Shown here: piece after piece, positions 1 through 64,000 of the stretch
Numbering within the stretch: position 1 is the stretch's first letter
Layout: every line of letters starts with the position of its first letter
Origin: Metallumcola ferriviriculae
GTDB lineage: Bacteria > Bacillota > JADQBR01
Direction: 5' to 3'
Assembly (NCBI RefSeq): GCF_035573695.1
Contig: NZ_CP121694.1
Span: 906,501-970,500, forward strand
DNA: 64,000 nt
Notes under the pieces: generated by a model
What the model saw: the letters and a program-made list of their open reading frames with translations, nothing else
Told to the model about the DNA's origin: nothing
The model's database searches: none
Made by a program: the position numbers and the translations under genes

Positions 1-1
1 G

Positions 2-172
2 AATATGGAGAGTGCGGAAAGGCATGAAGCGTATACTGACAGAACCCTTAAAAGAGCAATTGTGGACGGTGCGAATCCTGACGGGGAAACACTGGAATTC
101 CCCATGCCCCGTTGGAGTATGAGCGATTCTGATTTAAATGACATTGTCAATTATTTAAAGAAATTACCATAG
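2..172 (+). CDS. C-terminal end of a class I cytochrome c (partial)
   Basis: Only the last 56 codons are in the window; the gene begins to the left. The reading frame ends with a methionine-containing stretch (MPRWSMSD) followed by a short helix, NDIVNYLKKLP, at the stop. This is the usual end of a small monohaem cytochrome c, where a Met supplies the distal haem ligand and the final helix packs on the haem-binding helix. The haem-binding CxxCH lies outside the window, so the call rests on the tail alone. Such proteins carry electrons outside the membrane. A terminator follows at once. Confidence 0.6.
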   Translation, partial: NMESAERHEAYTDRTLKRAIVDGANPDGETLEFPMPRWSMSDSDLNDIVNYLKKLP

Positions 173-180
173 TGGGTATG

Positions 181-212
181 GACCTGCCCTATCTGTGGGG
201 CGGGTCTTTTTT
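181..212 (+). terminator. Rho-independent terminator after the cytochrome gene
   Basis: GACCTGCCC pairs with GGGCGGGTC (one G-U pair) around a short loop and is followed by six T. It separates the cytochrome gene from the acu genes. Confidence 0.8.
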
Positions 213-288
213 ATCGGAAAAGAAAAACAGGAAAAAGCGTCCTTTTGCAGAATATTCGTAATAGGATATTAGTAAGGGGTTGATTGCC

Positions 289-933
289 TTGTTTGTCGAA
301 GATATAATGCGTAAAAAATTAATTACCATTAAAATGGAGCAGACCATACTGCACGCGCTGCAGTTAATAAAAGTTAACCGTATTAGGCATTTGCCCGTCC
401 TTCATAATGGGGAATTGGTAGGTATTGTCTCAGACCGGGATTTGCGCGATGTCAGTCCGTCGGTACTCCTTAACGAACATTCGTTCATTTTGCAAAATAC
501 TTCGGTCAAGCAAATAATGAAGCATGAGGTTATCGTTATTCATCCGCTTGATTATTTGGAGGATGCCGTCAAACTGATGTATGATCACAGGATTGGCTGT
601 TTGCCGGTCACTAGGAACGACCGATTGGTGGGTATTGTTACTGAGACAGACTTGCTTCGGGCATTGATTGAATTAACCGGTTCCACCGAGCCGGGTTCTA
701 CCCTGGAAATCCGTGTGCCTGAACGCTACGGTCCGCTGGCGGAAATTACTAAGATTGTCAAGAATAATAAAGTAAGTATTAACAGCTGTTTTATCCGCCC
801 TGACCAATCACCGCAATACCGCCTCATTGTGATGAGGTTGAAGACCATTGATCCAGCGAACATTATTCAAGAGATTCAACAGGCAGGATATCAGGTTCTC
901 CGTCCGCTGGTAGGAGGGGATATTGATGAGTAG
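289..933 (+). CDS. acuB: AcuB-like CBS-pair/ACT regulatory protein
   Basis: The protein has two CBS domains (about residues 5-60 and 75-130, with the repeated 'HLPVLHNGELVGIVSDRDL' and 'CLPVTRNDRLVGIVTETDL' patterns) and a C-terminal ACT-like domain (about 140-205). CBS pairs bind adenosine nucleotides and ACT domains bind small metabolites, so a sensory role is likely; no enzyme motif is visible. This matches AcuB of the Bacillus acuABC group, whose biochemical role is not settled. I prefer the TTG at 289 (MFVEDIM) to the in-frame TTG at 280 because the AAGGGG ribosome site ends at 279, leaving proper spacing only for 289. The stop overlaps acuC. Confidence 0.8.
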   Translation: MFVEDIMRKKLITIKMEQTILHALQLIKVNRIRHLPVLHNGELVGIVSDRDLRDVSPSVLLNEHSFILQNTSVKQIMKHEVIVIHPLDYLEDAVKLMYDHRIGCLPVTRNDRLVGIVTETDLLRALIELTGSTEPGSTLEIRVPERYGPLAEITKIVKNNKVSINSCFIRPDQSPQYRLIVMRLKTIDPANIIQEIQQAGYQVLRPLVGGDIDE

Positions 934-2110
934 CAACCCCTGTCTGATTTATGTGCCGGAACTTTTGCAATATAACTTTGGGCCGCAGCATCCATTTAAC
1001 CCGCTGCGGTTAAAGCTAACCATAGATTTAATAGACCAGTTGGGGCTTTTAACACCAACACTACTTTATCCGCCGGAATCCGCTGTGGATGCAGACCTGC
1101 ATACTGTTCATGACCGTCACTACGTGGATGCGGTTAAGAAAGCGGGCGATACGGGTGAAGCGGAACCTCAGGATACCCAGTATTATGAATTAGGCACAGA
1201 AGATAACCCGGTCTTTTCCGGTATGCATCATGCTTCACTGCTGCTGGTAGGGGGGACACTAACCGGTGCAAAAAGAATTGCTTCGGGTAAAGCAGACCAC
1301 GTGCTTAATTTTTCCGGTGGTTTACATCATGCAGTAAGGGCTAAGGCTTCGGGCTTTTGCATTTATAATGATCTCGCTGTAGCTATTTCTTATCTTCGCA
1401 GCCAGGGGATGCGGGTCGCTTATGTGGACATAGATGCCCATCATGGGGACGGGGTGCAGTGGTTATTCTATGATGACCCAGAGGTTCTGACTATTTCTTT
1501 TCATGAATCCGGGAAATTCCTTTTCCCGGGAACAGGGACGGTATATGAACGTGGCAGTAAAGCAGGGTTTGGCTATTCGTTAAATATACCATTAGAGCCC
1601 TTTACCCAAGACCAAAGTTTTAAAGAAGTGTTGGACATGGTGCTGCCTGTAGCGTTAGAGCAATTTAGACCGGATGTAATCGTCAGCCAGCATGGCTGTG
1701 ATGGCCATGAATTCGACCCATTGGCCCATCTTTCTTTTACAACAGAAGCTTATTCTTATGCTGCCAAGACAATACACCAATTGTCCCATCGGCTTTGCGA
1801 CGGTAGATGGCTGGCCACTGGGGGAGGCGGTTATGATTTTTGGCGGGTAGTGCCGCGGGTATGGACCCTACTTTGGGCGGAGATGATAGAAAAAGGTGAT
1901 TTGGTTGATATGCCGGGAGAGTGGTTGAAAAAATACGGCAAGCATTCGCCGGTGGCGTTACCGGAAATGGTATCTGATGACACGGAGGCATTTTCCCCAA
2001 AACCCAGGCATGCCGAAATTATGGAAAAGAATCGGCTTACGGCGGAAAAGGCGATGAACCCGCAGTTTCTACTGAAAGGCGACCCGAGCAGGACCCAACT
2101 GGCAAAATAA
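926..2110 (+). CDS. acuC: AcuC-type class I protein deacetylase
   Basis: A 394-residue zinc-dependent deacetylase of the HDAC/arginase fold. Visible family motifs are the catalytic His pair (FSGGLHHA), the zinc-binding aspartate and histidine in VDIDAHHGDG, and the second zinc aspartate in HGCDGHEFDP. In Bacillus subtilis AcuC removes the acetyl group that AcuA places on acetyl-CoA synthetase, switching it back on (established for that system). The ATG at 926 has AGGAGGGG six bases upstream and overlaps the acuB stop by 8 bp, so the two are translationally coupled. The substrate here is inferred to be an acetyl-CoA synthetase, which is not in the window. Confidence 0.9.
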   Translation: MSSNPCLIYVPELLQYNFGPQHPFNPLRLKLTIDLIDQLGLLTPTLLYPPESAVDADLHTVHDRHYVDAVKKAGDTGEAEPQDTQYYELGTEDNPVFSGMHHASLLLVGGTLTGAKRIASGKADHVLNFSGGLHHAVRAKASGFCIYNDLAVAISYLRSQGMRVAYVDIDAHHGDGVQWLFYDDPEVLTISFHESGKFLFPGTGTVYERGSKAGFGYSLNIPLEPFTQDQSFKEVLDMVLPVALEQFRPDVIVSQHGCDGHEFDPLAHLSFTTEAYSYAAKTIHQLSHRLCDGRWLATGGGGYDFWRVVPRVWTLLWAEMIEKGDLVDMPGEWLKKYGKHSPVALPEMVSDDTEAFSPKPRHAEIMEKNRLTAEKAMNPQFLLKGDPSRTQLAK

Positions 2111-2168
2111 TAGACAGATTTGTCAAAGTATTGCTAAGGTTTACAAATATAAAAACATTGCAACTTTA

Positions 2169-2208
2169 TTGTGAAACATTGAACAAACAAGCTGCTTAGG
2201 GGTATAAT
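2169..2208 (+). promoter_or_regulatory. Sigma-A promoter of acuA with overlapping Rex/Crp-like operator
   Basis: The -35 TTGAAC (2179-2184) and -10 TATAAT (2203-2208) are separated by 18 bp. An 18-bp near-palindrome, TTGTGAACATTGAACAA-like (TTGTGAA-N4-TGAACAA, 2169-2186), covers the -35. It resembles Rex sites (TTGTGAA-N4-TTCACAA), but Crp/Fnr-type sites (TGTGA-N6-TCACA) also fit. The same site sits at the same place before the second acuA (38026-38064). Confidence 0.7.
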
Positions 2209-2258
2209 GCAGGCAAGCCAAATATTATGAAGCTTTTCAAACGCTTGGAGGAATTTGC

Positions 2259-2921
2259 ATGCCCCAAAAAATTAGTCAATGTGGACGCCAGCCGCTAGAA
2301 AGCGGGCTTCGCTGTAGGGCTCTGCACACCGAAAGTGGTCAATTATTTATCACCGGCCCGGTGGAAGCAGAAGAATTGGCCCAGTGGCAGTTGGACGAAG
2401 GCCTTCGTTCATTTCGACCACCGGTAAGGCAAAAAGAAGCACTTATTACCATAACCGGGATGAAACACGGCCAAGTATTTGTGGCCCGTTTTGATGAAAC
2501 AATTGTCGGATATGTTACATTTCATGTGCCGGAAGATTTTGAGCGTTGGGGTCAGAGTTCTTTGGAATGCATTGTCGAATTGGGAGCTATTGAGATTAGC
2601 TCCGCTTGGCGGCAGTACGGCATTGGCAAAGCATTGATGGACATTGCGTTTAATGGAGGGGCATTCGACGAATATATAGTAATTGCAACAGAGTATTACT
2701 GGCACTGGGATTTACGCAGCAGCGGTCTTAATGTCTGGAAATACAGAGATTTGATGACAAAGCTGATGGGCAGAGGCGGATTGGTACCGATGAATACCGA
2801 CGAACCGGAGATATGTTCCCATCCCGCAAATATGCTGATGGTAAGGATTGGCTCTGAAGTATCTCGGGATGATATATTAACTTTCGAAAACCTAAGATAT
2901 CACCGAAAGAAAATGCTTTAA
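2259..2921 (+). CDS. acuA: AcuA-type GNAT protein acetyltransferase
   Basis: A 220-residue protein matching AcuA, the GNAT enzyme that acetylates the active-site lysine of acetyl-CoA synthetase and turns it off (known in B. subtilis). The acetyl-CoA-binding region is visible as ISSAWRQYGIGKALMDIAF (about 112-130), followed by the family-specific TEYYWHWDLR and the DEPEICSHPANMLMVRIG motif. It has its own promoter, separated from acuC by 148 bp, so writer and eraser can be expressed independently. GGAGGAA lies before the ATG. A close paralogue is at 38103-38780. Whether both act on the same substrate cannot be seen. Confidence 0.88.
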   Translation: MPQKISQCGRQPLESGLRCRALHTESGQLFITGPVEAEELAQWQLDEGLRSFRPPVRQKEALITITGMKHGQVFVARFDETIVGYVTFHVPEDFERWGQSSLECIVELGAIEISSAWRQYGIGKALMDIAFNGGAFDEYIVIATEYYWHWDLRSSGLNVWKYRDLMTKLMGRGGLVPMNTDEPEICSHPANMLMVRIGSEVSRDDILTFENLRYHRKKML

Positions 2922-2947
2922 AAGAAGCCCTTAAGGGCTTCTTTTTT
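2921..2947 (+). terminator. Rho-independent terminator after acuA
   Basis: Perfect 10-bp stem AAAGAAGCCC/GGGCTTCTTT with a TTAA-centred tight turn and T run. Confidence 0.9.
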
Positions 2948-3211
2948 AATGAATAGGAAATGATGACGTGGATAATCGATTACCTTAATCCGCCGAAGGC
3001 GATCAAATTGCTTTTTGTACCCGAGTGCATTAGATGGTATTTTTTTACAAAAATTCTATATCTAAGTCGAATATATCGCGAAATTTGCGTTTATTGGTTC
3101 TGTTGTTACGACAGATATCTGTCCCTGTAGTTGATATAATCTAGCATGAGGGTGTTAACCAATGTTAGTTAATGAAATCGGCATTACAGTCGCTTTTCTG
3201 AGGAGCCTTTC
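2948..3211 (+). other. Intergenic region before sipW
   Basis: No gene is seen. It holds a 12-bp perfect palindrome ACAGATATCTGT (3111-3122) and a -10-like TATAAT (3135-3140) without a good -35 at normal spacing, so the sipW promoter may use an alternative sigma factor or an activator. Both are weak calls. Confidence 0.35.
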
Positions 3212-3760
3212 ATGAAACACTGGTTTATAATTCTGTTTTACATTGTGGTGATTTTCAGCTTAATTCTTAGTACGGTTCTGCTGATAGAAGGGAAGGCTTT
3301 CCCGGACAAACCCGCGGACATTTTCGGATATGAACTGATGGTTGTCGTCAGTGGCAGTATGGAACCATCGGTACCATTGGGGTCCATCATTGTGGTTAAG
3401 AACGGAGGTTATGGCTTTATCAAGCCGGGCGAAATAATAACATTTAGGACCGGTAACACTGAGCCGCTTTTAATTACCCACCGGGTGGCAGCCATAAAAC
3501 CTGACGGAAGTTTAGTCACCAAAGGGGATGCCAATTCGGCCGTGGATAATGTTTCTGTAGGACTAAGGGATGTTGTGGGGAAGGTCTCGTTTACGGTACC
3601 CTATGTTGGTTATCTAGCCATATTTGCCAGATCCAAATGGGGAGGGATTTTAATCCGAACTGCTGCGGGCGTTTTGGCGCTTATAGTATCGCTGGATATG
3701 ATAAAAGGTGCTAAACGCAAGATTGTATCCCAAAAAAACCGGATGATGCGGCAGTTTTAA
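3212..3760 (+). CDS. sipW: SipW-type (ER-like) signal peptidase I
   Basis: A 182-residue membrane peptidase of family S26B. It has an N-terminal membrane helix (about 5-25), the catalytic serine in SGSMEPS (S49), the His in ITHRV (H90) that replaces the bacterial Lys, the aspartates of TKGDANSAVD, and a second membrane helix near 150-168. The Ser/His form is typical of archaeal, ER and SipW signal peptidases. In Bacillus SipW processes biofilm fibre proteins TasA and TapA. No TasA or camelysin gene is seen beside it, so the substrate is unknown. Start: ATG after GAGGAG. The zinc-ribbon gene follows 25 bp later. Confidence 0.88.
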   Translation: MKHWFIILFYIVVIFSLILSTVLLIEGKAFPDKPADIFGYELMVVVSGSMEPSVPLGSIIVVKNGGYGFIKPGEIITFRTGNTEPLLITHRVAAIKPDGSLVTKGDANSAVDNVSVGLRDVVGKVSFTVPYVGYLAIFARSKWGGILIRTAAGVLALIVSLDMIKGAKRKIVSQKNRMMRQF

Positions 3761-3785
3761 GAACTAGCTTACCAGGAGGGGTTTT

Positions 3786-3995
3786 ATGCCTTATAAATTA
3801 TGTCCTCACTGTCAAGGAAAATCATATTCAGCCAGCAATTTAGGAAGGTGGATATGTCCTTATTGTCGGCGGGATATCAGCAGCAGCCGGGAAATATCGC
3901 GGAGCGTTAAATGGAGGGTAATCCAGGGCAATGTATATTTGCTTCCATGGGTAAGAGAGGAACAAACCGGCAACCACGAAGTGCTTGTTAAGTAG
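3786..3995 (+). CDS. Small zinc-ribbon protein
   Basis: A 69-residue protein with CPHC (about 7-10) and CPYC (about 25-28), an N-terminal four-cysteine zinc ribbon, followed by a basic and aromatic tail. The strong AGGAGGGG ribosome site and the short gap to sipW support expression in one transcript. I recognise no characterised family. Nucleic-acid or protein binding is possible but not shown. Confidence 0.65.
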   Translation: MPYKLCPHCQGKSYSASNLGRWICPYCRRDISSSREISRSVKWRVIQGNVYLLPWVREEQTGNHEVLVK

Positions 3996-4046
3996 CTGAA
4001 TTTTTGACCGCTGTAAAAATTTTTGTTATTATTATAAAGTGACAAA

Positions 4047-4083
4047 GGAACAGGTGCGGCATTCGCGACTGTTTCTTTTTTTT
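4047..4083 (+). terminator. Terminator after the sipW unit
   Basis: GGAACAGGTGCG pairs imperfectly with CGCGACTGTTTC and is followed by a run of eight or more T. Confidence 0.7.
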
Positions 4084-4154
4084 GAAGCACACTGTTTAGA
4101 GTATTAATGCCGCTGAAGGTATGAGACCGTTTTTAATACTGAAAGGATGGTAAA

Positions 4155-4670
4155 ATGGATTCCCAAGACATTATTTTGCGTCGCGAAGTTTACAGGGATG
4201 ACCTTTATTGTCTGCTTGGTTGGGTCAATGATGACCAAGTGACTAAACATCTGAATGAACAACAATCATTGGGGCGAGACATTGAACAAGCAATTAATGG
4301 CAGCAGCAATGAGATTTTCACCCATCGGTTCAATCATAATGGCCGCTTTTTTCTAGTGGAAGAAGAGGAAGAAGAACAGCCCATTGGTTATATGCGCTTA
4401 GTAAACAAGGCCGAAGAGGGCGAAATTGTCCTGGCCATTGGTGAAAAGGATAAATGGGGCCAGGGATTGGGGAAACAAACCCTCTGGGAAGGGCTCAAAG
4501 TGGCCTTCTTTAACATGCGTTTGGATGGTCTCTATGCTAAGATAAATAAGCAAAATAAACGTTCCTTGAAGTTATTTAAAAGAATGGGCTTCAAGAATAT
4601 TAAGGATACAGACCAGGAAAAAGTATATTACCTGTCCCAGGAAAAGTTTTTGGAATTGGCAGTCGCGTAA
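4155..4670 (+). CDS. GNAT acetyltransferase, RimJ/RimL-like
   Basis: A 171-residue GNAT protein. The acetyl-CoA-binding core is visible at about 92-115 (LAIGEKDKWGQGLGKQTLWEGL), followed by a strand/helix with NKQNKRSLKLFKRMGFK, typical of the RimJ/RimL group. These enzymes acetylate amino groups of proteins, aminoglycosides or small amines; the substrate cannot be told. A glutamate-rich run (EEEEEEQP, about 72-78) interrupts the middle. It stands alone, with AAAGGATGG before the ATG and the tRNA promoter just after the stop. Confidence 0.8.
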   Translation: MDSQDIILRREVYRDDLYCLLGWVNDDQVTKHLNEQQSLGRDIEQAINGSSNEIFTHRFNHNGRFFLVEEEEEEQPIGYMRLVNKAEEGEIVLAIGEKDKWGQGLGKQTLWEGLKVAFFNMRLDGLYAKINKQNKRSLKLFKRMGFKNIKDTDQEKVYYLSQEKFLELAVA

Positions 4671-4691
4671 ATATTTACTAGCAAAAGGAAC

Positions 4692-4720
4692 TTGATTAAT
4701 TGCCTATTTTGTGGCATAAT
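4692..4720 (+). promoter_or_regulatory. Sigma-A promoter of the tRNA locus
   Basis: TTGATT (4692-4697) and CATAAT (4715-4720) are separated by 17 bp, just upstream of the tRNA-like remnant and the tRNA-Ala gene. Confidence 0.65.
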
Positions 4721-4744
4721 GAATTTTGCGTCAAGTGACGCCAA

Positions 4745-4794
4745 TTGGGGCCATAACTCAGCTGGAAGGACATCTAAGCTGAAATGCTCCCCAG
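4745..4794 (+). pseudogene. tRNA remnant upstream of tRNA-Ala
   Basis: GGGGCCATAACTCAGCTGG (4747-4765) mirrors the first 20 bases of the real tRNA-Ala 66 bp downstream (GGGGGCGTAGCTCAGCTGG). After a short unrelated middle, GCTCCCCA can pair with the TGGGG start like an acceptor stem. There is no anticodon arm or T arm. It may be a decayed tRNA copy. Confidence 0.45.
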
Positions 4795-4812
4795 AAAAAC
4801 TTCATACCCTGT

Positions 4813-4888
4813 GGGGGCGTAGCTCAGCTGGGAGAGCGCTAGACTGGCAGTCTAGAGGTCAGGGGTTCGAGCCCCCTCGTCTCCACCA
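4813..4888 (+). tRNA. tRNA-Ala (anticodon GGC)
   Basis: Full cloverleaf of 76 nt. The acceptor GGGGGCG pairs with CGTCTCC (two G-U), the D arm is GCTC...GAGC, and the anticodon stem CTAGA/TCTAG holds loop CTGGCAG (anticodon GGC, reads GCC). The T arm is AGGGG-TTCGAGC-CCCCT, the discriminator is A and CCA is encoded. Confidence 0.95.
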
Positions 4889-4896
4889 CATTTCAT

Positions 4897-4965
4897 GCGG
4901 GATCCACTAGGTGGATCAGGGCCGTCCAGGCCTTGGTTCGGGTGCGATTCCTGAGTCCCGCTCCA
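4897..4965 (+). ncRNA. tRNA-Gly-like 69-nt element, copy 1
   Basis: It folds as a compact cloverleaf. The acceptor is GCGGGAT/GTCCCGC with U discriminator and encoded CCA. The D stem CCAC/GTGG has only a 3-nt loop. The anticodon stem AGGGC/GCCTT holds loop CGTCCAG (TCC at the anticodon position), and the T stem TCGGG/CCTGA has loop TGCGATT. G1-C72, C2-G71, C35, C36 and U73 are glycine identity features. The D-loop GG, U33 and U55 of a normal tRNA are missing, so ordinary elongation use is doubtful. It may be a tRNA mimic, a decayed tRNA or a recombination target. A near-identical copy lies at 6046-6114. Confidence 0.55.
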
Positions 4966-4976
4966 GTAGATAAGAT

Positions 4977-5005
4977 AAGAGTAACCTTTTGGTTGCTCTT
5001 TTTTT
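4977..5005 (+). terminator. Terminator after tRNA-like copy 1
   Basis: AAGAGTAACC pairs with GGTTGCTCTT and is followed by T7. The same stem in variant form follows copy 2. Confidence 0.85.
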
Positions 5006-5204
5006 ATGGTGGAACAGTATGTCGCTTTCTCGTATTAGGTTTTATTTCATTCAAGGATATTAGGGTATATCTGTAGAAACGGTATTAATAGGCTTATTGC
5101 AGTAATAAGTTAAAAAATAAATGCATTTGGATACAAAAACGCACTTTACAAGAAATGCTTGCAGGATGCTGATGTTATTTTTATTTTATATGAGGAGGCA
5201 GATT

Positions 5205-6011
5205 ATGAATGTATTAAAGCTCTATTCAAGAATTTTGTCAAAAGCAAAAGAAGAAGGAGCATCACTTGTGGGAATTGCAAATGTGCAAGATTTAAAAAAG
5301 GCACCTTCTTACACAGCCGCACCTGTAATGCCACCTTATAATGGTGTTGGTGCAAATAAGGAAAGAATAGAAGGCCTTAAAAGCGGTGAAGTGAGGTGGC
5401 CTCAAGGGGCAAAGTCTGTAATTGTTATAGCCTATGCTCACCCTAAAGAAAAGCCTGAGTTGGACTTTCGTTATGGAAGTAAAGGCCCAAGTGGTAATAA
5501 AAAACTTATTCAGATTGCTGATAACCTCATAAAATGGCTGCAGCAGGAGCATCTTGGGGTCAACGCAGTCAATTTGCCCTACCATGTGGAAAGGGGCGGT
5601 ATATACTTAAAGGATGCTGCTGTATTTGCTGGTTTGGGGTGCATCGGAAGGAACAATTTACTTGTTACACCTGAATATGGCCCTCGTATTAGGTTAAGAG
5701 GCATAGCAGCAGATATTAATCTCCCTTCCACCGGACCCACATTTTTTGACCCATGCGAATATTGCGACGAACTATGCAAGGAGCCTTGTCCTCAGGATAG
5801 TTTTAAGGAACAAGTATATACCTCTCAACAACTTGGAAGAAAGGAACTGCCGGGTAGAGTTGGTGATTATAACCGTACAATATGCAATATTCAAATGAAA
5901 ATAGATGAAGATAAGGCAAAACCGCAAAGCGTAGAAGGTATTGAACGAAGGGTGCGTGTAGTCAAGTACTGCAGGGTCTGCGAGTTTTCATGCCCGATAG
6001 GACAGTCTTAA
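5205..6011 (+). CDS. QueG-like 4Fe-4S protein (COG1600-related), cargo between tRNA repeats
   Basis: A 268-residue protein related to the Fe-S reductase family that includes epoxyqueuosine reductase. Visible parts are the GLGCIGRNNLLVTPEYGPRIRL core (about 145-167) and two cysteine clusters, CEYCDELCKEPCP and CRVCEFSCP, which can hold Fe-S clusters. It is shorter than true QueG, lacks the C-terminal HEAT region, and a genuine QueG is encoded at 42352. Its function is therefore probably not queuosine synthesis; corrinoid-dependent reductases are relatives. AGGAGG precedes the ATG at 5205, and the upstream in-frame ATG at 5121 lacks such a site. Codon use is more AT-rich than the neighbours, and repeats enclose the gene. 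Confidence 0.75.
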   Translation: MNVLKLYSRILSKAKEEGASLVGIANVQDLKKAPSYTAAPVMPPYNGVGANKERIEGLKSGEVRWPQGAKSVIVIAYAHPKEKPELDFRYGSKGPSGNKKLIQIADNLIKWLQQEHLGVNAVNLPYHVERGGIYLKDAAVFAGLGCIGRNNLLVTPEYGPRIRLRGIAADINLPSTGPTFFDPCEYCDELCKEPCPQDSFKEQVYTSQQLGRKELPGRVGDYNRTICNIQMKIDEDKAKPQSVEGIERRVRVVKYCRVCEFSCPIGQS

Positions 6012-6018
6012 ACATAGA

Positions 6019-6045
6019 ACGAGCCCCATCGCCTCCAGCATATTT
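6019..6045 (+). repeat. Degenerate copy of the tRNA-Ala 3' end
   Basis: ACGAGCCCCATCGCCTCCAG matches the T-loop to CCA end of tRNA-Ala (CGAGCCCCCTCGTCTCCACC at 4869-4887) with a few changes. It leads into tRNA-like copy 2 exactly as the real tRNA leads into copy 1. Confidence 0.7.
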
Positions 6046-6114
6046 GCGGGATCCACTAGGTGGATCATGGCCGTCCAGGCCTTGGTTCGGGTGCGATTCC
6101 TGAGTCCCGCTCCG
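6046..6114 (+). ncRNA. tRNA-Gly-like 69-nt element, copy 2
   Basis: Identical to 4897-4965 except for G to T in the anticodon stem (AGGGC becomes ATGGC, which breaks one pair) and the final A to G, which destroys the encoded CCA. The changes suggest that this copy is decaying or needs no CCA in DNA. With the preceding tRNA-Ala tail and following terminator it forms a direct repeat of roughly 130 bp. Confidence 0.5.
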
Positions 6115-6120
6115 ATACTT

Positions 6121-6147
6121 AAGAGTAACCGAAAGGTTACTTTTTTT
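6121..6147 (+). terminator. Terminator after tRNA-like copy 2
   Basis: AGTAACC-GAAA-GGTTACT stem-loop with a T run. It is related to the terminator at 4977-5005. Confidence 0.9.
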
Positions 6148-6423
6148 GTTTGCGAGGATACCTGCCGATGTAGAAGGATTTCACTTGCTACATTGTTATT
6201 AAGACCACATTTTGATAAAAAGCGTCATTTCATAAGCCGGTTAGATACCAAAACATAAGTTGCTTATTCAACTGGATAAAAGAAAACATCAACCACTATG
6301 TTTAAATAAACTTATTGGAATTTTTAAGAAAATTCATTTAAAAACAGGAAGAAGATTCCTTATTGGCGAAAAACATAATATAATGGTTCATTTAGTCGAT
6401 ACGGGCAGAAGGGGGAAGTGAAT

Positions 6424-8013
6424 TTGCATATTGGGTTGTTCTTTTCTACTGTCAATGGCTTAATCACGCAATCAGTAGACGTCCACAAGCTAGCCAGGGA
6501 TTATTCTGATCAGTTTGTTGTTTCAGTGTTTGAGGATTTTTTTAATGCGCAGGAAATACAGGATATGTTAATAAAAATGGAGGTTAATTCTTTAGATGCG
6601 GTTCTATTGATTGGCGAATCGCCTTTAGCATATAGAAACCGCCGGTCAGCTGATTTCATGCTCGAAGGTATTGAGGGTTTGGGGATAAATCCCAATAAGG
6701 TTGGATTTGTGAATTTGAAGGAACAGTTAGCTTTAGTTCATCCAGGTAAAAATTCTGTTCATACAGAAAAGGCAAAGCTGCTAATTGATGCTGAGATTGC
6801 GAGATTAGTAGAAGCCCACGATTTAGAAATTATCCCAATTGCACCAAGGAAGACCGTAGCAATTATTGGTGCTACGCCGGCAGGTTTTTTAGCTTCTCAA
6901 CAACTACTGCAAAAGAATTATATGGTGCATATGATTGAAAATGACAAGGTGGACTTAAATCAGTTAGCTAAAAGTTCACGAGACCTACATCCAGTGATTA
7001 CCTACGTACATAGACATTCAAACTTTCACTTGCACACAGCGGCCACCGTTAATGAATTTTACGGATATGTCGGAGATTATTCATTGCAACTTGATATAGC
7101 AGGGGACTCCGTTTCTTTAGCTGCCGGGGCTGTTATTATCGCTGACTTTAATAATTTGGATTTGGTCCGTAGGATGCAGTCTTTGCTGCACATAGATATT
7201 GATGAGGATGGGTATTTTGCCTCTCGGAATCAAGATACCTTGGCTGTACATAGCTCTGAGCCAGGAATTTTTCTCATACCTACTGGGCAGGAGCGCATAG
7301 GATTTACCGCTGCTATGGCTGATTCGGCGGTGTTAGCAGTAATAGAACTACTGGATTGTCGGGAAATAAAACATAGGGTTGCCATTTCTGACATTAATAC
7401 AGAGCTATGCAGTGCTTGTGGCACCTGCGTCAAGACTTGCCTTTTTCATGCATGTAAAATAGATTCGGTAGCCAAAGTTTCTATTATTGATGCAAAACGA
7501 TGTAAGGGCTGTGGCAGTTGTGTAACAGCCTGTCCTACTGGTGCAAGAGACTTACTGACTTATCCCAAACAGTATTTGTTCAAAGCAGTCAGTATTTTAT
7601 CCCAGTTGGAAACAGAAGAACATAAGATTTTGGTGTTACTGTGTGAAGGTTGTGGGTATCAGGCGTTAGATGAAGCGGCTTTACAGGGAGTGCAGTATCC
7701 CGTTGGCGTGTTGCCGCTGAAGGTGCGCTGCGGTGGTATCATTGATACGCAGCTTATTTTAGAGGCGTTCCATCAGGGCTTTGATGGGGTTATTATTTGT
7801 AAATGTCAGGATGGCCATTGCTCTAATATAACCGGCAATATTGATTTGGATAGAAGGGCAAACCTATTTAGGGAAGTACTGAGGAGCCGTAAGATAGACC
7901 CTGAGCGGATGCGCATTGTTGATGCGTCTCAACAGGACGGCAATAGGTGTATTGAAGCGATTTTAGAGCTTGGCCAAGGTTTATCTGAAAGAGGGGGTGG
8001 GCGGAATGAGTAA
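6424..8013 (+). CDS. HdrA-like / double [4Fe-4S] ferredoxin / MvhD fusion protein
   Basis: About 529 residues in three parts. Residues 1 to about 310 resemble HdrA, but the nucleotide-binding loop reads IIGATPAG, with the middle Gly of GxGxxG replaced. Residues 325-385 carry two ferredoxin clusters (CSACGTCVKTC and CKGCGSCVTACP). From about 395 on is an MvhD/FlpD domain with CEGCGY, KVRCGG and CKCQDGHC. MvhD links a NiFe hydrogenase to heterodisulfide-reductase-type flavoproteins, so this protein should carry electrons between the hydrogenase and an unseen partner. No HdrB or HdrC is present. The TTG at 6424 fits the AGGGGG site better than the GTG at 6418. It overlaps the next gene by 8 bp. 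Confidence 0.85.
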   Translation: MHIGLFFSTVNGLITQSVDVHKLARDYSDQFVVSVFEDFFNAQEIQDMLIKMEVNSLDAVLLIGESPLAYRNRRSADFMLEGIEGLGINPNKVGFVNLKEQLALVHPGKNSVHTEKAKLLIDAEIARLVEAHDLEIIPIAPRKTVAIIGATPAGFLASQQLLQKNYMVHMIENDKVDLNQLAKSSRDLHPVITYVHRHSNFHLHTAATVNEFYGYVGDYSLQLDIAGDSVSLAAGAVIIADFNNLDLVRRMQSLLHIDIDEDGYFASRNQDTLAVHSSEPGIFLIPTGQERIGFTAAMADSAVLAVIELLDCREIKHRVAISDINTELCSACGTCVKTCLFHACKIDSVAKVSIIDAKRCKGCGSCVTACPTGARDLLTYPKQYLFKAVSILSQLETEEHKILVLLCEGCGYQALDEAALQGVQYPVGVLPLKVRCGGIIDTQLILEAFHQGFDGVIICKCQDGHCSNITGNIDLDRRANLFREVLRSRKIDPERMRIVDASQQDGNRCIEAILELGQGLSERGGGRNE

Positions 8014-8917
8014 GAAGACAGTCGCTACAGCTTGGCTCCAGGGATGCTCTGGCTGTCACATCTCAATCTTGGATTTACATCAAGAATTAGTGGAACTGTT
8101 AGGTGACATCGAGATATTGAGCTCACCGTTGGTAGATATAAAGGAATTTCCTCGGGTGGACATCTGCTTAGTCGAAGGCGCAGTTGGAACTGAGGGTGAT
8201 GTTAGAAAGTTGCAGGAACTGCGGCAAAAGTCAGATGTTTTAGTTGCTCTAGGGACCTGTGCTTGCTTTGGTGGGATTTCCGGGTTACGAAACTTATACA
8301 AGAAAGATGAAGTACTTGAGCACTGCTATACTAATGTCAGAAATGTGAATAAGAATGGGACTATACCTTCATCAGAAGATGTTCCAGCATTGTTAGAGAG
8401 TGTTAAGCCGGTGGGGGAACTTGCTAAGATAGACTATCAAATTCCTGGCTGTCCGCCTTTACCAGGGACCATAAAAACGGTTTTACAAGCACTAATTACC
8501 GGGAAGGAACCCGTACTGCCGCAAAGAAGTCTCTGTGCTGAGTGTGACCGGGAGCAGCGGGAGTTGTTAAAGCCAACCCGTGAATTTATTGCGGACTCAG
8601 TTGTTGCATTCATGGAACTTGAGGAAATTGACCCGGTTAAGTGTTTCCTGGAGCAAGGAGTGCTTTGCATGGGGTTGGCAACCAGAGAAGGATGCCATGC
8701 CCGTTGTTTGAAAGGGAATGTTCCTTGTCGTGGCTGTATGGGGCCTACTCCTGGGGCCATGGAACAAGGGGCCAAGCTTATCAATTCTTTAGCTTCTGTC
8801 TTGCCCGCAGGAGGATTAATGTTTATGGAAGATATAGTGGGAACTGGTTACAGATATTCAATGCCATCCTCCATCATTCCTAATATTAGCAGAAAGGAGG
8901 AGGAAATTGATGAGTAA
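8006..8917 (+). CDS. mvhG: NiFe hydrogenase small subunit, MvhG-like
   Basis: A 303-residue cytoplasmic small subunit, with no twin-arginine signal. Cluster-binding cysteines are visible in LQGCSGCHIS (N-terminus), GTCACFGG and IPGCPP for the proximal cluster, with further cysteines (CAECDREQ, REGCHARCLKGNVPCRGCMGP) for the other clusters. It passes electrons from the Ni-Fe site to the MvhD-type fusion encoded upstream, as in methyl-viologen-reducing (group 3c) hydrogenases. The ATG at 8006 follows GAGGGGGTGG and overlaps the upstream stop; its own stop overlaps the large subunit start. This coupling suggests equal synthesis. Confidence 0.92.
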   Translation: MSKKTVATAWLQGCSGCHISILDLHQELVELLGDIEILSSPLVDIKEFPRVDICLVEGAVGTEGDVRKLQELRQKSDVLVALGTCACFGGISGLRNLYKKDEVLEHCYTNVRNVNKNGTIPSSEDVPALLESVKPVGELAKIDYQIPGCPPLPGTIKTVLQALITGKEPVLPQRSLCAECDREQRELLKPTREFIADSVVAFMELEEIDPVKCFLEQGVLCMGLATREGCHARCLKGNVPCRGCMGPTPGAMEQGAKLINSLASVLPAGGLMFMEDIVGTGYRYSMPSSIIPNISRKEEEIDE

Positions 8918-10334
8918 AAAAATTATTATTAAACCTGTAACAAGAATTGAAGGTCACGGTAAAGTTTCAATCCAATTAGACGAGCAGGGCAATGCTATAA
9001 ATTCAAAATTTATTGTCGAGGAATTTCGTGGCTTTGAAAAATTCTGTGAAGGAAGAATGCTGTGGGAAATGCCTTTAATTACCTCGCGAATCTGCGGCAT
9101 CTGCCCGGTTAGTCATCATTTAACTGCCGTAAAGGCCATTGAAAATGTGCTGAATGTTCAGGTGCCGCCGCAGGCAGAACTGTTGCGTAGGTTAATGCAT
9201 ATGGCCCAGTTTATCCATAACCATGCACTACATTTCTTTTATCTTTCTATGCCAGACTTATTGTTTAGTCCCGATGGTGACCCTAAGGATAGGAATTTCT
9301 TTGGCGTTATGGCCAGCGCGCCGGAGCTAGCTCAGAAAGCTATCCGCTTACGGCAGATCGGTCAGAATATCGTTCATAGAGTAGGCGGACGATCAATACA
9401 TCCTGTCACGGCTATTCCTGGTGGCATGAGCAAACCCCTGACTCATGAAGAGAGGTTTGAATCCTCTAAAGAGATTGATGAAGCATTAGCATTAGTAGAA
9501 TTGGCATTAGATACTTGTAAAACATTATTTGAGGAACATGGGGAATTGTTGACTAAGCTTGGCTCTGTAGACAAGAACTACTTGGGGTTGGTTAAAGAGG
9601 GGTCTTTGGAACTTTACGATGGGATGTTACATTTGGTAAACGGAAATGGTGTTTTAGTCAAACAATTTGCAGGTGAAGATTACCTTGATTATATTGATGA
9701 ATATAGTACTAATGATACTTATTCTAAGTTTCCCTATTATAAAGAACTGAATTACGATAAAGGAACTTACCAGGTTGGTCCCTTAGCTAGGCTTAATATA
9801 GTTGGACAAGTGAATACGCCTTTGGCTAACAAAGAACTTCAGAATTTTAAAGCCTTTGCAGAGGGGTATTCGGTTAACCAAACCATGTATTATCATTATG
9901 CGCGAATGATTGAGCTGCTGTATGCAGTAGAGCACGCTAAGCAATTGTTAGATGAAGATGCTATCGTTAGTAAGGATGTTCGGGTGTCTGTGAATCGGGC
10001 TGGAGGGAAAGGGAGCGGTGTAATAGAGGCACCGCGCGGGACCCTTATGCACCATTATCAGGCAGATGATACGGGTAAAATAATAAAGGCCGATATTATA
10101 GTGCCTACAACTCATAATAACGCTGCCATTAACGAGTCTGTCAATCAGGCGGCAAGGACATTTATCAAAGGCGGAGAGGTTGCGGAAGGCTTGCTTAACC
10201 GTGTTGAGATGGCAATCCGTTGTTATGACCCATGCTTATCCTGTTCTACTCATCAAATAGGGATGATGCCTCTCATTATTAATATACGTTCCGCCGATGG
10301 CGAACTAGTTAGTAGCATTAGGAGGGATGGTTGA
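8910..10334 (+). CDS. mvhA: NiFe hydrogenase large subunit, MvhA-like
   Basis: A 474-residue catalytic subunit that oxidises or evolves H2 at a Ni-Fe centre. The N-terminal Ni ligands are in [11 protein letters not shown] (about 60) and the C-terminal ligands in DPCLSCSTH. After this His there is a 26-residue tail ending SSIRRDG, which is the part removed by a maturation protease once Ni is in place (known for the family). A candidate protease gene lies convergent just downstream. A very good AAAGGAGG precedes the ATG at 8910. All parts of a group 3c enzyme except HdrB/C are present here. Confidence 0.95.
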
Positions 10335-10573
10335 TGACGCCTTCTGAGGCTATGGGAGAAATAAAAAGGGAATTGGAGAATGTTTTTGGAAAAGGGTTGA
10401 CGGGTATAATTATGATAAGTGCCCGGAAAATTGCCAACCCATCTCCTATTATGAAGAAGGAGCATTATTTGGAAATGGTTCAGCAAATTTGTGTGGATAA
10501 ACGGGTGGTAGAAATGTTAGGGGCTGCTGGTGCAAAACAAAAATCAAATAATTGGAAAAAGCTCCTCGATTAG
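10334..10573 (+). CDS. Unknown 79-residue protein coupled to the hydrogenase large subunit
   Basis: The ATG at 10334 shares a base with the mvhA stop (TGATG), so it is translated as the last gene of the hydrogenase operon. The product is short and charged, with no cysteine cluster and no membrane helix. It has a PSPIMKKEHYLEMVQQICVDKRVVEMLGA segment likely to be helical. I do not recognise the family. Position suggests an assembly helper or small partner of the hydrogenase, which is inference only. Its last 30 bp overlap, tail to tail, the end of the maturation protease gene. Confidence 0.65.
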   Translation: MTPSEAMGEIKRELENVFGKGLTGIIMISARKIANPSPIMKKEHYLEMVQQICVDKRVVEMLGAAGAKQKSNNWKKLLD

Positions 10574-11014
10574 CTCACGCACAGTGTTGGCACCTTTCTT
10601 TGCTATGACATCGGTTTCATTAGATACGGTGGAATTAAATGCGAAATCACGACAGGCTAAAGCTACTAAATAACATTCGGGGCTGCTGCCAAAGATTCTC
10701 TCAGTAAGATAAAGCAGATTTGGAATAGAACTAATATGGCTAGTGAAACCTGGTGTAGAATTTTTTGGTGCTAATTTTCTGACTTCTGCTATCCCTTCCT
10801 CAATTCTAGCATCAACATCCACAAAAATTACGACTTTATAATCTTTTATCGATGTAGTGTGGGTTACATCAATTTGGTGCGCTGTTTCCAAAGTCACATA
10901 TTGATTAAGAGATGTTGGTAAAGTTTTTTCTAAGGTTTTTATTACTAGTGAGCCGGTGGTATCATCACCCCGTAATGGATTGCCCAGACTGATAACAAGT
11001 ATTTTAGGTTTCAT
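10544..11014 (-). CDS. Hydrogenase maturation protease, HycI/HoxW type
   Basis: A 156-residue protein beginning MKPKILVISLGNPLRGDD, the typical start of NiFe hydrogenase endopeptidases, with the Ni-sensing acidic residue in GDD. Further family positions are the DVDA motif (about 81) and HISS (about 103). It should cut the C-terminal tail of a hydrogenase large subunit, most likely MvhA encoded convergently beside it. I choose the ATG ending at 11014 because AAGGAG lies seven bases ahead. It is the last gene of the chemosensory operon, 36 bp after the CheY/CheX gene and in the same direction, which is unusual. Confidence 0.85.
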   Translation of the reverse strand: MKPKILVISLGNPLRGDDTTGSLVIKTLEKTLPTSLNQYVTLETAHQIDVTHTTSIKDYKVVIFVDVDARIEEGIAEVRKLAPKNSTPGFTSHISSIPNLLYLTERIFGSSPECYLVALACRDFAFNSTVSNETDVIAKKGANTVRELIEELFPII

Positions 11015-11049
11015 ACGATTCTCCTTAGCTAACATTTGTTATGAAGTAA

Positions 11050-11892
11050 TTACCGTGAAATAAACAGGTATAATTTCATTGTGACATTAATTTCCTCGAT
11101 GGTAAAGGTGTGGGATGTGAAGGATAGGTGATTATTCATAACTGCAAGGCTATGTTCCTTTATTAACCCTGTCATAAGGACTGGGGTCAGGACATCTGAA
11201 GCTGTTCTACCTGATGCATTAAGTGCTATTTTGGAAATGATGTTTGAAATACCTTTTAATAAATTACTATCCGATATGCCCTCAATAGGTTGCTGGGATT
11301 GTAATGAGACTACTTGCGCTGCACTTTCTTTTTCGATAATGATAAAGCCTACTCCATATTCTCTGCCCCAGAAATTAATTTGCCCGCTAATAAAGCTCTG
11401 CTCCTCCGAGGATAAGGTATGAGGTTTTTTCTCCGAATCATTCAAGTTATAAGTTATCTTTTTAGCTGTTATCTGATGCAAAGTTTCCTTAATGGCAATG
11501 CTTAAAGATCTACTAAAGGGTTCTACAGCGCCGGTACAATCTGTGATCTTTTTTATCAATTCTTGGGAAGTAAAGGGTTTCGTCAGGTAGTGGCTGGCAC
11601 CGGCTTGAATAGCTTCAATAATACTTTTACGTTCATTTTTAGTAGTGGTCATAATAACAGGGATATCTTTTAATTGGCTATCCTGTTTAATAGTTACTAG
11701 TACCTCCATACCATTCATTTTTGGCATATTCCAATCCAAAAGTACCAAATCAATGTCTTGATGTTGGCCACGTAAAATTCTTAAGGCATCGACACCGTTT
11801 TCTGCCTCCAGCACTGTTACTTCTAAAGATGAGGTAGCCTGTTTAATAAGGGTCCTAATTAGCCGTACATCGTCTACCGCAAGTATCTTCAA
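11050..11892 (-). CDS. CheY receiver fused to a CheX-like domain
   Basis: The 280-residue product has a receiver domain (1-120) with the acidic pair VDD near residue 8, phospho-acceptor D53 in LLLDWNMP, and lysine in YLTKPF. The remaining 150 residues resemble CheX/CheC-type domains, which dephosphorylate CheY-P in other systems. The fusion could be a self-limiting output regulator. It starts with TTG after AAGGAGG. No flagellar motor gene is nearby, so the output may not be motility. Confidence 0.75.
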   Translation of the reverse strand: MKILAVDDVRLIRTLIKQATSSLEVTVLEAENGVDALRILRGQHQDIDLVLLDWNMPKMNGMEVLVTIKQDSQLKDIPVIMTTTKNERKSIIEAIQAGASHYLTKPFTSQELIKKITDCTGAVEPFSRSLSIAIKETLHQITAKKITYNLNDSEKKPHTLSSEEQSFISGQINFWGREYGVGFIIIEKESAAQVVSLQSQQPIEGISDSNLLKGISNIISKIALNASGRTASDVLTPVLMTGLIKEHSLAVMNNHLSFTSHTFTIEEINVTMKLYLFISR

Positions 11893-11905
11893 AATAATTC
11901 CTCCT

Positions 11906-12751
11906 TCAGTTCAAGCTTCTGTAAAAAACATCTCCGGCATGTTTTTCCATTATAAAACCAGATTTATAGTTGGGAAAAACCTCCGAATTCCCTAAAAAAA
12001 GTGCGCCTTTTGGTTTTGGCATCTTTGATATCTTGTTAAAAAATTTGACTTTCACGTCATCAGAGAAATATATGGTAACATAACGACAGAGGATAACATC
12101 AAAACTTCCTAACGGCCAGAAAGGAGCGACAAGATTAAATTGCTTAAACTGAACCATTTTTTTGATCTTTTCATTAAGGACCCAGGTCCCGGATTTTTGC
12201 GTGAAATATTTCCGTTTAAGCGTTTGTGTCAGACCACGCGCCATCGCAATGCTGTCATAGGCTCCAGTCTTCGCAGTAGCCAATGCACTGGTGGAAACAT
12301 CAGTTGCCAGTAGTACAAAATCCCGTCGTAAATCCAGTCTGCCTCGGCAGGATAAATAATTATTAATGCATATGGCAGTAGAATAAGGTTCTTGACCGGT
12401 AGAACAGGCAGCACTCCAGATGCGTACTTGGGAACGTTTCCCTTGGTCAAACTCACTAAGGTAGAGGGGGAGGAGGACATCCTCCAGCACTCGCCAGGGT
12501 GTTTTATCTCTAAACCACATGGTTTCGTGATTGGTAGCTATCTCGAATATTTTCTGTGTTAAAGTATTGTCGGATCTATTATTAAGGTTGTAATATAATT
12601 CTAAAAAGCTCCGATAACCAAAGGTGCTAAGCAGCTTGGTCAACTTATTTTCGATGAGGAAAATCTTTTCTTGTGGGATATGAATTCCCGTTAGCTGCGT
12701 TATTTTCTTTTGAATAAGCATAAATTCTTGATTAGACAGCTTAGCATTCAC
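11906..12751 (-). CDS. cheR: CheR chemoreceptor methyltransferase
   Basis: A 281-residue enzyme that transfers methyl groups from S-adenosylmethionine to glutamates of chemoreceptors. Visible are the N-terminal helical domain, the SAM-binding WSAACSTGQEPYS motif (about 110-122), LLATDVSTSALATA, and the FDVILCRYVTIYF segment. It starts with GTG 11 bp inside the end of cheB, pointing to coupled translation of the opposing enzymes. No C-terminal TPR extension is present. Confidence 0.93.
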   Translation of the reverse strand: MNAKLSNQEFMLIQKKITQLTGIHIPQEKIFLIENKLTKLLSTFGYRSFLELYYNLNNRSDNTLTQKIFEIATNHETMWFRDKTPWRVLEDVLLPLYLSEFDQGKRSQVRIWSAACSTGQEPYSTAICINNYLSCRGRLDLRRDFVLLATDVSTSALATAKTGAYDSIAMARGLTQTLKRKYFTQKSGTWVLNEKIKKMVQFKQFNLVAPFWPLGSFDVILCRYVTIYFSDDVKVKFFNKISKMPKPKGALFLGNSEVFPNYKSGFIMEKHAGDVFYRSLN

Positions 12752-13853
12752 GTTTTACATCCCCACTTGAAACTATTTTTATTATTTCCATGGCTAAATC
12801 TTTCAAGTCTTTCACCTGGTCAACCAGACCAGCATTTACAACGCTTTTAGGCATTCCGTAAACAGCGCAGCTGCCTTCATTTTGGGCCAGACAATAGCAG
12901 TTACAGCTACTTTTTAATGCTTTTACACCATTTGTACCATCTGTGCCCATACCTGTTAAAATGATAGCTAAAATATTTTTTCCGGCATAAGCAGCAGCGA
13001 CAGAGCTAAATAGCACATCTGCAGCCGGCCGGACACCATTCACAGGTGGTGTTGCTAATAACTTAGTAATCCTTTTCCCCCGAGAGATACGTATGGTTGA
13101 ATGTAGACCGCCGGGAGCGATCATTATTTGGCCAGGCTCAATAGGGTCTCCTTCATGAAGTTCGGTCACGGGTAAAGAGGATACCTTATTTAAGGAACGA
13201 GCCAGGTTTTTAGTAAGCTTTATTGGCATGTGCTGAATAACCAAGATGGGTATATCAAAGTTTGGTGGTAGTTTCCTGCAGATACTTTCCAGGGCAGCGG
13301 GGCCACCAGTTGAAGCAGCCATCACCACTAATTCAACAGGTTTTAATTGAGTTTGGGCGGCAACCTTCCCATTGGGTATCATTTGTTCAAACTCTGGCCC
13401 GATAGTGTTGGGTACCAACCTTTTCTTAGTAATGGATGTAAATTTGTTAGTGATTACTTGAGTAAAAATTCCATTGAGTTGATTGCGTATCCCTTCAAAA
13501 TGTTTCTTCGTGCCGCATTCATGTGGGAGGAGGAGGAAATCCAAAACATCCAACTCTGGAAGCGAATGTAACCGCACGATACTATCTTTTTCGTTATGTT
13601 GAACAGCTAAAATTAGGTGAAGATTTGGATGAGTCTGACTAATAACATTAACGGTGGAAAGGACTGCTTTTTTTGGTGGTACCCCTATGATTATTAAAAC
13701 ATCAATTGTTGAAGATGATATCTTCTCTAGCATAGTTGTTTCCTCGGATGTGGCACATACAACTTGAGCAAGCTCTGTGCTTTTCACGGCATCAACCAAA
13801 TGTCTTTTGTTCAAACTGTTTGCAGTCAGTATTACAACGTTCAACTTATTCAA
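12741..13853 (-). CDS. cheB: CheB methylesterase with a degenerate receiver domain
   Basis: The catalytic half (about 175-360) is intact, with the serine in AASTGGP, histidine in VIQHMP and aspartate in TGMGTDG, the CheB triad that removes receptor methyl groups. The N-terminal 120 residues have receiver length and predicted pattern, but the expected acidic pair is replaced (VVILTANS) and the phospho-acceptor region reads DVLIIIGVPP, with no Asp in place. CheB is normally switched on by phosphorylation, so control here must differ. It starts with TTG. It overlaps cheR. Confidence 0.9.
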   Translation of the reverse strand: MNKLNVVILTANSLNKRHLVDAVKSTELAQVVCATSEETTMLEKISSSTIDVLIIIGVPPKKAVLSTVNVISQTHPNLHLILAVQHNEKDSIVRLHSLPELDVLDFLLLPHECGTKKHFEGIRNQLNGIFTQVITNKFTSITKKRLVPNTIGPEFEQMIPNGKVAAQTQLKPVELVVMAASTGGPAALESICRKLPPNFDIPILVIQHMPIKLTKNLARSLNKVSSLPVTELHEGDPIEPGQIMIAPGGLHSTIRISRGKRITKLLATPPVNGVRPAADVLFSSVAAAYAGKNILAIILTGMGTDGTNGVKALKSSCNCYCLAQNEGSCAVYGMPKSVVNAGLVDQVKDLKDLAMEIIKIVSSGDVKREC

Positions 13854-13869
13854 GGGTTCACCAGCCTAT

Positions 13870-14769
13870 CTATTGGTATTCCAGTATCGCATTATGATCG
13901 ATTAACCTCAGCAGTTCATGCTCCAATTTAATTACTTTAGACACAAATTTATTCTCCTGCTCCCCAATATTTGCCGGGGGATGCTCGGACATTTCCATAT
14001 TAATTTCAGTAACTGATCCGGGCTGGTCAATTAAGAAGCCAACGAAATTATGATCGCCGCCTGCACATTTTAGAATTATACAGCAAGATTGGGTTAGACT
14101 TTGAGATGTTTCACAGTTTAACAGTTTTGCTAAGTTGATTAAAGTGACAACTTGGCCCCGCATATTAAATAACCCTACAATATGGTCGGGCGTATCCGGC
14201 ACCAATGTAAACTCGATTTTACGGTTAATTTCTTTAACAGCGGTTATGTCCAATCCGTAATGATTGTTGGAGAGATAAAAGGAAAGCACCTTACTTACCG
14301 GAGCTGCCAATGTTTCAGTTTTATAAACTGTATTTTTTTCAATTTCAGTTTCAGTGTTTAGCTCCACCACTGGAGGTTGATCGGTTACGGCATTTGGGCA
14401 AGTGTTAATAAACAAAGACAACTTATTTAATTCATGAGAGATATCTAAGTTATCGCTGTTTTCAACATCTGCGACCATTTGTTTCAAACAATCATTAGCT
14501 GATAAGAGATTATCAATCATTTCATCAGTTGTCGCCGTACCATTTTTAACTTTATCAAAAATGTTTTCCATAGAGTGAGATAACTGAACAATATTTTGCA
14601 AACTAAAGAATCCGGCTGTTCCTTTGATACTGTGCACAGCTCGAAATAGCTCATCAATGGTTTTGTTCTCGGTAGGGCCGTTTTCCAAATTAAGCAGCTC
14701 TATTTCAACAGTTTCTATGTGGGTTAAGGCTTCTTCCACAAATTCTTTTAAAAGCTCGGCATTTTCCAC
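13870..14769 (-). CDS. Hpt-CheW fusion protein
   Basis: Residues 1-110 form a histidine phosphotransfer domain with H46 in RAVHSIKGTAGF, almost the same as that of CheA (16433-19453). Residues about 155-299 form a CheW adaptor domain (VLSFYLSNNHYGLDITAVKEI...FNMRGQVVTLINL). There is no kinase core. Such a protein could sit in the receptor array through CheW while carrying a phosphorylatable histidine, acting as a phosphate store or branch point (inference). The N-termini of this protein and CheA align from the first residue, suggesting partial duplication. Confidence 0.85.
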   Translation of the reverse strand: MENAELLKEFVEEALTHIETVEIELLNLENGPTENKTIDELFRAVHSIKGTAGFFSLQNIVQLSHSMENIFDKVKNGTATTDEMIDNLLSANDCLKQMVADVENSDNLDISHELNKLSLFINTCPNAVTDQPPVVELNTETEIEKNTVYKTETLAAPVSKVLSFYLSNNHYGLDITAVKEINRKIEFTLVPDTPDHIVGLFNMRGQVVTLINLAKLLNCETSQSLTQSCCIILKCAGGDHNFVGFLIDQPGSVTEINMEMSEHPPANIGEQENKFVSKVIKLEHELLRLIDHNAILEYQ

Positions 14770-14871
14770 TTTGCGACACCTCTTTATCTAAAGGGAAAAA
14801 TAAAAATCACCCTTGGATATTATAAACTGAGCAAAATTTCTTCCTTGGCGTTTTGCTATAATCCCTCACTT

Positions 14872-16449
14872 TCACCGTGTTTTGAGGAATTCAAGTTTAT
14901 CGCCATGGGACGTCATTATCTCAAAGGAAGCGGCTAGTTCTTTTGTGAAACCATCTACTTCTTTCGCCGCCGCAACTGTATCATTAGCTTCTATGCTAAC
15001 TTCCTTAATGCTGGCTGTAGCTTGGGTGATATTTCTAGCTACATCTGCTGCATCATCGGCAACTTGAGTAACTTTTTCTGAAGCAGTAAGGGTGTTTTCA
15101 GCAATTTCGTTGGCCGTAAGAGATAGTTCATTGGCTGATTGGGCTATTTCTTGGACACCTTTAGATGCCTCCGAAGTATTGCTGGCAACTTGTTCCGAAT
15201 TAGAAGCAACTTCCGTAATTTCATTAGTAATAAGACTGACCTTTTCCGCAGCGGATATGATTGATTTCGAGATTTCCCCGGTTGTGGCTGATTGTTCCGC
15301 AACTGCGGTGGCGATGGTATTAGTAATGGTTGTGCTTTCGTCAATAATTTGTGTGATGGTTTCTACGGCATTAACCGCTCCTTGCATGCTTCCCTGCATG
15401 GTTTCAATCTGTTGACTGATTTCATCTGTTGCTTCAGCGGTTTGTTTAGCCAGTTCTTTTACTTCATTAGCTACTACGGCAAAGCCGCGGCCTGCTTCTC
15501 CAGCACCTGCTGCTTCTATCGCCGCATTTAGCGCTAACATATTTGTCTGATCGGCAATGTCGTTAATAACACCAATTATTTTTCCTATCTGTTTTGAGGA
15601 ATTGTTCAATTTTTCAATAATTTCTTTTGTCTCCCATGCACTAGTTTCTGCTTCAGCCGTGATTTCGGTAGAACGTTCACAGTTATTACTAACTTCATTA
15701 AGCGATATGTTAATCTCCTTAACAGCTGTGGCAACGTTATTAACGGCTTCGGACATGTCCTGGGCTGAGTGGGAAATATTATTTATGCTAATGGATATTT
15801 GGTCTACACCATCGCTGACTTGGTCTACACTTACAGAGATTTCTTCGGAGGCGGAAGCTAAACCCTGGATGGTAATAAACATTTCGTTCGCTGAAGAAGC
15901 AATAAGGTTGATGCGGTCGCTGGCTTCGGAGGAAACAGTAGCGGTACCTTGGACGTTTTCGGAGGTTTCCGTAACTGTTAGGGCTATCGTTTGGGCTTGT
16001 GCGGCCATAATTTCGGTTTTTGCTATCATATTACCGGCGCCCACATGCAGGTTTTCCAATGTCCCATTGAAAGTGGCACTGCTAATATTAACATCCGTGA
16101 GTACGCCTTCGATTTTATCTAATAACGTATGGCACGAAGCAGTTAGCTGTCCTATTTCATCATTTTTGGAATGGAACTCCTTAGTTGCTATTAATTCTCC
16201 TTGGTCAGTCTGAGGTAGTATTGCTTGGAGGTTTTTGATAGGATTAACTACCAGGCTTGTCAGCACTAAATTAAAGACCATAGTAGCAAGTATCACTACA
16301 ATAAATGCAGCAGTTAATAAAGCTCCGGGGATTGCTAAAGTTTGGGCTTGAGAATGGTTATAAAAGAGGATCAGTAGTAATGACACTGCCATTAGAGTGA
16401 TAAAGGTGACCGTCAGTTTAAATTTAATACTTCTAAAATTTTTTTTCAT
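14872..16449 (-). CDS. Methyl-accepting chemotaxis protein with minimal outside loop
   Basis: A 525-residue chemoreceptor. Two membrane helices (about 10-31 and 41-67) are joined by only about ten residues, so there is no extracellular sensor domain. A HAMP region follows (from NPIKNL, about 69-120). The long coiled coil has the conserved hairpin tip with [37 protein letters not shown] receptor like this may sense membrane state, redox or proton-motive force, or signal from a partner. The ATG after GGGAGGG gives the start at 16449, inside the end of cheA. Nothing suggests a CheR-tethering pentapeptide at the C-terminus. Confidence 0.9.
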
Positions 16450-19400
16450 AATATTCCCTCCCAGTTTGGCAAATACTTTCTTCCAATTCAAAACCATCAT
16501 TTGCTGATGAGTTACCTGCTGCCTTGTTTTCTTCAAGGGCCAGCCGCACTTTAGACAGAAAGCGGTCTTTGCTCAGCTTGATTTCGTAGTAGTCAAACCC
16601 TGCCTCTATGCCTTCTTCCATGCTTCGCTGGTCGTTTCTGGTTGTGACCGCAATTACGGGTAATTTAGCCAATTTGTTGTCGCTGCGTATCCGTTTTACT
16701 AGCTCAAACCCATTCATCACAGGCATTACGATATCGCTAACCACCAAGTCCACTTTAGTGTGCTGCAGCAAATCCAAAGCTTCTCTGCCGTTAGCCGCTG
16801 ATAATACCTGGTATCCTGCTGATTCTAAGTAATTTTTTTCCGTTTTTGCAAAGAAGGGAGTATCTTCAACTAACAGAATGGTGTTTTTCTTATCTGTTGC
16901 ATACTCCTTTGGAGAAACATAATGTTCCGGGTCAGCCAGCTCAAACAGTTCGTACATGTTGATAATAAGGGTGATACGATTGCCCAATACAGCAGAGCCT
17001 AATAAGCCTTTCTCTTTTAAATCATGGGGATTGAAGGAAATGTTAGTTTCTACCGTATCTACCATTTGCTCTATAAGAATACCGATTGGGTGTTTAACCA
17101 ATTTAGGGATGATTACAAATAATTTATTGCTATTACTTTCTGTTTTGCCAACAGAAAGGTAATTTTCCAGCCGAATAACTCGCAGTGCCGTTTCTCTAAA
17201 CTGAATAAATTCTTTATCACCAATTGTTTCTATTTGTTCAGCCGTGATCTTTTCCACTCGTGCTACCATACTTAGGTCAATGCAGAATGTCTCCGGTCCT
17301 GAACATTTGAATAAGAGCAGGTTTTGCTTCTCGTTGAGGTGGTCCTCAGTAACAAGGCTATGAGAAGAAACTATTTCTTGTTTTTCAGAAAATTTAAATC
17401 CAGCTTTAGCAGCAATTCCTTCCAAATCCAATATCATAGCAATTTTACCATCTCCCAGCACCGTTATGCCAGAGTAACACGGGCAGTCTTTTAGATGTCG
17501 GGGTAGGTTCTTAACTAAAATTTCTTCGTCATCCAGAATACGATCAACAATTAAGCCAAATCTTTTTGACCCGCTTTTAACCACCAACACCCTGATTAGT
17601 TGGGTTGATGTATTGTTTTCTGCGATACCTAGTACATCACTAAGACGAACAGTGGGGACGAGCTTTCCTCTTAGTCGTAATACCAAAGAGTCTTGGAAGA
17701 CCTGCAGTTTCCCAACAGATTCTTCGGGCTTTATCCGCACCATTTCCTGAAGGTTTACCTGGGGAAGAGCAAATTTTAGCCCCTCTACTTCAATTAACAA
17801 GGAATGAACTATTGCTAAAGTAATTGGAAGGGTTAAGCGGAACGTAGCCCCTTGCCCCGGGTTGTTGAGGATTTCCATCACACCGCCCAGCTTATCAATG
17901 TTATTTTTTACTACGTCCAGACCTACCCCTCTACCGGACAGATCCGTAACTTGATCGGCGGTGGAGAAACCGGTACGAAACAAAAGGTCTAGCAACTCAC
18001 GTTCCCCCATAAGAGCTAGCTCACTGGTATCTACAAGTGAATTTTCTTGTGCCTTGGTTTTTAGTTTCTCCAGGTCAATACCGCTGCCGTTGTCTATAAC
18101 GTCGATTATAACGTGACCGCCTTCGTGGTATGCTTTTAGAGAAATAGTCCCTGTTTTTAGCTTACCTAATTGTTCCCGCTGTTCAGGTGTTTCAATGCCG
18201 TGGTCTATTGAGTTGCGAACAAGGTGAGTAAGCGGGTCACCTAACGACTCAACAATGGTCTTGTCCAACTCTACATCATTACCTTCAATTTTAAGTTCAA
18301 TATTTTTGCCGGTTTGTTTGGACAACTCACGCGTCAGTCGAGGGAATTTATGAAATACTTTTGCTAAGGGCTGCATCCGAGTCTGCATAACTTTTTCCTG
18401 CAATTCGGTGGTAATCCTATCAACATTTTGCAGCACACCGTTGAGACCGGGAATATCCTTTCGGTGTGTTTCTACCACTCTGAGAAGACGGTTTCTCCCG
18501 AGCACCATTTCACTCGCTAGATTTAACAAATCATTAAGCAAGTTAATATTTACACGAACCACTTCACTATTGTGCAATGTTTTGCTGCTTGGCTTGCTAG
18601 TAATAATAGCTTGGTTAGCATTCCTCGATACGTTGGCTAGAGACTTGCCATAGTTAAAAGTGTTCTGCGTGTCTTCAGTATGTTCTTTATCAAATAATGC
18701 GAGGGGAGAGGGAGAGGGGCTTTTTTTAGTACATTCTTCCCTAGCTGTTTTGACATCTAGTTCTTCAATATTTCGTACAGGGATATCTAAAGCGGCAGCG
18801 ACCAAATCTTTTTCCAAGACAGTAGTTATGACAAACACCTGACCGCTATCAGATGAAGGCGTAGTATCTGTTTTAAAATAGTAGTGGTGGACAATTTGGC
18901 CAATTGTTGCTACATTTTCAACCATCCCCCGCGGGGTTTGGCAGGAAAATTTAAAGATATTATGGCCGTGGCTAACCGCATCAGTCAGCATAAACTGGTA
19001 GTCCATGGAAGCTGACGGTGTAGTTTCGTTAAAGGACATTTCATCGGAAGACGTGCTGTTTTTGCTAAGCCCAAGTTGTTGGCATTCAATAACTTCAGTT
19101 AGTTTGGATAAGTGGTCTGATATATCCATATTAGTGCTGTTAGCTGTATCTTGAACCATTTTATTTAAACAGTCATTGGCTGACAGAATATTGGTAGTAA
19201 TTTCATCAGTAATAATTAGGCTGCCGTTTTTAACCTGGTCGAATATAGTTTCCATGGCGTGAGATAATTCCACGATGTTTTGGAGGCTGAAAAAGCCGGC
19301 GGCACCCTTGATACTGTGCAAGGCACGAAAAATTTCGTGTATAGTATCCGTGTCACCTGTGCCATTTTCTAATTTCAGCAGTTCACTTTCCACTGCACTT

Positions 19401-19453
19401 ATATGTTCAAGGGTTTCTTCCCTAAATTCCTTTAGAAGTTCATTAGTTTGCAA
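16433..19453 (-). CDS. cheA: CheA hybrid histidine kinase with two CheW domains and a C-terminal receiver
   Basis: A 1006-residue kinase. Order: Hpt (1-110, H46 in [12 protein letters not shown]), a variable linker/P2-like part, dimerisation domain (about 300-360), ATPase domain ([28 protein letters not shown]), CheW domain (about 540-680), a second CheW-like domain (about 700-840), and a receiver (about 860-980, [10 protein letters not shown]). Hybrid CheAs of this sort occur in chemosensory systems that control functions other than swimming, though motility cannot be excluded. TTG at 19453 is preferred: GGGGTGA lies at the right distance and the start then aligns with the Hpt-CheW paralogue. 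Confidence 0.92.
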
Positions 19454-19846
19454 AAGACTCACCCCACTTTAGGTACGACTAGGTTGAATACTTAATATGA
19501 AGAGATAAACTAAAAGTATATAATTACCATTAAGATTATAATATTTCCCATTAAGGAAGGGATTTCCTGCAATAAATGTCGAGAATTCCGTATAGTTGTT
19601 GTTTATTAATATATTTGGGAAGATTAGGTAGGTGGGAGTTACGTTTTATTGAAGATTTTATTGTCCTAAGGTCGTACAAAATTTACCGTCGGGTACTTTA
19701 GGCAGAGTGTTTGTTGTAGCATGTTCGAGAGTATTTGTGCAAAATCGGATGGAGTTCTCGCTATATGTAATGACTAATAAATACCGGGGAATAAGTCCCC
19801 GGTATTAAAGCGCACTCTTTGCAAAAATTTTAAGATAGCCCTTGTT
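19454..19846. other. Intergenic region upstream of the che operon
   Basis: No gene is seen in about 390 bp. It should contain the leftward che promoter, but no convincing -35/-10 pair was found. A strong GC hairpin lies near the exporter end (separate entry). Confidence 0.4.
19781..19805 (-). terminator. Hairpin at the end of the ABC exporter operon
   Basis: Perfect 10-bp stem ATACCGGGGA/TCCCCGGTAT with a 5-nt loop lies 42 bp after the permease stop. The following minus-strand bases are T-rich but not a clean T run. Confidence 0.6.
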
Positions 19847-20653
19847 TTATTGCACCAGCCTGTTCTTCACCATTACCAATGGAATACGCAATGATGCAAG
19901 CGTTACGACCCCAAGCCAGGCTACATGCCCCAGCAAAGTTGAATCGACGTTACCTAACACCAGGGGCCGGATAACTTCTACCGCATGGTAAAGCGGAGTT
20001 AGCCCGGGCAGGAACCTGATCCCTGCAGGCAAGTTGTCGATGGGAAAAAAGATACCGGAGAACAGGAACATGGGCGAGATAAAGATAGTAAAAAAGTAGC
20101 CAAAAGAATCGTAGTTAGGTGCCAAGCTGGTCCAGATTAAGGACATGGTGGAAAAAATCGCCGCCATCAGGGCCAAAGGAATAATTATCAGGAAAAAGAG
20201 CGGGGAATGAACAAGACCAAACATGGCAACTACCAGGAAGAAAACTATGCCATAGAGGACTCCTTTAAAAGTACCATATAATATTTCACCCATAACCACG
20301 TCGTCCATACTCACTGGAGTGGCGACCATGGCATGAAAGGTCTTCTGAAGGGTCATTCTGGTATAGCTGCCGTAGGTAGCTTCATAGGTGGTTGAAAACA
20401 TGGCAGAGGAAGCGATGAGACCAGGGGCCAGGAAGCTAATATAGGAGAGGCCATTTATCTGACTAACGTAAACGCCCAGGCCAAAACCCATCGCCCATAG
20501 GTAAAGCAGGGGTTCCATAAAGTTAAACATCAGCTGGGCTTTCCAAGTCTTTCTGAAGACCGACAAGTTGCGGTAGAATACCCGCCAAATCAGGGGCAGG
20601 GAAAGGTCGGGCCAAGTGAAGAATTCTTTGAGCAGCTTGCTTGTATTACTCAT
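19847..20653 (-). CDS. ABC-2 type exporter permease, NodJ/DrrB-like
   Basis: About 268 residues with six likely membrane helices and the NodJ-like FMEPLLYLWAMGFGLGVYV segment near residue 40. It also contains the ABC-2 signature area around FLFSGIFFPIDNLP. It forms the channel for the ATPase encoded directly upstream, whose stop it overlaps. NodIJ-type exporters move lipo-oligosaccharides in rhizobia, but relatives in Firmicutes export various drugs or lipids, so the substrate is unknown. I favour the ATG at 20653 with GGGGATGG ahead. Confidence 0.85.
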   Translation of the reverse strand: MSNTSKLLKEFFTWPDLSLPLIWRVFYRNLSVFRKTWKAQLMFNFMEPLLYLWAMGFGLGVYVSQINGLSYISFLAPGLIASSAMFSTTYEATYGSYTRMTLQKTFHAMVATPVSMDDVVMGEILYGTFKGVLYGIVFFLVVAMFGLVHSPLFFLIIIPLALMAAIFSTMSLIWTSLAPNYDSFGYFFTIFISPMFLFSGIFFPIDNLPAGIRFLPGLTPLYHAVEVIRPLVLGNVDSTLLGHVAWLGVVTLASLRIPLVMVKNRLVQ

Positions 20654-21623
20654 GTTCGCCATCCCCATATTCCCCAGGGTTGTCTTTAAAGGTCTCCCCG
20701 GTGAGTTTTAAATACACATCTTCCAGGTTGGTGGAACGTAGGCGGCGGGACGACAATGAAACGCCCAGGGATTGTGCGCCGGAAGCAATCCGTTCCTCCA
20801 GTTCACTCCCACTGTTGGTGAAAAGGATTAAGATGTCCCCCAGTACGTGATGAGCCTTAAGGAGTTCTCCGGCCCTTTCCAGCAGAAGGCTATGCTCCTC
20901 CGGCTTTACACCCAGCTCCAGGGCTTGTCCGCCCACATGCCGTTCAATCAGCTCTAGGGGCGCTCCTTCCTCCAGGATCTCGCCCTTGTGCAGGATTATC
21001 AGCCTGTCGCAGAGCTGGCTGGCTTCCTCCAGGTAATGGGTAGTCAAGAGCATGGTGATACCCATTTTTTTTAGTTTGCGCAGGCGCTGCCAAACAAGAT
21101 GGCGGGCATAGGGATCTAGCCCCGTAGTCGGTTCGTCTAGGATCAGAAGTTCGGGCCGGTTGATAAGAGCCCTGCCAATGGTCAGGCGGCGCTTAAGCCC
21201 CCCTGAAAGCTGGTCTACCAAAGACCCGGACTTCCCTGTAAGCTCCATAAACTCCAGGATTTCAGCGGCCCTCTCTCGGGCTGTCTTCTTGTTTATCCGG
21301 AAGTAACCGGCATACACCAACAGATTATTAAACACTGTCAACTCCGGATCCAGATTGTCTTCCTGGGGAACCACCCCGATTTTGGCCTTTATTTCCCGTC
21401 CATAGCTGTTGATGTCCCGACCGAATACTTCCAAGGTACCGGAAGTGACCGGTGAAAAGCCGTGGACCATCTTGACAAAAGAAGTCTTGCCCGCGCCGTT
21501 GGGGCCTAAGAGCCCGAAACACTCGCCACGGTAAACGGTCAAATTCAGACCCTTAACGGCTTCAAGTTCGGCAAACTTTTTGACCAGGTTAGTGGCTGTT
21601 ATAATATTCTCGCCAATACTCAT
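20646..21623 (-). CDS. ABC exporter ATPase, NodI/DrrA-like
   Basis: A 325-residue ATPase with Walker A GLLGPNGAGKTSF, signature QLSGGLKRRL, Walker B LLILDEPTTGLDP and the switch histidine in LLTTHYLEEA. The extra 90 residues at the C-terminus are typical of the DrrA/CcmA-like exporter group. It powers the permease encoded 3' of it. The promoter and likely repressor sites lie at 21744-21801. Confidence 0.9.
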   Translation of the reverse strand: MSIGENIITATNLVKKFAELEAVKGLNLTVYRGECFGLLGPNGAGKTSFVKMVHGFSPVTSGTLEVFGRDINSYGREIKAKIGVVPQEDNLDPELTVFNNLLVYAGYFRINKKTARERAAEILEFMELTGKSGSLVDQLSGGLKRRLTIGRALINRPELLILDEPTTGLDPYARHLVWQRLRKLKKMGITMLLTTHYLEEASQLCDRLIILHKGEILEEGAPLELIERHVGGQALELGVKPEEHSLLLERAGELLKAHHVLGDILILFTNSGSELEERIASGAQSLGVSLSSRRLRSTNLEDVYLKLTGETFKDNPGEYGDGEHE

Positions 21624-21743
21624 AATGCTCTCTCCAATTCCAGCCTAATCCGCGAATGGTCCGCTGGTCCATGAGCTACATTAACCAGTTCCGGACTAAG
21701 GGGACTACTATAGGATCCTCTATATTGCACTTCCCTACTTTTA

Positions 21744-21801
21744 ATATTACTTGTAATATATTTACTTTAGTAATTATAGCTTGTTAGATGGAAATACACA
21801 A
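21744..21801 (-). promoter_or_regulatory. Promoter of the ABC exporter with tandem palindromes
   Basis: On the minus strand, TTGTGT (21796-21801) and TATAAT (21773-21778) are 17 bp apart. Two palindromes follow around the expected start site: TTACT-TT-AGTAA (21762-21773) and ATATTAC-TT-GTAATAT (21744-21759). They share a TTAC...GTAA core. The arrangement fits repression by a dimeric regulator that is not encoded next to it. Confidence 0.6.
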
Positions 21802-21921
21802 ACATACATGCCCTAGGTCCAACGACCCACGCACATGCGCCTAATTGGCGGAGTTTTATTTATGCCTATTATGGACTATAATGAATTTTGAGCTAATTAA
21901 AAAACTTAAAGAGGTTATATT

Positions 21922-23832
21922 ATGAGTATTTTGACAGTAGAAAATCTAACAAAATCATATGGTGAAAAGGTTTTATTTAGTGATATCTCTTTTACAATTG
22001 CTGACAAGCAGCGGATTGGTTTGATTGGGGTCAACGGGACCGGCAAGTCAACTTTATTAAAGATAATTGCCGGTATTGAGACTGCGGAAAAAGGGAAGGT
22101 CACACATGCCAATAAATTTCAGATTGAATACTTACCGCAGCATCCCATTTTGGACGGTCAATTGACGGTTTTAGATCAAATCTACTTTGGCGATAATTCT
22201 TTGATGAAAGTATTGAGAGATTATGAGCAGGCAGCTAATGAACTGGAGAAAAATCCTAATAATACGGGCAAACAGGACAAACTATCTTTTCTGCAGCAAG
22301 AAATGGATCGCATGAATGCTTGGGACGCTAGTAGTATGGCTAAAACAATCTTGACTCGTTTGGGTATCGAAAACTTTAGTCAGCCTGTGAAAGAATTGTC
22401 AGAGGGTCAGAAAAAAAGGGTTGCTATTGCTAAGGCATTGGTGCAACCTGCAGATTTGCTGGTGTTGGATGAACCGACCAACCATCTGGACAATGAAATT
22501 ATTGAATGGTTGGAGCGGTTTTTAACACAGTATCAAGGAGCTCTATTGGTTATAACTCATGATCGCTACTTTCTAAATAGGGTGACTAATAGGATACTTG
22601 AGTTAGACCAAGGAAAGCTCTACGGCTATGAGGGAAACTATGAAGCTTATCTTGCCGGTAAAGCCCAGCGAGAAGAGCAGACGATTACTGCGGAAAAAAA
22701 GCGGCAGAATCTTCTTCGCAAGGAATTAGCGTGGCTTAAGCGGGGAGCTAAGGCCCGGTCCACTAAGCAAAAAGCACGCGTACAACAGGTGCATCAAATA
22801 CAGGAACAAGAAGTGGACATGCACAAAAAGGACTTGGAGTTTGCCATCGGTTCCCAGCGATTAGGGAAAAAAGTGCTGGAACTAAAGGGGATATCAAAAA
22901 AGTATGGCGGAGAAAGGTTAATTAGTGATTTTAGTTACCGGATCGGGCCTGGTGAGAAATTAGGCATTATCGGACCTAATGGTGCCGGCAAGACAACACT
23001 ACTAAAAATAATGGCTGGTTTTATTGAACCGGATGCCGGTGTTGTCGAAATTGGACAGACAGTAAAGGTTGGCTTTTATAGCCAGAACTACGTGGACATG
23101 GACCTTGATTTAAGAGTTATCGAGTATATTAGAGAAGGGGCAGACAATGTTAAAACGGCGGACGGTCAGTGGATAACTGCCGAACAGATGCTGGAGAGAT
23201 TCTTATTTCCCCGTAGTCAGCAGTGGGCCTATATTGGAAAATTGTCCGGTGGAGAGCGGCGACGCTTATATCTTTTGCGGAGATTGATGGAAGAGCCTAA
23301 TGTCTTATTCTTGGATGAGCCTACTAACGACCTGGATACCGAAACATTGTCAATTTTGGAAGACTACCTAGAACAATTCCCCGCTAGTGTCATTACCGTA
23401 TCTCATGATCGTTTTTTCCTGGACCGGGTGGTAGATCGTTTGATCGCTTTTGAGAATGATGGTGTCATTAGCAAGTTTGCAGGTAATTACACAGAGTATT
23501 TGGAGTTACAAAAACACGAGAAAGAAAAGAAACCGGCTAGCAAAAAGGACCAAAAGAAGAGTGTGCCCACCTCGATTAATAAAGAACAACCTAGAAAACT
23601 ATCATACATGCAACAGCGGGAATGGGATGAAATTGAGGGTAAGATTGCTTCCTTGGAACAGCGGAAAAACCAATTGCAAGAGGACATTACCATGGTAGGA
23701 AGTGATTATGAACGTGTGCAGCAACTATATAAAGAGCAGCAGCAGGTGGATGAAGAATTAGACCAATTTATGGAACGATGGACTGAACTGTCTCTTTTAA
23801 TTGAAGAGATTGAACAAAGAACACAAAAGTAA
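21922..23832 (+). CDS. ABC-F ATPase, Uup-like
   Basis: A 636-residue soluble protein with two ABC domains. The first has LSEGQKKRVAIAKAL and LLVLDEPTNHLD; the second has GPNGAGKTTLLK, LSGGERRRLYLLRRL and VLFLDEPTNDLD. An arm/linker lies between them, and the C-terminal coiled coil (about 555-635) is typical of Uup. There are no membrane segments. ABC-F proteins act on the ribosome, resolving stalled complexes or protecting against antibiotics. The coiled coil favours a Uup role rather than resistance, but sequence reading alone cannot decide. Confidence 0.9.
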   Translation: MSILTVENLTKSYGEKVLFSDISFTIADKQRIGLIGVNGTGKSTLLKIIAGIETAEKGKVTHANKFQIEYLPQHPILDGQLTVLDQIYFGDNSLMKVLRDYEQAANELEKNPNNTGKQDKLSFLQQEMDRMNAWDASSMAKTILTRLGIENFSQPVKELSEGQKKRVAIAKALVQPADLLVLDEPTNHLDNEIIEWLERFLTQYQGALLVITHDRYFLNRVTNRILELDQGKLYGYEGNYEAYLAGKAQREEQTITAEKKRQNLLRKELAWLKRGAKARSTKQKARVQQVHQIQEQEVDMHKKDLEFAIGSQRLGKKVLELKGISKKYGGERLISDFSYRIGPGEKLGIIGPNGAGKTTLLKIMAGFIEPDAGVVEIGQTVKVGFYSQNYVDMDLDLRVIEYIREGADNVKTADGQWITAEQMLERFLFPRSQQWAYIGKLSGGERRRLYLLRRLMEEPNVLFLDEPTNDLDTETLSILEDYLEQFPASVITVSHDRFFLDRVVDRLIAFENDGVISKFAGNYTEYLELQKHEKEKKPASKKDQKKSVPTSINKEQPRKLSYMQQREWDEIEGKIASLEQRKNQLQEDITMVGSDYERVQQLYKEQQQVDEELDQFMERWTELSLLIEEIEQRTQK

Positions 23833-23944
23833 AGGTAAAGATTAGAAGGGTTTTGGGTAATAATATCCACAAGTCTTCGATTTAACAGGAGATAACTTAA
23901 AATTTAGACGTTTTAAATCTGGTTAAAAGGTGCTGATTGAATAT

Positions 23945-25102
23945 ATGGAAAAGCTATTTGGACAATTAGGATTAAATGAAGCTATCATACAAGGTTTAAT
24001 TAAAGATGATATTAATAACCCGACAAAAATCCAAGAAGAGGTTATCCCCAAGGCACTGCTAAAAAGTGATATTATAGCTGAATCTGAAACAGGGAGCGGA
24101 AAGACCTTAGCGTACGTGCTTCCGTTATTTGAGAAACTAGACCGATCAACAAAAGATACCCAGGCAATAATCCTACTGCCTACCCATGAACTAGCAATTC
24201 AAGTACATAGAGAAATAGAGAAACTCGCCCGCAATTCTCAGATGCCGATAAGATCTGCGGCGGTAGTTGGAAATGTAAGTATAAAAAGGCAAACAGAAAC
24301 TATCAAAAAGGACAAACCTCATATTGTAGTAAGCTCTCCAGGAAGAGTACTGAAGCTTATTCAGATGAAGGTGATTAAAGCGCATACGGTTAAAACCATC
24401 ATTATTGATGAAGCTGATAGACTCTTAGATAAAAGTAATCTAGCGGAAATCAAAGCTGTTATCAAGACTACATTAAAAGAACGACAACTGATGTTATTCT
24501 CTGCAACTATTACTAACAAGACTTTAGAAATAGCTAAAGAGATGGTCAAGGAGGATTATCAACTAATAAAGGTTGACCAAAAAACTGTTATTAATGAAAA
24601 CATTACGCATATGTTTTTCAGTTGTACGGGAAGGGAAAAAATTAATACTCTCAGGAAACTAATGCACATATTAAAACCCCAAAAAGCTATTGCTTTCATT
24701 AACATCGCATATGAGATAGAAAATGCGCTAGAAAGTCTTAAGTATCATGGATTAAGAGTAGAAGCAATTTATGGCAAAATCGGTAAAGAAGAGCGCAAAA
24801 AAGCCCTGCAAAATTTCCAAACAGGAAAAGTCAATCTTTTGATAGCATCTGACTTAGCAGCAAGGGGACTTGATATAAAAGATGTAGATTATATATTTAG
24901 CATTGATATTCCAGACGATGCAGAAAATTATCTACACAGAGCAGGTAGAACGGCAAGAGCAGGAAAAGAAGGGGTATCAATCTCAATCATTACTGATCGC
25001 GAAAAACCACTGATGGAAAACTATCAGAAGAAATTAAAAATAAAAATAGAAGCCAAGGATATGGAAAAAGGGAAAATAATTGATGTGAATGATAAACACT
25101 GA
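23945..25102 (+). CDS. DEAD-box RNA helicase
   Basis: About 385 residues with the full set of helicase motifs: SETGSGKT (I), LPTHELAIQ (Ia), SSPGR (Ib), DEAD (II), SAT (III), ASDLAARGLDIKDVDYI (V) and HRAGRTARAG (VI). There is no long C-terminal RNA-binding domain, so it is a minimal form of the kind used in ribosome assembly or RNA decay. The ATG at 23945 is chosen; the upstream GTG at 23930 overlaps the AAAAGG site. Base composition is AT-richer than neighbouring genes. Confidence 0.9.
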   Translation: MEKLFGQLGLNEAIIQGLIKDDINNPTKIQEEVIPKALLKSDIIAESETGSGKTLAYVLPLFEKLDRSTKDTQAIILLPTHELAIQVHREIEKLARNSQMPIRSAAVVGNVSIKRQTETIKKDKPHIVVSSPGRVLKLIQMKVIKAHTVKTIIIDEADRLLDKSNLAEIKAVIKTTLKERQLMLFSATITNKTLEIAKEMVKEDYQLIKVDQKTVINENITHMFFSCTGREKINTLRKLMHILKPQKAIAFINIAYEIENALESLKYHGLRVEAIYGKIGKEERKKALQNFQTGKVNLLIASDLAARGLDIKDVDYIFSIDIPDDAENYLHRAGRTARAGKEGVSISIITDREKPLMENYQKKLKIKIEAKDMEKGKIIDVNDKH

Positions 25103-25285
25103 TTAAATATGAGTATGCTTACTCTTCAAATTTTCACCGATTAGATTGCCATCCTCAATTACGATTACAGGGTAAACCTCATAATCAGTATTTACTTTTA
25201 TGTCCTTGGGGGTCAACATGCGGTTTTGAGACTTCGGCAGTATGTTTATTTTCCCATTTGGTTCCAGAGTAATAAAAAAAACTCA
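25103..25285 (-). pseudogene. Remnant of a DUF421 (YetF-like) C-terminal domain
   Basis: On the minus strand an open stretch ending at 25103 reads FFITLEPNGKINILPKSQNR, then MLTPKDIKVNT, then YPVIVIEDGNLIGENL. This matches the DUF421 C-terminal domain, for example ETNGKLSVQKK...VTPKDLNLPT...IYDGVVIEQNL at 61153-61881. A TGA lies just upstream and no membrane region or start is present, so it is a fragment. Confidence 0.65.
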
Positions 25286-25331
25286 ATTACTGGAAGACTA
25301 TAGATGAAAATTAGGACGGGAGCGATATCGA

Positions 25332-25682
25332 ATGGTTGTTGGAAACTGTATTTTTTGTGAAATACGAAGTGATCAAAAATTATTTGAAAATGATTATGCT
25401 TTTGCCATTGCGGATAAATATCCCATTACCCGGGGACATACTTTAGTCATACCCAAAAGACACTTTGTTGATTTCTTTGAAATAAGGAAAGAAGAGCGGG
25501 ACGCTATTATGGACCTATTAATACAGAGAAAAAAGCAACTGCTGGAAGGAGATAGTTACATCGAGGGTTTTAACGTTGGTGTGAATATAGGAAAAGCTGC
25601 CGCGCAGGCTGTTTTTCATTGCCACATTCACCTAATCCCGCGCAGAATTGAAGAGACGCCTAATTGGAATGGGAGAAGTTAA
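25332..25682 (+). CDS. HIT family hydrolase
   Basis: A 116-residue histidine-triad protein. CIFCEI is at the N-terminus, the motif HCHIHLIPR (about 97-105) carries the catalytic histidine, and DKYPITRGHTLVIPKRH is typical of the Hint/Ap4A-hydrolase branch. HIT proteins hydrolyse nucleoside phosphoramidates or dinucleoside polyphosphates; which one is not certain. It stands alone downstream of the DUF421 remnant. Confidence 0.9.
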   Translation: MVVGNCIFCEIRSDQKLFENDYAFAIADKYPITRGHTLVIPKRHFVDFFEIRKEERDAIMDLLIQRKKQLLEGDSYIEGFNVGVNIGKAAAQAVFHCHIHLIPRRIEETPNWNGRS

Positions 25683-26310
25683 AAGTGAGAACAAATAATC
25701 AAGCTATGGGGCGCAATTAAAGGTAAGTGGGCGGTTGTCGCTTAGTTTGTTAGGAAAAGCAAAGGTTGAGGCGATTGTCATGCTGCAAGTCTCGGAAATG
25801 TAGGTCTATAAGAATTTTATACAAACTTTAAGGCGGCCGGCATGGTATTGCCTTATTTTTTTTGTTTGGTAGAGGGATTAGTTAGAGGGTGGGATGATAT
25901 ACTTACACGCGCAAATTTCTACACTCACAGTTAATTTATGTCAGTTCAGCCTAAAAATATTGTAATATTCTGGGTAAAGCTTTTCAGAAGGACGATGGTG
26001 TTTGGAGGGACTTCAGAAAGTCAAAAAGTTTATTGCGCTGAAACTGGCTTTAACAGGTTTCTGGTGGTAGTTAATGAAGGAATGTTGTTTTTGACATACT
26101 TAAGGCCTATCCCAAATATAATTTTAAAGTGCGGACCTAAATAAATTTAAAATAATTAGGTAATTGCGAAATTCAAAATTTAACGTAGGCAGCTAATCAG
26201 AAAGTTTAATAAAGAGGACAGAAAATTTTAAGCAGAGGTTGGACAGAAAAAATTCGGCACAAATAACCGCAAGTATTTTGCGGGTTGAAAGAGCAAGTAT
26301 AAAGGATTTG
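25683..26310. other. Long AT-rich intergenic region before the transposase
   Basis: I see no convincing gene in 628 bp. A 68-codon frame at 25938-26144 has no ribosome site or known motif. A weak AAGGC...GCCTT stem with a T run (about 25831-25863) could end the HIT transcript. The right part probably belongs to the insertion element. Confidence 0.5.
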
Positions 26311-27884
26311 CTAAGCCAAAAGAGGTTTAAGGCTTCTGATGAGTTCGTGTTTATGGAGTTTGTCTGCAAGAATAACGGTAAGCAGTTGAGTAATTCCTGC
26401 AAGGAGTAAGTCAGCCTTAATGGTTAAAGCATTTGTAGTTTTTCTGTTGGCGACGCCAAAATTGGATTTAAAGTGTTGAATGGTTTGCTCAATAACGCAA
26501 CGATTTTTGTAGATATCAATCCATTCAGGGGTGTCTCTAATAATGCCAGGATAAAGTCTTAAGTCTTTTTCAGGATAGGTATAAAACATTCTACCAGAAG
26601 GAGAGTCGGAGCAAGGATGTTCACATAAAGTAATGCGTTTAGAACCTTTCCACTTCATTTTTGGGCAAACCCATTTATCTCTAACAACGCCACTCCTTAA
26701 GGGCGCTTTACCTTCATATTTCATGGGTAAAGAAGAATCTAACGGACACAGAGGTTGTCCAGATTCGTTGAACCCGGGTTCAGGGAGGTTCTTAGAACCT
26801 CGTTCGTTCAGAGGAATGACTGTTTTTAAAAAGTGACAATCCTTCAATAAAAAGTTATAGGAATCGTTTGTATCAAAAGCAGCATCGCCAATAAACGTGC
26901 TGGGTTTAAAATGAGTATGTGTTTTAAAAAAGTCGCGCAGAACAGGTTTAAGTGCTTTAGAATCGGATAAGGATTTATCTTCATCAGGGGAATCAGACTT
27001 TTTCTCTATTGGGATTTCAGGGTGTGCATTTATAAAGTCTTCATCAAAAAAGGAAATATTTCTGACTATACCAAGGCCATTTGTGAGCATACCAAATTTA
27101 TAGACATAGCAAAAATGGCCATTGATGTAAAGCTGTTTGACATTTGGATTTGATGATGCGCAGGAAGGCATAATGCCGTATGCCATTTTGTATGGGTCAA
27201 CAGAAGAGTTGCCTTTGTATTGAGACTTAAGCTGCTTGATTAAGCGATTGATAAACTTAGGATTATTCTCAGTAACGTAAGCTTCAACGCCAGAGGTATC
27301 AAAGACGAGATATGAAGCAAGTTCTGAGTTAATTTGCTCACAAATAGGTTCAGTTTGATCAACAAGGTTATCAAAAAGTGTTTGAAGATGTTTAGAAAAA
27401 TCTTGCTTAAATCGTGTAAATTTTGATGCATCAGGTACTTTAGAAAAACCACAGAATTCACGGATTTCCTTGGAAAAATTCAAAAAAATAATCAGAAGCG
27501 CATCTGTAGGAATAGAAAAGATTCTCTGAATGATGAGTGCATAAAGAAAAGACTCAAGCTTAAATTTTCGTTTGCGACCAAAGTGCTTGTAAAAAGCCTG
27601 ATAGAAACTCAGCGAAATATACTCTGAAAGTTGAATATGCTCTTCAAGAAGCGCTAGAAACCGAGGTTTATCCTTATCAACGAAATCAAGACAACCGTCA
27701 TAAATATCAGATAGGGATAATTGTTTAAATTTCACAGAATAGATCTCCTTTCTTGTTGAATGTAGATATTGCCTGTTAACTATATTTTACACAAGACAAG
27801 TGAGGAGTTCTATATAACTAAGCAAGAAAAAAGATAGAATTTGCAAGGGTTGCGGCGTTTTGCAAACGCCTAAAATTTAAAATA
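26146..27884. mobile_element. Insertion sequence, approximate limits
   Basis: Limits are guessed. A similar AT-rich string, CCTAAA followed by AATTTAAAATAAT, occurs on both sides (about 26137-26156 and 27868-27887) in direct orientation and could be a target duplication. Convincing terminal inverted repeats were not found. A GGCGTTT-TGC-AAACGCC hairpin lies at the right side. Confidence 0.3.
26311..27735 (-). CDS. DDE transposase (IS1182/IS5-like)
   Basis: A 474-residue transposase. The N-terminal part resembles the IS1182-type DUF772 domain (SFYQAFYKHFGRKRKFKLESFLYALI). The RNase H-like catalytic part shows acidic residues in YLVFDTSGVEAYV and FIGDAAFDTNDSYNFL, and the last Glu in RCVIEQTIQHFKSNFG. 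The frame is intact, so the element may be active. It starts with ATG after AGGAGA. It lies beside a broken alcohol dehydrogenase gene. The family assignment within the DDE group is tentative. Confidence 0.85.
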   Translation of the reverse strand: MKFKQLSLSDIYDGCLDFVDKDKPRFLALLEEHIQLSEYISLSFYQAFYKHFGRKRKFKLESFLYALIIQRIFSIPTDALLIIFLNFSKEIREFCGFSKVPDASKFTRFKQDFSKHLQTLFDNLVDQTEPICEQINSELASYLVFDTSGVEAYVTENNPKFINRLIKQLKSQYKGNSSVDPYKMAYGIMPSCASSNPNVKQLYINGHFCYVYKFGMLTNGLGIVRNISFFDEDFINAHPEIPIEKKSDSPDEDKSLSDSKALKPVLRDFFKTHTHFKPSTFIGDAAFDTNDSYNFLLKDCHFLKTVIPLNERGSKNLPEPGFNESGQPLCPLDSSLPMKYEGKAPLRSGVVRDKWVCPKMKWKGSKRITLCEHPCSDSPSGRMFYTYPEKDLRLYPGIIRDTPEWIDIYKNRCVIEQTIQHFKSNFGVANRKTTNALTIKADLLLAGITQLLTVILADKLHKHELIRSLKPLLA

Positions 27885-27904
27885 ATAAAAGTGAGGTGGA
27901 ATTT

Positions 27905-28626
27905 ATGTCTAATGAAAGACCGGCTTGGCTAATTGACGATGGGATGATGCAGAACTTATTTCGAGCAGCCGGGGCTACCAGTTATCGCGGAACACAGACC
28001 ACATATATAGCCCCTAGGATACTTATGGAAACGGATGCACTCATTGTATTTCGTGGACTAGTGCCGGCGATAGTTCCAAGAAAGAAGGCACTTATTATTA
28101 CTGATAAGGTGATAAGAAATCTGGCTGAAAAGGTGGCAGCCGTCTTAAGTGCAGCGGAAATGGAAGTGAAAATCTGGGATGAGGTTATTCCAAAGCCACC
28201 GGTGGAAAGTGTCTTAGTCGGAGCGGAGTGGCCCGGGAGTTTGAACCCGGTATTTTGATTGCTGTGGGCGGCGGTTCAGTGATTGCTGCAGCTAAGTGTA
28301 TCTGGATAGGCTATGAACGGCCCGACCTCGATATTCGTATGGTCAATCCTCTCGAACCTTTGGGTCTAAGAAAGAAGGCGTTTTTTGCGGCGGTACTCAC
28401 CACTTCGGGCACGGGTTCTGAAGCCACGGGGGCGGCGGTTATCACCGATGGACAAAAAATGTCAGTAGTTCATCCTGAGCTGGTTCCGTCCGCGGAAACT
28501 TTAGGTGTCTGACGCTGAGGGGATTGAAAAGCTGTTGGGAGAGATGTCGGAAAACCAAGGGGCAGGTAAACTCTTGGCTCTGGAAATAATGTATAAGGGG
28601 TTATCCTTTGCTAAAGGATAGCCCCT
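27905..28626 (+). pseudogene. Iron-containing alcohol dehydrogenase, frameshifted and truncated
   Basis: The first frame (from ATG 27905) gives the N-terminal nucleotide-binding part. Near 28226 it loses frame by one base, then continues in another frame as FEPGILIAVGGGSVIAAAK and AVLTTSGTGSEATGAAVITD, both iron-alcohol-dehydrogenase motifs. It stops at 28512. A third frame then gives a likely C-terminal piece (AEGIEKLLGEMSENQG...). The intact family is about 380 residues, so the metal-binding middle is lost. It sits directly beside the transposase. It retains a good ribosome site, suggesting recent decay. Confidence 0.85.
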
Positions 28627-28629
28627 TTA
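28595..28629 (+). terminator. Terminator after the broken dehydrogenase gene
   Basis: AAGGGGTTATCCTTT pairs with AAAGGATAGCCCCTTT around a GCT loop. Confidence 0.85.
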
Positions 28630-28730
28630 GTATGCCGATTTAAACAGGAAAAGATAGCTAGACTATAGAATTATGCAATAGAATACATAAAAACAATCGT
28701 TATGTAAGGCTTAAGGAGGGGAATTAAATT

Positions 28731-29582
28731 ATGAAACAAGTACATAGTTATCAGGGAACCGGCGATTATATTGCGTCGCCGGAGCTGCTTGATACGGTCG
28801 GTGTTGCCCATAAGCTGGGCAGACCACTTTTGATTAAAGGGGAACCGGGTACCGGCAAGACTATGCTGGCCCAAAGTGTCGCTGAAGGGTTAGGTAAAGA
28901 ATTGATTGTCTGGAACATAAAATCCACCACTAAGGCCCAGGAAGGACTTTATGTTTACGATACGGTGCAGCGGCTTTATGACAGCCAGTTTGGTGAGAAA
29001 GACGTAGGGGACATTAAACAGTACGTCAAACTGGGAAAATTGGGAGAGGCATTTAACGCTGATGAACAAGTGGTGCTCTTAATTGATGAAATTGATAAGG
29101 CGGATTTGGAATTTCCTAATGACCTCTTATGGGAACTTGACCAGATGAGTTTTTATATCCCGGAAACCAGGGAAACAGTTAAGGCCCGGCAGAGACCTAT
29201 TGTTATCATCACCAGCAACGCGGAAAAGGAGCTGCCTGACGCATTCTTGCGTCGCTGTGTCTTTCATTACATTGAATTTCCTTCACCGGAAATGATGGAA
29301 GAGATAGTAAGGGTGCATTATCCGGATATTGAAAAAAGGCTGCTGGACCAGGCATTAAAAGCATTTTACTGGCTGCGGGATATGTCCCGGCTGCAAAAGA
29401 AAGCCAGTACCAGTGAATTTTTGGACTGGGTGCAGGCATTGAGTCTGGGTGGGATTGCACCGGATGTAATTGCCGACCAACTGCCTTTTTTAGGGATACT
29501 GGTCAAGAAAAACGATGACTACAAAATGGTTTTGGATAAGCTGCATAGCCGAGGTTCTAGGCAGGGGGTGAGGGGCTGGTAG
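28731..29582 (+). CDS. MoxR-type AAA+ ATPase
   Basis: A 283-residue AAA+ protein with Walker A GEPGTGKTMLA (about 37-47), Walker B LLIDEIDKAD, sensor 1 ITSN and an arginine finger region DAFLRRC. MoxR ATPases work as chaperones with VWA-domain partners, for example in metal-centre insertion or enzyme activation. The VWA gene follows almost at once, making the usual pair. GGAGGGG precedes the ATG. The client is not evident; the neighbouring Fe-S reductase is one candidate by position only. Confidence 0.92.
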   Translation: MKQVHSYQGTGDYIASPELLDTVGVAHKLGRPLLIKGEPGTGKTMLAQSVAEGLGKELIVWNIKSTTKAQEGLYVYDTVQRLYDSQFGEKDVGDIKQYVKLGKLGEAFNADEQVVLLIDEIDKADLEFPNDLLWELDQMSFYIPETRETVKARQRPIVIITSNAEKELPDAFLRRCVFHYIEFPSPEMMEEIVRVHYPDIEKRLLDQALKAFYWLRDMSRLQKKASTSEFLDWVQALSLGGIAPDVIADQLPFLGILVKKNDDYKMVLDKLHSRGSRQGVRGW

Positions 29583-29591
29583 CCCCGTTTG

Positions 29592-30830
29592 ATGTTTACT
29601 CGTTTCTTTTTTGATTTACGGCGCGAAGGTATTCCTGTCACTCTTACCGAGTGGTACACATTAATGGAAGCCCTGGCCCTGGGTTTGGCCGGCAGCAGTT
29701 TAACGAATTTTTATAGCTTGGCAAGGTCTATTCTGGTCAAAAATGAAGCATATTTTGATAAATATGACCAAGTCTTTATCAGCTATTTTGAAGGAATAGA
29801 AAGTATGGAGGAAATAGCTGAAGAAGTACTTAAATGGCTGGATAATCCGTTTCCCCCTCTGGAATTAACCGAAGAGGAAAAGGACACATTGGCTCGACAG
29901 CTTAAATCTTATGATTTGGAAGAATTAAAAAGACAGTTCCAGGAACGTATGAAAGAACAAGAGGAGGAGCATCACGGCGGCAATCATTGGGTGGGAACCG
30001 GCGGGACATCGCCCTTCGGTCATTCCGGCTATCACCCTGCAGGTGTTAGAGTGGGCGGTCAGGCACGAAATCGCTCGGCAGTTAAGATAGCAGCAGAAAG
30101 ACGCTTCCGGGAATATAGAACCGATGTTGCTTTGGGGGTAAGACAATTTCAGGCAGCCCTTAAGGAATTAAGGCTGCTAAGTAGTAGAAACCAGGGACCT
30201 AAAGACCAGCTTAACTTGGAGGAAACCATTGAAGCTACCGCCGATAATGCCGGGTATCTCAGATTAATTTTCGAAAGAGAGCGTAAGAATAAGATAAAGG
30301 TGCTGCTGTTGATGGATGTAGGCGGTTCCATGTACTATCATGCTCAGGTCTGCAATCAACTGTTTACCGCGGTTAACCGGATGACTCATTTTAGTGATTT
30401 ACAAGTATATTACTTCCACAATACCATTTATCAAAATGTTTATCGCACTCCTGCCTGCAGTGACGAGGAAAGCGTAAGCACGGCGTATCTTCTTAAGACT
30501 TTTTTGTCAGAATACCGGCTGTTTATTGTCGGTGATGCTTGTATGGCGCCCAGTGAATTGAGCATGCCCGGCGGTGTGATTTGGTGGGGTGAATATAACA
30601 AAGAGGCCAGTATCATCTGGCTTCAAAGATTGAAGAAGCACTTTACCTACAGTGTCTGGCTTAATCCCGTGGCTTCTAAGGCTTGGGATACGGTTCACGG
30701 CAGTTATACTTTGAATATGGTCAGGAGCATCTTTCCGATGTTTGAATTGACTGTTCAGGGTTTGAGCCAGGCGTCAAAAGCACTGATGCAGGTGAAAGCC
30801 CCCACCGCTCGAAAACCTGGCGTGGTATAA
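29592..30830 (+). CDS. VWA-domain protein, CoxE-like partner of MoxR
   Basis: About 412 residues. The C-terminal half holds a von Willebrand A domain with a metal site reading LLLMDVGGSM, a DxGxS variant of the usual DxSxS. The middle has a charged helical region and a Gly/His-rich stretch (HHGGNHWVGTGGTSPFGHSGYH). Members are often named CoxE after the carbon monoxide dehydrogenase helper. No CO dehydrogenase genes are here. ATG at 29592 is chosen over the TTG one codon earlier. Confidence 0.85.
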   Translation: MFTRFFFDLRREGIPVTLTEWYTLMEALALGLAGSSLTNFYSLARSILVKNEAYFDKYDQVFISYFEGIESMEEIAEEVLKWLDNPFPPLELTEEEKDTLARQLKSYDLEELKRQFQERMKEQEEEHHGGNHWVGTGGTSPFGHSGYHPAGVRVGGQARNRSAVKIAAERRFREYRTDVALGVRQFQAALKELRLLSSRNQGPKDQLNLEETIEATADNAGYLRLIFERERKNKIKVLLLMDVGGSMYYHAQVCNQLFTAVNRMTHFSDLQVYYFHNTIYQNVYRTPACSDEESVSTAYLLKTFLSEYRLFIVGDACMAPSELSMPGGVIWWGEYNKEASIIWLQRLKKHFTYSVWLNPVASKAWDTVHGSYTLNMVRSIFPMFELTVQGLSQASKALMQVKAPTARKPGVV

Positions 30831-30876
30831 TAAAATTAATCTGCTGAATTAATTACGTTAAAGGGAGGTTCAATTT

Positions 30877-31893
30877 ATGAAATATAGGGTGTTGGGAAAA
30901 ACAGAGCTTAAAGTTTCAGCGATAGGTTTTGGCGGTATTGCCATTCAGCGGGTAGACAGCAATCAAGCAGCTGAAATAGTAAATGCCGCGCTGGATAAGG
31001 GTATTAACTTTTTCGATACGGCCCGCGGGTATACAGACAGCGAGGTAAAATTGGGTAAAGCGCTGAAAACAAGGCGAAGCGAAGCAATAATTGCTACTAA
31101 GTCCATGAATCGTACCAAAGCAGGAATGGCTAAGGATATCAGGATCAGTCTTGATAATATGGGTACCGATTACATAGATTTGTATCAACTGCACAATGTA
31201 AAGGACTATCAAACACTGAAGCAGGTCCTGGCACCGGATGGAGCGCTGGAGGCTTTAATAGAAGCCAAGGAAGCGGGCTTGGTAAGGCACATTGGCATTA
31301 CCGGCCATATCAAGGATGTGCTTAAGGAAGCTTTGGCCAATAAACAGTTGGAGACAGTGCAGTTTCCCTTTAACCCGGTGGAAACTGAAGGGGCTAAGGA
31401 ACTGCTGGAATTAGCTGAAAAAGCCAGGATGGGTGTAATTATAATGAAACCGCTGGCTGGGGGCGCATTCTCACAGGCTGAATCATCCCTGAAGTTTATC
31501 CTGTCTCACCAGGTAAGTACAGTGATACCGGGGATGGATTCCGTTGAGCAGGTCAATATTAATGCCGCAGTGGCAAGTGGAGATATCACTTTGGCGGCCC
31601 GGGAGAAGACGCTGCTGGATGAAGAAGTGGGCCGGTTGGGGAATACTTTTTGCCGACGCTGCGAATATTGCCAGCCTTGCCCCGAAGGTGTCAATATACC
31701 GGCTATGTTCTTACTGGAAGGATATTATGATAGATATAACCTGCAGCAGTGGGCCAGAGAACGCTACTGGGCCATGGATGTAAAGGCAGAGGCATGCCAA
31801 GACTGCGGCGAATGCGAAGAACGCTGTCCATATGATTTGCCCATCCGGGAAATGCTTAGCCGGGTTGGAGAAAAATTAGATAAACAGCAATAA
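30877..31893 (+). CDS. Aldo/keto reductase with C-terminal ferredoxin domain
   Basis: A 338-residue fusion. The first 260 residues form an aldo/keto-reductase barrel with FDTARGYTDSE (catalytic Asp/Tyr), the lysine in ATKSM and the His in QLHNV. The last 80 carry two cysteine clusters, CRRCEYCQPCPEGVNIP and CQDCGECEERCPYDLPI, for 4Fe-4S centres. This architecture is common in anaerobes and couples the barrel to ferredoxin-type electrons; the substrate is unknown. GGGAGG precedes the ATG. Confidence 0.92.
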   Translation: MKYRVLGKTELKVSAIGFGGIAIQRVDSNQAAEIVNAALDKGINFFDTARGYTDSEVKLGKALKTRRSEAIIATKSMNRTKAGMAKDIRISLDNMGTDYIDLYQLHNVKDYQTLKQVLAPDGALEALIEAKEAGLVRHIGITGHIKDVLKEALANKQLETVQFPFNPVETEGAKELLELAEKARMGVIIMKPLAGGAFSQAESSLKFILSHQVSTVIPGMDSVEQVNINAAVASGDITLAAREKTLLDEEVGRLGNTFCRRCEYCQPCPEGVNIPAMFLLEGYYDRYNLQQWARERYWAMDVKAEACQDCGECEERCPYDLPIREMLSRVGEKLDKQQ

Positions 31894-31921
31894 GACAGGC
31901 CTTGGCCCTGTCTTAGTTTTT
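31891..31921 (+). terminator. Terminator between convergent genes
   Basis: TAAGACAGG pairs with CCTGTCTTA, followed on the plus strand by GTTTTTG. It may serve both converging genes. Confidence 0.8.
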
Positions 31922-32428
31922 GTACATTGGCGGCACCTCTAACCACCCTTTTGTTTTTCCATATTTACATAATTTATCAAAAAAGAATAACTCCTTTTTC
32001 AAAAACCCGGCAAAAAGGGATCTTAGATTATCGTTGATGATCATGGAACGGGTAGTTCTAGCTAAATAATCAATGTATTCTTGGCAGCCGCTAAAAATCT
32101 GACGAAAGATGAATTCATCATCAACTTCGACCTCTTTTTTATTAAGATTCTTGAAAGCTTTTGGGTTTCTCTTGGGTAGTGGTAATTTATACTTTTCCAT
32201 TTCCTTTTCCACTTTGGCAGCTTGTTCCGTCAATATTTCAGAGATACCGGTCCTTAGCATGACGATAAATTCCGGATCTTTGGCAATATTTAAGTAGATG
32301 TTGGTTTCTTCAAGGCATTTATATCTTCCCACCAGAAAGTCCCACAAGTAGCCCGCCTCTTGAATACTTAAAGAGGGTGGTTGGGCTTCCCCGGCATTGC
32401 CAATGTGTATATTACCCAGTTGAACCAT
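31913..32428 (-). CDS. DUF3231-like helical protein
   Basis: A 171-residue, mostly helical protein with a ferritin-like look. LSIQEAGYLWDFLVGRYKCLEETNIYL near the N-terminus, the LPLPKRNP hinge and MIINDNLRSLFAGFLKKELFFFDKL at the end resemble half of a DUF3231 protein, a family common in spore-formers. I am moderately sure of the family and know no biochemical role. GGAGGA precedes the ATG. It is divergent from the germinant receptor operon, which fits a spore-linked role. Confidence 0.6.
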   Translation of the reverse strand: MVQLGNIHIGNAGEAQPPSLSIQEAGYLWDFLVGRYKCLEETNIYLNIAKDPEFIVMLRTGISEILTEQAAKVEKEMEKYKLPLPKRNPKAFKNLNKKEVEVDDEFIFRQIFSGCQEYIDYLARTTRSMIINDNLRSLFAGFLKKELFFFDKLCKYGKTKGWLEVPPMYKN

Positions 32429-32569
32429 ATTTAGTCTCCTCCAAAAAGTAAGATTACGTTATTATATCCACTATCTTTTCTTTAATACAGCAAGAGAAAA
32501 TAAGAACATTGTAATAATAGCCGCCATCTGAGGAACTATATCAAAAAAGACTTAAAGGATGGCCTGACG

Positions 32570-34102
32570 ATGAAACGTACTTTGAAGAAGTTAAAAGGTA
32601 ATAAACCCGGCAAAATTGCAAAGCCATCAACCGTCAACAGCCCGGATGATATGTCGCTGGATTATCGGCGAAAATTTCTGGAAGAAAAACTCGGTAACAG
32701 CGATGATTTGGTTTTCCGTAATATAAAGGTTGCTGAAGCAAAGATATGTATTGTGTACATAGCTAATTTGGTAGATCAACAAAAGTTAAATAAATTTCTT
32801 TTATCGCCAATCACAGCGCTAAGCTCGGTTACCATCGATTCATTAGCCAGCACAATCCCCGCACCCATGCTAGAAATTGAGACGAATATAAATGTGACAG
32901 TAGGAGGTATTAACGGCGGCAGCTCTCTGCTTCTTCTTGACGGTGCACCGGAGATGCTGGTAGTCGGCACCGCGGCCGAGGACTATCGGGCAATTGCAGA
33001 GCCCACTGACGAGCTGGTGGTTAGGGGGCCTCATGAGGGTCTTATAGAGTCTTTGGACAAAAATATCGCCATGGTGCGGCGGAAAGTTCGGACCGACAGC
33101 TTTCGCATGGTTGACTTGACATTGGGGGATTATACTGGTACCCGGGTCGGTGTCTGCTATATTAAAGGAGTGGCGAAGGACGATGTTGTTGATGAAGTGC
33201 TGAAAAGATTGGACCAGGTGGACCTGGACGGGATATTGGAAAGCGGCTATTTGGAGGAGTTTATCGAGGATGCCCCCTTTTCTCCCTTTCCCACGGTGGG
33301 ATTTACCCAAAAACCAGACGTTGTGGCGGGAAAAATGCTGGAAGGCAGAGTGGCCGTTTTTTGCGACGGGACACCGGTGGTATTAACAGTACCCTTTATA
33401 TTTTTGGAAGTATTTCAAACGGCTGATGATTACTACCAGCGGCCTATTTTCCCGAGTATAATTCGTGTGGTAAGGTTATTGGCAGCATTTATTGCGGTGC
33501 TGCTTCCTGCCACTTATGTAGCAATCGTTAATTTTCATCCCGATTTTTTACCAACAAAATTGTTATTAACAATTGCTGCATCTTCAGAGGGTGTACCCTT
33601 TCCAAAAGTGGTGGAAGTCCTTTTGATGGGGCTAATATTTGAAATTCTGAGGGAATCAGGATTGAGAATCCCCACTCCTATGGGTCAGACCATCAGTATC
33701 GTAGGGGCATTGGTGCTCGGCGATGCGGCGGTTCGCGCGGGCCTAGTGGGGCCACCGGTAATTATCGTCACGGCGCTGACAGCCATATCAAGTTTTGTGA
33801 TACATATATCGATGAGCGGGCCAATGGTGCTATTTCGTTTGGTTTTTATCTTTAGCGCTGCATTTATGGGCCTTTTGGGGGTAAGTTTTGCCTTTTTAGG
33901 AGTAGTCATTCACTTATGTTCGCTGCGCTCATTTGGTGTTAACTATTTATCGCCCATTGCACCTTTGGAAACCACGGCACTCAAAGATACAATAGTGCGC
34001 ATCCCCTGGTGGATGATGCTTACCAGGCCAAGACAGATCAGCAGAAAAGAAAAAAGGCGGGATAAGGGCAAACGGCCCCGTCAGGTGAGCATGGATGATT
34101 AA
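32570..34102 (+). CDS. gerA: Germinant receptor subunit A
   Basis: A 510-residue GerA-family protein. The soluble N-terminal domain (to about 280) contains the family pattern RRKVRTDSFRMVDLTLGDYTGTRVGVCYI (read in parts), ending with a PFIFLEVFQTADDYY segment. The C-terminal part has several membrane helices (about 300-460) and a conserved PTPMGQTISIVGALVLGDAAV loop. With B and C subunits it forms a receptor in the inner spore membrane that senses nutrients and starts germination. The stop overlaps gerC by 8 bp. The germinant cannot be read from sequence. Confidence 0.95.
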   Translation: MKRTLKKLKGNKPGKIAKPSTVNSPDDMSLDYRRKFLEEKLGNSDDLVFRNIKVAEAKICIVYIANLVDQQKLNKFLLSPITALSSVTIDSLASTIPAPMLEIETNINVTVGGINGGSSLLLLDGAPEMLVVGTAAEDYRAIAEPTDELVVRGPHEGLIESLDKNIAMVRRKVRTDSFRMVDLTLGDYTGTRVGVCYIKGVAKDDVVDEVLKRLDQVDLDGILESGYLEEFIEDAPFSPFPTVGFTQKPDVVAGKMLEGRVAVFCDGTPVVLTVPFIFLEVFQTADDYYQRPIFPSIIRVVRLLAAFIAVLLPATYVAIVNFHPDFLPTKLLLTIAASSEGVPFPKVVEVLLMGLIFEILRESGLRIPTPMGQTISIVGALVLGDAAVRAGLVGPPVIIVTALTAISSFVIHISMSGPMVLFRLVFIFSAAFMGLLGVSFAFLGVVIHLCSLRSFGVNYLSPIAPLETTALKDTIVRIPWWMMLTRPRQISRKEKRRDKGKRPRQVSMDD

Positions 34103-35255
34103 ACATGGAAAATTAATGTTAGTTGTTATTTTAGTAATGATGCTATCCTTCGTAAACGCCGGCTGCTGGGACAATAAAGAGCTATCCGAAAGAACAATCG
34201 TACTGGGAGCCGGCTTTGATGTTCTATTAGGCGGGGAAAGGGGCGCGCTGGTTACCGTTGAGTTTCCAAAATTCGTAACTGGTGGTTCTGAAGCGGGTAA
34301 GATTGAACCAAAGGTATCTTCTGAAAGCGGTCCCAGCCTATTTCAGGCGATCAGGCACTTTACCCTGCATCTGGGAAAAAAACTTTTTTGGGGTAACGTA
34401 GCGGTACTTATTGTCGGTGAGGATTTTGCCCGTGAGGGTCTTTTTGCGCTGGTAGACTTTTATGTCAGAGACCAGGAACTACGCCTTTCGCCATATTTAT
34501 TAGTGGCCAAAGGCAGCAGAGCTACGGAAGTAATTAATGGTCTAAAAGGTGAAACTTCTACACTGGGCAGTCAACAAATTCTTGCCACCATGGAGGGGCA
34601 GGCAGCTACCGGCGAAATTAGAGCTAGAAAAGTCAAAGACTTTTTGCAGCAGTTAAATACTGAAGGGATTCAACCAAGTTTGGCGGTTATTGAACGGGAG
34701 GGCGGCAGTAAAAGTTATACCGTCAAGGGGACTGCGGTTTTTAAGCAGGACCAACTAGTGGGCTGGCTTAACACTAAGGAAACCAGGGGCTTAAATTGGC
34801 TAAGCGGTGACATCAAAGGGGGCCTGCTTAATGTAGATTATGAAGGGAAAAAGGAGGCTCTAACCCTGGAAATATTCAGGGCGTCTGTAACAAAGAAGGC
34901 AGAGTTAAGTATGGATGAGGAAATAATTTATCAGCCGGAGATTTCCGTTGTGGTAAATATCGCTGAATTAAACCAACCAGTAGATATCAGTGCTCCCGGC
35001 TACTTGGATAAGGTTAAAAAAGCAGCAGCGGTGGAAATCGAAAAGGAAGCGCAGCTGGCCTTTAAAATGCTGCAGCAATTAAAATCCGATGCCATTGGTG
35101 TAGGGCATTTCTTTTATCAGAATAATACCCAGCATTGGCAGGAAGTTAAAGGAACCTGGGATGATGAGGTGTTTCCCCGGATTAAACTGCAGCCGAAGAT
35201 AGAAGTAACCGTGAAACGCAGTAATTTGATTCTAAAACGGGTACAGGTCAGGTGA
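34095..35255 (+). CDS. gerC: Germinant receptor lipoprotein subunit C
   Basis: A 386-residue lipoprotein with signal peptide and lipobox VNAGC (Cys24), followed by the GerC-typical WDNKELSERTIVLGAGFD. It is anchored to the outer face of the inner spore membrane as part of the germinant receptor. In many operons C follows B; here it lies between A and the small D-like gene. It is coupled to gerA by overlap. Confidence 0.95.
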   Translation: MIKHGKLMLVVILVMMLSFVNAGCWDNKELSERTIVLGAGFDVLLGGERGALVTVEFPKFVTGGSEAGKIEPKVSSESGPSLFQAIRHFTLHLGKKLFWGNVAVLIVGEDFAREGLFALVDFYVRDQELRLSPYLLVAKGSRATEVINGLKGETSTLGSQQILATMEGQAATGEIRARKVKDFLQQLNTEGIQPSLAVIEREGGSKSYTVKGTAVFKQDQLVGWLNTKETRGLNWLSGDIKGGLLNVDYEGKKEALTLEIFRASVTKKAELSMDEEIIYQPEISVVVNIAELNQPVDISAPGYLDKVKKAAAVEIEKEAQLAFKMLQQLKSDAIGVGHFFYQNNTQHWQEVKGTWDDEVFPRIKLQPKIEVTVKRSNLILKRVQVR

Positions 35256-35259
35256 TGTA

Positions 35260-35499
35260 ATGAAGTTACTTTGGGTTATGCTGGTTGGGGGGATGTATAC
35301 CGGTATATTTGTCTATCAGGGACTGCCGTTATTGAGGAATAAACAAATTAAAGATGGACTGGTGTTTTCAGGTTTGTTGTCTATGGGCTTTGCCTTAACT
35401 GTATTACAGATATTGGGGGTGAAAATTCCCAGTCCCGCTGACTACATTGAGGCGTTTATTAAATTCTTATTGGGGTGGTTTAATGGGGCAGGAAGTTAA
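35260..35499 (+). CDS. Small two-helix germinant receptor D-like subunit
   Basis: A 79-residue protein with two membrane helices (about 3-21 and 33-53). In position and size it matches the small D subunits found in some Bacillus germinant receptor operons, which tune receptor response. It begins 5 bp after gerC and overlaps gerB by 17 bp, so it is clearly part of the operon. Confidence 0.75.
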   Translation: MKLLWVMLVGGMYTGIFVYQGLPLLRNKQIKDGLVFSGLLSMGFALTVLQILGVKIPSPADYIEAFIKFLLGWFNGAGS

Positions 35500-36562
35500 T
35501 TTTAATCAGGTTATCTATCTAATATTTGGCTTCATTACCGGCAGCTCGGTGCTGCTTCTACCGGGCTTGGAAGCAGAAAACGCGGCTTGGATAGCTGTAG
35601 CTCTGGGTACTTTAATCGGGATGCTGTTGATTGCATTTTACCTTAAGCTTTCCAGTATCAATGAAGGAGCGGATATAATCGGTGTTTCCATCATGCGGTT
35701 AGGGCCGGTGTTGGGCAGGGCGGTTGCCTTAGGGTATGTATGGTATTTTCTCCATTTAGGTTCTTTAATTGTCCGCGATGTAACCGAATTTTCTACAACC
35801 GTTTCTTTTCCCCAAACGCCACAGGTGGCTATTGCAATTATACTCTTATTACTAATGGTCTCCCTGGTGAGAAATGGGGTGGAAGCGATGGCCAAGTTTA
35901 CCCAAGTGGTTGTCCCTGTCCTGTTGATTTTCGTATTCCTACTGGTGACGCTCTTATTGAACAAAGTTAATCTTAGTAATCTAAAGCCCTGGTTCCCCGT
36001 AGATTTGAAGATGTTTGCTAAAGCAGTATTTTCCACCGTCAGCTTTCCTTTTGCGGAAGCTGTGGTTTTAACGGTTCTTTTTCCTTTTACTCAGATTAAT
36101 AAAAAATCAATGGTCCTTGCGGTAGGAACTGTAGCTTTTAGCGGACTAATACTGGTGCTGGCAAACACTATTACCATCTCGACCTTGGGAGCATTTGCTT
36201 TCAATGCTACTTTCCCTGCTTTTGAGGCAGCAAGAAATATTGAAGCCCTTAACTTCGTTGAACGGGTAGAGGTTATGTCCAGTATTACTTTTTTGATTGG
36301 TGCCATGATTAAACTATCTGTATGCCTATTTGGTGCCAGTGTGGGGTTGGCCCAGATATTCAAATTGTCAAGCTATCAGAGTATGGTAATTCCTGCGGCT
36401 GTTTTGATAGGTAACATGTCTATTTTAATGTATGAAAATCTTTATCAGCTGATAACTTGGTCGATAGATATTTATCCATATTATGCACTGCCATTTGAAA
36501 TACTGATTCCGGGGCTTTTGTTCGTTATCAGCTTGATGGGGAAAAAAGCTAAACCAGCTTAA
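35483..36562 (+). CDS. gerB: Germinant receptor permease-like subunit B
   Basis: A 359-residue protein of the amino-acid permease superfamily with about ten membrane helices. GerB proteins line the ligand-binding or ion path of the germinant receptor. ATG at 35483 (MGQEVNF) is chosen, with GGGGTGG ahead; it lies inside the end of the D-like gene. It completes an A-C-D-B order. Confidence 0.93.
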   Translation: MGQEVNFNQVIYLIFGFITGSSVLLLPGLEAENAAWIAVALGTLIGMLLIAFYLKLSSINEGADIIGVSIMRLGPVLGRAVALGYVWYFLHLGSLIVRDVTEFSTTVSFPQTPQVAIAIILLLLMVSLVRNGVEAMAKFTQVVVPVLLIFVFLLVTLLLNKVNLSNLKPWFPVDLKMFAKAVFSTVSFPFAEAVVLTVLFPFTQINKKSMVLAVGTVAFSGLILVLANTITISTLGAFAFNATFPAFEAARNIEALNFVERVEVMSSITFLIGAMIKLSVCLFGASVGLAQIFKLSSYQSMVIPAAVLIGNMSILMYENLYQLITWSIDIYPYYALPFEILIPGLLFVISLMGKKAKPA

Positions 36563-36651
36563 TTTTGTATATATTTTAGCAGGAAAAAAAGTTTTGTGTT
36601 AGAATATTATAAGAGTGTAGTAACGGCAAAAAGTCCTGGGAGGCGATTTGG

Positions 36652-36798
36652 GTGAAAGGTTGGAAACTATGGGTAGTAGTTGCTCTTTGGATAGTATTAG
36701 GTCTTGTTGGCACATTTATTAATAATTATCATGTGGGAAGCAGTCACGGTGAACCGGAAGCGGGGCACGGTGGAGTAGCAGTGGAAGAATCTCATTAA
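36652..36798 (+). CDS. Small single-helix membrane protein with His-rich tail
   Basis: A 48-residue frame from GTG with GGGAGG ahead. It has one membrane helix (KLWVVVALWIVLGLVGTFI) and a tail rich in His and Glu (NNYHVGSSHGEPEAGHGG). It has its own strong terminator. I know no family; the tail could bind metal. Confidence 0.6.
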   Translation: MKGWKLWVVVALWIVLGLVGTFINNYHVGSSHGEPEAGHGGVAVEESH

Positions 36799-36803
36799 AC
36801 CAC

Positions 36804-36834
36804 AAACGGCCGCCTTTATTGGCGGCCGTTTTTT
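36804..36834 (+). terminator. Strong terminator after the small membrane protein
   Basis: Perfect 11-bp stem AAACGGCCGCC/GGCGGCCGTTT with TTTATT loop and T run. Confidence 0.95.
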
Positions 36835-36921
36835 GCTTCAATTATGGTGCCTCAAACTGAGTATTATTACTAAAATTGGTTACACTAATTGAGAACTTCA
36901 TTAAGGAAAGGGTGAAGGATT

Positions 36922-37071
36922 TTGCGTCAAGAAATTGACTGCACTGTGACGCGCTGCAAGTACCAAGGAAATGATGTCTGTACCCTCGACAGTATTGAAA
37001 TTAGTCCTTGTCCGCATAACCGGACCGGGGAGATAAACGAAACAGATTGTGCCAGCTTTAATCCTGAATAA
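36922..37071 (+). CDS. DUF1540 peptide 1
   Basis: A 49-residue Cys-rich peptide. The cysteine order (CTVTRCKYQGNDVC...CPHN...TDCASF) matches DUF1540, a small metal-binding-type domain widespread in Clostridia and often linked with sporulation or spore coat. It starts with TTG after GGGTGAAGG. A second copy follows 15 bp later. Confidence 0.75.
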   Translation: MRQEIDCTVTRCKYQGNDVCTLDSIEISPCPHNRTGEINETDCASFNPE

Positions 37072-37086
37072 TAGGAGGTGTCACTG

Positions 37087-37242
37087 ATGGACCGGATCAG
37101 GTGCTCAGTAACCAGCTGCTTTTACCAGAAAAGGGATCAATGCAGCTTGGAGAAGATAAGCGTGGTGGAGTGTGAGACCGGAAACCCATTGGAAACAGAT
37201 TGCGCCAGTTATAAAAGTAAAAATGCGTATGTAACCGATTAG
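37087..37242 (+). CDS. DUF1540 peptide 2
   Basis: A 51-residue peptide with the same cysteine pattern (CSVTSCFYQKRDQC...CETGNPLETDCASY). AGGAGGTG precedes the ATG. It is clearly a tandem paralogue of the preceding gene. Confidence 0.8.
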   Translation: MDRIRCSVTSCFYQKRDQCSLEKISVVECETGNPLETDCASYKSKNAYVTD

Positions 37243-37253
37243 CAGAGATTTAG

Positions 37254-37289
37254 CACCCTGGGTCGATTATCAACTTAGGGTGTTTTTAT
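37254..37289 (+). terminator. Terminator after the DUF1540 pair
   Basis: CACCCT/AGGGTG stem with a 17-nt loop and T5. Confidence 0.75.
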
Positions 37290-37292
37290 TTT

Positions 37293-37333
37293 ATGTATAG
37301 GAAATTATGGGTTGTGGATAATTTCCTATACAT
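37293..37333. repeat. 16-bp perfect inverted repeat carrying a DnaA-box 9-mer
   Basis: ATGTATAGGAAATTAT (37293-37308) and its exact complement (37318-37333) flank a GGGTTGTGG loop. TGTGGATAA (37313-37321), the complement of the consensus DnaA box TTATCCACA, spans loop and right arm. There is no T run, so it is not an ordinary terminator. Confidence 0.7.
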
Positions 37334-37379
37334 GGGGGTTGTTAAGGGGGCATGCCAAAACTCTACAGCAACAAAGTTG

Positions 37380-37925
37380 CTAAGAGTTTTGCAACAGCGA
37401 AGCGGAGTAGAGTATTTTTAACGATAGGTTGTCTTCTAACCGCAGTTTTGAATCCCAGATTACCAAATCCTTAATACGATAATCCTTCATCAGCAGCTGC
37501 CAGGATAAGTAAAGATTTGCTAGGTACTGACTGTTAAGGGCGTCGGGACTGAGTGGGCAGACATAAGGCAGTTCTATGGTTTCTCTCACCAATATGAGCT
37601 TGTCATCCTTTAAGTGTGGCGCTGCGGGAAAGGTGCGGCATTGCATTGGGCGAAGGTGCCGAGTGCAGTTGCCCCGGCAGTGGGCAAACACTACCGGACC
37701 ATTCCAACTGGGAGGGAAATCATAATCCTCGGCTTCTTGATATTGAAATTGAAGCCAAGGTTGGGTGTTTAGTATTATCTCTTCTCCGGGAAGCAGGTAG
37801 ATGCCCATCTCTTGGTCCGTACCCTGACAGCAAGCCCTATCGCAAAGAGTGCCGCAGTCAAAACCGGTAAAGGCGGTATCGTTGGTAAGTGAATAGATGT
37901 ACCTAATTTCTTTGTTAGACAACAC
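37380..37925 (-). CDS. YkgJ-like Cys-cluster protein
   Basis: A 181-residue protein with Cys clusters FDCGTLCDRACCQ (about 23-35) and CRGNCTRHLRPMQCRTFPAAPH, the pattern of the YkgJ/UPF0153 family thought to hold zinc or an Fe-S centre. Its function is unknown. GTG start after AGGGGG. A hairpin (37356-37391) overlaps the stop region. Confidence 0.75.
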   Translation of the reverse strand: MLSNKEIRYIYSLTNDTAFTGFDCGTLCDRACCQGTDQEMGIYLLPGEEIILNTQPWLQFQYQEAEDYDFPPSWNGPVVFAHCRGNCTRHLRPMQCRTFPAAPHLKDDKLILVRETIELPYVCPLSPDALNSQYLANLYLSWQLLMKDYRIKDLVIWDSKLRLEDNLSLKILYSASLLQNS

Positions 37926-38025
37926 AATATTACCCCCTGTTGGTCTTGATTATTATTATAGCGTAACCTTAAGTAAAAAGCAGGCAAGTACCAATAGACA
38001 GACAATTTCTAATATTAGAACTTAT

Positions 38026-38064
38026 TTGTGAAATGTTGCACAAATGAAAGAGCGGAGTTATAAT
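38026..38064 (+). promoter_or_regulatory. Promoter of the second acuA with Rex/Crp-like operator
   Basis: TTGCAC (38036-38041) and TATAAT (38059-38064) are 17 bp apart. TTGTGAA-ATGT-TGCACAA (38026-38043) covers the -35 just as the related site does at 2169-2186. Confidence 0.7.
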
Positions 38065-38102
38065 AGAGATAGGAAAAAATAACTTTTTTGGTGGTGGTTG
38101 CC

Positions 38103-38780
38103 ATGCTGGCAAGGCAACTTGAATACCCTGACAGCTTAATAAATGTCCATCATTGTCTCACGTCAAAGATATTGCATACTGATGCGGGTATTATTTTGGT
38201 GGAAGGGCCGGTGGCTCCTGATGCGTTCGAAAAAATGCATTTACACCCTGGTTTAAAAAGCTTCCGCGAAGCTGACAAACAGCACCGAGCATTAGTGGGG
38301 ATTGCTGCCTTAAAAGAAGGAAGAATATTTCTAGCAAGGATTGATGACATGATAGTTGGCTATGTTACCTTTCATCCGCCGGATGAATTTGAACGGTGGG
38401 GAAAGGGTTTTATGCCCTGTCTAATAGAATTAGGCGGGATAGAGGTTGCCCCTAAGTGGCGCGGGTATGGACTGAGCAGCACTTTGCTAGACATTGCTTT
38501 TAGCGGCAGTTGGGTGGAAGACAATACAATTTTTGCTACAGAATATTACTGGCATTGGGACTTAAAAGGGACCGGATTAAGTGTCTGGCAGTACCGAGAT
38601 ATGATGGGGAAGTTATTTAACAAGGTGGGACTAGAAGGGTGCAGTACTGACGACCCGGACATCTGCAGTCATGCAGCCAATATGCTTATGGTACGAAGGG
38701 GTAAGAGGGTTTCCCATAAATTATACCAGCAATTCCAGCGGATTTGCGTGCAGGGCATTGGTATGGAATGGTTGGTATAA
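38103..38780 (+). CDS. AcuA-type GNAT acetyltransferase, second copy
   Basis: A 225-residue paralogue of the protein at 2259-2921, sharing APKWRGYGLSSTLLDIAFSG at the acetyl-CoA site, then ATEYYWHWDLKG and DDPDICSHAANMLMVRRG. The enzyme should acetylate a lysine on a protein, probably an acetyl-CoA synthetase or related acyl-CoA ligase. It is far from acuC but has the same promoter design, so both copies may answer one signal. ATG at 38103 is preferred, with GGTGGTGG as ribosome site. A terminator follows. Confidence 0.85.
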   Translation: MLARQLEYPDSLINVHHCLTSKILHTDAGIILVEGPVAPDAFEKMHLHPGLKSFREADKQHRALVGIAALKEGRIFLARIDDMIVGYVTFHPPDEFERWGKGFMPCLIELGGIEVAPKWRGYGLSSTLLDIAFSGSWVEDNTIFATEYYWHWDLKGTGLSVWQYRDMMGKLFNKVGLEGCSTDDPDICSHAANMLMVRRGKRVSHKLYQQFQRICVQGIGMEWLV

Positions 38781-38797
38781 AAAAGAGAGAAAGAATG

Positions 38798-38833
38798 GAG
38801 TCGGTGAATAGTGAATAGCCGGCTCTTTTTTTT
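38798..38833 (+). terminator. Terminator after the second acuA
   Basis: GAGTCGG pairs with CCGGCTC (one G-U), then nine T. Confidence 0.85.
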
Positions 38834-39029
38834 GTACCAGGCTTCCCTTGACCAGTCGAAACAACTAGCTTATTATAACAATTGTATTATTTCTGAAAAC
38901 TTAAATAAGGTTCCGGCTTGGCAGTCGTATCAAGGGAGATATGTTTATGGCTAAAAGAGACAAAAGGAATGACTGCCCTAGTGTAGAATTTAAAAGCAGG
39001 ACAAGCTTTCAAGAAGGGGGAGAAAGCAG

Positions 39030-40622
39030 TTGGCTCGTAGAAGGCGTGAAATTTCTATACGCACTCAGATTACCTGGCTGTCTTCCGGATTGGTACTGCT
39101 CTCTATCATTATTGGTGGTATTTTCCTGGTAGAGAATTTCTCTTCTCAACTAGAAAAGGAGCTTGGTTCTAAAGCATTATCCATTGCCCGGACCCTTGCT
39201 CAATTAGAGGAAATTCAAGAAGCGGTGGGAAAACCCGGCGGTTGGGAGGTAATTCAACCGCTGGCAGAAAAGACCCGATTAGCTACTAATGTTGAGTATA
39301 TTGTGGTACTTGATATGGATAAAATTCGCTACTCCCATCCGCTCCAGGATCGCATTGGTACCAAATTCAGCGGTGGGGATGAGGATCCGGCTTTTGCGGA
39401 GCACGAATATACATCTCCTGCCGAAGGGGTGTTGGGGCCTTCTATCAGGGCATTTGTACCCATTATGGCTAACGAAGGAACCAAACAAGTGGGTGTGATA
39501 GTAGTAGGTATTTTAACCCCGACTGTTTCCAAATTGGTGCATGGAATGAGATTTCAGCTATATTTATCTTTACTTGCGGGGCTCGTGGTAGGGGTAATTG
39601 GTTCTATGGTACTGGCAAGAAATATTAAAAGAGCTATGTTTAACATGGAGCCCGGGGAAATTGCTCGGCTGCTGGAAGAACGGGTGGCTGTATTCCAATC
39701 TATCGGTGAAGGCATAATAGCCATTGACCGCAATAATAAAATCACAATTATTAACGATGAAGCCCGGCGAATTGTCGGTATTTATGAGGATGTGGTGGGC
39801 AAAGATGTCGGTGTAGTGATTCCCAACACACGCCTGCCTGAAGTTTCTGAAACCGGTGCGGCGGAATATCAGCAGGAAATGATTATCAATAAGATTAATA
39901 TTTTGGCCAATCGCATTCCCATTAAGGTGAAGACGGGTATTGTGGGCGCTGTGGCTACTTTTCAGGATAAGACTGAAGTGCGCGAAATGGCGGAGGAACT
40001 TACCGGTGTAAAAAAGTTTATCGAAGCACTGCGGGTGCAAAATCACGAGCACCTAAATAAGCTGCACACTATTGCTGGATTAATTCAATTGAAAAAATAC
40101 CAGCAGGTACTTGATTATGTGTTTGCAGTTACTGAAGAACAACAGGAAATTACTGGGTTTATCACCAAAAATTTCACTGATTACAGTATTGCGGGTTTAT
40201 TATTAGGTAAATATAATCGAGCTAAGGAGCTAAAAATCGAGCTTGATATTGATAAAACAAGCAAACTAACTACCCTGCCTAGGGGATTGGACAGCGGGGC
40301 CATGGTGGTGATTTTGGGTAACCTGCTGGAAAATGCTATGGATGCGGTGGAAGGCCTGGAAAAAAGCAGGCGCACCATCAAGTTGCATATATCGGAAGAC
40401 CACCCGGGTGTTAAAATTCGGGTGAAGGACCAAGGACGGGGTATTGCGCCGGAAGATAAGGGAAATATTTTTACTACCGGTTTTTCTACCAAGGGTACTA
40501 AAAGAGGATATGGCTTGGCTTTGGTTAAAAAATATGTTGATGCGGTGGATGGCAGCATTAAATTAGAGGCTCAGTTGGATTTTGGTACCCAAGTTGAAAT
40601 ATTCCTGCCTTGGCACGGGTAG
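39030..40622 (+). CDS. CitA/DcuS-type sensor histidine kinase
   Basis: A 530-residue membrane kinase. Helices at about 16-37 and 178-198 flank an outside sensor domain of about 140 residues. Then come a PAS domain (about 215-320), the phospho-accepting H339 in QNHEHLNKLHTIAGLIQL, and an ATPase domain with NLLENAMDA, DQGRGI and GYGLALVKKY. This family senses C4-dicarboxylates, citrate or similar acids. The response regulator and a DctP-type binding protein follow directly. TTG start with AAGGGGG ahead. Confidence 0.92.
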   Translation: MARRRREISIRTQITWLSSGLVLLSIIIGGIFLVENFSSQLEKELGSKALSIARTLAQLEEIQEAVGKPGGWEVIQPLAEKTRLATNVEYIVVLDMDKIRYSHPLQDRIGTKFSGGDEDPAFAEHEYTSPAEGVLGPSIRAFVPIMANEGTKQVGVIVVGILTPTVSKLVHGMRFQLYLSLLAGLVVGVIGSMVLARNIKRAMFNMEPGEIARLLEERVAVFQSIGEGIIAIDRNNKITIINDEARRIVGIYEDVVGKDVGVVIPNTRLPEVSETGAAEYQQEMIINKINILANRIPIKVKTGIVGAVATFQDKTEVREMAEELTGVKKFIEALRVQNHEHLNKLHTIAGLIQLKKYQQVLDYVFAVTEEQQEITGFITKNFTDYSIAGLLLGKYNRAKELKIELDIDKTSKLTTLPRGLDSGAMVVILGNLLENAMDAVEGLEKSRRTIKLHISEDHPGVKIRVKDQGRGIAPEDKGNIFTTGFSTKGTKRGYGLALVKKYVDAVDGSIKLEAQLDFGTQVEIFLPWHG

Positions 40623-40638
40623 AAAAGGGGGGAGAGTT

Positions 40639-41310
40639 ATGGTCAGGACAGTGATAGTGGAAGATGACCCGATGGTGATGGAGGTAAACCGTCAATACAT
40701 TGAGAATGTCGATGGTTTTCAGATTGTGGGTACTGCGGAAACAGGTGCCGAGGCCATAGAAATAGTGAAAAAGATCAAACCTCAGTTGGTGATATTGGAC
40801 ATTTTTCTGCCAGACAAGGATGGGCTTGAGACATTGCGGGAAATTCGTCAGTCTAATCTACCCACTGATGTTATTTTGGTTACTGCAGTCAGAGATGCGG
40901 AGACTATCCGGCAGGTATTTCGTCTCGGTGCAGTGGACTATATTGTCAAACCATTTAAATTTGAACGGATTAAAAGTGCGTTGGAGGCTTATAAGGCACT
41001 GTTAAATAAATTAAACAAAAAAGAGTCTCTCAGCCAGGAAGATATTGACCAAATAACCACATTAAAAACTCAGGAATTATCGGAGGAGCTGCCCAAGGGG
41101 TTGACTGAGGTAACTATGAAGCAGGTAATACTCTATTTGTTTAAGCAAAATGAAAGCCTTTCTGCCGAAGAAGTAGCAGAAGGTATTGGCCTTGCTAGGG
41201 TGACCGCCAGGCGTTATCTGGATTATCTTGAAAAGACCGGTAAGGTAAAATTGGAGGTCCAATACGGCTCCGTCGGTCGGCCGATTAACAGATATCGTAA
41301 CAATGCATAG
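40639..41310 (+). CDS. CitB/DcuR-type response regulator
   Basis: A 223-residue regulator with a receiver domain (acidic VEDDP near residue 8, phospho-acceptor D54 in LVILDIFLPD, lysine in IVKPF) and a C-terminal helix-turn-helix (LSAEEVAEGIGLARVTARRYLDYLEKTGKV). It is the partner of the kinase upstream. ATG at 40639 follows GGGGGGAG. No target promoter was identified. Confidence 0.92.
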   Translation: MVRTVIVEDDPMVMEVNRQYIENVDGFQIVGTAETGAEAIEIVKKIKPQLVILDIFLPDKDGLETLREIRQSNLPTDVILVTAVRDAETIRQVFRLGAVDYIVKPFKFERIKSALEAYKALLNKLNKKESLSQEDIDQITTLKTQELSEELPKGLTEVTMKQVILYLFKQNESLSAEEVAEGIGLARVTARRYLDYLEKTGKVKLEVQYGSVGRPINRYRNNA

Positions 41311-41328
41311 AGCAGTGGAGGGAATTTT

Positions 41329-42339
41329 ATGTCTAGGAAATTGATTTGGTTGGTATTACTGCTAAGTATGTTCGTAATAAGCGGATGCACTGAGCGTGCC
41401 AAGGACTTAGAGCAGGTGAGTGCTAACAAGCGCATAGTCATCCGTTTTTCTCATGTGGTGGCGGAGTCGACCCCTAAGGGCTTGGCAGCAAAGCGTTTTG
41501 CGTATCTGGTACATCAGCGTACCGGAGGCAGGGTGGAAGTGCAGGTTTATCCTAATTCTACCTTGTATAAGGACGGGGAAGAGTTTAAAGCGCTGACCGA
41601 GAATAATGTTCAGATGATTGCCCCGGCAACGGCAAAGCTTACGGATATTTTTCCCCAGTGGCAGATATTCGACCTGCCCTTTCTCTTTGAAAACTATGCC
41701 GAGGTACACAATGCGATGGATGGAGAGGTAGGTCAGAAGCTATTCGATGTGCTGGAAGAAAAAAACGTCAAAGGCTTAGCCATGTGGGATAATGGTTTTA
41801 AACAAATGAGCGCAAATCAGCCGCTGCATACTGTGGAAGATTTTCGGGGGCTTTCATTCAGGATAATGCCTAGTAAAATGTTGGCGCGTCAGTTTCAACG
41901 GTTAGGGGCTAATGTAAAGGAATTACCATTTAGTGAAGTATATCGTGCACTGCAGTGGGGAGAGGTGAACGGTGCAGAAAACCCCCTGTCTAACTTCTAT
42001 ACAAAAAAGTTTCATCAAGTGCAGTCGGATGTGACTATTAGTAATCATGGATATTTGGGGTATGCTGTAATGACCAATAAGACATTCTGGAATTCTCTTC
42101 CTGAAGATATTCGTAAAATAATAAAGGATACACTGGAAGAGGTAACGATGTGGGAGAGGAAAGAAGCACAGCGACAGAATCAACAGTTCCTTACCAGACT
42201 GGAAAACACCAAAGATATTACCATCCATCATCTCACTCAACAAGAAAAATTGCAGTGGAAAGCTGCATTATACCCATTGCGGCAGGAATTCACCCCGGAA
42301 ATAGGTGAAGAGCTGCTTGAAAGTATTATCCGAGAGTAA
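41329..42339 (+). CDS. DctP-type TRAP substrate-binding lipoprotein, possible co-sensor
   Basis: A 336-residue extracytoplasmic binding protein with lipobox VISGC (Cys20) and the DctP fold (IRFSHVVAESTPKGLAAKRFA; GLSFRIMPSK; EVNGAENPLSNF). No DctQ or DctM membrane genes are in the window. In B. subtilis the DctP-like DctB works together with kinase DctS as a sensor rather than with a TRAP carrier, and the same kinase-regulator-binding protein order here suggests that role (inference). It is 18 bp after the regulator gene. Confidence 0.88.
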   Translation: MSRKLIWLVLLLSMFVISGCTERAKDLEQVSANKRIVIRFSHVVAESTPKGLAAKRFAYLVHQRTGGRVEVQVYPNSTLYKDGEEFKALTENNVQMIAPATAKLTDIFPQWQIFDLPFLFENYAEVHNAMDGEVGQKLFDVLEEKNVKGLAMWDNGFKQMSANQPLHTVEDFRGLSFRIMPSKMLARQFQRLGANVKELPFSEVYRALQWGEVNGAENPLSNFYTKKFHQVQSDVTISNHGYLGYAVMTNKTFWNSLPEDIRKIIKDTLEEVTMWERKEAQRQNQQFLTRLENTKDITIHHLTQQEKLQWKAALYPLRQEFTPEIGEELLESIIRE

Positions 42340-42351
42340 AGGTGATTAAGG

Positions 42352-43464
42352 ATGCAATTTCTACATGACTTTGCGCAAAGAGAGGGAGTAGTGCTTGGCT
42401 GGTGTAAGCCTGAGGTTGATAGTGACGCTGCTGCATTCTTGGCAGAGCGCCAAGAGCTGGGTTTAGCGGCACCATTTGTCCGTTGGTCTCCTACGGAAAG
42501 AACGCAGCCGGGATTGCTGCTGGATGGAGTTAGGACCGTTATATCTTTAGCTTATCCTTACGAAATATCCCATAATAATCCGGATACGGAAGCGCGGGGA
42601 ACGATTGCACGCTTTAGCCGGGGGCGGGACTATCATTTGGTTGTTAGGCAAAAACTGGAACGTCTGGCGGAAATATGCCAAGCGCGGTTTAATACCGCTA
42701 ACATTGCATGCAACATTGATACCGGTCCATTAATTGATCGGTATTGGGCCGCCAAGACGGGCTTGGGGGGCTATGGCAAAAATACCGCCATTATTACTGA
42801 GGAATATGGTTCGTGGGTAACCTTGGGCGAACTCCTATTGGATGTGGGACTATCGGAGGTGCAGCAGCACGATCCCTTTATGGCGGGTACTTGCCAAGGA
42901 TGTAACCGCTGTATCAGTGCTTGTCCAACCGGCGCCATTGAAGCGCCGTATCGGGTCAACCCGTACAAGTGTTTATCCTTTCTCACCCAGCAAAAAGGAA
43001 TATTCCCCAGGCATTATCGCGACAAGCTGGGAAACAGAGTATATGGGTGTGACCGCTGTCAGGAAGTCTGCCCTTACAATGTAGAGCTGCTCCGTGAGGG
43101 TATCAAGAAAAAACCACGCATTTCCGATGACGATGTAGAGAAAGTATACCCGCGCTTGGATTTCCTGCTAGGCTTAACTAATAAAAAATTTAAATACTTC
43201 TTTGCTGGTACGGCCTTAGGTTGGCGTGGTAAGGCAGTTATTCAGCGTAATGCATTAATCGCTTTTGGTAACTTGGGCTATCTGACTGAGGCAGTGTTCC
43301 AAGCCGCAGAATGTGAAAATCCTAATTTACGTACGCATGCTTATTGGGCGATATCAAAGGCTGGCGGAAGCAAAAACATAGACTATCTCATTAAGAGATT
43401 GAAATTGGAAACTGATCCGGAGGCATTAGGGGAATTACACTATTGCCTCAGCAGGTATGTATGA
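42352..43464 (+). CDS. queG: Epoxyqueuosine reductase
   Basis: A 370-residue cobalamin/Fe-S enzyme that makes queuosine in tRNA in the last step. The N-terminal catalytic region includes GLGGYGKNTAIITEEYGSW. Two 4Fe-4S clusters are held by CQGCNRCISACPTGAI and CDRCQEVCPYN with upstream cysteines. The C-terminal HEAT-like repeat (about 300-370) binds tRNA. Full length for the family. It starts 12 bp after the DctP-type gene, perhaps in the same transcript. Confidence 0.95.
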   Translation: MQFLHDFAQREGVVLGWCKPEVDSDAAAFLAERQELGLAAPFVRWSPTERTQPGLLLDGVRTVISLAYPYEISHNNPDTEARGTIARFSRGRDYHLVVRQKLERLAEICQARFNTANIACNIDTGPLIDRYWAAKTGLGGYGKNTAIITEEYGSWVTLGELLLDVGLSEVQQHDPFMAGTCQGCNRCISACPTGAIEAPYRVNPYKCLSFLTQQKGIFPRHYRDKLGNRVYGCDRCQEVCPYNVELLREGIKKKPRISDDDVEKVYPRLDFLLGLTNKKFKYFFAGTALGWRGKAVIQRNALIAFGNLGYLTEAVFQAAECENPNLRTHAYWAISKAGGSKNIDYLIKRLKLETDPEALGELHYCLSRYV

Positions 43465-43495
43465 AATATAGAACGGGGTAGCTGGAGGAACTTGC

Positions 43496-44506
43496 ATGAA
43501 GATATTGCGCCGCTTTGGTAAAACGATGTATCGTACCTTTTACAGACTGATGATGACCGGCTTGGTAATGCTGCTCATCTTTCTCGTGATTGTGCAGGTG
43601 TTGGGTCAGATCGATTTTCAACACTACGAAGAAGGATTTATTCAATACCTGATAGATAAGGATGTCAAGGAGTTTAAAAATACGGATTTTGAAAAACAAT
43701 GGGTTCAAGAAATGCAGAACATGCTGGGACAAGCGCCGCCAAAAATTTCTATAGACATAGCGCGCACTAAGCAATATAAGACGGAGCAATGGCAATTATT
43801 TAAGCAGGGAATTGATGACACAGTGCTACTGATGCTGGACGTATTGGGTTTGGGCGGTAAGAAGGTGGGCAAAGAAGAAAGTGTTGATCGGGCAAAGGTC
43901 GACCTAGATTTGGCTCAGGATGACCGAAAAATTAGTAAGTCATGGCGGGGTATTGCGGTGGATAACTTGTGGGATGCGGCCGTAGCCCTATATCGTACCG
44001 TATCGGTAAATGTGGTGCTGGTAGATGACAAACCGGTGACCATCGTCAAAAAGACTGTAATACCTTTTGACCGGACTGATAATATTTTACGCTGGGCACC
44101 GCAGATACAGGCTGCGGCACAGAAATATGACATTGACCCGGCTATTATTGCGGGGGTTATGGAGCAGGAATCCGGTGGCAATCCCAAGGCCATTAGTCAT
44201 GCCGGCGCCGTTGGCCTGATGCAGTTGATGCCTGGCACTGCGAAATATCTGGGTGTTGATCCGTATGACCCTCAGGCAAATATTGAGGGTGGCGCGCGGT
44301 ATCTCTCTATGCAGTTAAAAGAATTTGGCAATTTGAAGCAGGCGTTGGCGGCTTATAATGCTGGGCCTGGCAATGTATATAATTCACGCTATCTTTATAT
44401 TTCCGAAACACAAAACTACCTACGCAGAGTGCCTTCCTTGATAGATAAATACCAGAAAAAATTTATAGGAGTACGGGTTACTGCACAATCTCAGGATAAA
44501 TTATAA
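43496..44506 (+). CDS. Membrane-anchored lytic transglycosylase (SLT domain)
   Basis: A 336-residue protein with one N-terminal membrane helix (about 18-38), an extracellular linker of about 160 residues, and a C-terminal SLT domain. Catalytic Glu225 is in EQESGGNP; GLMQLMPGTA and ALAAYNAGPG are the other motifs. It cleaves peptidoglycan glycan strands. GGAGGAA precedes the ATG. Confidence 0.93.
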   Translation: MKILRRFGKTMYRTFYRLMMTGLVMLLIFLVIVQVLGQIDFQHYEEGFIQYLIDKDVKEFKNTDFEKQWVQEMQNMLGQAPPKISIDIARTKQYKTEQWQLFKQGIDDTVLLMLDVLGLGGKKVGKEESVDRAKVDLDLAQDDRKISKSWRGIAVDNLWDAAVALYRTVSVNVVLVDDKPVTIVKKTVIPFDRTDNILRWAPQIQAAAQKYDIDPAIIAGVMEQESGGNPKAISHAGAVGLMQLMPGTAKYLGVDPYDPQANIEGGARYLSMQLKEFGNLKQALAAYNAGPGNVYNSRYLYISETQNYLRRVPSLIDKYQKKFIGVRVTAQSQDKL

Positions 44507-44529
44507 ACTCGGGGCGGTGCCCCGAGTTT
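44505..44529. terminator. Bidirectional hairpin between convergent genes
   Basis: 11-bp perfect stem AAACTCGGGGC/GCCCCGAGTTT with a 3-nt loop, overlapping the stops of the transglycosylase gene and the small minus-strand gene. Confidence 0.8.
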
Positions 44530-44686
44530 AATACAACTGCAGTTGTTTTTTCGCGGATAGCATTTTGCGTTTGATGTCCGCGATTTTTTTATTGTGCTGA
44601 CCATTTCTGTTAGTCTTTTCTAACAAGCTAAGGTAGCTGTTTCCTTGTTTCATAAAAAGTTTCAAATCCATCTTAGTTTTAGCCAT
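44528..44686 (-). CDS. Small basic protein of 52 residues
   Basis: The frame MAKTKMDLKLFMKQGNSYLS continues to a lysine-rich end (KKIADIKRKMLSAKKQLQLY). GAGGTGAG lies at the right distance before the ATG. It is likely a helical, basic peptide. No family is recognised. A ribosome site and a terminator at the end support it being real. Confidence 0.55.
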   Translation of the reverse strand: MAKTKMDLKLFMKQGNSYLSLLEKTNRNGQHNKKIADIKRKMLSAKKQLQLY

Positions 44687-44816
44687 AATACACTCACCTC
44701 TATAAGATTTTATAGCTATTATTACCTTAATTTGCCAATCATAAACTCTTCAAAAGTGTTTTTGATTGATTAATTTTAAATCCGTTGTCACAAACTATGA
44801 TTGTAGAGGTGATAGT

Positions 44817-46055
44817 ATGCGTTATTACAAATATATATTTATGTTTGTTATAGTGATCAGTTTAATATTATCGGCGGCATGCAGCAAACCCCAAAAAAAG
44901 CCGGCCCCACAAGAGCAACAAATGATAGGCGTCAGTTTACCTGACCTAAATAGTGCTCGGGATAAAGCCATCAAGAAAGCAATGGAAGATAACAAAGGTA
45001 AACAGGTAAAACTGATGTTTCAGGATGCAAAAAACGATGCTGCCCAACAGGAACTGCAGGTACAGCAGCTTTTAGACAAGAAAGTCAAAGTATTGGTAAT
45101 AGAATTTCTTGAACCTTCCCAAGCGATGCGGCTGGTGGAACAGGCGAAGGGTAAAGGAATAAAGATTCTGGCTTTAAATAACCTGCCGCCCAATGTACCG
45201 CTGGACGGTTTTATCGGGGCGGATTTTGCCAGGGTAGGAAAACTACAAGGTCAATTTATCCTTAATCAAGACCAACCATTAAAACAGCCGGAGGTACTGG
45301 CCCTAGTGGCACAGAAAAAGCCTGCCGGTCCAATGGGTTTGGCGGGTCTGGAAGAAAGTTTATCAGGACAGTTAAACATAACGAAGGGCGAAATAGCGAC
45401 TGATAATCCTACAATAGCTAAAACCGAGCTGATGCGCTTGATGTCAGCTAATTCTCCGGGAGCGATTACCACATCATCCCCAGATTTGACCAAGACCTTA
45501 TTGGAAAGTGCCATTGACCCTACGCTAGTAACAGTGGGTGCGGGTATTACTAAAGAAAGTGCCCAGGCGTTGTTAATGGGTGTGCATGATGCGGATGTCG
45601 ATTTGATGCCGGATCTAGTAGGTACCTATGCGGTAAAGGCAGCAGAGGATTTGGCAAAGAATGGCTTCTGGCAGTCAGACACGGTGGTTAATGATGGTAA
45701 TTACGACATTTCGGCGACATTGGTGCCGGTAAGATTGATTACAAAAGACAATCTTTTCTTAGTCCGTGAACGGTTGGGTAAACTGGAAGCTAAGCCCACA
45801 GAACAGGGCGGACAGGGGCAGCAGTCACAAAGCAGTGGACAGCAGGGTCAAGGACAGCAAAGCCAGGGCCAAGGCCAGGGTCAAGGTCAGAAGCAAGGCG
45901 GCGGGACCAAACTGATAATTGAAACAGCAGATGGGAAAAAGATGGAGCTGCAGATAGATGGTGAAATTAAGTCGGTGCAGATGGAAAAAGGCGGTAAGCA
46001 ACAGGGGGGCGGCGGTCAGCAAGGTGGGGGGCAACAAAGCGGCGGACAACAATAA
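44817..46055 (+). CDS. Type I periplasmic-binding lipoprotein with Gln/Gly-rich tail
   Basis: A 412-residue lipoprotein (lipobox LSAAC, Cys22) with the ribose-binding-protein fold (MIGVSLPDLNSARDKAIKKA; LEPSQAMRLVEQAKGKGIKIL). Such proteins bind sugars or autoinducer-type ligands. No ABC permease genes accompany it, so it may act in sensing or serve a distant transporter. After residue about 340 the chain becomes low-complexity GQ/SQ repeats interrupted by a small KLIIETADGKKMELQIDGE segment. ATG at 44817 with GAGGTGA is chosen. Confidence 0.8.
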   Translation: MRYYKYIFMFVIVISLILSAACSKPQKKPAPQEQQMIGVSLPDLNSARDKAIKKAMEDNKGKQVKLMFQDAKNDAAQQELQVQQLLDKKVKVLVIEFLEPSQAMRLVEQAKGKGIKILALNNLPPNVPLDGFIGADFARVGKLQGQFILNQDQPLKQPEVLALVAQKKPAGPMGLAGLEESLSGQLNITKGEIATDNPTIAKTELMRLMSANSPGAITTSSPDLTKTLLESAIDPTLVTVGAGITKESAQALLMGVHDADVDLMPDLVGTYAVKAAEDLAKNGFWQSDTVVNDGNYDISATLVPVRLITKDNLFLVRERLGKLEAKPTEQGGQGQQSQSSGQQGQGQQSQGQGQGQGQKQGGGTKLIIETADGKKMELQIDGEIKSVQMEKGGKQQGGGGQQGGGQQSGGQQ

Positions 46056-46061
46056 TAAATG

Positions 46062-46105
46062 AAAAGAGGCCTGTTCCTGTTGGATCGTTGGAGGCCTCTT
46101 TTTGT
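46062..46105 (+). terminator. Terminator after the binding-protein gene
   Basis: AAAAGAGGCC/GGCCTCTTTT stem with a long loop and T5. Confidence 0.85.
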
Positions 46106-46108
46106 TTG

Positions 46109-46843
46109 CTATTTTAAGATTTCAAAAGCTTCGGGGTTTCTGATAAAAGCATCATACAGACCTTCACCCGGCTGCATGGTTATTGGCTGTTCTAAGGAAG
46201 GTGCAGCCAACAGCTTAAGGCCTACAGAATTGCGGTAGTTTTCATTTTTTACGAATTCCCTTTTGCCATTGTCGCCCCTAATGCAGTAGTAGGCCGCGCC
46301 TCTTTTATCGGCGAAAGATTGATACAACGAAGAAAAGTTGCTTTCTATCAGGTTAGCCATCACTAACGGTTCTTCACCGGGATTAACGGTGATATGACCA
46401 TAGTTGGAAGGAATATATACCTTATCGCCTTTTTTCGCCTCTACTGTCATGATTTCTTCTACTTCCCCGGCTCTGTTATTTTTTTGCAATAAATAAAGAG
46501 CTTCCCCGTTGAGAACTTCGTAGTATTCAGGAAAGGTTTCTGAAGATTGAGGCTTAAGGGGGTGGAAATGGCCGATGGTTTTAATATACTCTCGGTCAAT
46601 TAAACCTGAGAGTATAATGGTAATATCATAACGGATATTATTATCCAAAAAAAGCTGGCGATCTTCCCGGTGGTGAACGCCCCGATACATATAATATAAA
46701 GGACGATCATTTAAAGGCACTGACCGATACAATACATCTCCAGCATCCTTTAACTGGCGTACTGCCGGCTGGGGTGCGTAGATATCTTCGGAAAAACTGA
46801 GCTCTCCGTTTGATAGGAGCTCAAAATCCTGTCCAAAAATCAT
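46109..46843 (-). CDS. Cupin-type glucose-6-phosphate isomerase
   Basis: A 244-residue cupin enzyme matching the archaeal-type phosphoglucose isomerase. Metal ligands fit H92 and H94 in GHFHP, E106 in FPEYYEVLNG and H150 in NYGHITVNPG. It interconverts glucose-6-phosphate and fructose-6-phosphate and is unrelated to the usual bacterial Pgi. AGGAGGA precedes the ATG. It stands alone between terminators. Confidence 0.9.
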   Translation of the reverse strand: MIFGQDFELLSNGELSFSEDIYAPQPAVRQLKDAGDVLYRSVPLNDRPLYYMYRGVHHREDRQLFLDNNIRYDITIILSGLIDREYIKTIGHFHPLKPQSSETFPEYYEVLNGEALYLLQKNNRAGEVEEIMTVEAKKGDKVYIPSNYGHITVNPGEEPLVMANLIESNFSSLYQSFADKRGAAYYCIRGDNGKREFVKNENYRNSVGLKLLAAPSLEQPITMQPGEGLYDAFIRNPEAFEILK

Positions 46844-46948
46844 GGAAAAGTCCTCCTGTTTAGGTAAGGTTTACTTTGCTCCTTATTATACCTCACGGTT
46901 ATTAAAAATACAAAATAAGTTTTCCCTGCCCAATTTTTCACAGACTAA

Positions 46949-46994
46949 GCCCGGTACTCAAAGTTATAACAGTTTTTTTATCTGAGTACCGGGC
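46949..46994. repeat. 12-bp inverted repeat between minus-strand genes
   Basis: GCCCGGTACTCA and TGAGTACCGGGC flank a 22-nt loop. It may end the transcript coming from 47168. Confidence 0.6.
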
Positions 46995-47009
46995 CCAGCT
47001 CATTTGTAC

Positions 47010-47168
47010 CTAGACTTGGTTGAGAGGCTGTTCACAACAATCGCCGCTTTGGGAGTAAGTGGAACCACAGGTTTCACAATAAAAGGTTCCTTGCTGCAGC
47101 ATTGGTTTGCCGCAGCAAAAATCCGGCAGCCGTTTAGACTTGCCGCACGTGGTGCAGCCGTAAGCCAT
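47010..47168 (-). CDS. Small Cys-rich zinc-ribbon-like protein
   Basis: A 52-residue peptide with CTTC, CC, CETC and CC (MAYGCTTCGK...FCCGKPML...YCETCGSTY...GDCCEQ). This gives enough cysteines for two metal sites. GGGAGGTGAT precedes the ATG. No named family is recognised. Confidence 0.65.
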   Translation of the reverse strand: MAYGCTTCGKSKRLPDFCCGKPMLQQGTFYCETCGSTYSQSGDCCEQPLNQV

Positions 47169-47192
47169 CAGTATCACCTCCCAGTAGGCAAG

Positions 47193-47558
47193 TTACTTTC
47201 CATACATCTCCCTGATGACTTGGGTAACTATGGGCCTTTCACTGTCATCCAGCATACGTTTCAAAGAGAATTCTACTACCGTGGTTAAAGAACCGTCTGG
47301 AAGTTCATAAATTTCCGACTTGACAATTTTACCAATACCGATTACCTCTTGGCTCTTGGCGATGATCAGAACTTCAAGACCCACGGGATAGACCAATTTA
47401 TGTCCCTCACGAAAGAACCCTAAAATTATATTTCCGGAGGTCCTTTTCCATAATAGTAAATTCTCATTTTCATCATTTTGAATTTTCTGGCCCGGTTCTT
47501 TTGGCAATTCGTCAACCGGTAGTCGCAACAACCAAGTAAATTCAAATTTGTACCCCAT
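47193..47558 (-). CDS. Hypothetical 121-residue protein
   Basis: A soluble protein beginning MGYKFEFTWLLRLP and rich in beta-type stretches (GNIILGFFREGHKLVYPVGLEVLIIAKS; TTVVEFSLKRML). It looks like a single small beta-domain. A good GAGGTGAC ribosome site and its closeness to the Cys-rich gene (25 bp) suggest a two-gene unit. I do not recognise the family. Confidence 0.6.
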   Translation of the reverse strand: MGYKFEFTWLLRLPVDELPKEPGQKIQNDENENLLLWKRTSGNIILGFFREGHKLVYPVGLEVLIIAKSQEVIGIGKIVKSEIYELPDGSLTTVVEFSLKRMLDDSERPIVTQVIREMYGK

Positions 47559-47777
47559 TTTAAGTCACCTCTCCCTATAGCTTGAGTTTTCTCTACAATT
47601 ATTATGCTTAAATTTACCATAATTTAGCCATATTTGCCACCTTTTTGGTCAAGCAGTGTACTTCTTTTTGATTTATGGCGGCATATATATTAACAAGACA
47701 TACATGATACTCAAAGGGGAAAGGCCGTTAGGCCATTTAAACAATTTCCAGACTTCAGGGGCTAGGGGGGAGAATAT

Positions 47778-49673
47778 ATGGATGTCTTAGAACGATTACA
47801 GCAGTATCGCCAGCGGGAAAAAGCCTTGGCCTGGGGGGGAACCTTTGCAGATTACCTCCAATTGCTGAGAGAAAGGCCTGAGATAGGCCGGTTAGCCCAT
47901 GCCAGGATATACGATATGATTGCCAGCTATGGCGTGGAACAAACCGAAAGCGGCAAACGCTATAATTTCTTTGCACCGGAAATCTTTGGCGTGGAAAAGG
48001 TCTTGGAACGACTGGTGGAAGAGTATTTTCACTCTGCTGCACGGCGCTTGGATGTGAGAAAAAGGATACTGCTGCTGATGGGACCGGTGAGCGGCGGTAA
48101 ATCTACTATTGTTTCCATGATAAAAAGGGGATTGGAGCAATATACCCGCTCAGACGAAGGGGCAATTTATGCTATCAAAGGATGTCCCATGCATGAAGAA
48201 CCGCTGCATCTGATACCCCGTCAGCTTCGGGAGGAATTCTCTCAGGAATACGGGGTTTACATTGAAGGAAATCTTTGTCCTGCATGCAGTTTAATGGTGG
48301 AAAAAGAATATCAAGGGCGGATAGAGAGTATCCCAGTGGAACGAATCCTTTTTTCAGAAGAGAAAAGAGTGGGGATAGGTACATTCAGTCCTTCAGATCC
48401 GAAATCCCAGGATATTGCAGACCTCACCGGCAGTGTAGACTTTTCCACCATAGCAGAGTACGGGTCAGAATCAGACCCGCGAGCCTACCGCTTTGACGGC
48501 GAACTGAATAAGGCTAACCGAGGCATTATGGAATTTCAGGAGATGCTTAAGGCAGATGAAAAGTTCCTCTATAACCTGCTCAGTTTATCTCAGGAAGGAA
48601 ACTTTAAAGCTGGACGTTTTGCGCTGATATCTGCTGACGAGATGATTGTCGCTCATACCAACGAAGCTGAATACCGCGCTTTTATCAGCAACAAGAAAAA
48701 TGAAGCGCTGCAATCTAGGATTATCGTATTGCCAATAACCTATAACTTAAAAGCTTCAGAAGAAGTTAAGATTTATCATAAGCTAATTGCCCAGAGCGAT
48801 ATGCAGGATGTGCATATCGCGCCTTATGCTTTAAAAGTTGCTGCTATGTTTTCCATACTTTCTCGTTTAAAGGAGTCTCGTAAGCAGGGGATGGATTTAC
48901 TTAAGAAAATGAAGCTTTATGATGGTGAAGATGTAGAAGGATTTAAGCAAAAGGATGTTAAGGAATTGCAAGCGGAGGCAGAGGGCGAAGGTATGAGCGG
49001 CATAGACCCCCGCTATGTGATTAACCGCATCTCCAGCGCATTAATTACAAAAGACACCACATGTATCAATGCTTTGGATATTTTGCGCGCCCTTAAACAT
49101 GGGCTGGATCAGCATACATCCATCAATAAAGAGGAAAAAGAAAACCTACTTAATTATTTGGCTGCAGCGCGAAAAGAATATGATGAGATGGCGAAGAAAG
49201 AGGTGCAGCGAGCGTTTGTCTATTCATACGAGGAGTCAGCCAGGACATTGTTCAACAATTATCTGGATAATGTCGAAGCTTACTGTAACGGTTATAAAGT
49301 TAAAGACCCAATTACTGACGAGGAACTTGATCCGGATGAAAAGTTGATGCGCTCGATTGAAGAGCAGATAGGGGTTTCCGAAAATGCCAAAAAAACTTTT
49401 CGTGAAGAGCTTCTGATTCGGCTGTCGAGCTACGCCCGCCAGGGTAAGTCTTTCGACTATAACTCACATGAGAGACTGCGGGAGGCAATCGAGAAAAAAC
49501 TTTTTACGGACCTAAAGGACATAGTAAAAATAACTACTTCAGCGAAAACGCCCGACCCCGAGCAGTTAAAGCGTATCAATGCCGTTATGGAGCGGTTGAT
49601 AGACAGCCATGGCTATTGTCATGTATGTGCCAACGAACTCTTAAAGTATGCGGGAAGTCTATTGAACAGGTAG
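47778..49673 (+). CDS. prkA: PrkA AAA+ serine protein kinase
   Basis: A 631-residue protein with the PrkA AAA core, P-loop GPVSGGKSTI (about 101-110), IKGCPMHEEPLHLIP, and a C-terminal kinase-like part ending HVCANELLKYAGSLLNR. In Bacillus PrkA takes part in sporulation, and later work suggests protease activity as well. It is first in a prkA-yhbH-spoVR operon conserved from Bacillus to enterobacteria. GGGGGGAG precedes the ATG. Confidence 0.95.
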   Translation: MDVLERLQQYRQREKALAWGGTFADYLQLLRERPEIGRLAHARIYDMIASYGVEQTESGKRYNFFAPEIFGVEKVLERLVEEYFHSAARRLDVRKRILLLMGPVSGGKSTIVSMIKRGLEQYTRSDEGAIYAIKGCPMHEEPLHLIPRQLREEFSQEYGVYIEGNLCPACSLMVEKEYQGRIESIPVERILFSEEKRVGIGTFSPSDPKSQDIADLTGSVDFSTIAEYGSESDPRAYRFDGELNKANRGIMEFQEMLKADEKFLYNLLSLSQEGNFKAGRFALISADEMIVAHTNEAEYRAFISNKKNEALQSRIIVLPITYNLKASEEVKIYHKLIAQSDMQDVHIAPYALKVAAMFSILSRLKESRKQGMDLLKKMKLYDGEDVEGFKQKDVKELQAEAEGEGMSGIDPRYVINRISSALITKDTTCINALDILRALKHGLDQHTSINKEEKENLLNYLAAARKEYDEMAKKEVQRAFVYSYEESARTLFNNYLDNVEAYCNGYKVKDPITDEELDPDEKLMRSIEEQIGVSENAKKTFREELLIRLSSYARQGKSFDYNSHERLREAIEKKLFTDLKDIVKITTSAKTPDPEQLKRINAVMERLIDSHGYCHVCANELLKYAGSLLNR

Positions 49674-49682
49674 GTGGGGGGC

Positions 49683-50825
49683 TTGACTGACAATCTTATT
49701 TCCAGAGACGACTGGTCCCTGCATCGTAAGGGCCGTATCGACCAGAAAAGACATCGGGAAAAGGTGAAAGATGCCATAAAAAATAATTTATCTGATTTGA
49801 TAACGGATGAAGGTATTATTATTACTAAAGGTAAGAAGGTTTTGAAAGTTCCCATTCGTTCCTTGGAGGAATATCATTTTCGTTACAGTCATGAGAAAAA
49901 TAAACACGGCGGTCAAGGGAATGGCAATAGCAAAAAGGGTGACGTGTTGGGAAGCGATCCTTCAGGAGGACCATCCGGAAGAGGCAAGGGGGCCGGCGAC
50001 CAACCAGGAGTGGACTATTACGAAGTAGAGATGTCAGTGGAGGAATTATCGGAACTTCTGTTTGAAGAATTGGAATTACCGAACATGCAAGAAAAACAAA
50101 GCAAGGAGGTAGAGACAGAAGCATATCGTTTTACTGATGTGCGTAAAAGAGGTCTATCCGGCAATCTGGATAAAAAACGCACCATCCTAGAAAACCTGAA
50201 ACGGAATGCCATGAAGGGAGAGCCAAAGATCGGGGGTATAACCCCGGAAGACTTACGCTATAAGACCTGGACCGTGCATAGGCAGTATAAATCTAATGCT
50301 GTCGTACTGGCGATGATGGATACATCGGGAAGCATGGGCAACTTTGAAAAGTACATCGCACGAAGTTTCTTCTTCTGGATGGTGCGTTTTTTAAGAACTA
50401 AGTATGAGAGTGTAGAAATAATCTTTATTGCTCATCATACCCAGGCGAAAGTGGTGACCGAGGAGGAGTTCTTTACCAAAGGTGAAAGTGGCGGGACAAA
50501 ATGCTCTTCGGCATATAGTCTGGCCCTGGATTTAATTGATAAAAAGTATCCACCTGAAGAATATAACCTTTACCCCTTTCATTTCTCTGATGGTGACAAC
50601 CTACCCTCAGATAATGAACTTTGCTATAAATTGGTCGCGGGTCTGCTGGAACGCTGTAATATGTTTGGCTATGGTGAAATTGTTAATCCCTACTATCGCA
50701 GCAGTACTCTGCTCAATACCTTTAAATCCGTCTCTGCAGACAATTTTAAGGCAGTGACAATAAAGGATAAGAATGAAGTGTTTTCCGCTTTAAAAGCATT
50801 TTTCAGCAGAAAAGATAGAGATTAA
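49683..50825 (+). CDS. yhbH: YhbH/YeaH (DUF444) VWA-like protein
   Basis: About 380 residues. The N-terminal [20 protein letters not shown] segment and the VWA metal site MMDTSGSMG are typical of DUF444. The later part has [17 protein letters not shown] and [10 protein letters not shown]. It is a sporulation-linked partner of PrkA and SpoVR; its biochemical role is unknown. The TTG at 49683 fits the AGGTGGGGG site better than the GTG at 49674, which follows the prkA stop directly. Confidence 0.92.
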
Positions 50826-50854
50826 TTCAATCTTTTCTGAAGGGGGAGCTTGAC

Positions 50855-52252
50855 TTGAATGATAGTTTAGTGCTTAATACGTTGGAACAAGCAACGGAAG
50901 ATATGGTAAAACTGGCCAAGGCATTTGGCCTTGATTTTTTTCCCATGCGGTTTGAATTAGTGCCTGCAGAGATTATTTATACTGTAGGTTCATATGGAAT
51001 GCCCACTCGTTTTTCCCACTGGTCTCACGGCAAGGCATTTCATCGTTTGAAGATGCAGTACGACTACAACCTCAGCCGAATTTACGAGTTGATCATTAAT
51101 TCCGATCCGAGTTATGCATTTTTATTGGAAGGCAATTCCACTATCCAAAATAAAATGGTTATTGCCCATGTGCTGGCTCACAGTGATTTTTTCAAAAACA
51201 ATTCATATTTTCAAAAAACTTCTCGCAAAATGACAGAGACTATGGCGTGTAACGCCGCTCGGATAGAAGAATATGAGCAGCAGTACGGTCATCACGAAGT
51301 GGAGACATTTCTCGATGCCGTTTTGTCAATCCTTGAACATATTGACCCCAGGCACCACATTGGTGAAAAAAAAGAAGAGGCCCCTATCCCTAAAGTGACA
51401 GAGTACGATGATTTGTTTGCTTTGGGCAAAACAGCTTCCGATGTAAGCAAATTAAGCCGGCAAATAAAGCAGTTTCCTTCGCAGCCCGACAAGGACCTGA
51501 TAGCATTTATTGCCCGAAATGCTCCCGGATTGGAAGATTGGCAGCGGGATATCCTCTGGATGCTGCGAGAGGAGATGCTTTATTTCTGGCCCCAAGTGGA
51601 GACAAAAATCATGAACGAAGGCTGGGCAACGTTTTGGCACCTACGTATCATGCGGGGGATGGATTTAACAGAAGACGAAGCAGTAGAATTTTCTAAGATG
51701 AACAGCAATCTGGTACTTCCATCACGTGCCTCTATAAACCCATATCATCTCGGCCTGGCCATTTTTGAAGATATTTACAAGCGATGGGATAAACCTTCAG
51801 CGGAAGAAACATTAAAATACGGCCGCCGTCCTGGTTTGGGTATGGAAAAAATCTTTCAGGTAAGGGAAACAGAAAACGACGGCTCTTTCCTGCGTAACTA
51901 CCTTACTGAAGAATTAGTAGAAGAACTAGACCTTTACCTTTACAAAAAAGTAGGTCACGAATGGCAGGTGGTGGAGACTGACTGGGAAGAAGTGAGGGAC
52001 GGCTTAATAAACAGCATCATGAATGGAGGCCACCCCTACCTCGAAGTGGAAAACGGTGACTATTGCGGCTCGGGGGATCTGTTGATAAATCACTGCTTCG
52101 AGGGGCAGGAATTAGATATAGCGTACCTTGAAAAAACCCTTCCCCACGTCTATCTCCTCTGGGGGAAACCGGTACATCTTAAGACGGTAATAGAAGGGAA
52201 ACACGTGAAATTTTCATACGACGGAAAGAAAAACAGCCGCCAGCTGCTTTGA
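50855..52252 (+). CDS. spoVR: SpoVR, stage V sporulation protein R (intact)
   Basis: A 465-residue SpoVR family protein; in B. subtilis it is needed for normal spore cortex formation. Conserved parts include the GYGMPTRFSHW-like SYGMPTRFSHW near residue 48, MNEGWATFWHLRIMR (about 253-267), SRASINPYHLG and a C-terminal domain of about 130 residues. Start: TTG with AAGGGGGAG at proper distance. The last 642 bp recur at 59250-59891 and the last about 340 bp at 62298-62639. The stop codon lies inside a terminator stem. Confidence 0.95.
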   Translation: MNDSLVLNTLEQATEDMVKLAKAFGLDFFPMRFELVPAEIIYTVGSYGMPTRFSHWSHGKAFHRLKMQYDYNLSRIYELIINSDPSYAFLLEGNSTIQNKMVIAHVLAHSDFFKNNSYFQKTSRKMTETMACNAARIEEYEQQYGHHEVETFLDAVLSILEHIDPRHHIGEKKEEAPIPKVTEYDDLFALGKTASDVSKLSRQIKQFPSQPDKDLIAFIARNAPGLEDWQRDILWMLREEMLYFWPQVETKIMNEGWATFWHLRIMRGMDLTEDEAVEFSKMNSNLVLPSRASINPYHLGLAIFEDIYKRWDKPSAEETLKYGRRPGLGMEKIFQVRETENDGSFLRNYLTEELVEELDLYLYKKVGHEWQVVETDWEEVRDGLINSIMNGGHPYLEVENGDYCGSGDLLINHCFEGQELDIAYLEKTLPHVYLLWGKPVHLKTVIEGKHVKFSYDGKKNSRQLL

Positions 52253-52270
52253 GTAGTTGGTGGCTTTTTC
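52235..52270 (+). terminator. Terminator overlapping the spoVR stop codon
   Basis: A 14-bp stem AGCCGCCAGCTGCT/AGTAGTTGGTGGCT (three G-U pairs) encloses the TGA, followed by T5. The same stem closes both truncated copies (59874-59905 and 62622-62652). Confidence 0.9.
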
Positions 52271-52389
52271 TATACTAAGCTAGATATGGGTAATCATTTG
52301 ATGATTAATTCGTAAGTGCTGGTGCACTTTATATAAATAGTCGGTTTTAGTCAATCTATGGTAGTGTCAGCCCACCAAAAGTTATAAAG

Positions 52390-52550
52390 TGGTATACCAA
52401 AAAAAATACATAATTATATTACCTTGAGATAGCATAAAAAAAAATATCTAAATAACCTTTAAAATAAAGGCTATTTAGAAGTATATAAATAATATTCTAA
52501 ATATTTCATATATTTTTTATATTGAAATATATTGCAAAATGGTATACAAT
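52390..52550 (+). promoter_or_regulatory. Promoter and two GntR/FadR-type operators before tctC
   Basis: TGGTATACCA (52390-52399) is a perfect palindrome, and TGGTATACAA (52540-52549) is a one-mismatch copy. The second overlaps the -10 TACAAT (52545-52550) of a promoter with -35 TTGAAA (52522-52527), 17-bp spacing. FadR-group GntR proteins bind t-GT-N2-AC-a sites, and such a regulator is encoded at 55636. A hairpin-forming palindrome (52448-52478) lies between the two sites. Confidence 0.7.
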
Positions 52551-52581
52551 AAATGCAATAAATGGAAAAGGAGAGATTTGC

Positions 52582-53628
52582 ATGAAATTGGGCAAAATTT
52601 TTGTTTTGTTGCTAATGATTGGGGTACTAATATTCGCGTTAACAGCTTGTTCTTCATCGACGGCCGCTAAAGAAGAAAAAAATTCTGCAAAAGAAGATCA
52701 AAACCAAACTCAACAGGCTGAAGAAAAGGAAACTACTTATCCGAATAAATCTATCAAGATTATTGTTCATACCAGTCCCGGAGGGCCTACTGACACCATG
52801 GTCCGTAAATTGGCGGAGGTCACGGAACCCATTTTGGGTCAATCAATTGTAGTAGAAAATAAAAAAGGTGGTAGCGGAGCGGCTCAGATGGCGGCCTTAA
52901 AATCTTCTGATTCAGAGGGTTATACTTTGGCGTCAATCACACCTACACATGTTGGAGCATGGAATAGCAGTCTAAAGGGTCAATTTGGTCCAGAGGATTT
53001 TGCATTTGTCACTAGAGTACAATTGGATCCATATATTGTAGTTGTTAATGCCGAAAGTCAATTTCAAACTCTAGAAGAATTGATCTCTTATATGAAGGAG
53101 CATCCGGGTGAATTAAAAGTCGCTGGATATGGTGCTGTAGGATCGGGACATAATGTTGCATGGAATATATTTGCCGATGCTGCTGGCGTGGAAGCAGTAT
53201 GGACTAATTACGAAAGTACAAGCGATGCGGTTACTGCTTTGTTAGGAAACCATGTGGATATCGCAAATTCTAATCCCGGCAAAGTAAGTCAGTATGTTGA
53301 GGCCGGTCAATTAAGAGTCTTAGGGGTATTTAATGATAAGAGACTGGAAGCAATGCCTGATGTGCCCACATATAAGGAAGCGGGAGTACCCGTAAATGTG
53401 GATTGGGCTCAGTTTAGGGGTATTTATACAAATGCGGGTGTACCTGAAGAGGTACTGCAAACATTAAGTGACGCATTTTTAGAGGCAATGCATACTGAGG
53501 AGTTCCAGGAATACATGAAGGACTCGCAAAAAGAATATGGAGATATGGATTATAAAGAATTTACCGAATTTATAAACGCGCAGATGAAAATTAATAACGA
53601 TTGGCTGGTTAAATTAGGCATCAATTAG
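52582..53628 (+). CDS. tctC: TctC-family tripartite transporter binding lipoprotein
   Basis: A 348-residue Bug/TctC receptor with lipobox ALTAC (Cys23). Conserved features are YPNKSIKIIVHTSPGGPTDT, the aspartate-containing ligand loop, and DVPTYKEAGVPV near the C-terminus. It binds a carboxylate outside the cell and delivers it to TctAB. ATG at 52582 after GGAGAG is chosen over an upstream in-frame ATG in the promoter region. It is the first gene of an AT-rich accessory operon. Confidence 0.93.
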   Translation: MKLGKIFVLLLMIGVLIFALTACSSSTAAKEEKNSAKEDQNQTQQAEEKETTYPNKSIKIIVHTSPGGPTDTMVRKLAEVTEPILGQSIVVENKKGGSGAAQMAALKSSDSEGYTLASITPTHVGAWNSSLKGQFGPEDFAFVTRVQLDPYIVVVNAESQFQTLEELISYMKEHPGELKVAGYGAVGSGHNVAWNIFADAAGVEAVWTNYESTSDAVTALLGNHVDIANSNPGKVSQYVEAGQLRVLGVFNDKRLEAMPDVPTYKEAGVPVNVDWAQFRGIYTNAGVPEEVLQTLSDAFLEAMHTEEFQEYMKDSQKEYGDMDYKEFTEFINAQMKINNDWLVKLGIN

Positions 53629-53678
53629 AGAATTTAGGGGACTTGTATAGTCCCCCCTCTTTTGGAGGAGGACTTTTA

Positions 53679-54116
53679 ATGAAGCTAAAGAACAGTGAAA
53701 TAGTTTCGGGGGTAATGTCTATAGGGATTGCTTTATGGTTTATTTTAAAGGCCCAAGCATTCCCGGACTCTCTGAACAAAGCAGATGTTGGGCCAGCTGC
53801 CTTCCCGGTAGTAACAGCTGTTTTGGTAATAATTTTTGCTACATCAATTATCATAAAAGCAGTAATAATGAGAACAGACGATTATTCGGTGACTATCAAA
53901 AGAGGAAAAAACATTCTGGCTTCTATAATTGTTATTTTGTTGTATGTAGCTCTACTGCCGCACCTTGGTTTTTATATTGCAACGGCTATTGCTTTTCCTA
54001 TATTGCTTTTGTTAGCCAGTGAATCCAAATTGAAAATGATAATTACCGTTACCTTAGTGTTCGAAGCATTTGCATTTTTCATATTTGAAACAATGCTCAA
54101 GGTACCATTGCCATAA
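53679..54116 (+). CDS. tctB: TctB-family small membrane subunit
   Basis: A 145-residue protein with four likely membrane helices and the TctB (DUF1468) look (GVMSIGIALWFILKAQAFP). It pairs with TctA in tripartite tricarboxylate transporters. GGAGGAGG precedes the ATG at 53679. Confidence 0.88.
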   Translation: MKLKNSEIVSGVMSIGIALWFILKAQAFPDSLNKADVGPAAFPVVTAVLVIIFATSIIIKAVIMRTDDYSVTIKRGKNILASIIVILLYVALLPHLGFYIATAIAFPILLLLASESKLKMIITVTLVFEAFAFFIFETMLKVPLP

Positions 54117-54128
54117 AGGAGGGATTAA

Positions 54129-55598
54129 ATGGTCGAGAATTTATTAATGGGTTTCGGAGAAGTCCTTCAATTTCAACACTTTATGGGATTACTAATTGGT
54201 GTTATGATTGGATATTTTATTGGATCAATGCCAGGTTTAACTCCGAGTATTGGGATTGCTTTATTAATTCCTTTTACATTTACTATGCAACCTGTAATGG
54301 CAATGATTATAATTGTTTCATTGTATATGGCGGCTGAATATGGTGGGGGAATTACGGCCATTTTGCTAAATGCCCCTGGTACACCTGCTGCCGCAGCTAC
54401 AGCATTTGATGGATATCCTATGACACAGAATGGGGAAGCAGCCAAGGCGTTAACGATTTCAATTATCGCTTCTTCAATTGGAGCGGTAACTAGTTCTATT
54501 CTATTGATCTTTACGGCTGTTCCTATGGCCAGTTTTGCATTAAAGTTTGGACCGACGGAATACTTTGCATTGGCTATCTTTGGGTTAAGTTTAGTAAGTT
54601 CATTAAGTAGAGAATCTTTATTAAAGGGCATTCTTAGTATGCTGCTGGGGTTACTTTTTGTAACAATAGGTTTAGACCCGGTTATGGGTACACCGCGCTA
54701 CGTATTTGTGAACGATTTGTTTGAGGGAATACCATTTTTACCAGCTTTAATAGGTTTATTTGCGCTTTCGGAAGTTTTTTACCTTATGGAAGATGTAAAG
54801 ACTAGGCCGCCAAAGGCAGAGAAGGTAAAAGGGCTGGGGGCGCCATTAAGTACTTTTAAACAAATGTGGGTAACTTTAGTACGTTCGTCCATTCTTGGAT
54901 ATGTAATCGGCGTTATTCCGGGAGCAGGTACAACAATCGCGTCGCTAGTTAGTTATAACGAGGCTAAAAGAGTTTCTAAAAACAGTGAAACATTTGGAAA
55001 AGGTAACCCTGAAGGAATTGCTGCTTCGGAAGCTGCAAATAATGCGGCGGTTTCGGGGGCCTTTGCTCCATTATTGGCATTGGGTATTCCTGGATCGGCC
55101 AGTGCTGCCATAATAATCGGAGCGCTGACAATTCAAGGGGTTCAACCAGGCCCTATGTTGTTTTCAAAAAACCCTGAAATTCCCTATTCCATTTTTGCGG
55201 CATTGTTAATAGCAACACCAATAATGTTAGCTGTGGGCCTGGGAGGCATTCGTTTATGGTCTCGTGTTGTATTAATTCCCAAAAGGATTTTAGCGGTATT
55301 TGTTTTTGGCATATCTGTATTAGGGGCGTACGCTTATAGTAATACAATGTTCCCGGTCTGGGTAATGATACTCTTTGGACTTATGGGATATGGGTTAAGA
55401 AAGGCAAAATTTCCTACAACCCCCATGGTTTTGTCCTTGGTTCTAGGTTTCATGATGGAAACTAACTTCAGGAGGGCAATTACCATAAGTGATGGGGAAC
55501 TATTATTCTTTCTATCCCGCCCGATAACCTTGACTTTATTAATCTTATCTTTGGTTACTTTATTTGTGCCGATTATTCAAAACCTCAGAAGTAAATAA
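54129..55598 (+). CDS. tctA: TctA-family large membrane subunit
   Basis: A 489-residue membrane protein with about eleven or twelve helices. It carries the TctA signatures GSMPGLTPSIGIALLIPFTF near the N-terminus and its repeat IGVIPGAGTTIASLVSYNEAKR in the middle, followed by EGIAASEAANNAAVSGAF. It is the transport channel, driven by ion gradient. It starts 12 bp after tctB. Confidence 0.95.
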   Translation: MVENLLMGFGEVLQFQHFMGLLIGVMIGYFIGSMPGLTPSIGIALLIPFTFTMQPVMAMIIIVSLYMAAEYGGGITAILLNAPGTPAAAATAFDGYPMTQNGEAAKALTISIIASSIGAVTSSILLIFTAVPMASFALKFGPTEYFALAIFGLSLVSSLSRESLLKGILSMLLGLLFVTIGLDPVMGTPRYVFVNDLFEGIPFLPALIGLFALSEVFYLMEDVKTRPPKAEKVKGLGAPLSTFKQMWVTLVRSSILGYVIGVIPGAGTTIASLVSYNEAKRVSKNSETFGKGNPEGIAASEAANNAAVSGAFAPLLALGIPGSASAAIIIGALTIQGVQPGPMLFSKNPEIPYSIFAALLIATPIMLAVGLGGIRLWSRVVLIPKRILAVFVFGISVLGAYAYSNTMFPVWVMILFGLMGYGLRKAKFPTTPMVLSLVLGFMMETNFRRAITISDGELLFFLSRPITLTLLILSLVTLFVPIIQNLRSK

Positions 55599-55635
55599 AG
55601 CATAACTAAGAGCTTTTAACGTAATGGAGGTTAAA

Positions 55636-56292
55636 ATGAAATTAGAAAAAGATATAAAAACAGATATGGTATTTGAATATTTATATAACGGTATTATATC
55701 AGGGGAATTGCAGTTTGGTCAGATGCTGACTGAAAGGGAGATAGTAAGTAAGCTTGGAGTAAGCAGAACTCCTGTGCGCGAGGCTTTAAGACGTCTTGAA
55801 AAGTTTGGTTTGGTGGAAACCGAACCCCACAAAGGGGTAAAAGTAATTACTATAACTAAACAGCGCGTAATAGATCTATATAGATTTAGGGAAGTACTTG
55901 AAGGTCTGGGAGCCAAATTAATAGCAGAAACAAGGGATAAAAAAGTGATAGATAAGTTAAAAGTTTTTTTAGACGATGCTGAGAAGGCTATAGAATTGGG
56001 TGACATCAAAGAACTCTCTAAGATCAATAACGAGTTTCATATGGAAATAGCTAAAACAGCTAATAATAGTTACTTGTTTAGTGCTATTAAAACATTACAG
56101 TCTCACATTCATTTAGTTATGACCACGACGCTTTCAAATAAGAAACGTCCGTTGGAAAATATTAAAGAACATAAATTAATTCTTGATGCAATTTTAAGCT
56201 GGGACCCGGAGTTTGCAGAAGCGGTTATGAAGGCGCACGTAAGAAAATCCTATAAAACAGCGTTAAAAGAATTTGGCCTAACGGAACAATAA
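55636..56292 (+). CDS. GntR family (FadR/FCD) regulator
   Basis: A 218-residue regulator. The N-terminal winged helix has MLTEREIVSKLGVSRTPVREALRRLEKFGLVE; the FCD ligand domain follows (about 80-210, with histidines and acids for a metal or carboxylate). It very likely controls the tct operon through the TGGTATACCA-type sites upstream. ATG at 55636 follows GGAGGTT. Confidence 0.92.
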   Translation: MKLEKDIKTDMVFEYLYNGIISGELQFGQMLTEREIVSKLGVSRTPVREALRRLEKFGLVETEPHKGVKVITITKQRVIDLYRFREVLEGLGAKLIAETRDKKVIDKLKVFLDDAEKAIELGDIKELSKINNEFHMEIAKTANNSYLFSAIKTLQSHIHLVMTTTLSNKKRPLENIKEHKLILDAILSWDPEFAEAVMKAHVRKSYKTALKEFGLTEQ

Positions 56293-56316
56293 ATTAAGCT
56301 GAGAGGGGAAAAGAGG

Positions 56317-57648
56317 ATGCAGACTAAAGTATTAGTTGATAATATATTAAATACTCGATATGAAGATATTCCAGTAGAGGTTATAGAACATGCAAAAAAA
56401 AGTATTCTCAACTGGATGGGGGTAGCCATTGGCGCTGCTTATCACCCTTCAGTAGATATGGTGTTAGAATTGAAAAAGGATTTAAACTCGGGTGAACAAG
56501 TGTCTGTATTTGGTCGTAGCGAAAGAGTAGATTTACTACTAGCAACATTAATTAATGGAATGTCATCGCATATATTTGATTTTGATGACACACATCTGGA
56601 CACCATAAATCATCCAAGTGCTCCTGTGGCCCCGGTAGTGTTTGCTTTAGGAGAATGGTACGATGTTAGTCCTAAGAAACTGCTAAAAGCATTTATACTG
56701 GGGGTGGAAGCAGAGTTAAGGATCGGTAATGTAGTTTACCCGAGTCACTATGACCTAGGGTGGCATATCACTAGCACAACCGGTGTATTTGGTGCTGCAA
56801 CTGCTGCGGGCATACTGCTGGATTTAGATGCTGAAGAGCTGCTAAACGCATTCGGTATAGCAGGTACACAGGCAAGTGGTTTAAGAGAAATGTTTGGAAC
56901 AATGACGAAACCGTTTCATCCTGGTAAAGCAGCTCAGAACGGTTTGTTAGGGGCACTGCTTGCGAAGAAAGGTTTTACGAGCTCTAAACAGGTCTTAGAG
57001 GCCAAAAGAGGATTCGCTTCAGTCCTCGCCACCGAATACGATCTTTCCCGTCTTAACGAAAATTGGGGAAAACAGTGGGAACTACTTAAAAATAGTTTTA
57101 AGCCATATGCTTGTGGTATTGTATTACATCCTTCTATAGACGCTTGCATTAAACTTAGGGAATATGCAAAGCCGGAAGTTGTCAAACAAATAGAAGTTAA
57201 TGTTAATCCATATGTATTGGAATTGACCGGTAAACCTACTCCAAAGACAGGATTGGAAGGAAAGTTTAGTATCTATCATTCAGCGACAATTGGTTTTCTA
57301 GAAGGTAATGCCGGGGAAGATCAGTATCAGGACGAAGTGGTGTTACGACCAGATGTGGTATCATTCCGCGCCAAGATCAAGCCTCGGGTAAATAGTAACT
57401 TAAGAGAAGACGAAGCAGTAGCGAAAATAATCTTTAATGATGGAAGTGAAAAGTCCGTAACGGTGACGCATGCGACTGGAAGTATAAATAACCCAATGAC
57501 ACAAGAACGACTTAATCTAAAATTCAGTCAATTAACACATAAGATTTTAGACGAAGAAACTATAGAACGGCTAATCAAAAAGGTAATGGATTTTGAAAAT
57601 GTTGTCACAGTTAAAGAGGTAATTAATTTATCTACGGTTAGTCAGTAG
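56317..57648 (+). CDS. MmgE/PrpD family protein
   Basis: A 443-residue member of the 2-methylcitrate dehydratase / cis-aconitate decarboxylase superfamily. HIFDFDDTHLDTINHPSAPV (about 87-106) is the family hallmark, and GTMTKPFHPGKAAQNG is a second conserved segment. Placed in an operon with tricarboxylate and dicarboxylate carriers, it may dehydrate, isomerise or decarboxylate the imported acid. The exact reaction cannot be assigned. No methylcitrate synthase or lyase is nearby, so it is probably not a propionate pathway enzyme. Confidence 0.85.
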   Translation: MQTKVLVDNILNTRYEDIPVEVIEHAKKSILNWMGVAIGAAYHPSVDMVLELKKDLNSGEQVSVFGRSERVDLLLATLINGMSSHIFDFDDTHLDTINHPSAPVAPVVFALGEWYDVSPKKLLKAFILGVEAELRIGNVVYPSHYDLGWHITSTTGVFGAATAAGILLDLDAEELLNAFGIAGTQASGLREMFGTMTKPFHPGKAAQNGLLGALLAKKGFTSSKQVLEAKRGFASVLATEYDLSRLNENWGKQWELLKNSFKPYACGIVLHPSIDACIKLREYAKPEVVKQIEVNVNPYVLELTGKPTPKTGLEGKFSIYHSATIGFLEGNAGEDQYQDEVVLRPDVVSFRAKIKPRVNSNLREDEAVAKIIFNDGSEKSVTVTHATGSINNPMTQERLNLKFSQLTHKILDEETIERLIKKVMDFENVVTVKEVINLSTVSQ

Positions 57649-57657
57649 GTTGAAACT

Positions 57658-59100
57658 GTGGGAAATATTGAATTTAATGTTAAGCCCTATAAAGGACCAA
57701 AAACTAGAAGAACAGCAAAAATATTATTTGTGCTAGCCGCTATAACGTTTCTTATATTTTCACCCTTCCTGGGTGCACCTAAGCATATGGGAAGTAACGG
57801 AATGCCTGCATTAGCCTTATTTTTGTTGAGCGTGGCTCTATGGGGGACAAAGCTAATTCCTCCTGCAATAACTAGTATGATTGTTATTGTAATGTCTCCA
57901 TTATTGGGTATTTTGGACTTCAAAGCTGTCGCTGGTGGGTTAGGGAATGAAGTGATATGGCTGATTATTGCAATGTTGATGATGGGGACAGCTATGGAGG
58001 AACATTCGGTCGATAAAAGAATTGCTTATAATATATTGATTGCTGCTAGGGGTAGTGTGAGAAAGACCGTGGTTCTCTTTATTGTTACTTCTTTTGTTTT
58101 GACATTTTTCATACCTAATGCGATGGGGCGGGTTTCTGTTCTGTTACCTATTGCCATCGGGTTGGTTAAGTGTATTGATAGTCGCTATGGCAATGTACAT
58201 AAGCTTATTATGCTGACGATTACTTTTGTACCGTATATTACTACGATTAGCTTAATTACCAGTGCGGGTGGTTCTATTTATGCTGCGGGTCTCTTCAATT
58301 CGCTTTTGGGGTTTGAATGGAACTATTTTGGTTGGATGCTTCTGATGCTGCCGATTGTTTTCGCCACTTTAATTTTATTCGGCATCACATTGGTACGTAT
58401 GTTCCCACCAGAAATATCTATTATTAACGGTAATCTGGGTTATTTCTATGAAGAAAGAAGGAAATTAGGATTTATTTCTTTTTCAGAAATAAAGCTGCTA
58501 GTGTTATATCTTATGTTATTTATTTTATGGGTGACAAAGGGCATTACTCACATGTCAATTGCTATGTCAGCAGTCTTAGTTTCAATTTTGCTATTTTTAC
58601 CGGGTATTAATATACTAGAATGGAAAAGTACAGTAAAAAAAATAGACTGGGGTATACCTTTTATTTTTGCTGCCGGTTTTGCAATTGCAAATACCCTGGA
58701 AAGGGGTGGCGTAATCCAATGGATATTTTATGGAAAACGGTATGTAGAAACGTTACCTGTGTCTGGTCTCGTTTTGGTGACAATGTTGGGATTTATCCTT
58801 ATTCGCATTGGTTTCACCAACTACACTGCAATGGTGGCGGCCTTTTTACCCGTGGCGTTTAAATTAGCTGAAGGTGCTTCCTATAATCCCATCTGGTTTG
58901 GAATGGTATGTACCATAGCCAGCAGTATTGGATACTTACTACCCTCCCAAACAGTTGGAGGAATGACAGTTTTCGCACTGGGCTTTTATGATATGAAAGA
59001 CTTTTTTGTCACGGGGTTTATTTTAACAATAATTATTATGGTTGTTACGTTATTAGCGGCATTTTTCTACTGGCCGTTAATGGGATTAAATGTCTACTAG
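57658..59100 (+). CDS. DASS/SLC13-type carboxylate carrier
   Basis: A 480-residue membrane protein with about twelve helices, resembling the divalent anion:sodium symporter family (FLLSVALWGTKLIPPAITSMIVIVMSPLLGIL near the start; later NYTAMVAAFLPVA and LLPSQTVGGMTVFA). It should move di- or tricarboxylates. It follows the MmgE/PrpD gene by 9 bp with GTG start. This is a second, unrelated carboxylate carrier in one operon, perhaps for product export or exchange. Confidence 0.85.
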   Translation: MGNIEFNVKPYKGPKTRRTAKILFVLAAITFLIFSPFLGAPKHMGSNGMPALALFLLSVALWGTKLIPPAITSMIVIVMSPLLGILDFKAVAGGLGNEVIWLIIAMLMMGTAMEEHSVDKRIAYNILIAARGSVRKTVVLFIVTSFVLTFFIPNAMGRVSVLLPIAIGLVKCIDSRYGNVHKLIMLTITFVPYITTISLITSAGGSIYAAGLFNSLLGFEWNYFGWMLLMLPIVFATLILFGITLVRMFPPEISIINGNLGYFYEERRKLGFISFSEIKLLVLYLMLFILWVTKGITHMSIAMSAVLVSILLFLPGINILEWKSTVKKIDWGIPFIFAAGFAIANTLERGGVIQWIFYGKRYVETLPVSGLVLVTMLGFILIRIGFTNYTAMVAAFLPVAFKLAEGASYNPIWFGMVCTIASSIGYLLPSQTVGGMTVFALGFYDMKDFFVTGFILTIIIMVVTLLAAFFYWPLMGLNVY

Positions 59101-59249
59101 CTATGCCAATCCAAGCATCTAAATCTACGTCTAAATTTAAGTTTTGTTCAATAAAAATAGCGTGTAGACCTATATGTTAATGCCTTTTTTTTCAAAGCCT
59201 AGGCTCAAGTAGCTTTCGATATTTGTCAAGGATTTTTTAAGCACCTTTA

Positions 59250-59891
59250 TTGAACGAAGGTTGGGCAACGTTTTGGCACCTACGTATCATGCGGGGGATG
59301 GATTTAACAGAAGACGAAGCAGTAGAATTCTCTAAGATGAACAGCAATCTGGTACTCCCATCACGTGCCTCTATAAACCCATATCATCTCGGCCTGGCCA
59401 TTTTTGAAGATATTTACAAGCGATGGGATAAACCTTCAGCGGAAGAAACATTAAAATACGGCCGCCGTCCTGGTTTGGGTATGGAAAAAATCTTTCAGGT
59501 AAGGGAAACAGAAAACGACGGCTCTTTCCTGCGTAACTACCTTACTGAAGAATTAGTAGAAGAACTAGACCTTTACCTTTACAAAAAAGTAGGTCACGAA
59601 TGGCAGGTGGTGGAGACTGACTGGGAAGAAGTGAGGGACGGCTTAATAAACAGCATCATGAATGGAGGCCACCCCTACCTCGAAGTGGAAAATGGTGACT
59701 ATTGCGGTTCAGGTGATCTCTTGATAAACCATTGTTACGAGGGCCAGGAATTAGACCTTGCCTACCTTGAAAAAACCCTTCCCCACGTCTATCTCCTCTG
59801 GGGAAAGCCGGTACATCTAAAGACGGTAATAGAAGGAAAGCACGTGAAATTTTCATATGACGGCAAGAAAAACAGCCGCCAGCTGCTCTGA
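59250..59891 (+). pseudogene. 5'-truncated spoVR copy 2 with its terminator
   Basis: This 642-bp stretch repeats the last 642 bp of spoVR (51611-52252). In the first about 430 bp I count three base differences. A block around 59690-59770 is much more divergent, and the last part differs at scattered third positions. The frame remains open from a TTG in place of the ATG codon, but no ribosome site is obvious and the first half of the protein is absent. The stop-overlapping stem (59874-59905) is kept. It marks the end of the tct module. Confidence 0.9.
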
Positions 59892-60115
59892 TGCAGTTGG
59901 TGGCTTCTCTGTTACAGCCAAAGTACCAATCAGTTTTAAAAACCCCCAAGCTTATTTTTACGTATTTTTGCATAATCGTATTTTTACGGATTGTTTTAAT
60001 GAGGGTATGTGAATTCTGCCAGAAAAATAAAGCGACTACTTGGCGGAAGAAATGATTATTCCGCTAAAGATCATAGGCGTAAATACGGCCCCGCACTGTT
60101 TCTACTAGAAAACCG

Positions 60116-60880
60116 TCAAATTCGTATTCTTCTAAAAAAAGCATACAAGGACTTTAGAGGTTTCACCGGTATCATTGCGGGCGGGGTTGTTTTAACTGTT
60201 CCATAGTGAACACCCTGGCGAGAGAATATTTCCAATTCTTTGCTTTTCTCTGCGACAAAGGCGTAGATAATATCTTGGAGCTTGATGGATTTTTTCCTCA
60301 GTTGTTGCTTAAGCCATTGTTCCGATTTGCTAACTAATTCTAAATTCTTTCGCTGCACTTGACCGTCAACGACGACAGCAATAGGCAAGCCTGAGTCTTT
60401 TATAGAAATGCCTAGATGTCCCACGGTTACTGGAGTATTTTCCACCTTTGGCACAATGCTGAGCTCACCAATTGGTTCTAGGACTGCATAGTCAACGTCT
60501 GAAACTTTGGGGTATCCTTTACTGCGTAGGATTGATAATAGTTGACTCACGGAAATAGAGGTCTTTTCCAAATTATCTTCAATGATTCTACCGTCCTGTA
60601 TAAGCAAGGTGGGTTCACCTAAAAATAGACTTTTACCAATAGAGGCTAATGTTAATTTGGAAAAAATTATATGTAACGCTGTAAGTATTGCTAGAGCAAA
60701 AATTGTCGGCAAAAAATTTTCGCTTATTAAAGGCTCAGATACCACTGTACCGATTATAATAATAGCTAATAAGTCGTACGGTGTCATTTGTACGATTGTT
60801 GACTTACCCAGTAATCGCATAATAGCGATACCGATTAAATAAAGTGCCATCGACTTAACAGCAATCATCAAATATATCAC
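60116..60880 (-). CDS. DUF421 (YetF-like) membrane protein 1
   Basis: A 254-residue protein with three N-terminal membrane helices (to about 80) and a soluble DUF421 domain containing GEPTLLIQDGRIIEDNLEK and VDYAVLEPIGELSIVPK. YetF-family proteins are spore or membrane proteins of poorly known role. It starts with GTG. It diverges from the second DUF421 gene with about 270 bp between them. Confidence 0.85.
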   Translation of the reverse strand: MIYLMIAVKSMALYLIGIAIMRLLGKSTIVQMTPYDLLAIIIIGTVVSEPLISENFLPTIFALAILTALHIIFSKLTLASIGKSLFLGEPTLLIQDGRIIEDNLEKTSISVSQLLSILRSKGYPKVSDVDYAVLEPIGELSIVPKVENTPVTVGHLGISIKDSGLPIAVVVDGQVQRKNLELVSKSEQWLKQQLRKKSIKLQDIIYAFVAEKSKELEIFSRQGVHYGTVKTTPPAMIPVKPLKSLYAFFRRIRI

Positions 60881-61152
60881 AGCTAAATCAACCTCTGTAA
60901 GTTAGTTAGAAATTAATATTTCGAGATGCTTCAGCGTAGGAATCCCTGTGTTGGTACTCCCCCGAACACTTAAACACCTCTGTATTAATTATTCTTTATA
61001 TCTGCAGCAATTAATATTCGATACCACCATTGTCTTTTTCTGATCTCGTTTTTAAAAAAAGATGTGAGCAAATAAAATTATTAAAGAATACCATTAGTTA
61101 TGGTAACTAATAATAAATTATGAAAGCAAGGATTTTTAAAGGAGGCTGTACA

Positions 61153-61881
61153 TTGTCTGAATGGTTAGTTGAATTAGTCAGAGGTTTAATTGCATTTTTC
61201 ACACTTCTCATTTTTGCTCGTGTTCTGGGTAAGCAGCAAATAAGCCAGCTTACATTTTTTGATTACGTTCTTGGGATTACCATTGGATCAACAGCATCGT
61301 CTCTTACGACTGACCTGACCAGCAAGGCTTTTCCCCATTGGATCGGGCTTATAACTTGGATTGGGTCTGCTCTTGCTCTTCAGATAATAACCTTAAAATG
61401 GCGAACCGCTTCTAAATATATTGACGGGGAACCAACCGTCGTTGTAATGAACGGGCAAATCATGGAAGATACAATGGCACGGATGCGGTATAGAGCGACC
61501 GATCTCTTAGAGCAATTGAGAAACAAAGGAGTTTTTGACTTGGGTCAAGTGGAATTTGCGGTGCTGGAGACCAACGGCAAACTCTCCGTACAGAAAAAGT
61601 CCCAATACCAGCCGGTTACTCCTAAGGATTTGAATTTACCAACTCAATATAAAGGATTAAGCACGGAACTTATTTACGATGGAGTGGTGATTGAGCAAAA
61701 CTTGAGAGGCTTTAATTTAGATCGCATTTGGCTAACAGACCAACTTAAGAAACAAGGAATAAATAGCGAAGAAGAAGTTTTTCTCGCTTTAATAGATACG
61801 GGCGGGCAGCTTTACATCGACAAATATAGCGACCATGTTAAAAAGCTAACTGATGTTAGTGATTATCCAGGTGCTAATTAG
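61153..61881 (+). CDS. DUF421 (YetF-like) membrane protein 2
   Basis: A 242-residue paralogue with three membrane helices and the domain motifs GEPTVVVMNGQIMEDTM and VEFAVLETNGKLSVQKK. TTG at 61153 is the likely start because AAAGGAGG ends seven bases before it; the ATG at 61120 has no such site. The DUF4363 gene follows 11 bp later, a pairing seen in other Clostridia. It lies between truncated spoVR copies. Confidence 0.85.
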   Translation: MSEWLVELVRGLIAFFTLLIFARVLGKQQISQLTFFDYVLGITIGSTASSLTTDLTSKAFPHWIGLITWIGSALALQIITLKWRTASKYIDGEPTVVVMNGQIMEDTMARMRYRATDLLEQLRNKGVFDLGQVEFAVLETNGKLSVQKKSQYQPVTPKDLNLPTQYKGLSTELIYDGVVIEQNLRGFNLDRIWLTDQLKKQGINSEEEVFLALIDTGGQLYIDKYSDHVKKLTDVSDYPGAN

Positions 61882-61892
61882 GGGGTAATTTT

Positions 61893-62258
61893 ATCAAAAA
61901 GCTTACAGCGTTCTTAATACCAATCTTTATATTCGGTATTTTCTTTATTGTCCTGCAATCTACCACTATAATGAAAAAACCGTTTAACCAGTTTCAAGAA
62001 ATTGACCAATTAATCATAGAAATTGGTAGCGACATATCATCCGAAAAATGGTCCGAAGCCAAAAGTCAAACTGAAAGTTTAGAAGTGGAATGGAAAAGAA
62101 TTGTTCCCAAAATACAGTTTAGTTCAGAAAGGGATAATATTACTTCAATTACAAGAAACATTGCAAGATTAAAAGGTGCGATTGACGCCAAAGATAAGAG
62201 TGGTGCGCTACAAGAAATCTCTGAAGCGAAAAGCAATTGGCAGGATATCGGGAAGTGA
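61893..62258 (+). CDS. DUF4363-like protein, possible ATC start
   Basis: From the ATC at 61893 the frame gives 121 residues: IKKLTAFLIPIFIFGIFFIV (membrane anchor) followed by a helical domain ending EAKSNWQDIGK. This matches DUF4363 proteins in length and layout. The first ATG (61971) would delete the anchor. GGGGG lies seven bases before the ATC, and no ATG, GTG or TTG occurs between. Either ATC is a rare start or a point mutation damaged the start codon. Confidence 0.65.
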   Translation: MKKLTAFLIPIFIFGIFFIVLQSTTIMKKPFNQFQEIDQLIIEIGSDISSEKWSEAKSQTESLEVEWKRIVPKIQFSSERDNITSITRNIARLKGAIDAKDKSGALQEISEAKSNWQDIGK

Positions 62259-62297
62259 CGAGATGTTTAAAGCATTACTTTAACTATCTCACTAAAG

Positions 62298-62639
62298 GAG
62301 TTGGTGGAGGAATTAGACCTTTACCTCTATAAAAAGGTGGGCCACGAATGGCAGGTAGTTGAGACCGACTGGGAAAAGGTCCGGGATGGCTTGATTAACA
62401 GCATCATGAACGGAGGTCACCCCTTTCTTGAAGTAGAGAACGGCGACTACTCAGGCTCCGGGGATCTTTTGATAAATCACCGCTTTGAGGGACAGGAATT
62501 GGATATAGCGTACCTTGAAAAAACCCTTCCCCACGTCTATCTCCTCTGGGGGAAACCGGTACATCTTAAGACGGTAATAGAAGGGAAACACGTGAAAGTT
62601 TCATACGACGGTAAGAAAAACAGCCGCCAGCTGCTTTGA
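62298..62639 (+). pseudogene. 5'-truncated spoVR copy 3 with its terminator
   Basis: This repeats about the last 340 bp of spoVR, from ELVEELDLYLYKK to the stop. The first about 200 bp differ at many third positions, while the last about 130 bp are almost identical to intact spoVR (52120-52252). The stem around the stop is kept (62622-62652). It closes the DUF421 module. Confidence 0.88.
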
Positions 62640-62756
62640 TGCAGCTGGTGGTATTTTATATTGAGGTATCGTAAATTGATATCCAGTTCAAACCGGTGCT
62701 TAGCAATGTAGCTTTTAAAAAGGGAAATACTAAAAAATAAAATTGTCTGAATATTC

Positions 62757-62785
62757 TTAAACTAAAGTCAATAACATGTTATAAT
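62757..62785 (+). promoter_or_regulatory. Possible promoter of the sigma-54 activator gene
   Basis: TATAAT (62780-62785) has a weak -35 TTAAAC (62757-62762) at 17 bp. Confidence 0.45.
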
Positions 62786-62819
62786 ATATATGCGGAATCA
62801 GCAGGGAGGTATTTTGAAA

Positions 62820-64000
62820 ATGCATCTTTTCGCGTTGTCAGAAAACAATATTGATCGGACGGTACGCAACATACAATCAGCGTGGAATAGTATGGTCAGC
62901 AGAAATTTACTTTATAGGGAACAAATAAGACCTATAATTGCTGAGTCGTGGGGGCGCTGTCTTAAACAGGGTGTTTCCTTTGAAAAGCAACAGGCACCTG
63001 TACCGATGAACAAAGCTATGCTTGATGCACGCAGGACAAACAGCGCCAAACTGCTTGAAATATCCCAACCTGTATTGGAACAACTATATAAGTGGAATAA
63101 AGGATTAGGTTTTCTGGTGGCTCTATCGGATACGGAGGGACTTTTATTAGAAGTACTAGGCGATAGTGATGTTTTGGAACAGGCCAGCCGAAATAACTTT
63201 GTTATTGGTGCCGATTGGAGTGAGGAAGGTGCCGGAACCAATGCTGTAGGTACCTGTGTAACTACAAAGCAGCCCATTCAAGTCTTAGCAGCTGAACACT
63301 TTTGTGTCGGGTGGCAGGATTGGACATGTTCGTGTGCGCCTATTCGGGATCCCTTTACAGGGGCTATCTTGGGCACACTAGATATATCAGGAGCCATAAA
63401 CAGTGTTCATGCGCATAATCTTAGTCTCGTTGTTAGCTCCGCTACAGTAATAGAACAGAACTTAAGACAGTGGCAGTTATATATAAACCAGCGAAATTAC
63501 AATCTGTTGGTGGATAAGGATGAAGAAGGTTTAATAATAGTTGACAAAGCCGGGAAACTATCAACGTGTAATTCTCATGTAAAGAATTTATTAAATGATG
63601 TAAGTGATGCTGGAGTAGGGGATTTTTTGGACCTCCCCATAATCCAGGAGAAGTGGCAGCATGTGCAGATGGGATCCGCGGTAGTTGAAGATGAAATCAA
63701 AATTAACGGACATTGGCTAAAGGTGAGCTGTGTTCCAATTAAGTACGGCAATATTAGTACAGGTACCATTATTATTATTAAAGATGGCTATAAGAGAAAA
63801 ACAATTGGTTTTGAAAGTGTCAAAGAACCTGAAGAATTTATAGCAAAGGTTAGTTTTGCATCCTTAAAGACCAAAGCCGATAATATGAAGGAAGTGTATA
63901 AATTAGCAAAGGTTGCGTCAAGGAACCAAGCCCATGTCCTTTTATTGGGGGAAAGTGGAACCGGTAAAGAGGTATTGGCTCGTGTCATACATAATGAGGG
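62820..64000 (+). CDS. AcoR-like sigma-54 transcriptional activator (partial)
   Basis: The first 393 codons are inside the window; the frame runs off the right edge. The N-terminal part has a GAF domain (about 75-200) with WSEEGAGTNAVGTC and the SCAPIRDPFTGAILGTLDISG stretch, typical of AcoR-like regulators. A PAS-like region (about 225-320) follows, then the start of the AAA+ domain with Walker A GESGTGKEVLARVIHN. It activates a sigma-54 promoter in response to a small ligand, often acetoin or another catabolic substrate. ATG at 62820 or TTG at 62814 could start it; GGGAGGT lies ahead. Confidence 0.9.
   Translation, partial: MHLFALSENNIDRTVRNIQSAWNSMVSRNLLYREQIRPIIAESWGRCLKQGVSFEKQQAPVPMNKAMLDARRTNSAKLLEISQPVLEQLYKWNKGLGFLVALSDTEGLLLEVLGDSDVLEQASRNNFVIGADWSEEGAGTNAVGTCVTTKQPIQVLAAEHFCVGWQDWTCSCAPIRDPFTGAILGTLDISGAINSVHAHNLSLVVSSATVIEQNLRQWQLYINQRNYNLLVDKDEEGLIIVDKAGKLSTCNSHVKNLLNDVSDAGVGDFLDLPIIQEKWQHVQMGSAVVEDEIKINGHWLKVSCVPIKYGNISTGTIIIIKDGYKRKTIGFESVKEPEEFIAKVSFASLKTKADNMKEVYKLAKVASRNQAHVLLLGESGTGKEVLARVIHNE

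Follow-up and report, generated by a model that had tools for sequence, protein, structure and literature searches.

Genomic islands that integrate at the 3′ end of a tRNA gene leave a regenerated tRNA on one side and a displaced fragment on the other (PMC4383910). Staphylococcus aureus has three tRNA-Gly in which GG18-19 is replaced, the T-arms are altered and EF-Tu binding is weak, and one non-proteinogenic tRNA-Gly of this species has been shown to be charged by GlyRS and to supply the pentaglycine bridge (PMC4052509, PMC8007984). The locus described here, from Metallumcola ferriviriculae (G000, a genome of one contig of 3.72 Mb), recalls both systems. It lies in a window of 64,000 nucleotides, the whole stretch of DNA that was analyzed (C1:906501-970500), and the positions given for its features are those of this window. 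As the joint best explanation, to which we give a probability of roughly 0.6, we propose that the locus holds relics of insertion at the 3′ end of a tRNA-Ala transcript carrying a non-translational tRNA-Gly.

All features of the locus are on the forward strand. The likely promoter of the tRNA-Ala transcript (TTGATT-17-CATAAT, 4692-4720) was found directly upstream of the tRNA by a consensus scan, which is weak (4 matches for 3.9 expected); the promoter motif TGGCATAAT is also present upstream of tRNA-Ala in two relatives, Bacillota Soudan_17 (G001, same family) and G002 (same class). The intact tRNA-Ala(GGC) (4813-4888; Rfam tRNA, 64.4 bits) is the single tRNA called by ARAGORN in the whole window. 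It is followed by the first copy of a 69-nt tRNA-Gly-like RNA (4897-4965), supported by its fold, its homologues and compensatory changes, and by an intrinsic terminator with a 10-bp stem (4977-5000; terminator scan, fold z -5.9). The cargo gene then encodes a 268-aa protein of the cobalamin/4Fe-4S type (5205-6011, ATG at 5205 and stop codon at 6009-6011). Starting 8 nt after its stop codon, alignments place a 3′ remnant of tRNA-Ala, from the T-loop on (6020-6045), then the second copy of the tRNA-Gly-like RNA (6046-6114; 67 of 69 positions identical to copy 1, the encoded CCA being changed to CCG) and a second terminator with a 10-bp stem (6121-6144), in which the stem of terminator 1 is retained and the loop UUUU is replaced by GAAA.

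The repetition of tRNA tail, tRNA-like element and terminator after one gene, reported in the first-pass annotation, is real: the sequence from 4868 onward recurs from 6020, where the alignment starts at the CGAG of the T-loop, and the repeated terminator runs to 6144. The direct repeat itself covers 101 nt at 85% identity (4875-4975 and 6024-6124), the related terminator following the second copy. Since the whole-genome search returns exactly two copies of the element (best E 1.3e-99 and 1.7e-35), chance is excluded as the origin of the repeat. The two copies differ at 4 of 25 positions in the tRNA remnant versus 2 of 69 in the element (Fisher p 0.04). Because the element is near-identical while the tRNA remnant has diverged, this result suggests that the cargo transcript still delivers a useful RNA from copy 2 at its 3′ end, or that copy 2 was homogenized.

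The tRNA-like character first attributed to the 69-nt element was confirmed, and the element proved to be no mere by-product: it is a structurally conserved, widespread tRNA-Gly-like RNA. Copy 1 adopts a cloverleaf fold (-35.4 kcal/mol, z -3.0) with GCGGG...CCCGC-U-CCA at its ends and NCC in the loop of the anticodon arm, and the T-loop of the family is UGCRAYU instead of UUCRANY (UGCGAUU here). The T-loop of the staphylococcal tRNA-Gly also contains UGC. The D-arm is tiny, with a loop of 3-4 nt devoid of GG (UAG here, 3 nt). The T-stem is without G49-U65 or G51-C63, which by the criteria of PMC4052509 corresponds to weak EF-Tu pairs. Bacterial glycine identity is carried by G1-C72, C2-G71, U73, C35 and C36 (PMC9976931), and this set is present in both copies and in most homologues, U73-CCA and the T-loop being imposed by the pattern, and hence no independent evidence, in matches of the pattern search. 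In an alignment of 16 members, which supersedes an earlier fold from 5-6 sequences, double compensatory changes occur at 20 of 24 pairs and 94.1% of the cells are paired, a count inflated by the fitting of the alignment to the structure model but still in very large contrast with the controls, since none of 500 shuffles reached the observed value and slid structures remained below 50%. With MAFFT, the anticodon arm came out misaligned across 22 members, so that no third covariance model was built. We considered whether the element could simply be a degraded duplicate of tRNA-Ala and rejected this, its acceptor stem, U73 and loop being of the glycine type and its structure covarying.

An RNA with NCC in its loop and a full glycine acceptor end could be an unusual glycine tRNA that still takes part in translation, and ARAGORN calls the member of genome G369 a tRNA-Gly(CCC). 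However, ordinary tRNA-Gly genes with CCC, TCC and GCC anticodons are already present in the source genome, so a translational need for the element is unlikely. The structure speaks against it too: NCC is predicted to sit in a loop of 5 nt that caps an extended stem, the D-loop of 3-4 nt has no GG, and T54-psi55 is missing from the T-loop. Nor does ARAGORN call the element in the window, and we consider such a translating tRNA very improbable. The element also falls below the gathering score of every Rfam family, and at relaxed thresholds Rfam gave just the tRNA-Ala and chance matches; it thus escapes standard annotation, being recognized neither by tRNA finders nor by Rfam.

BLAST with the element as query against 100 relatives gave no useful information beyond the family, and covariance models were therefore used. 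Matches of 76-102 bits were obtained in all three genomes examined of the class (two elements in the source genome, three in G001 and one in G002) and of 34-54 bits in other Firmicutes and one viral contig. In G002, the element sits behind tRNA-Asp(GTC) and a terminator then follows. With a second covariance model the element was found behind tRNA-Ala(GGC) in G112, G076 and G121, and with no neighboring tRNA in G369; around G112, the class-level search covered three genomes. Scanning 85,000 genomes, as well as viral contigs, with a sequence pattern added four Firmicutes records (L096, L124, L115 and L117), and homologues are found in at least six Firmicutes lineages. Most genome-wide pattern matches, like the weak covariance-model scores (25-40 bits, ~80 nt), were ordinary tRNA-Gly genes and were discarded. 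The scan also returned alphaproteobacterial look-alikes and several phage contigs, some of the matches being in phage tRNA arrays. Short tRNA-Gly-like RNAs with UGCRAYU T-loops were seen on viral contigs L150, L155, L159, L165, L166, L167, L168, L169, L171 and L181, part of their features being fixed by the search pattern; in L166, L167, L169, L171 and L181 they sit between a tRNA-Gly and a tRNA-Val within long phage tRNA arrays. The alphaproteobacterial look-alikes (L121, L109 and L114) belong to genomes without a PF02388 match and could reflect either another use or, in part, chance matches. The literature that we searched holds no description of this RNA family or of the locus, which is no proof of absence.

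Comparison of the tRNA-Ala(GGC) locus between relatives revealed the same layout, tRNA-Ala/element/cargo/element, in two other genera, with unrelated cargo in each. In G001, where the upstream genes are those of the source genome, tRNA-Ala, element and terminator open a cargo of 4.1 kb (a nucleotidyltransferase, an amidohydrolase, a CxxCxxCC protein and a 554-aa protein), after which come a tRNA remnant and then a second element. G121 belongs to another family; its cargo consists of a TRAP transporter and two dehydrogenases, and the second element follows, preceded by a T-loop remnant. In G112, tRNA-Ala and the element are followed by AbrB/RelE-like, nucleotidyltransferase and Phd-like genes, named from sequence and not by family search. 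The syntenic tRNA-Ala of G002 has a plain terminator and no second copy, the element being wholly missing at that site. These data are in agreement with the view, expressed in the first-pass annotation, of a locus acting as an insertion site at which the 3′ end is re-created. The single-gene nature proposed there is not general, as the cargo ranges from 0.8 to 5.6 kb and is not always one gene, and the mechanism is only deduced, no integrase or repeat-carrying vector having been found. Conservation of the gene between both repeats, which would point to an old operon-like structure, is not seen: neither G001 nor G002 has the gene, and its distribution in the phylum is patchy (7 of 250 genomes).

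The same repeats could have arisen by tandem duplication of tRNA-Ala, element and terminator, the second tRNA having decayed and the genes having entered by ordinary recombination, with no site-specific enzyme. The third element of G001, on contig C96, retains a nearly full-length degenerate tRNA-Ala before it, which fits a duplication, and sits behind a HepT/nucleotidyltransferase pair. Upstream of its intact tRNA, the window also contains a degenerate copy of the tRNA-Ala 5′ half (about 4746-4780; repeat search and local alignment, GGGGCCATAACTCAGCTGGAAGGA), overlooked in the first-pass annotation and without counterpart at the G001 locus. Moreover, the repeated block (about 125 bp) runs beyond the tRNA through element and terminator and exceeds the usual length of an att core, and no integrase is nearby. 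On the other hand, the right-hand remnants of the three paired loci (window, G001 C84 and G121) all start at the same point, the CGAG of the T-loop, and the cargo differs at each locus. Contig C38 of G001, where a protein with 77% identity to the 554-aa cargo protein is encoded, bears a tRNA-Ala 3′ remnant without any element. This remnant and the degenerate tRNA with element on C96 also count in favor of insertion. Weighing both sides, we regard duplication as a serious but distinctly less probable explanation than insertion. The C96 region (L045, 25-3660), in which a HIT protein, a McrB-like AAA protein and the HepT/nucleotidyltransferase pair surround the third element copy, is probably part of a defense-rich tRNA-Ala island.

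The cargo gene of the window had been described as AT-rich and QueG-like. Its GC content (42.3%) is that of the window (42.2%) and the first description does not hold, GC3 (33.6%) being somewhat below that of its neighbors. As to the second, the resemblance exists and is distant: the protein shows weak similarity to the QueG/reductive dehalogenase superfamily over the cobalamin-domain and Fe-S region, and remains far under the curated cut-offs of both families (TIGR00276, 35.9 bits against 200; TIGR02486, 41.4 bits against 160.35). A homologue in G112, 76% identical, shares an operon with a keto-acid-cleavage enzyme and has no tRNA in its vicinity. Since homologues (L205, 5025-5837, in G112; L206, 4797-5618, in G185) adjoin a keto-acid-cleavage enzyme and a BCCT-type transporter, there is a hint that these genes act in small-molecule catabolism rather than in tRNA modification.

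Both the chemistry of the insertion and the function of the RNA are inferred. In the insertion reading, the 3′ end of the tRNA-Ala transcript unit would be a recurrent insertion site, where DNA enters at the T-loop/3′ end of the tRNA. The left side would keep the intact tRNA, element and terminator, and the right side would receive the displaced tRNA 3′ remnant, element and terminator, with variable cargo between them; the right-hand element copy would then be conserved while its tRNA remnant decays. The insertion would be site-specific and of the tyrosine-recombinase type, through a recombinase acting in trans or since lost. In agreement with the first-pass annotation, which saw no integrase in the unit, a PF00589 search of G000, G001, G112 and G121 found none in the cargo, and in the source genome none occurs within about 77 kb, the nearest tyrosine recombinases being at 829 kb versus 911-912 kb for the locus. 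Searches for carriers revealed no phage or plasmid record in which remnant and element form an att site. The recombinase may have acted in trans or been lost, or the repeat may stem from plain duplication. Triplets of adjacent tyrosine recombinases are present in the source genome (C1:635985-637450, 827386-829863, 1170896-1173333, 1797695-1800136 and 2146097-2148534); they resemble recombinase-in-trio elements, some copies score identically, and none is near the locus.

Concerning the role of the RNA, the tRNA-like fold could be a signal for processing or stability: cleavage by RNase P/RNase Z would set the 3′ termini of both the tRNA-Ala transcript and the cargo mRNAs, with no amino acid carried. 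The extra copies of the window, G001 and G121 each lie at the 3′ end of a gene and in its orientation, three of the four within about 8-25 nt of a stop codon, and a terminator comes after those of the window and G001. Such a signal has no need to conserve the glycine identity positions, and the element of G369 lies upstream of genes while those of G002 and of the phage arrays lie among tRNAs, which makes this role improbable.

By analogy with the staphylococcal tRNAs, the element is probably a special-purpose glycine carrier. It would be the second product of the tRNA-Ala(GGC) transcript, excised by tRNA-processing enzymes, charged by glycyl-tRNA synthetase and poorly bound by EF-Tu, hence kept outside translation, and would donate its glycine, most likely to FemAB-type ligases that act on cell-wall precursors. 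FemAB is present in all 11 element-bearing Firmicutes genomes, against a background of 108 of 250 in the phylum (43%), and the source genome has its PF02388 match at C1:572275-573261. The chance of this co-occurrence is 0.43^11 (~1e-4) if the genomes are independent, and 0.43^6 (~0.006) for the about six lineages that they represent. Adjacency to FemAB was observed once, in G369, where ~30 nt separate the end of the element from the FemAB gene that follows (PF02388, E 9e-20). At L148/L214 (2313-4597) of this genome, two FemAB genes in tandem come directly after the tRNA-Gly-like RNA. Against this role, G121 has FemAB although its two element copies are both damaged, G035, from the family of G112 and G076, has FemAB and no element at E<=1e-6, and copy 2 of the window encodes CCG in place of CCA. 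If the element were a dedicated glycine carrier for wall synthesis, non-translating tRNAs would be far more widespread than the staphylococcal case, tied to FemAB and perhaps phage-borne. The locus is also a clean case of a tRNA 3′ end that repeatedly gathers different genes with no visible integrase. The broadest reading, that of an undescribed, widespread family of non-translating tRNA-Gly-like RNAs in bacteria and phages, whose gene forms with the tRNA-Ala 3′ end an integron-like capture site for one or a few genes, is speculative and in our opinion improbable.

Compared with the non-proteinogenic tRNA-Gly that S. aureus and S. epidermidis use for the peptidoglycan bridge, the element shares the glycine identity elements, a D-loop without GG, an altered T-loop and a FemAB-type ligase in the genome. 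In contrast, its cloverleaf is more reduced (D-loop of 3-4 nt, long anticodon arm, 5-nt loop) and too odd for ARAGORN or Rfam, it occurs in association with the 3′ end of tRNA-Ala or tRNA-Asp, and it belongs to Clostridia-like lineages, with a predicted role as glycine carrier. Integron gene cassettes resemble the locus by a single gene with a structured repeat within a few bases and by varied cargo at the same kind of repeat, whereas here the PF00589 search detects no IntI-type gene nearby, the arrays are limited to one or two units, and the repeat is a tRNA remnant with a tRNA-like RNA instead of attC. With the genomic islands inserted at tRNA sites by a tyrosine integrase (Islander, PMC4383910), the locus has in common an intact tRNA with a displaced 3′ fragment, variable cargo and recurrence at one tRNA. 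Unlike these islands, it has no integrase in or near the cargo, which goes down to one gene, and its repeat spans a second RNA gene and a terminator.
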